Assembly (NCBI GenBank): GCA_005223085.1
Contig: NJBP01000067.1
Span: 1 to 10,091, forward strand
DNA: 10,091 nucleotides
Source of the DNA: Candidatus Aerophobetes bacterium Ae_b3b
Lineage (GTDB): Bacteria > Aerophobota > Aerophobia > Aerophobales > AE-B3A
Direction: 5' to 3'
Shown here piece after piece: positions 1 through 10,091 of this stretch. Both the position numbers and the translations under genes were made by a program. The notes under the pieces were generated by a model, which worked only from the letters and a program-made list of their open reading frames with translations, was not told where the DNA came from and searched no databases. Position 1 is the first letter of the stretch. The number at the start of each line of letters is the position of its first letter.

Positions 1-1283
1 TCTTTCTCCCATCGAAGGAGTTCGGTAACTGAGGAGAGAGTGCCTCCCTCCAGGATTTCTTCTCGAATGCGATTTTCCCTTTCTAAAACATCCATGGCCC
101 GGTTAGCTATCTCCACCGCCTTCTTCTGAGGAATAACCACAATCCCGTCTTCATCTCCTACCAGCCAGTCCCCAGTAAATATACTTACTCCTCCAATTCG
201 AATAGGGATCCCAATTTCTCCAAAACCTCGTGGTTCTCCGGCTGTGGGGGTGATAAGCCTGGCATAAGCAGGGAATTTCAATGTGACTATCTCGGGAACG
301 TCTCTGATTGCCCCATCAATTACTACTCCCCCTAGTCTCTTCTGAATAGCTGAATGGGTCGCCAGCTCGCCCCATATCGCTGGCCCCATTCCACCTGCAT
401 CAATGACTATCACCTGACCTTTTTCTGCTTTATCAATTGCTTCAACTGGCTTGGCCCAATCACCAGGATAACTCCTCACTGTTAGGGCCTGCCCTACCAG
501 TTTAACTCCCGGGGTGATCTTCACCAGACCTTTGATCTCTCCAGCTCGATGCATGGCGTCGGAAAGATTGGGAGTAGAAACCTTCTTGAAGATCTGGACA
601 ATTTCCTTACCCCTTGCTCTCTTGAATAGTTCTGCAGGAACAACCTTTTTATCCTTGATCGCCTCCTTGATGGTCCTGGTAGCCTCCTGGGGATCCTTGG
701 CTTTAATTACAGCTCCTCCTACTATAACCACACTGGCTCCTGCATCTATGGCCTTGGCAACAGTCTCAGAATTTATCCCTCCGGCCACGGCAACGGGGAC
801 ACTTACTGTTCGGGAGACTTCTCTTAACTGGCTAAAAGGATCTTTGCCCCTCATTTGTTCATCTATTGAGGTATGCATTCCTATATAATCTATGCCCATT
901 TTTTCTAGTTCCATGGCCCGTCTTGTCGGATCACTCACTCCTAACAAATCAACCATGACCCTTCCCCCATAATTTTTAGCCGCCTCCACGCATTCTTTTA
1001 TAGTGGAGTCATCGGCTACCCCAAGAACACAAACTACGTTAGCTCCCGCTTTAAAAGCTGATTCCGACTCAATCCTGCCCACATCCATAATCTTCATATC
1101 GGCTACCAGAGTCTTTTGGGGAAATCTCCTTCTTAGAGCCCGGAGACAATCCAAACCCTCACTTTTAATTAAGGGTGTGCCTGCTTCAAGCCAGTCTGCC
1201 CCTCCGGCAGCCGCTGCTTCAGCTACCTTCAAGGCTCTATTTAGGTTCACAAAATCCAGGGCTATTTGAACCAACGGCTCCAT
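1..1283 (-). CDS. hps: Bifunctional 3-hexulose-6-phosphate synthase / RraA-like protein (3' end cut by window edge)
   Basis: The N-terminal half (about residues 1-210) is a 3-hexulose-6-phosphate synthase of the OMP-decarboxylase superfamily. That family condenses formaldehyde with ribulose 5-phosphate, or runs in reverse to make ribulose 5-phosphate. The superfamily signature D-x-K-x-x-D is seen as D62-M-K64-I-M-D67. After a linker, about residues 225-427 match the RraA / dimethylmenaquinone-methyltransferase-like fold, with a V-x-D-G-x-x-R-D motif (V321-I-D323-G-A-I-R327-D328). About 427 residues are visible with no stop before the edge, close to the full length expected for this fusion, so only the extreme C-terminus should be missing. 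The ATG overlaps the queD stop by one base (TGATG), and AGGGAG lies 7 bases upstream. The family is known for formaldehyde fixation or pentose supply; the role of the RraA part (aldolase-like or RNase regulator) is unclear. Confidence 0.9.
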   Translation of the reverse strand, partial: MEPLVQIALDFVNLNRALKVAEAAAAGGADWLEAGTPLIKSEGLDCLRALRRRFPQKTLVADMKIMDVGRIESESAFKAGANVVCVLGVADDSTIKECVEAAKNYGGRVMVDLLGVSDPTRRAMELEKMGIDYIGMHTSIDEQMRGKDPFSQLREVSRTVSVPVAVAGGINSETVAKAIDAGASVVIVGGAVIKAKDPQEATRTIKEAIKDKKVVPAELFKRARGKEIVQIFKKVSTPNLSDAMHRAGEIKGLVKITPGVKLVGQALTVRSYPGDWAKPVEAIDKAEKGQVIVIDAGGMGPAIWGELATHSAIQKRLGGVVIDGAIRDVPEIVTLKFPAYARLITPTAGEPRGFGEIGIPIRIGGVSIFTGDWLVGDEDGIVVIPQKKAVEIANRAMDVLERENRIREEILEGGTLSSVTELLRWEK

Positions 1284-1654
1284 CAATTATCTCCCTGGCT
1301 ATAGGTTATTGAGCTATCCTTGGCTTCCCAGACCCTCACCTTGCTCAGTTTTATGGTCTCTAAATTTATCTCTTTCTTAAGTCTTTGAAAAAGATATTTG
1401 GCTATATTTTCTGTGGTGGGATTAGTACTGCCCAAAACTTCATTTAAATAATGATGATCCAAATGAGCTGTCCATTTTTTAACTATCCTCTTCATCGATC
1501 TAAAGTCAACGAGAATCCCAGAAGGGTCCAACCTCTCTCCTTTGACAAAAACCTGGACCTTCCAGGTGTGCCCGTGTAGTTGCTCACAACCTCCCCTTAT
1601 TTCCTTTAGCTGATGGGCAGCAGCAAATTCAGTTTCAATCATCAATTCATACAT
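1283..1654 (-). CDS. queD: 6-carboxy-5,6,7,8-tetrahydropterin synthase (QueD / PTPS family)
   Basis: QueD converts dihydroneopterin triphosphate to 6-carboxytetrahydropterin, an early step to queuosine and other 7-deazapurines, in the cytosol. The 123-residue length is normal for the family. Zinc ligands H14, H27 and H29 are visible, as is the C-x3-H-G-H arrangement with catalytic C23 that marks QueD-type members. The D66-H67 pair, the P79-T-T-E-N segment and a late glutamate E110 (W-E-A) complete the active site. A GAGGAG Shine-Dalgarno lies just before the ATG. The gene overlaps the hexulose-phosphate synthase gene by one base, so the two are probably co-translated. No queC, queE or queF is in view, so a role in tetrahydropterin or another pterin product cannot be excluded. 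Confidence 0.93.
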   Translation of the reverse strand: MYELMIETEFAAAHQLKEIRGGCEQLHGHTWKVQVFVKGERLDPSGILVDFRSMKRIVKKWTAHLDHHYLNEVLGSTNPTTENIAKYLFQRLKKEINLETIKLSKVRVWEAKDSSITYSQGDN

Positions 1655-1666
1655 TATCCTCTCCTC

Positions 1667-1694
1667 ATTCTAACAGAAAATCACCCCTCGTCAA
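1667..1694 (-). promoter_or_regulatory. Candidate sigma70 promoter for queD-hps
   Basis: On the minus strand a TTGACG box (1694-1689) is followed by 16 bases and TAGAAT (1672-1667). Spacing and boxes match the candidate promoter of mltA exactly. Transcription would start near 1660, inside the Shine-Dalgarno region, leaving a very short leader. That makes it less certain; the gene may instead be reached by read-through across the palindromic element. Confidence 0.4.
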
Positions 1695-1696
1695 AG

Positions 1697-1884
1697 ATAT
1701 CTCGGGACTTTTCCCCTCCGTCGCTGTATATCGACTTTGGATTATTTCTGCTCGTCTTCTCGTCTCGGGAAAGACATGAAACTCGTCGCTCCGCTCCTCA
1801 GACATCACGTCTTTCTTCTTCCTCAACTTTAAGACTCGTTAAGGTGGCTGATATAAGGCTTCTTCGGGGAAAGTCCCTCGATAC
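1697..1884. repeat. Imperfect palindromic (MITE-like or long-hairpin) element of about 185 bp
   Basis: Three separate blocks mirror one another about a single centre near 1791. The outer block 1699-1716 (atc..gggactttt-cccc) pairs with 1866-1882, with two mismatches and one extra T. TATATC at 1727-1732 pairs with GATATA at 1850-1855. GAAAGACATGA at 1769-1779 pairs with 1805-1815 with one mismatch. The spacing between blocks is conserved on both sides to within 2 bases, which argues against chance. There is no open reading frame of note, and it fills the gap between the GT4 gene and queD. It could be a non-autonomous mobile element or a long structured RNA segment; I see no clear target-site duplication. 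Confidence 0.6.
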
Positions 1885-1904
1885 GCGTATAAATCTTCTG
1901 AATA

Positions 1905-3080
1905 CTAATATTTTTCTGGAACACCATTTATAAGTGATTTGTAGATATTTTCCAATCTGGAGACACTTCTCTCCAAACTATGAGCCTGAACCATTCGGTA
2001 GGACTCCTCCTGCATAGATCGCTTTAGTTTCTCATTGCCGAGAATGTTCTCAATTTTATCTGAGGCGTCTTGAGGGTCATCCAAACTAAAAGTGTATCCA
2101 TTGACTCCTTCCTTAACCAGCTCCTGGGCAGCATTTTCCCGGCTTTTTCCAATAAGTATGGCATTCCGAGTGGCCATAGCCTCCAGGGCAACTATACTCT
2201 GAAGTTCGTAAAAAGAGGGCAAAATAAGGATATCCGCTTCTAGATAAGCACAAAGCAAATCCTTTCCTCTCAAATACCCGGTGAGAATAATGGCGTTTTT
2301 GAGCCCATGGCTGGCTATTTTTTCTTTCAATTTATCTTTTAGAATACCCCCGCCTACCATTAATAATTTAACCTCAGATCTTTTCTTCAATAATGATCCC
2401 ATTATTTCAATGAGATAGCCGGGATTTTTTTCATAACTCAATCGGCCTACATAAAGCAGGGCCGGAGACCGACCCAGCTCATAAGATTCACGGAACTTCA
2501 TCCGATCTTCCAAACTGGCTCTCCGAGCACTAAAACAATCTAAATCTATTCCATTACTTATTACCTGAATAGGTCGATGAGTGTAATTTCGGGCAATCCG
2601 ACCTGCAAAATGGGAAGGGACAACTATCAGATCACCCCGGTTGTAAAAATGGGAAAACCAACTCTCTACCGCCTTTTCCATGAGGAACCAAGGAAGCTGC
2701 GGCGGAAGAACATTTCCTACCTGAACATGAAATCCCAAAACCACGGGAATGCCTAATTTCTTTGCTCCCCTTAATGCCTGCCAGCCTAAATAAGTTGGAA
2801 GGTTAATCTGAATAATTTCTATTCTTTCTCTTTTGAGGATGGAAAAGATTTTCTTTGAAGAGACAAAAGCGAAATGACCCTTTTCCCGGGGAAGAGAGAT
2901 GCTGAAAAATCTATAAATCTCAATCCCCTCCACCACCATTAAGAAGGGTTCTTTAGTTCGGGAGGTAATAATAATAACCACATGTCGCTTTTTTCTTAAT
3001 TCCAGCGAGAAGTTTTGAGTAGAAACCCCTTCTCCTCCTACGGAAGGAAAGGTCTGGTCGGAGACAAAACAAATTCTCAT
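1905..3080 (-). CDS. GT4-family glycosyltransferase
   Basis: This is a GT-B fold, family 4 retaining glycosyltransferase of 391 residues, presumably using a nucleotide sugar at the inner membrane. The N-terminal domain opens with a strand and a glycine-rich loop (GGEGV, residues 15-19). The C-terminal domain shows S-N-G-I-D (175-179), the V-G-R-L-S-Y-E-K-N strand-loop (about 211-219) and the family's E-x7-E signature (E292 and E300, in YELQSIVALEA). An upstream ATG at 3110 is possible, but the ATG at 3080 is preferred: AAGGGGAGA precedes it, it overlaps the previous stop as ATGA, and it starts the fold directly (MRICFVSD). It lies last in the envelope-glycan run behind an LPG_synthase_TM protein and a GT28-like enzyme, so a glycolipid acceptor is an inference. 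Donor and acceptor are unknown. Confidence 0.9.
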   Translation of the reverse strand: MRICFVSDQTFPSVGGEGVSTQNFSLELRKKRHVVIIITSRTKEPFLMVVEGIEIYRFFSISLPREKGHFAFVSSKKIFSILKRERIEIIQINLPTYLGWQALRGAKKLGIPVVLGFHVQVGNVLPPQLPWFLMEKAVESWFSHFYNRGDLIVVPSHFAGRIARNYTHRPIQVISNGIDLDCFSARRASLEDRMKFRESYELGRSPALLYVGRLSYEKNPGYLIEIMGSLLKKRSEVKLLMVGGGILKDKLKEKIASHGLKNAIILTGYLRGKDLLCAYLEADILILPSFYELQSIVALEAMATRNAILIGKSRENAAQELVKEGVNGYTFSLDDPQDASDKIENILGNEKLKRSMQEESYRMVQAHSLERSVSRLENIYKSLINGVPEKY

Positions 3081-4081
3081 TCTCCCCTTTTCTCCCAAAA
3101 CCCTCTCCATCCCAGGCGAAAGACCAAAAAAAGGGCTACCGCTACTCCCAATAAATCAGTAACCCTGACCATCAAACTAAAGGCTAGAGCTCTATTCGGT
3201 CCTATTCCCACAAGCTTAAAGACCCCTACTTCTCCTAACTCAAAGATTCCCAGGGCCCCGGGAGTAAATTGCAGAGCAAGAACAAGGTGAGTCAAAGCAA
3301 AAAGAAGGGCAAGCTCGGACAGCTTAAACACCGTCTTAAGAAAATAAAAGAAAAGAGCCGGTTTAATAAATACCAGAAGCCCAGCACTAAGTTTTATGCA
3401 AAAAGCAAGTAAAGTTATGAGTCGATGTTGATTAAAAGCAAGAAAAACATGATCTTCCAGTTTCGATATCTCAGGCTTTATTTTTCTGATAATTTTAGAC
3501 AGGGGATTTATGCGTTCTAATAGAGTGGCCAGGGAGGTAAAGAGCTTACTCTCATAAAGAAAATTGAAAAGAAGCATTCCCATCCCGGCGCCGAAGAGAA
3601 TATTTACTGTGAAAAGGGTCAGATAGATTTTCCGGGGCAGAGAATATTCGATGAGAGTCCAGATACTACCTAAATAAATAAAGAATAAACCAGCCCCAAG
3701 CTCCAAGAACTTGTCCACTACAACCGTAGCCCCTACCTTGGCAATAGGAAGTTGATGTCTCTTACTGATCATATAGGCCCTGAGCGGCTCTCCTCCTATA
3801 TACATAGAAGGAGTAAGATAACTCACGGCAAACCCAATTACCCTCGCCGCAAAGACATCCCTAAAGCTAAGGCGACAGCCATAAGAGGCCAAAATAATTT
3901 GCCAGGAGAAAGTAAAGAGAAGTAAGATGAAAAGAGCATTGGCAATAAAAACAACTGCTCCCAACAGACCTATTTGACCTATCTCAAAGAAAACATTTTG
4001 AATACCAGCTAGATAAAATATCAAAATCAGGACTGTCAGCCCGACCACAGTGGAGATAATGACAACAATTTTCCTTTTCAT
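3077..4081 (-). CDS. Lysylphosphatidylglycerol synthase TM-region-like flippase family protein (UPF0104)
   Basis: This is a polytopic inner-membrane protein of 334 residues, typical in length for the LPG_synthase_TM / UPF0104 family without the aminoacyltransferase domain of MprF. About seven or eight hydrophobic segments are visible, near residues 5-25, 37-64, 75-95, 125-145, 153-175, 221-250, 254-275 and 297-323. Family motifs are the T-P-S-x-x-I-G-G-E-P-L-R segment (90-101), D123-K-F-L-E-L and P274-G-A-L-G-I-F-E-L. Members often sit beside glycosyltransferases and are linked to lipid or lipid-linked sugar transfer across the membrane, which fits its place between two such enzymes. The ATG overlaps the upstream stop (TAATG) and no strong Shine-Dalgarno is seen, so translation is probably coupled. 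Confidence 0.9.
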   Translation of the reverse strand: MKRKIVVIISTVVGLTVLILIFYLAGIQNVFFEIGQIGLLGAVVFIANALFILLLFTFSWQIILASYGCRLSFRDVFAARVIGFAVSYLTPSMYIGGEPLRAYMISKRHQLPIAKVGATVVVDKFLELGAGLFFIYLGSIWTLIEYSLPRKIYLTLFTVNILFGAGMGMLLFNFLYESKLFTSLATLLERINPLSKIIRKIKPEISKLEDHVFLAFNQHRLITLLAFCIKLSAGLLVFIKPALFFYFLKTVFKLSELALLFALTHLVLALQFTPGALGIFELGEVGVFKLVGIGPNRALAFSLMVRVTDLLGVAVALFLVFRLGWRGFWEKRGE

Positions 4082-5148
4082 TATCCAAACACTATCTTCA
4101 TGAACCTATCTACAGCTTCATTGGCCCCGGTCTTATGGACTAGTCCCGGGTATTTTTTAGCCTCCTCCACATCTCTGGCGAGATTCAGTCTATCTTGATT
4201 CACACTGTAGAAATTCTTCCTTTTTTTATGATATTCCGCTAGATAGACCTGCTCAGTTTGTCCCGGAGTAGGAATAAATAGAGCTTTTTTTCCTAAGAGG
4301 GAAAGTTCCATGACGGTGGTATAGCCGGGTCTGGTAATCACTAGTTTGGACCTATTCATGATCTCTTCCTGTCTTTTCCTTCCTAAGTAACCAAAAACAC
4401 GGAGATGGTTAACAGTTTCATTTCGGGGGTCCTCTGGTTTTCCCAGGGCTATAACCACCTTGCCTTTTAAAAGAGGCGCCTGCTCCAAGATTTTTTTCTC
4501 CAGAATTGTCCTCTGTGGCTCTGGCCCAGAAAGGGGAATGAAATAATCAATGTCTTCAGCAGTTTCTCTTTTTCTTAAGTCGGACAGGACTCCCAAATAT
4601 TCGATCTTTTCTTCCTTAAAATATTTTAAATTGTGGGAAAGGTCTCCACTCAAACCATCTTCTTTATAATCGGGAACAAGAAACTTAGAGAAGTTATATT
4701 TGAAAAAGGAATAGTTGAACCCCTCCGTTGCCATTTCAAAAAGTTTCACCCTACCGGGAGCAATAAATCTAAGTTGATGAGAAATAAGATAAGAAGGAAT
4801 TTCTTTATTATAAACACCGTAGCGATTATCGGAAATTATTCTTTCATATTTTTCCCTCTTAATCAGTTTTTTTATCTGACTGTGCTCCTGGACAATCTCA
4901 TTCATATAGATGGGGAAATAGCTAAGGAATCTAGCTACCGAAAAATCTCTCTCAGAGTAAGCAGACGAATAATCGGGAATAGTAAAATAAGAACAAGCAT
5001 CCTTAAGCTCGTCCTTTAAAAGATCTAGAGACCTTCCTATCCCTACCAGGGTAAGAGTATGACCAGCTTTTATCATCCTCCGGAGAAGAGGAAGATCCCT
5101 GGTAGCGTGACCCAGACCCCAGGAACAGACACCGAAGAGAACCCTCAA
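4081..5148 (-). CDS. GT28 / MurG-like glycosyltransferase (MJ1255-like), TTG start
   Basis: A 355-residue GT-B protein resembling the MurG-like hypothetical glycosyltransferases (MJ1255/TIGR00661 type). The N-terminal loop G-L-G-H-A-T-R (11-17) is the family's G-x-G-H-x-x-R. The C-terminal nucleotide-sugar site is seen in S267-K-L-V-I-T-R-P-G-Y-T-T followed by M280-E-L and the P-x-P-G-Q-x-E-Q segment (293-300). The start is TTG: no in-frame ATG or GTG exists between the upstream stop and this codon, and the first residues (MRVLFGVCSWGLGH) are what the fold needs. The spacer to the preceding gene is 15 bases with only a weak AAAGA-type ribosome site. With the two following genes it probably builds an envelope glycolipid or polymer; the sugar and acceptor cannot be read from sequence. 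Confidence 0.87.
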   Translation of the reverse strand: MRVLFGVCSWGLGHATRDLPLLRRMIKAGHTLTLVGIGRSLDLLKDELKDACSYFTIPDYSSAYSERDFSVARFLSYFPIYMNEIVQEHSQIKKLIKREKYERIISDNRYGVYNKEIPSYLISHQLRFIAPGRVKLFEMATEGFNYSFFKYNFSKFLVPDYKEDGLSGDLSHNLKYFKEEKIEYLGVLSDLRKRETAEDIDYFIPLSGPEPQRTILEKKILEQAPLLKGKVVIALGKPEDPRNETVNHLRVFGYLGRKRQEEIMNRSKLVITRPGYTTVMELSLLGKKALFIPTPGQTEQVYLAEYHKKRKNFYSVNQDRLNLARDVEEAKKYPGLVHKTGANEAVDRFMKIVFG

Positions 5149-5163
5149 TTTAGTTTCATTCTT

Positions 5164-5793
5164 TCAACCCGCCAACGCATCCCTAACCCCCTTTACGACC
5201 TTATCCTTGATCTCCTGACCTTGAGACAACATTGAGGAAAGGACAGAGCTTGTCCTTTTTCTAAATTCTTCATCTTTAATATAGCCCAGATTAATCTGGA
5301 CATTCAAGGCTGCACTTTGCAAAGCTGCATCTGCCAGCAAAGCACCTACGCCTACATCGGTGATTAAATTAGGATTCCCTTTGGAGAGAAGAAGTTGGGC
5401 CAGCTCTAACAACCGAAGAGCTAATTTGGCTGTAGTCAGAGGAACCTGGGTCGCATCCTTTAGAGCAATTTGTAAAGCCTGTCTCCTTTTTTCCTTTAGC
5501 TCGGAAGTATCCCTGGGCATACGAGAAGTCTGAGAAAACCTGGCATATACCTCAATATCCTTTTGAATGAGCCCAGAAAGCTCCTCCTTAAGCTTGTCTG
5601 CTTCTTTTAAGATCTCTCGAACGTCCCTTTCCACCTTCTCAAATTTAGGTTTCCCTAAGGTGAAGTTTCCTACCATGCAGAGAAGGGCAGCTCCCAAAGA
5701 TCCTACCAGGGCAGCTACACTTCCCCCTCCCGGGGTAGGGGTTTTAGACGCTGTATCCTCGAGAAAACTCCTTAATGGCTGGTCTAAGTACAT
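5164..5793 (-). CDS. fchA: Cyclodeaminase/cyclohydrolase family protein (methenyl-THF cyclohydrolase, FchA-like)
   Basis: This is a 209-residue stand-alone member of the FTCD_C family, mostly alpha-helical. Relatives are formimidoyl-THF cyclodeaminase or 5,10-methenyl-THF cyclohydrolase (FchA); both produce or consume methenyl-THF. The signature T-P-T-P-G-G-G-S (18-25) and the K138-G-N-P-N-L-I-T-D-V-G-V-G segment are intact. It overlaps the 5-formyl-THF cyclo-ligase gene by 10 bases, and that enzyme makes 5,10-methenyl-THF. The pairing suggests a two-step route from 5-formyl-THF through methenyl-THF to 10-formyl-THF. Which family activity it has cannot be fixed by sequence alone, but no histidine-degradation gene is present, which favours the cyclohydrolase role. 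Confidence 0.9.
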   Translation of the reverse strand: MYLDQPLRSFLEDTASKTPTPGGGSVAALVGSLGAALLCMVGNFTLGKPKFEKVERDVREILKEADKLKEELSGLIQKDIEVYARFSQTSRMPRDTSELKEKRRQALQIALKDATQVPLTTAKLALRLLELAQLLLSKGNPNLITDVGVGALLADAALQSAALNVQINLGYIKDEEFRKRTSSVLSSMLSQGQEIKDKVVKGVRDALAG

Positions 5794-6377
5794 TTTTTAC
5801 ACTCAATGATTCTTTTCTCAGTAATTATATAGTCAACTGGGGCATCATGTGATTGAGAAGGAACATTATCCACTAGCTGTAGTTCGAAGGCTAAAGCTAT
5901 GGATTTGGTTCTGCGCGGAGCTTTTTTTAAGAATCGATCATAAAAACCTTTTCCAAATCCAAGCCGATTTCCTCTCTTATCAAAAGCAACTCCGGGAACT
6001 ATTACTAATTCCAGTTGTTCTATTTTAAGGGGACGATAAAAATTCTTTTTTGGCTGGAGGATCCCTAATATTCCGGATGCAAGCTCTTTTTCAGCGTTTT
6101 TCAGCTCCGATATTAGAATCTGGTTATTTCGAGAGTCAATTAGAGGAACAGCTACTCTTTTACCCAACTTTAAGGAATGTTCAATCATCTTTCTAGTTTG
6201 AACCTCATCGGCTAGAGCCAAGTAAAAGAGAATTGTTTCAGCCTCGGAAAATTGGAAAATCCCTAAGAGTTTTCGCCTGATTTGATCACTTTTTCTTTCT
6301 ATCGCTTGAGGCGATTGAGATCGACGCAGAGCTAAAATTCTCTTTCTTAAGAGAGATTTACCCACCCCATTCTTCAT
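5784..6377 (-). CDS. fau: 5-formyltetrahydrofolate cyclo-ligase
   Basis: A 197-residue protein of the 5-FTHF cyclo-ligase (MTHFS) family, which uses ATP to turn 5-formyl-THF into 5,10-methenyl-THF in the cytosol and so rescues the stored, inhibitory folate form. A basic N-terminal helix (K7-S-L-L-R-K-R) precedes the family core. The phosphate and folate motif R138-L-G-F-G-K-G-F-Y-D-R148 is intact, and the closing segment H177-D-A-P-V-D-Y-I-I-T is typical. It is first in a run of overlapping genes, and a promoter lies about 60 bases upstream. No convincing Shine-Dalgarno precedes the ATG and no other in-frame start fits, so initiation may be weak or rely on leader structure. Confidence 0.94.
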   Translation of the reverse strand: MKNGVGKSLLRKRILALRRSQSPQAIERKSDQIRRKLLGIFQFSEAETILFYLALADEVQTRKMIEHSLKLGKRVAVPLIDSRNNQILISELKNAEKELASGILGILQPKKNFYRPLKIEQLELVIVPGVAFDKRGNRLGFGKGFYDRFLKKAPRRTKSIALAFELQLVDNVPSQSHDAPVDYIITEKRIIECKKCT

Positions 6378-6405
6378 CTGGAAAAATCGGTGAACTAAAA
6401 GCTTT

Positions 6406-6418
6406 CCCTCTCAGAGGG
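6406..6418 (-). other. Small hairpin in the leader of the cyclo-ligase operon
   Basis: CCCTC and GAGGG form a 5-bp stem around a three-base loop, in the roughly 55-base leader between the predicted transcription start and the ATG. It holds the only purine-rich SD-like stretch in the leader, too far upstream to serve the ATG directly. A regulatory role is possible but unproven; the leader is too short for a known folate riboswitch. Confidence 0.35.
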
Positions 6419-6439
6419 GCACAAACTCTTTCTTGTTGG

Positions 6440-6487
6440 AGTTTAGCAAATCATTGTGGCATTGTCAAAATATTTTTTTAAAAAAAT
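6440..6487 (-). promoter_or_regulatory. Sigma70 promoter with UP-like AT tract for the folate/envelope operon
   Basis: A perfect -35 box TTGACA (6468-6463) is followed by 17 bases and TAAACT (6445-6440, 4 of 6). Immediately upstream is an unbroken A/T tract (6487-6471, including T7 then A7) that resembles an RNA polymerase UP element and would also bend DNA. The start of transcription would be near 6433, giving a leader of about 55 bases to the cyclo-ligase ATG. Confidence 0.65.
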
Positions 6488-6618
6488 CCCCTCTCTTTGT
6501 AGGCTAATCACTTGTTTAGAGCGAAATGGTGAGTCACTAAAAATTCAAAGGGTAGCCACCATACTTCCTGGCAGCATTGTAAAAGGCTAGAATGAAAAAT
6601 CTCAATTTACCCCCTTAG

Positions 6619-6650
6619 AAAAGCCCCTTCTAAACTTTCTAACGGGGTTT
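6619..6650 (-). terminator. Candidate intrinsic terminator after the corrinoid protein gene
   Basis: On the minus strand CCCC (6647-6644) pairs with GGGG (6627-6624), extended inward by TT/AA past a bulged G, and is followed after one C by four T (6622-6619). The stem is short and the T tract modest. It sits 12 bases past the stop codon, where a terminator is expected. Confidence 0.45.
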
Positions 6651-6658
6651 ACTTTTTG

Positions 6659-7294
6659 CTAACCAGCCCCGAGGAGCTGCTTTACCTCATCAACCGCTGA
6701 GGCAGCATCGGGAGCATAGCCATCAGCTCCTATCTCATCAGCATAACTCTGGGTAAGAGGAGCACCTCCAATCATCACTTTAACCTTATCTTTGAGACCA
6801 GAGTCTCCCACTGCCTTGACGACATCCTTCATGGAGGGCATAGTAGTGGTAAGGAGCGCTGAAAGTCCCACTAGATCCGCCTTCTTTTCCTTAGCTGTCT
6901 CTATGAACTTCTCAGGACTCACATCCACTCCCAAATCGATTATTTCGAATCCTGCTCCTTCTAGCATCATAGCCACCAAATTTTTACCTATATCGTGAAG
7001 ATCACCCCTTACCGTACCTAGTACTATTGTACCTATTCCCTTGATATTTTTTTCAGCTAAGATTGGTCTTAGAATCCCCATGCCTGCTTTCATAGCTCGA
7101 GCGGCAATGAGAACTTCAGGAACATAAAACTCATTGGCTTTGAACTTGGCTCCCACTACACTCATTCCCGCTACCAGACCCTCATTTAAAACTTTTTCTA
7201 CATCTTCTCCTTCATCGATAGCTTTCTGTACCAGCTCTTTAACCTCAGGAGCTTTCCCTTTAATGAGGTTATCGGCAATTTCTTTCAAGTCCAT
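6659..7294 (-). CDS. Corrinoid (B12-binding) methyltransferase protein, MtbC/MttC-like
   Basis: A 211-residue two-domain cobalamin protein. Residues 1-85 form the helical cap (B12-binding 2 domain). Residues about 88-210 form the Rossmann-like B12 domain with the base-off/His-on signature D98-L-H100-D-I-G103, the S145-A-L147 motif and the G176-G-A-P179 loop. H100 would ligate cobalt. Such proteins carry a methyl group between a substrate-specific methyltransferase and an acceptor methyltransferase (methylamine, methanol, methoxy-aromatic or glycine-betaine systems, acting with THF or coenzyme M). No partner methyltransferase or reductive activator is in the window, so the substrate is unknown. 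It has its own near-consensus promoter, a strong AGGAGGAG site five bases from the ATG, and a terminator candidate: signs of a well-expressed single-gene unit. The neighbouring folate genes make THF a plausible acceptor. Confidence 0.94.
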   Translation of the reverse strand: MDLKEIADNLIKGKAPEVKELVQKAIDEGEDVEKVLNEGLVAGMSVVGAKFKANEFYVPEVLIAARAMKAGMGILRPILAEKNIKGIGTIVLGTVRGDLHDIGKNLVAMMLEGAGFEIIDLGVDVSPEKFIETAKEKKADLVGLSALLTTTMPSMKDVVKAVGDSGLKDKVKVMIGGAPLTQSYADEIGADGYAPDAASAVDEVKQLLGAG

Positions 7295-7297
7295 TTT

Positions 7298-7305
7298 CTC
7301 CTCCT
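7298..7305 (-). promoter_or_regulatory. Strong Shine-Dalgarno (AGGAGGAG) of the corrinoid protein gene
   Basis: AGGAGGAG ends three bases before the ATG, a near-perfect anti-16S match and by far the strongest ribosome site in the window. It contrasts with the weak sites of the neighbouring operon and suggests high expression. Confidence 0.85.
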
Positions 7306-7320
7306 ATGAGAATTTTCCGT

Positions 7321-7348
7321 ATTATACAGACTCCTCTTGAGCTGTCAA
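7321..7348 (-). promoter_or_regulatory. Consensus sigma70 promoter of the corrinoid protein gene
   Basis: Both hexamers are perfect: TTGACA (7348-7343), a 16-base spacer, then TATAAT (7326-7321). Transcription would begin near 7314, giving a leader of about 20 bases that ends in the strong ribosome site. The leader is too short to hold a cobalamin riboswitch. Confidence 0.8.
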
Positions 7349-7363
7349 TACTCGCAAGCTCAA
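7337..7363. repeat. Inverted repeat TTGAGCT / AGCTCAA between mltA stop and corrinoid -35 box
   Basis: Perfect 7-bp arms at 7337-7343 and 7357-7363 enclose 13 bases. One arm begins directly after the mltA stop codon; the other touches the last base of the -35 box of the next promoter. There is no T tract, so it is a poor intrinsic terminator for mltA. It could be an operator for a repressor that covers the -35 box, or merely an mRNA 3' end structure. Confidence 0.45.
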
Positions 7364-8605
7364 TCAATTCTTTTTTATAAGAAAATAAAGCCGTCCCAGG
7401 GATTTAGTGCGCTCGGTACGTTTTAGCGCCTGATCTCCTTCACCAAAGTAAACGTCTGCTCTCCCTGGGCCTTTTATGGCGATCCCGCTGTCCTGACAGA
7501 AAACAAAATGAGAGTATTCAGCCTCACCTTCCACATTACCGACTTTGTTTAGCCTGGGGGCTCGATACTCAATGTAAGCTAAGGACCCTAGAGGAAAAAT
7601 GCTCTTATCCACGGCAAGGGATCTTAGGGGAGTAAGTTTTATCCCCGTGGCCCCATACGGACCATCTTCCTCCTCTCTGTGGAATATGAACCTTTGGTTT
7701 TGGTTTAAATAGCGATCTATCTCGTGGGGATGGTGGGAAAAATACTCCTTTATCCCCTGCAGGGTAAGCTCTCCTGCGGAAAGCTTGCCATCTTCTCGCA
7801 GAAGTTTGCCCAAACTGGTATAGGGTCGTCCGTTACTGACAGCATAATTTGCCCAAAAGCTTCGTCCGTCCTCCAGCACTATTTTACCCGACCCCTCAAT
7901 CATAAAATAGAATCGGTCTATTTTGCTCCTTAAGTACACCAGCTCAAGACCTTTTCCTTCCAGTACCTTCTCCTGGACAATATGTCTTCGGGTATGGTAA
8001 GGAACAATCTCCTCTCTCTTTTTGTCAATGCGGTAGACGATCTTTTCCCCCGCCAACTGGGGGTCGAACTCACCTAGCTCAGCTACCTTTAGATCTGAAG
8101 GTTCAAGGTAGAGGGGATATCGGTAATCAGCGTGCTTACTAAGACTTGCTTTATGAACTGGAGAGTAGTAGCCGGTGAAAAGAACCCTACCCTGGCCTTT
8201 TTGTCCAAAAGCTAGATAGATGTTGAAGCGCTTTCGTATTAGCCGATTTAGCTCTTTTGCGTCTCTGGCTTCCCCAAGAACCTTAAAGAAAAGCTCGGCT
8301 GATTCTTTAATTAGCTCAGCACCCACTCTCTGTTGGCCGAAGGGAAGTTTTTGATTGGAACTTATTTTTTGGGAAAGAAACTCTTTTTCTCGCTCAAACG
8401 CCTTCTTTAAGCTAGCAAGGTCCACAGGGGTAAATGAAGGAATTTCATCTCCTTCTACCTGGATAAGATACCTTAAGAAGGGAGGTTCTGGTGGTCGTTT
8501 GGGAATCCAGACCAAAAAGTAATAAAGGATCCCAACTTCTGCTACCAGAGAGCAGGCAATAAAAACCACCAGGAAAGATACTTTGGACCTAAAAATAGAA
8601 GCCAT
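7364..8605 (-). CDS. mltA: Membrane-anchored lytic murein transglycosylase A
   Basis: MltA cleaves the MurNAc-GlcNAc bond of peptidoglycan with formation of 1,6-anhydro ends, acting in the periplasm. The 413-residue protein starts with a basic stretch and a long hydrophobic segment (about 11-33), most likely a membrane anchor; C18 is not in a good lipobox (FIAC), unlike the E. coli lipoprotein. The MltA barrel domain follows, with F143-T-G-Y-Y-S-P and I236-E-G-S-G-K-I near the substrate groove. The C-terminal 3D domain keeps three conserved aspartates: D333, D372 (C-Q-D-S-G-I-A-I-K-G) and D384 (R-A-D-V-Y-F-G), including the catalytic one. No good Shine-Dalgarno is visible before the ATG, and no alternative in-frame ATG exists upstream. 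It implies an outer-membrane-bearing organism. Confidence 0.93.
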   Translation of the reverse strand: MASIFRSKVSFLVVFIACSLVAEVGILYYFLVWIPKRPPEPPFLRYLIQVEGDEIPSFTPVDLASLKKAFEREKEFLSQKISSNQKLPFGQQRVGAELIKESAELFFKVLGEARDAKELNRLIRKRFNIYLAFGQKGQGRVLFTGYYSPVHKASLSKHADYRYPLYLEPSDLKVAELGEFDPQLAGEKIVYRIDKKREEIVPYHTRRHIVQEKVLEGKGLELVYLRSKIDRFYFMIEGSGKIVLEDGRSFWANYAVSNGRPYTSLGKLLREDGKLSAGELTLQGIKEYFSHHPHEIDRYLNQNQRFIFHREEEDGPYGATGIKLTPLRSLAVDKSIFPLGSLAYIEYRAPRLNKVGNVEGEAEYSHFVFCQDSGIAIKGPGRADVYFGEGDQALKRTERTKSLGRLYFLIKKN

Positions 8606-8664
8606 GCCGGATAAGTCTTTATCTATGGACTTGTTATCAAAATTAGAGGCTGCACTGCGTAATT

Positions 8665-8692
8665 ATTCTATCAAGAAAGAGAATCTCGTCAA
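8665..8692 (-). promoter_or_regulatory. Sigma70 promoter candidate for mltA, next to the insertion element
   Basis: TTGACG (8692-8687), a 16-base spacer and TAGAAT (8670-8665, 5 of 6) lie about 60 bases before the mltA ATG. The boxes start within a few bases of the proposed end of the TnpB element, so the insertion left the core promoter intact but replaced what lies upstream. A second TTGACA at 8699-8694 is too far from the -10 box (23 bases) to work with it. Confidence 0.55.
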
Positions 8693-8694
8693 AT

Positions 8695-8792
8695 GTCAAC
8701 TACTGACAGCTAAAGCAGTCAGCTTGTAGTTACAAAAGCACTACTTAGGGGCTGGTTGACAGACAGCCCAACCTGAGGAGCTTGCCCCTCAG
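8695..8792 (-). ncRNA. Predicted omega-RNA (TnpB guide RNA scaffold)
   Basis: Four hairpins follow one another across the 3' end of tnpB and past its stop. They are 8773-8792 (CTGAGG/CCTCAG), 8749-8769 (GGGCTG/CAGCCC), 8726-8744 (GTAGT/ACTAC) and 8703-8722 (CTGAC/GTCAG). In characterised TnpB systems the guide RNA is made from exactly this overlap of tnpB 3' end and right element end, with the guide being the flanking host DNA. Here the guide would be the roughly 16-20 bases read from 8694 downward. The 5' limit of the RNA is unknown and may lie further inside tnpB. Confidence 0.55.
8703..8722. repeat. Right-end subterminal hairpin of the TnpB element
   Basis: CTGAC (8703-8707) and GTCAG (8718-8722) pair, then an A:A mismatch, then GC/GC closing a TAAA loop. 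The tnpB stop codon lies inside the stem. Its eleven-base core AGCTAAAGCAG recurs at the other end of the element. Confidence 0.75.
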
Positions 8793-9852
8793 TAAAGTTC
8801 TTTCTTATATTCCGAGCTCCATTGAGATCAGCGTTAAGCTCAAAACCACAAGCTTTACACTTAAATGTATTACCTGTTCTCTGACTTTTGAGGATATTTC
8901 CACAACGAGAACACTTTTGAGAGGTATAGCGAGCATCTACAAAGGCAACAGGAACACCAATTTGATTTGCTTTGTAAGTCACCAGCTCCTGAAATTTCCT
9001 AAATGTCCAAGTAGAAAGCTTGCGATTCATCTTTCTGCCTTTGGATTTCTGTTCTCTAATACCTTGCAGTTTTTCAAATACTATACAAGGATTTTGAAGC
9101 TCAGATACATACTGGACCAATTCCTTAGACTTTTGGTGAAGATAATCAAGCTTAAACCGTTTCTCCCTGCCAGAGATTCTTTTTAAGACTCTTTTGGCTG
9201 AAGGAGTGCCTTTAGCTTGTAAGGCTTTTCTTAGTCTAAAGAAATGGTTGGATTTATAGGTTAAATAACCTCCAGAGAAGAACTTGTTATCTGAGGTAAC
9301 AGAGATATTCTTAATCCCCAAATCTACTCCGATAAGGATAGACGGCTCTTTGAGAACAACTGTTTTCTTAAAGTGTAGGCAAAGATAGAAATCTTTATTC
9401 CTCTTAATCAAAGTAGGAGTATTGGTTAAAGTCCAATCTTTATGCTGGTTTAAGTAATCATAAGGAATAATTTTAGTTTTAATTCTACCAAAAGAAGTAG
9501 ATAGAGAGCAGTAACCTTCCTTGAAAGTTATAGTTCTTACATCATATCTTAAAAATGGCTTTTTGAACTGAGGTTTGCTCTTTCTCTTTCTTTTGATAAT
9601 AGCTCTCATTCTATCACAAACTACATCCCTAGCGGAACAGACAAACTGAGCAGGAAGGTTAAACTTTTCTCTAGCAGGATAGTAAGTTAAGTGATGGAGC
9701 TTAACCTTGTTGGTTATCTTTTTATCCCAAGCAATAGAAGAAAGATAGTTAAGAAGATTATTATATTCAAAAAGAGTTTTATCTAACTTTTCTCTATTTT
9801 CTGGAGAAATATTTAATTTTACCTTAAAAGTTTTAACTATTTCTTTTTCCAT
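8719..9852 (-). CDS. tnpB: TnpB RNA-guided endonuclease (IS605 OrfB family)
   Basis: TnpB is a compact RuvC nuclease guided by omega-RNA, related to the ancestor of Cas12; it cuts DNA next to a short target-adjacent motif and helps keep the element in place. The 377-residue protein appears intact. RuvC-I is G176-V-D177-L-G-I-K-N, RuvC-II is V258-F-E260-K-L, and RuvC-III is N340-A-D342-L-N-G-A-R-N, giving the full D-E-D triad. A zinc ribbon with C314-S-R-C317 and C332-K-A-C335 lies between the last two. The basic N-terminal half would bind RNA and DNA. An in-frame ATG at 9903 exists but lies upstream of the promoter, so the ATG at 9852 is chosen. Base use is more AT-rich than in neighbouring genes, consistent with transfer. 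No tnpA is present. Confidence 0.94.
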   Translation of the reverse strand: MEKEIVKTFKVKLNISPENREKLDKTLFEYNNLLNYLSSIAWDKKITNKVKLHHLTYYPAREKFNLPAQFVCSARDVVCDRMRAIIKRKRKSKPQFKKPFLRYDVRTITFKEGYCSLSTSFGRIKTKIIPYDYLNQHKDWTLTNTPTLIKRNKDFYLCLHFKKTVVLKEPSILIGVDLGIKNISVTSDNKFFSGGYLTYKSNHFFRLRKALQAKGTPSAKRVLKRISGREKRFKLDYLHQKSKELVQYVSELQNPCIVFEKLQGIREQKSKGRKMNRKLSTWTFRKFQELVTYKANQIGVPVAFVDARYTSQKCSRCGNILKSQRTGNTFKCKACGFELNADLNGARNIRKNFTEGQAPQVGLSVNQPLSSAFVTTS

Positions 9853-9861
9853 TTCATATAT

Positions 9862-9890
9862 ATTATAACTATATTTTTTAAACAAGTCAA
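9862..9890 (-). promoter_or_regulatory. Promoter of tnpB, giving an almost leaderless transcript
   Basis: TTGACT (9890-9885), a 17-base spacer and a perfect TATAAT (9867-9862) stand so close to the gene that only nine bases separate the -10 box from the ATG at 9852. The transcript should start two to four bases before the start codon. This agrees with the absence of any Shine-Dalgarno there. Confidence 0.7.
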
Positions 9891-9910
9891 GGAGGAAAAG
9901 CAATTCCTCC
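9891..9910. repeat. Left-end inner hairpin GGAGGAA / TTCCTCC
   Basis: Perfect 7-bp arms (9891-9897 and 9904-9910) around a six-base loop, adjoining the tnpB -35 box on one side and the subterminal hairpin on the other, with a two-base overlap. It is probably part of the folded left end used by the single-strand transposase, or an insulator against read-through. Confidence 0.6.
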
Positions 9911-9928
9911 GCCAGCTAAAGCAGGCGG
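9909..9928. repeat. Left-end subterminal hairpin of the TnpB element
   Basis: CCGCC (9909-9913) pairs with GGCGG (9924-9928), then an A:A mismatch, then GC/GC closing TAAA. Loop, mismatch and inner pairs are identical to those of the right-end hairpin while the outer stem has changed by compensating bases, which supports a conserved structure. Confidence 0.75.
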
Positions 9929-9985
9929 TCTCCTTGCCCTGTTTCTATGATTGTTAGCATTTTCTTACCGATGGCCAGGGCGCGG

Positions 9986-10001
9986 GCCTTTCCTGAAAGG
10001 C
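9986..10001. repeat. Strong GC-rich hairpin between the element and the tRNA promoter
   Basis: GCCTTTC (9986-9992) and GAAAGGC (9995-10001) are perfectly complementary around two bases. It lies directly upstream of the tRNA -35 box. No T tract follows on either strand in the right place, so it is not a standard terminator; its role is unknown. Confidence 0.5.
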
Positions 10002-10007
10002 AAAAAG

Positions 10008-10034
10008 TTGACTTACCTCGTAATTTGTTATAGT
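10008..10034 (+). promoter_or_regulatory. Promoter of tRNA-Leu
   Basis: TTGACT (10008-10013) and TATAGT (10029-10034) are separated by 15 bases, slightly short; TAGTAT two bases on would give 17. Transcription would begin near 10041, a few bases before the mature tRNA 5' end, a common layout for tRNA genes. Confidence 0.55.
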
Positions 10035-10044
10035 ATAAAGGCAA

Positions 10045-10091
10045 GCCGAAGTGGCGAAATTGGTAGACGCGCAGCATTCAGGATGCGAATT
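10045..10091 (+). tRNA. tRNA-Leu (anticodon CAG), 3' part beyond the window
   Basis: The acceptor strand GCCGAAG, the TG linker, the D arm (GCG, 10054-10056, with CGC, 10068-10070, and a GG-containing loop) and the loop TTCAGGA (10077-10083) give a leucine tRNA reading CUG, anticodon CAG at 10079-10081. Three anticodon-stem pairs form (G10074-C10086, C10075-G10085, A10076-T10084), but the outer two do not: A10073 faces G10087 and C10072 faces A10088. The break coincides with the last five bases of the window, so a sequence or assembly-edge artefact is likelier than a true variant. The long variable arm, T arm and 3' acceptor strand are missing. Confidence 0.85.

What the first reader, a model, noticed from the sequence alone, without database searches (positions are those of the whole stretch)
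8675..8792. Predicted omega-RNA whose guide would read the mltA promoter region
Four consecutive stem-loops cover the tnpB 3' end and the right element end. If the element ends at the TTGAC motif (8699-8695), the guide is the minus-strand flank from 8694 down, which contains the -35 box of the mltA promoter candidate. TnpB would then target alleles of this locus that lack the insertion. The sequence shows the hairpins and intact nuclease residues; the guide boundary is inferred from known TnpB systems.
Basis: partly seen in the sequence, partly recalled or inferred. Interest (0 to 1): 0.65.

Follow-up and report, generated by a model that had tools for sequence, protein, structure and literature searches.

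The report
TnpB guide RNA at transposon end

Summary
Window 8702-8792 (minus strand) folds into four stem-loops. A covariance model built from 48 relatives, without the window, hits 8695-8775(-) at E=1.9e-16, the only hit in the 2-Mb genome. Stems covary across bacteria and archaea. The SL2 loop GUCAAC can pair with the terminal GUUGAC as a pseudoknot.

The right end at 8695/8694 is confirmed three ways: alignment with a same-genus genome, G001, resumes at 8694; relatives lose all conservation right after TTGAC; a 48-bp mini-element in the same genome has the same ends and a precise empty allele in G001. The element is 8695-9946, follows ATCAT (family TAM: TTCAT) and encodes one TnpB with intact D177/E260/D342.

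The guide starts 5'-ATTTGACGAGATTCTC and contains the mltA -35 box, but this looks incidental. The claim that TnpB would target uninserted alleles is not borne out by the only one found: G001 has CTCGT instead of a TAM, mismatches at guide 9-11, and 44 extra bp. Only the precise donor joint (ATCAT|ATTTGACG), not seen in any genome, would be a target by inference. Ordinary biology, well resolved: new member of a known kind.

The parts
8695..9946 (-). IS200/IS605-superfamily tnpB-only element (IS1341-like), 1252 bp, left end at 9946, right end at 8695
   Evidence: Same-genus G001 alignment breaks at 9946 and resumes at 8694; ends match relatives and a 48-bp mini-element in the same genome.
9947..9951 (-). 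ATCAT, presumed TAM/target site 5' of the left end (relatives: mostly TTCAT, some TTTAT-like)
   Evidence: Same spacing to the left-end hairpin as TTCAT in relatives such as L128; sequence shared with G001 up to here.
9900..9937 (-). left-end hairpin: outer stem GCAA/TTGC, inner stem CCGCC/GGCGG, loop shared with the right-end hairpin (CTGCTTTAGCTG)
   Evidence: Sequence; same arrangement in relatives.
8719..9852 (-). tnpB, 377 aa, RuvC D177/E260/D342 and zinc-ribbon C314/C317/C332/C335 intact
   Evidence: Pfam Cas12f1-like_TNB 2.3e-23 and OrfB_IS605; NCBIfam guided_TnpB 1.9e-53; residues invariant in alignment.
9862..9890 (-). sigma-70-like tnpB promoter TTGACT-17-TATAAT (11/12)
   Evidence: consensus match only
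8695..8792 (-). omega-RNA 3' scaffold (5' end not determined): SL1 8792-8773, SL2 8769-8749, SL3 8744-8726, SL4 8723-8702, 3' tail 8701-8695
   Evidence: SL1 rests on single-sequence folding, the model covers 8775-8695
8755..8760 (-). GUCAAC in SL2 loop, 5' strand of proposed pseudoknot with 8700-8695 (GUUGAC)
   Evidence: Complementary in nearly all relatives, but the search pattern fixed both strands. Of elements found by protein search that depart from the motif, L032, L070 and L074 keep pairing by wobble and L034 has one mismatch.
8695..8700 (-). GUUGAC, element terminus and 3' strand of proposed pseudoknot
8675..8694 (-). guide (host flank): ATTTGACGAGATTCTC (16 nt, 8694-8679), up to 20 nt to 8675
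   Evidence: Boundary from G001 and conservation drop; 16-nt length from ISDra2 (PMC8612924).
8665..8692 (-). mltA promoter candidate TTGACG-16-TAGAAT, overlapped by the guide; both hexamers unchanged in G001
7364..8605 (-). mltA (MltA + 3D domains), downstream neighbour

Best explanation
This is the right end of a tnpB-only IS200/IS605-superfamily (IS1341-like) insertion. The tnpB transcript runs through the right end; TnpB binds the structured 3' part as omega-RNA, and the first ~16 nt of host flank (ATTTGACGAGATTCTC) serve as guide. In the known mode of action the RNP cuts a copy of the locus from which the element has been removed so that TAM and flank are rejoined (ATCAT|ATTTGACG...), and repair from the intact copy restores the element. 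Shown here: element ends, conserved RNA scaffold, intact nuclease residues, guide sequence. Inferred: transcription, processing, RNP assembly, cleavage, and transposition by a TnpA in trans. The overlap of the guide with the mltA -35 box follows from the landing site and is not needed for function.
For: Covariance model of 48 homologs hits 8695-8775(-) at 1.9e-16, single hit in genome. Covariation with 0/500 shuffles. G001 alignment resumes at 8694. In 58 elements information content is 0.01-0.19 bits at every position +1 to +24 (the 2.0 bits before it are imposed by the search pattern); four copies in G026, all fetched by protein search, agree up to TTGAC and then differ. A 48-bp mini-element with the same ends has a precise empty allele in G001. 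SL4 has a UUUA tetraloop at -20 to -17, as reported for ISDra2 omega-RNA (PMC10097598). TnpB D/E/D intact.
Against: No RNA data. TAM is ATCAT, not the family's TTCAT. The G001 comparison is not a clean empty site: 44 bp present there are missing next to the right end. No tnpA in the element; only a fragment and a RAYT-like Y1 hit in the genome, so mobility is doubtful.
Confidence: 0.88

Rival explanations
1. Stranded element: scaffold and TnpB still read as intact, but the insertion site has been altered by a 44-bp loss at its right side after insertion, so the present guide was never next to a TAM and matches no natural target.
For: G001 has 44 bp between ATCAT and ATTTGACG; no cognate tnpA found in the genome; single full copy.
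Against: TnpB catalytic residues, omega-RNA structure and both end hairpins are intact, unexpected after long decay. The 44 bp could equally be an indel that preceded the insertion or occurred in G001.
Confidence: 0.35
2. Regulatory use: TnpB-omegaRNA binds the mltA promoter region and represses mltA, as TldR proteins do with their targets.
For: Guide covers the -35 box; published TnpB data indicate that about 8 matched bp can support binding without cleavage (PMC12803034).
Against: RuvC residues are intact, whereas TldR proteins are nuclease-dead (own knowledge). In cis the guide's flank is preceded by the element end TTGAC, not a TAM, so the mltA promoter next to the element should be ignored; G001 lacks a TAM there too.
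Confidence: 0.04
3. The hairpins are only transposon-end structures and give no functional guide RNA.
For: SL4 and the left-end hairpin share a loop, as transposase-binding hairpins do; no expression data.
Against: SL3 and SL2, which lie inside the tnpB 3' end, covary too; no terminator was called on this strand in the region.
Confidence: 0.08

Closest known systems
ISDra2 TnpB and its omega-RNA/reRNA (Deinococcus radiodurans)
   Same: omega-RNA overlaps tnpB 3' end and right end, guide is the host flank, 3'-terminal pseudoknot, terminal stem with UUUA loop at -20 to -17 (PMC10097598, PMC8612924)
   Different: No tnpA beside tnpB; TAM TTCAT-type rather than TTGAT; terminus GTTGAC; shorter scaffold (5' pseudoknot strand at -66 to -61 rather than about -105)
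tnpB elements of Aquificota, Methanothrix, Thermoplasmata and others with right end GTCAACC...TACAAGC-hairpin-GTAGTTGAC (80 loci returned)
   Same: Same right-end architecture, same type of left-end hairpin, TnpB up to about 45% identical
   Different: Window element has ATCAT not TTCAT, and its TAM is not the start codon of a gene
TldR (nuclease-dead TnpB-like RNA-guided repressors)
   Same: Guide overlapping a promoter
   Different: Here the nuclease residues are intact and the guide is simply the transposon flank

Membership tests
TnpB RNA-guided nuclease | TnpB domains, intact RuvC D/E/D and zinc ribbon | tested here: met
TnpB omega-RNA (reRNA) | Conserved structured RNA ending exactly at the right end, directly followed by variable flank | tested here: met
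TnpB omega-RNA (reRNA) | 3' pseudoknot | tested here: inconclusive
   Complementarity nearly universal, but the search pattern fixed both strands; among unbiased elements three keep it by wobble and one has a mismatch.
TnpB omega-RNA (reRNA) | RNA is made and bound by TnpB | not testable with these tools
   No RNA data
IS200/IS605 superfamily element | Subterminal hairpins at both ends, insertion 3' of a TAM, no target duplication | tested here: met
   precise for the 48-bp mini-element, with a 44-bp difference at the window locus
IS200/IS605 superfamily element | Y1 transposase TnpA in the element (absent in IS1341-type members) | tested here: not met
   Only tnpB in 8695-9946; two weak or partial Y1 hits elsewhere. 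Filed therefore as tnpB-only, IS1341-like.
TldR repressor | Loss of RuvC catalytic residues | tested here: not met

The most novel reading that the evidence does not exclude
The wider element family uses the antisense of a start codon (TTCAT = ATGAA) as target and, in the Aquificota-type members, carries its own Shine-Dalgarno sequence at the left end, so that it lands directly upstream of genes while giving them a ribosome-binding site. In the window's genome a 48-bp derivative sits exactly upstream of the xerC ATG.
Probability: 0.45. Interest if true: 0.5.

Novelty: new member of a known kind. Interest (0 to 1): 0.3.

Why it matters
It extends a well-defined TnpB/omega-RNA family (GTCAACC...GTAGTTGAC right ends, TTCAT-type TAM) to an uncultured bacterial lineage, gives a structure model that finds its members across bacteria and archaea, and shows how a guide can be read and checked from genome comparison alone. 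It also shows that a guide covering a promoter need not mean regulation, and that an uninserted relative need not be a target.

Tried and rejected
Rfam scan: no match at E<=1. Single-sequence protein scans of genome contigs and viral contigs found no relatives; whole-genome protein searches and a right-end DNA pattern did. Second full copy in the genome: none. Guide matches elsewhere: none with 0-1 mismatch except the locus itself; of the 2-mismatch hits none follows TTCAT or ATCAT, and one in G001 (C88:4928-4943) follows TCCAT, the TAM of the mini-element, with mismatches at guide 10 and 12, taken as chance. TTTAT in G001 (CTTTTTATG) as the original TAM: rejected, the shared flank ends before it. 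G001 as product of excision: rejected as a simple explanation, since precise excision would leave ATCAT|ATTTGACG. Promoter repression: considered and set low. A paper on guide-RNA-promoted transposon spread (PMC11758364) was not held, so its TAM list could not be compared.

Full report
Setting. The window is a whole contig (C67) of a 2.04-Mb draft genome. A minus-strand ORF, 9852-8719, matches TnpB (Pfam Cas12f1-like_TNB and OrfB_IS605; NCBIfam guided_TnpB 1.9e-53). Downstream in the same direction is mltA; at the far end of the window a tRNA-Leu gene appears to begin, cut by the contig end (ARAGORN, which needs a whole gene, reports none).

Observation. Folding 8695-8795 of the minus strand gives four consecutive hairpins, and a longer stretch is more stable than all 200 shuffles. 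Folding alone would be weak evidence. Homologous elements were therefore collected: by TnpB protein and by a DNA pattern taken from the right ends (105 stretches, 80 returned, in Aquificota, Methanothrix, Thermoplasmata, Chloroflexi and others; about half show a tnpB in the DNA fetched, many of the rest being cut short). An alignment of 48 right ends without the window shows strong covariation (cells paired 93.2% vs 81.0% shuffled; double changes 131 vs 34.5; 0/500 shuffles; slid controls 24-49% paired). The model made from it finds the window at 8695-8775(-) with E=1.9e-16 and nothing else in the genome. Caveats: SL1 (8792-8773) lies almost wholly outside the model, and the GUCAAC/GUUGAC pseudoknot was fixed by the search pattern, so its invariance there says nothing. 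Among elements found by protein alone that depart from the motif, L032, L070 and L074 keep pairing through G-U wobbles and L034 has one mismatch.

Ends. G001, of the same genus, has no TnpB of this family. In 58 elements the flank carries essentially no information from the first base on (0.01-0.19 bits). Four copies in one genome (G026), all fetched by protein search before any pattern was used, agree up to TTGAC and differ after it. The left end follows a TAM that is TTCAT in most relatives; the window has ATCAT with the same spacing to the left hairpin. A 48-bp mini-element in the same genome (C15:14958-15005) begins AGAAA after TCCAT and ends GTAGTTGAC; G001 has the exact empty site AGCTCCAT|CTTC. 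This independently fixes both ends.

Guide and target. The guide reads ATTTGACGAGATTCTC (8694-8679). It includes the -35 hexamer of a promoter candidate whose two hexamers are unchanged in G001. In G001 the corresponding sequence is CTCGT|ATTTGACGGCCTTCTC: no TAM and mismatches at guide positions 9-11. Published work puts the heteroduplex needed for cleavage at about 12-16 bp (PMC12803034), and another TnpB demands full matching at weak TAMs (PMC11043419). So this allele is predicted not to be cut. G001 also has 44 bp between ATCAT and ATTTGACG that the window lacks; whether these were lost before, at or after insertion, or gained in G001, cannot be told from two genomes.

Mechanism. By analogy with ISDra2 (PMC8612924) and the plasmid gene-drive work (PMC11870625), the RNP would cut the rejoined donor site after excision. 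TnpB residues needed for this are intact. No tnpA lies in the element, and the genome shows only a 63-aa open frame and a 172-aa RAYT-like Y1 protein; mobilisation in trans is an assumption.

Verdict. A real, well-conserved omega-RNA of a known kind. The promoter overlap is best read as incidental; the targeting claim is plausible for the precise donor joint only.

Noticed in passing
G000 C15:14958-15005 (L003 2959-3006): 48-bp mini-element made of the left tip and right hairpin of this element, inserted directly upstream of the xerC start codon (TAM TCCAT = antisense of ATGGA); exact empty site in G001:C112 (L198). Probably arose by recombination between the shared CTGCTTTAGCTG hairpin loops.
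   Followed up: yes
L031, L034-L036, L067, L068, L070-L077 left ends: In Aquificota-type relatives the TAM TTCAT is the antisense of a start codon and the left end carries a Shine-Dalgarno-like GGAGG a few nt from that ATG; 12 of 21 TAM ATGs open an ORF of at least 100 aa against 21% of control CAT sites (copies are not independent).
   Followed up: partly
window 9946/8694 versus L029 886-929: 44 bp present in G001 between ATCAT and ATTTGACG are absent beside the insertion in the window.
   Followed up: partly
G000 C14, C24, C29, C50 (L005-L008): Other, distant TnpB genes or fragments in the genome, 26-33% identical in the matched part.
   Followed up: no
L095 (bacterium SKS5.bin53): Closest end sequences to the window's (same hairpin loops); its tnpB reading frame appears to end early.
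   Followed up: no
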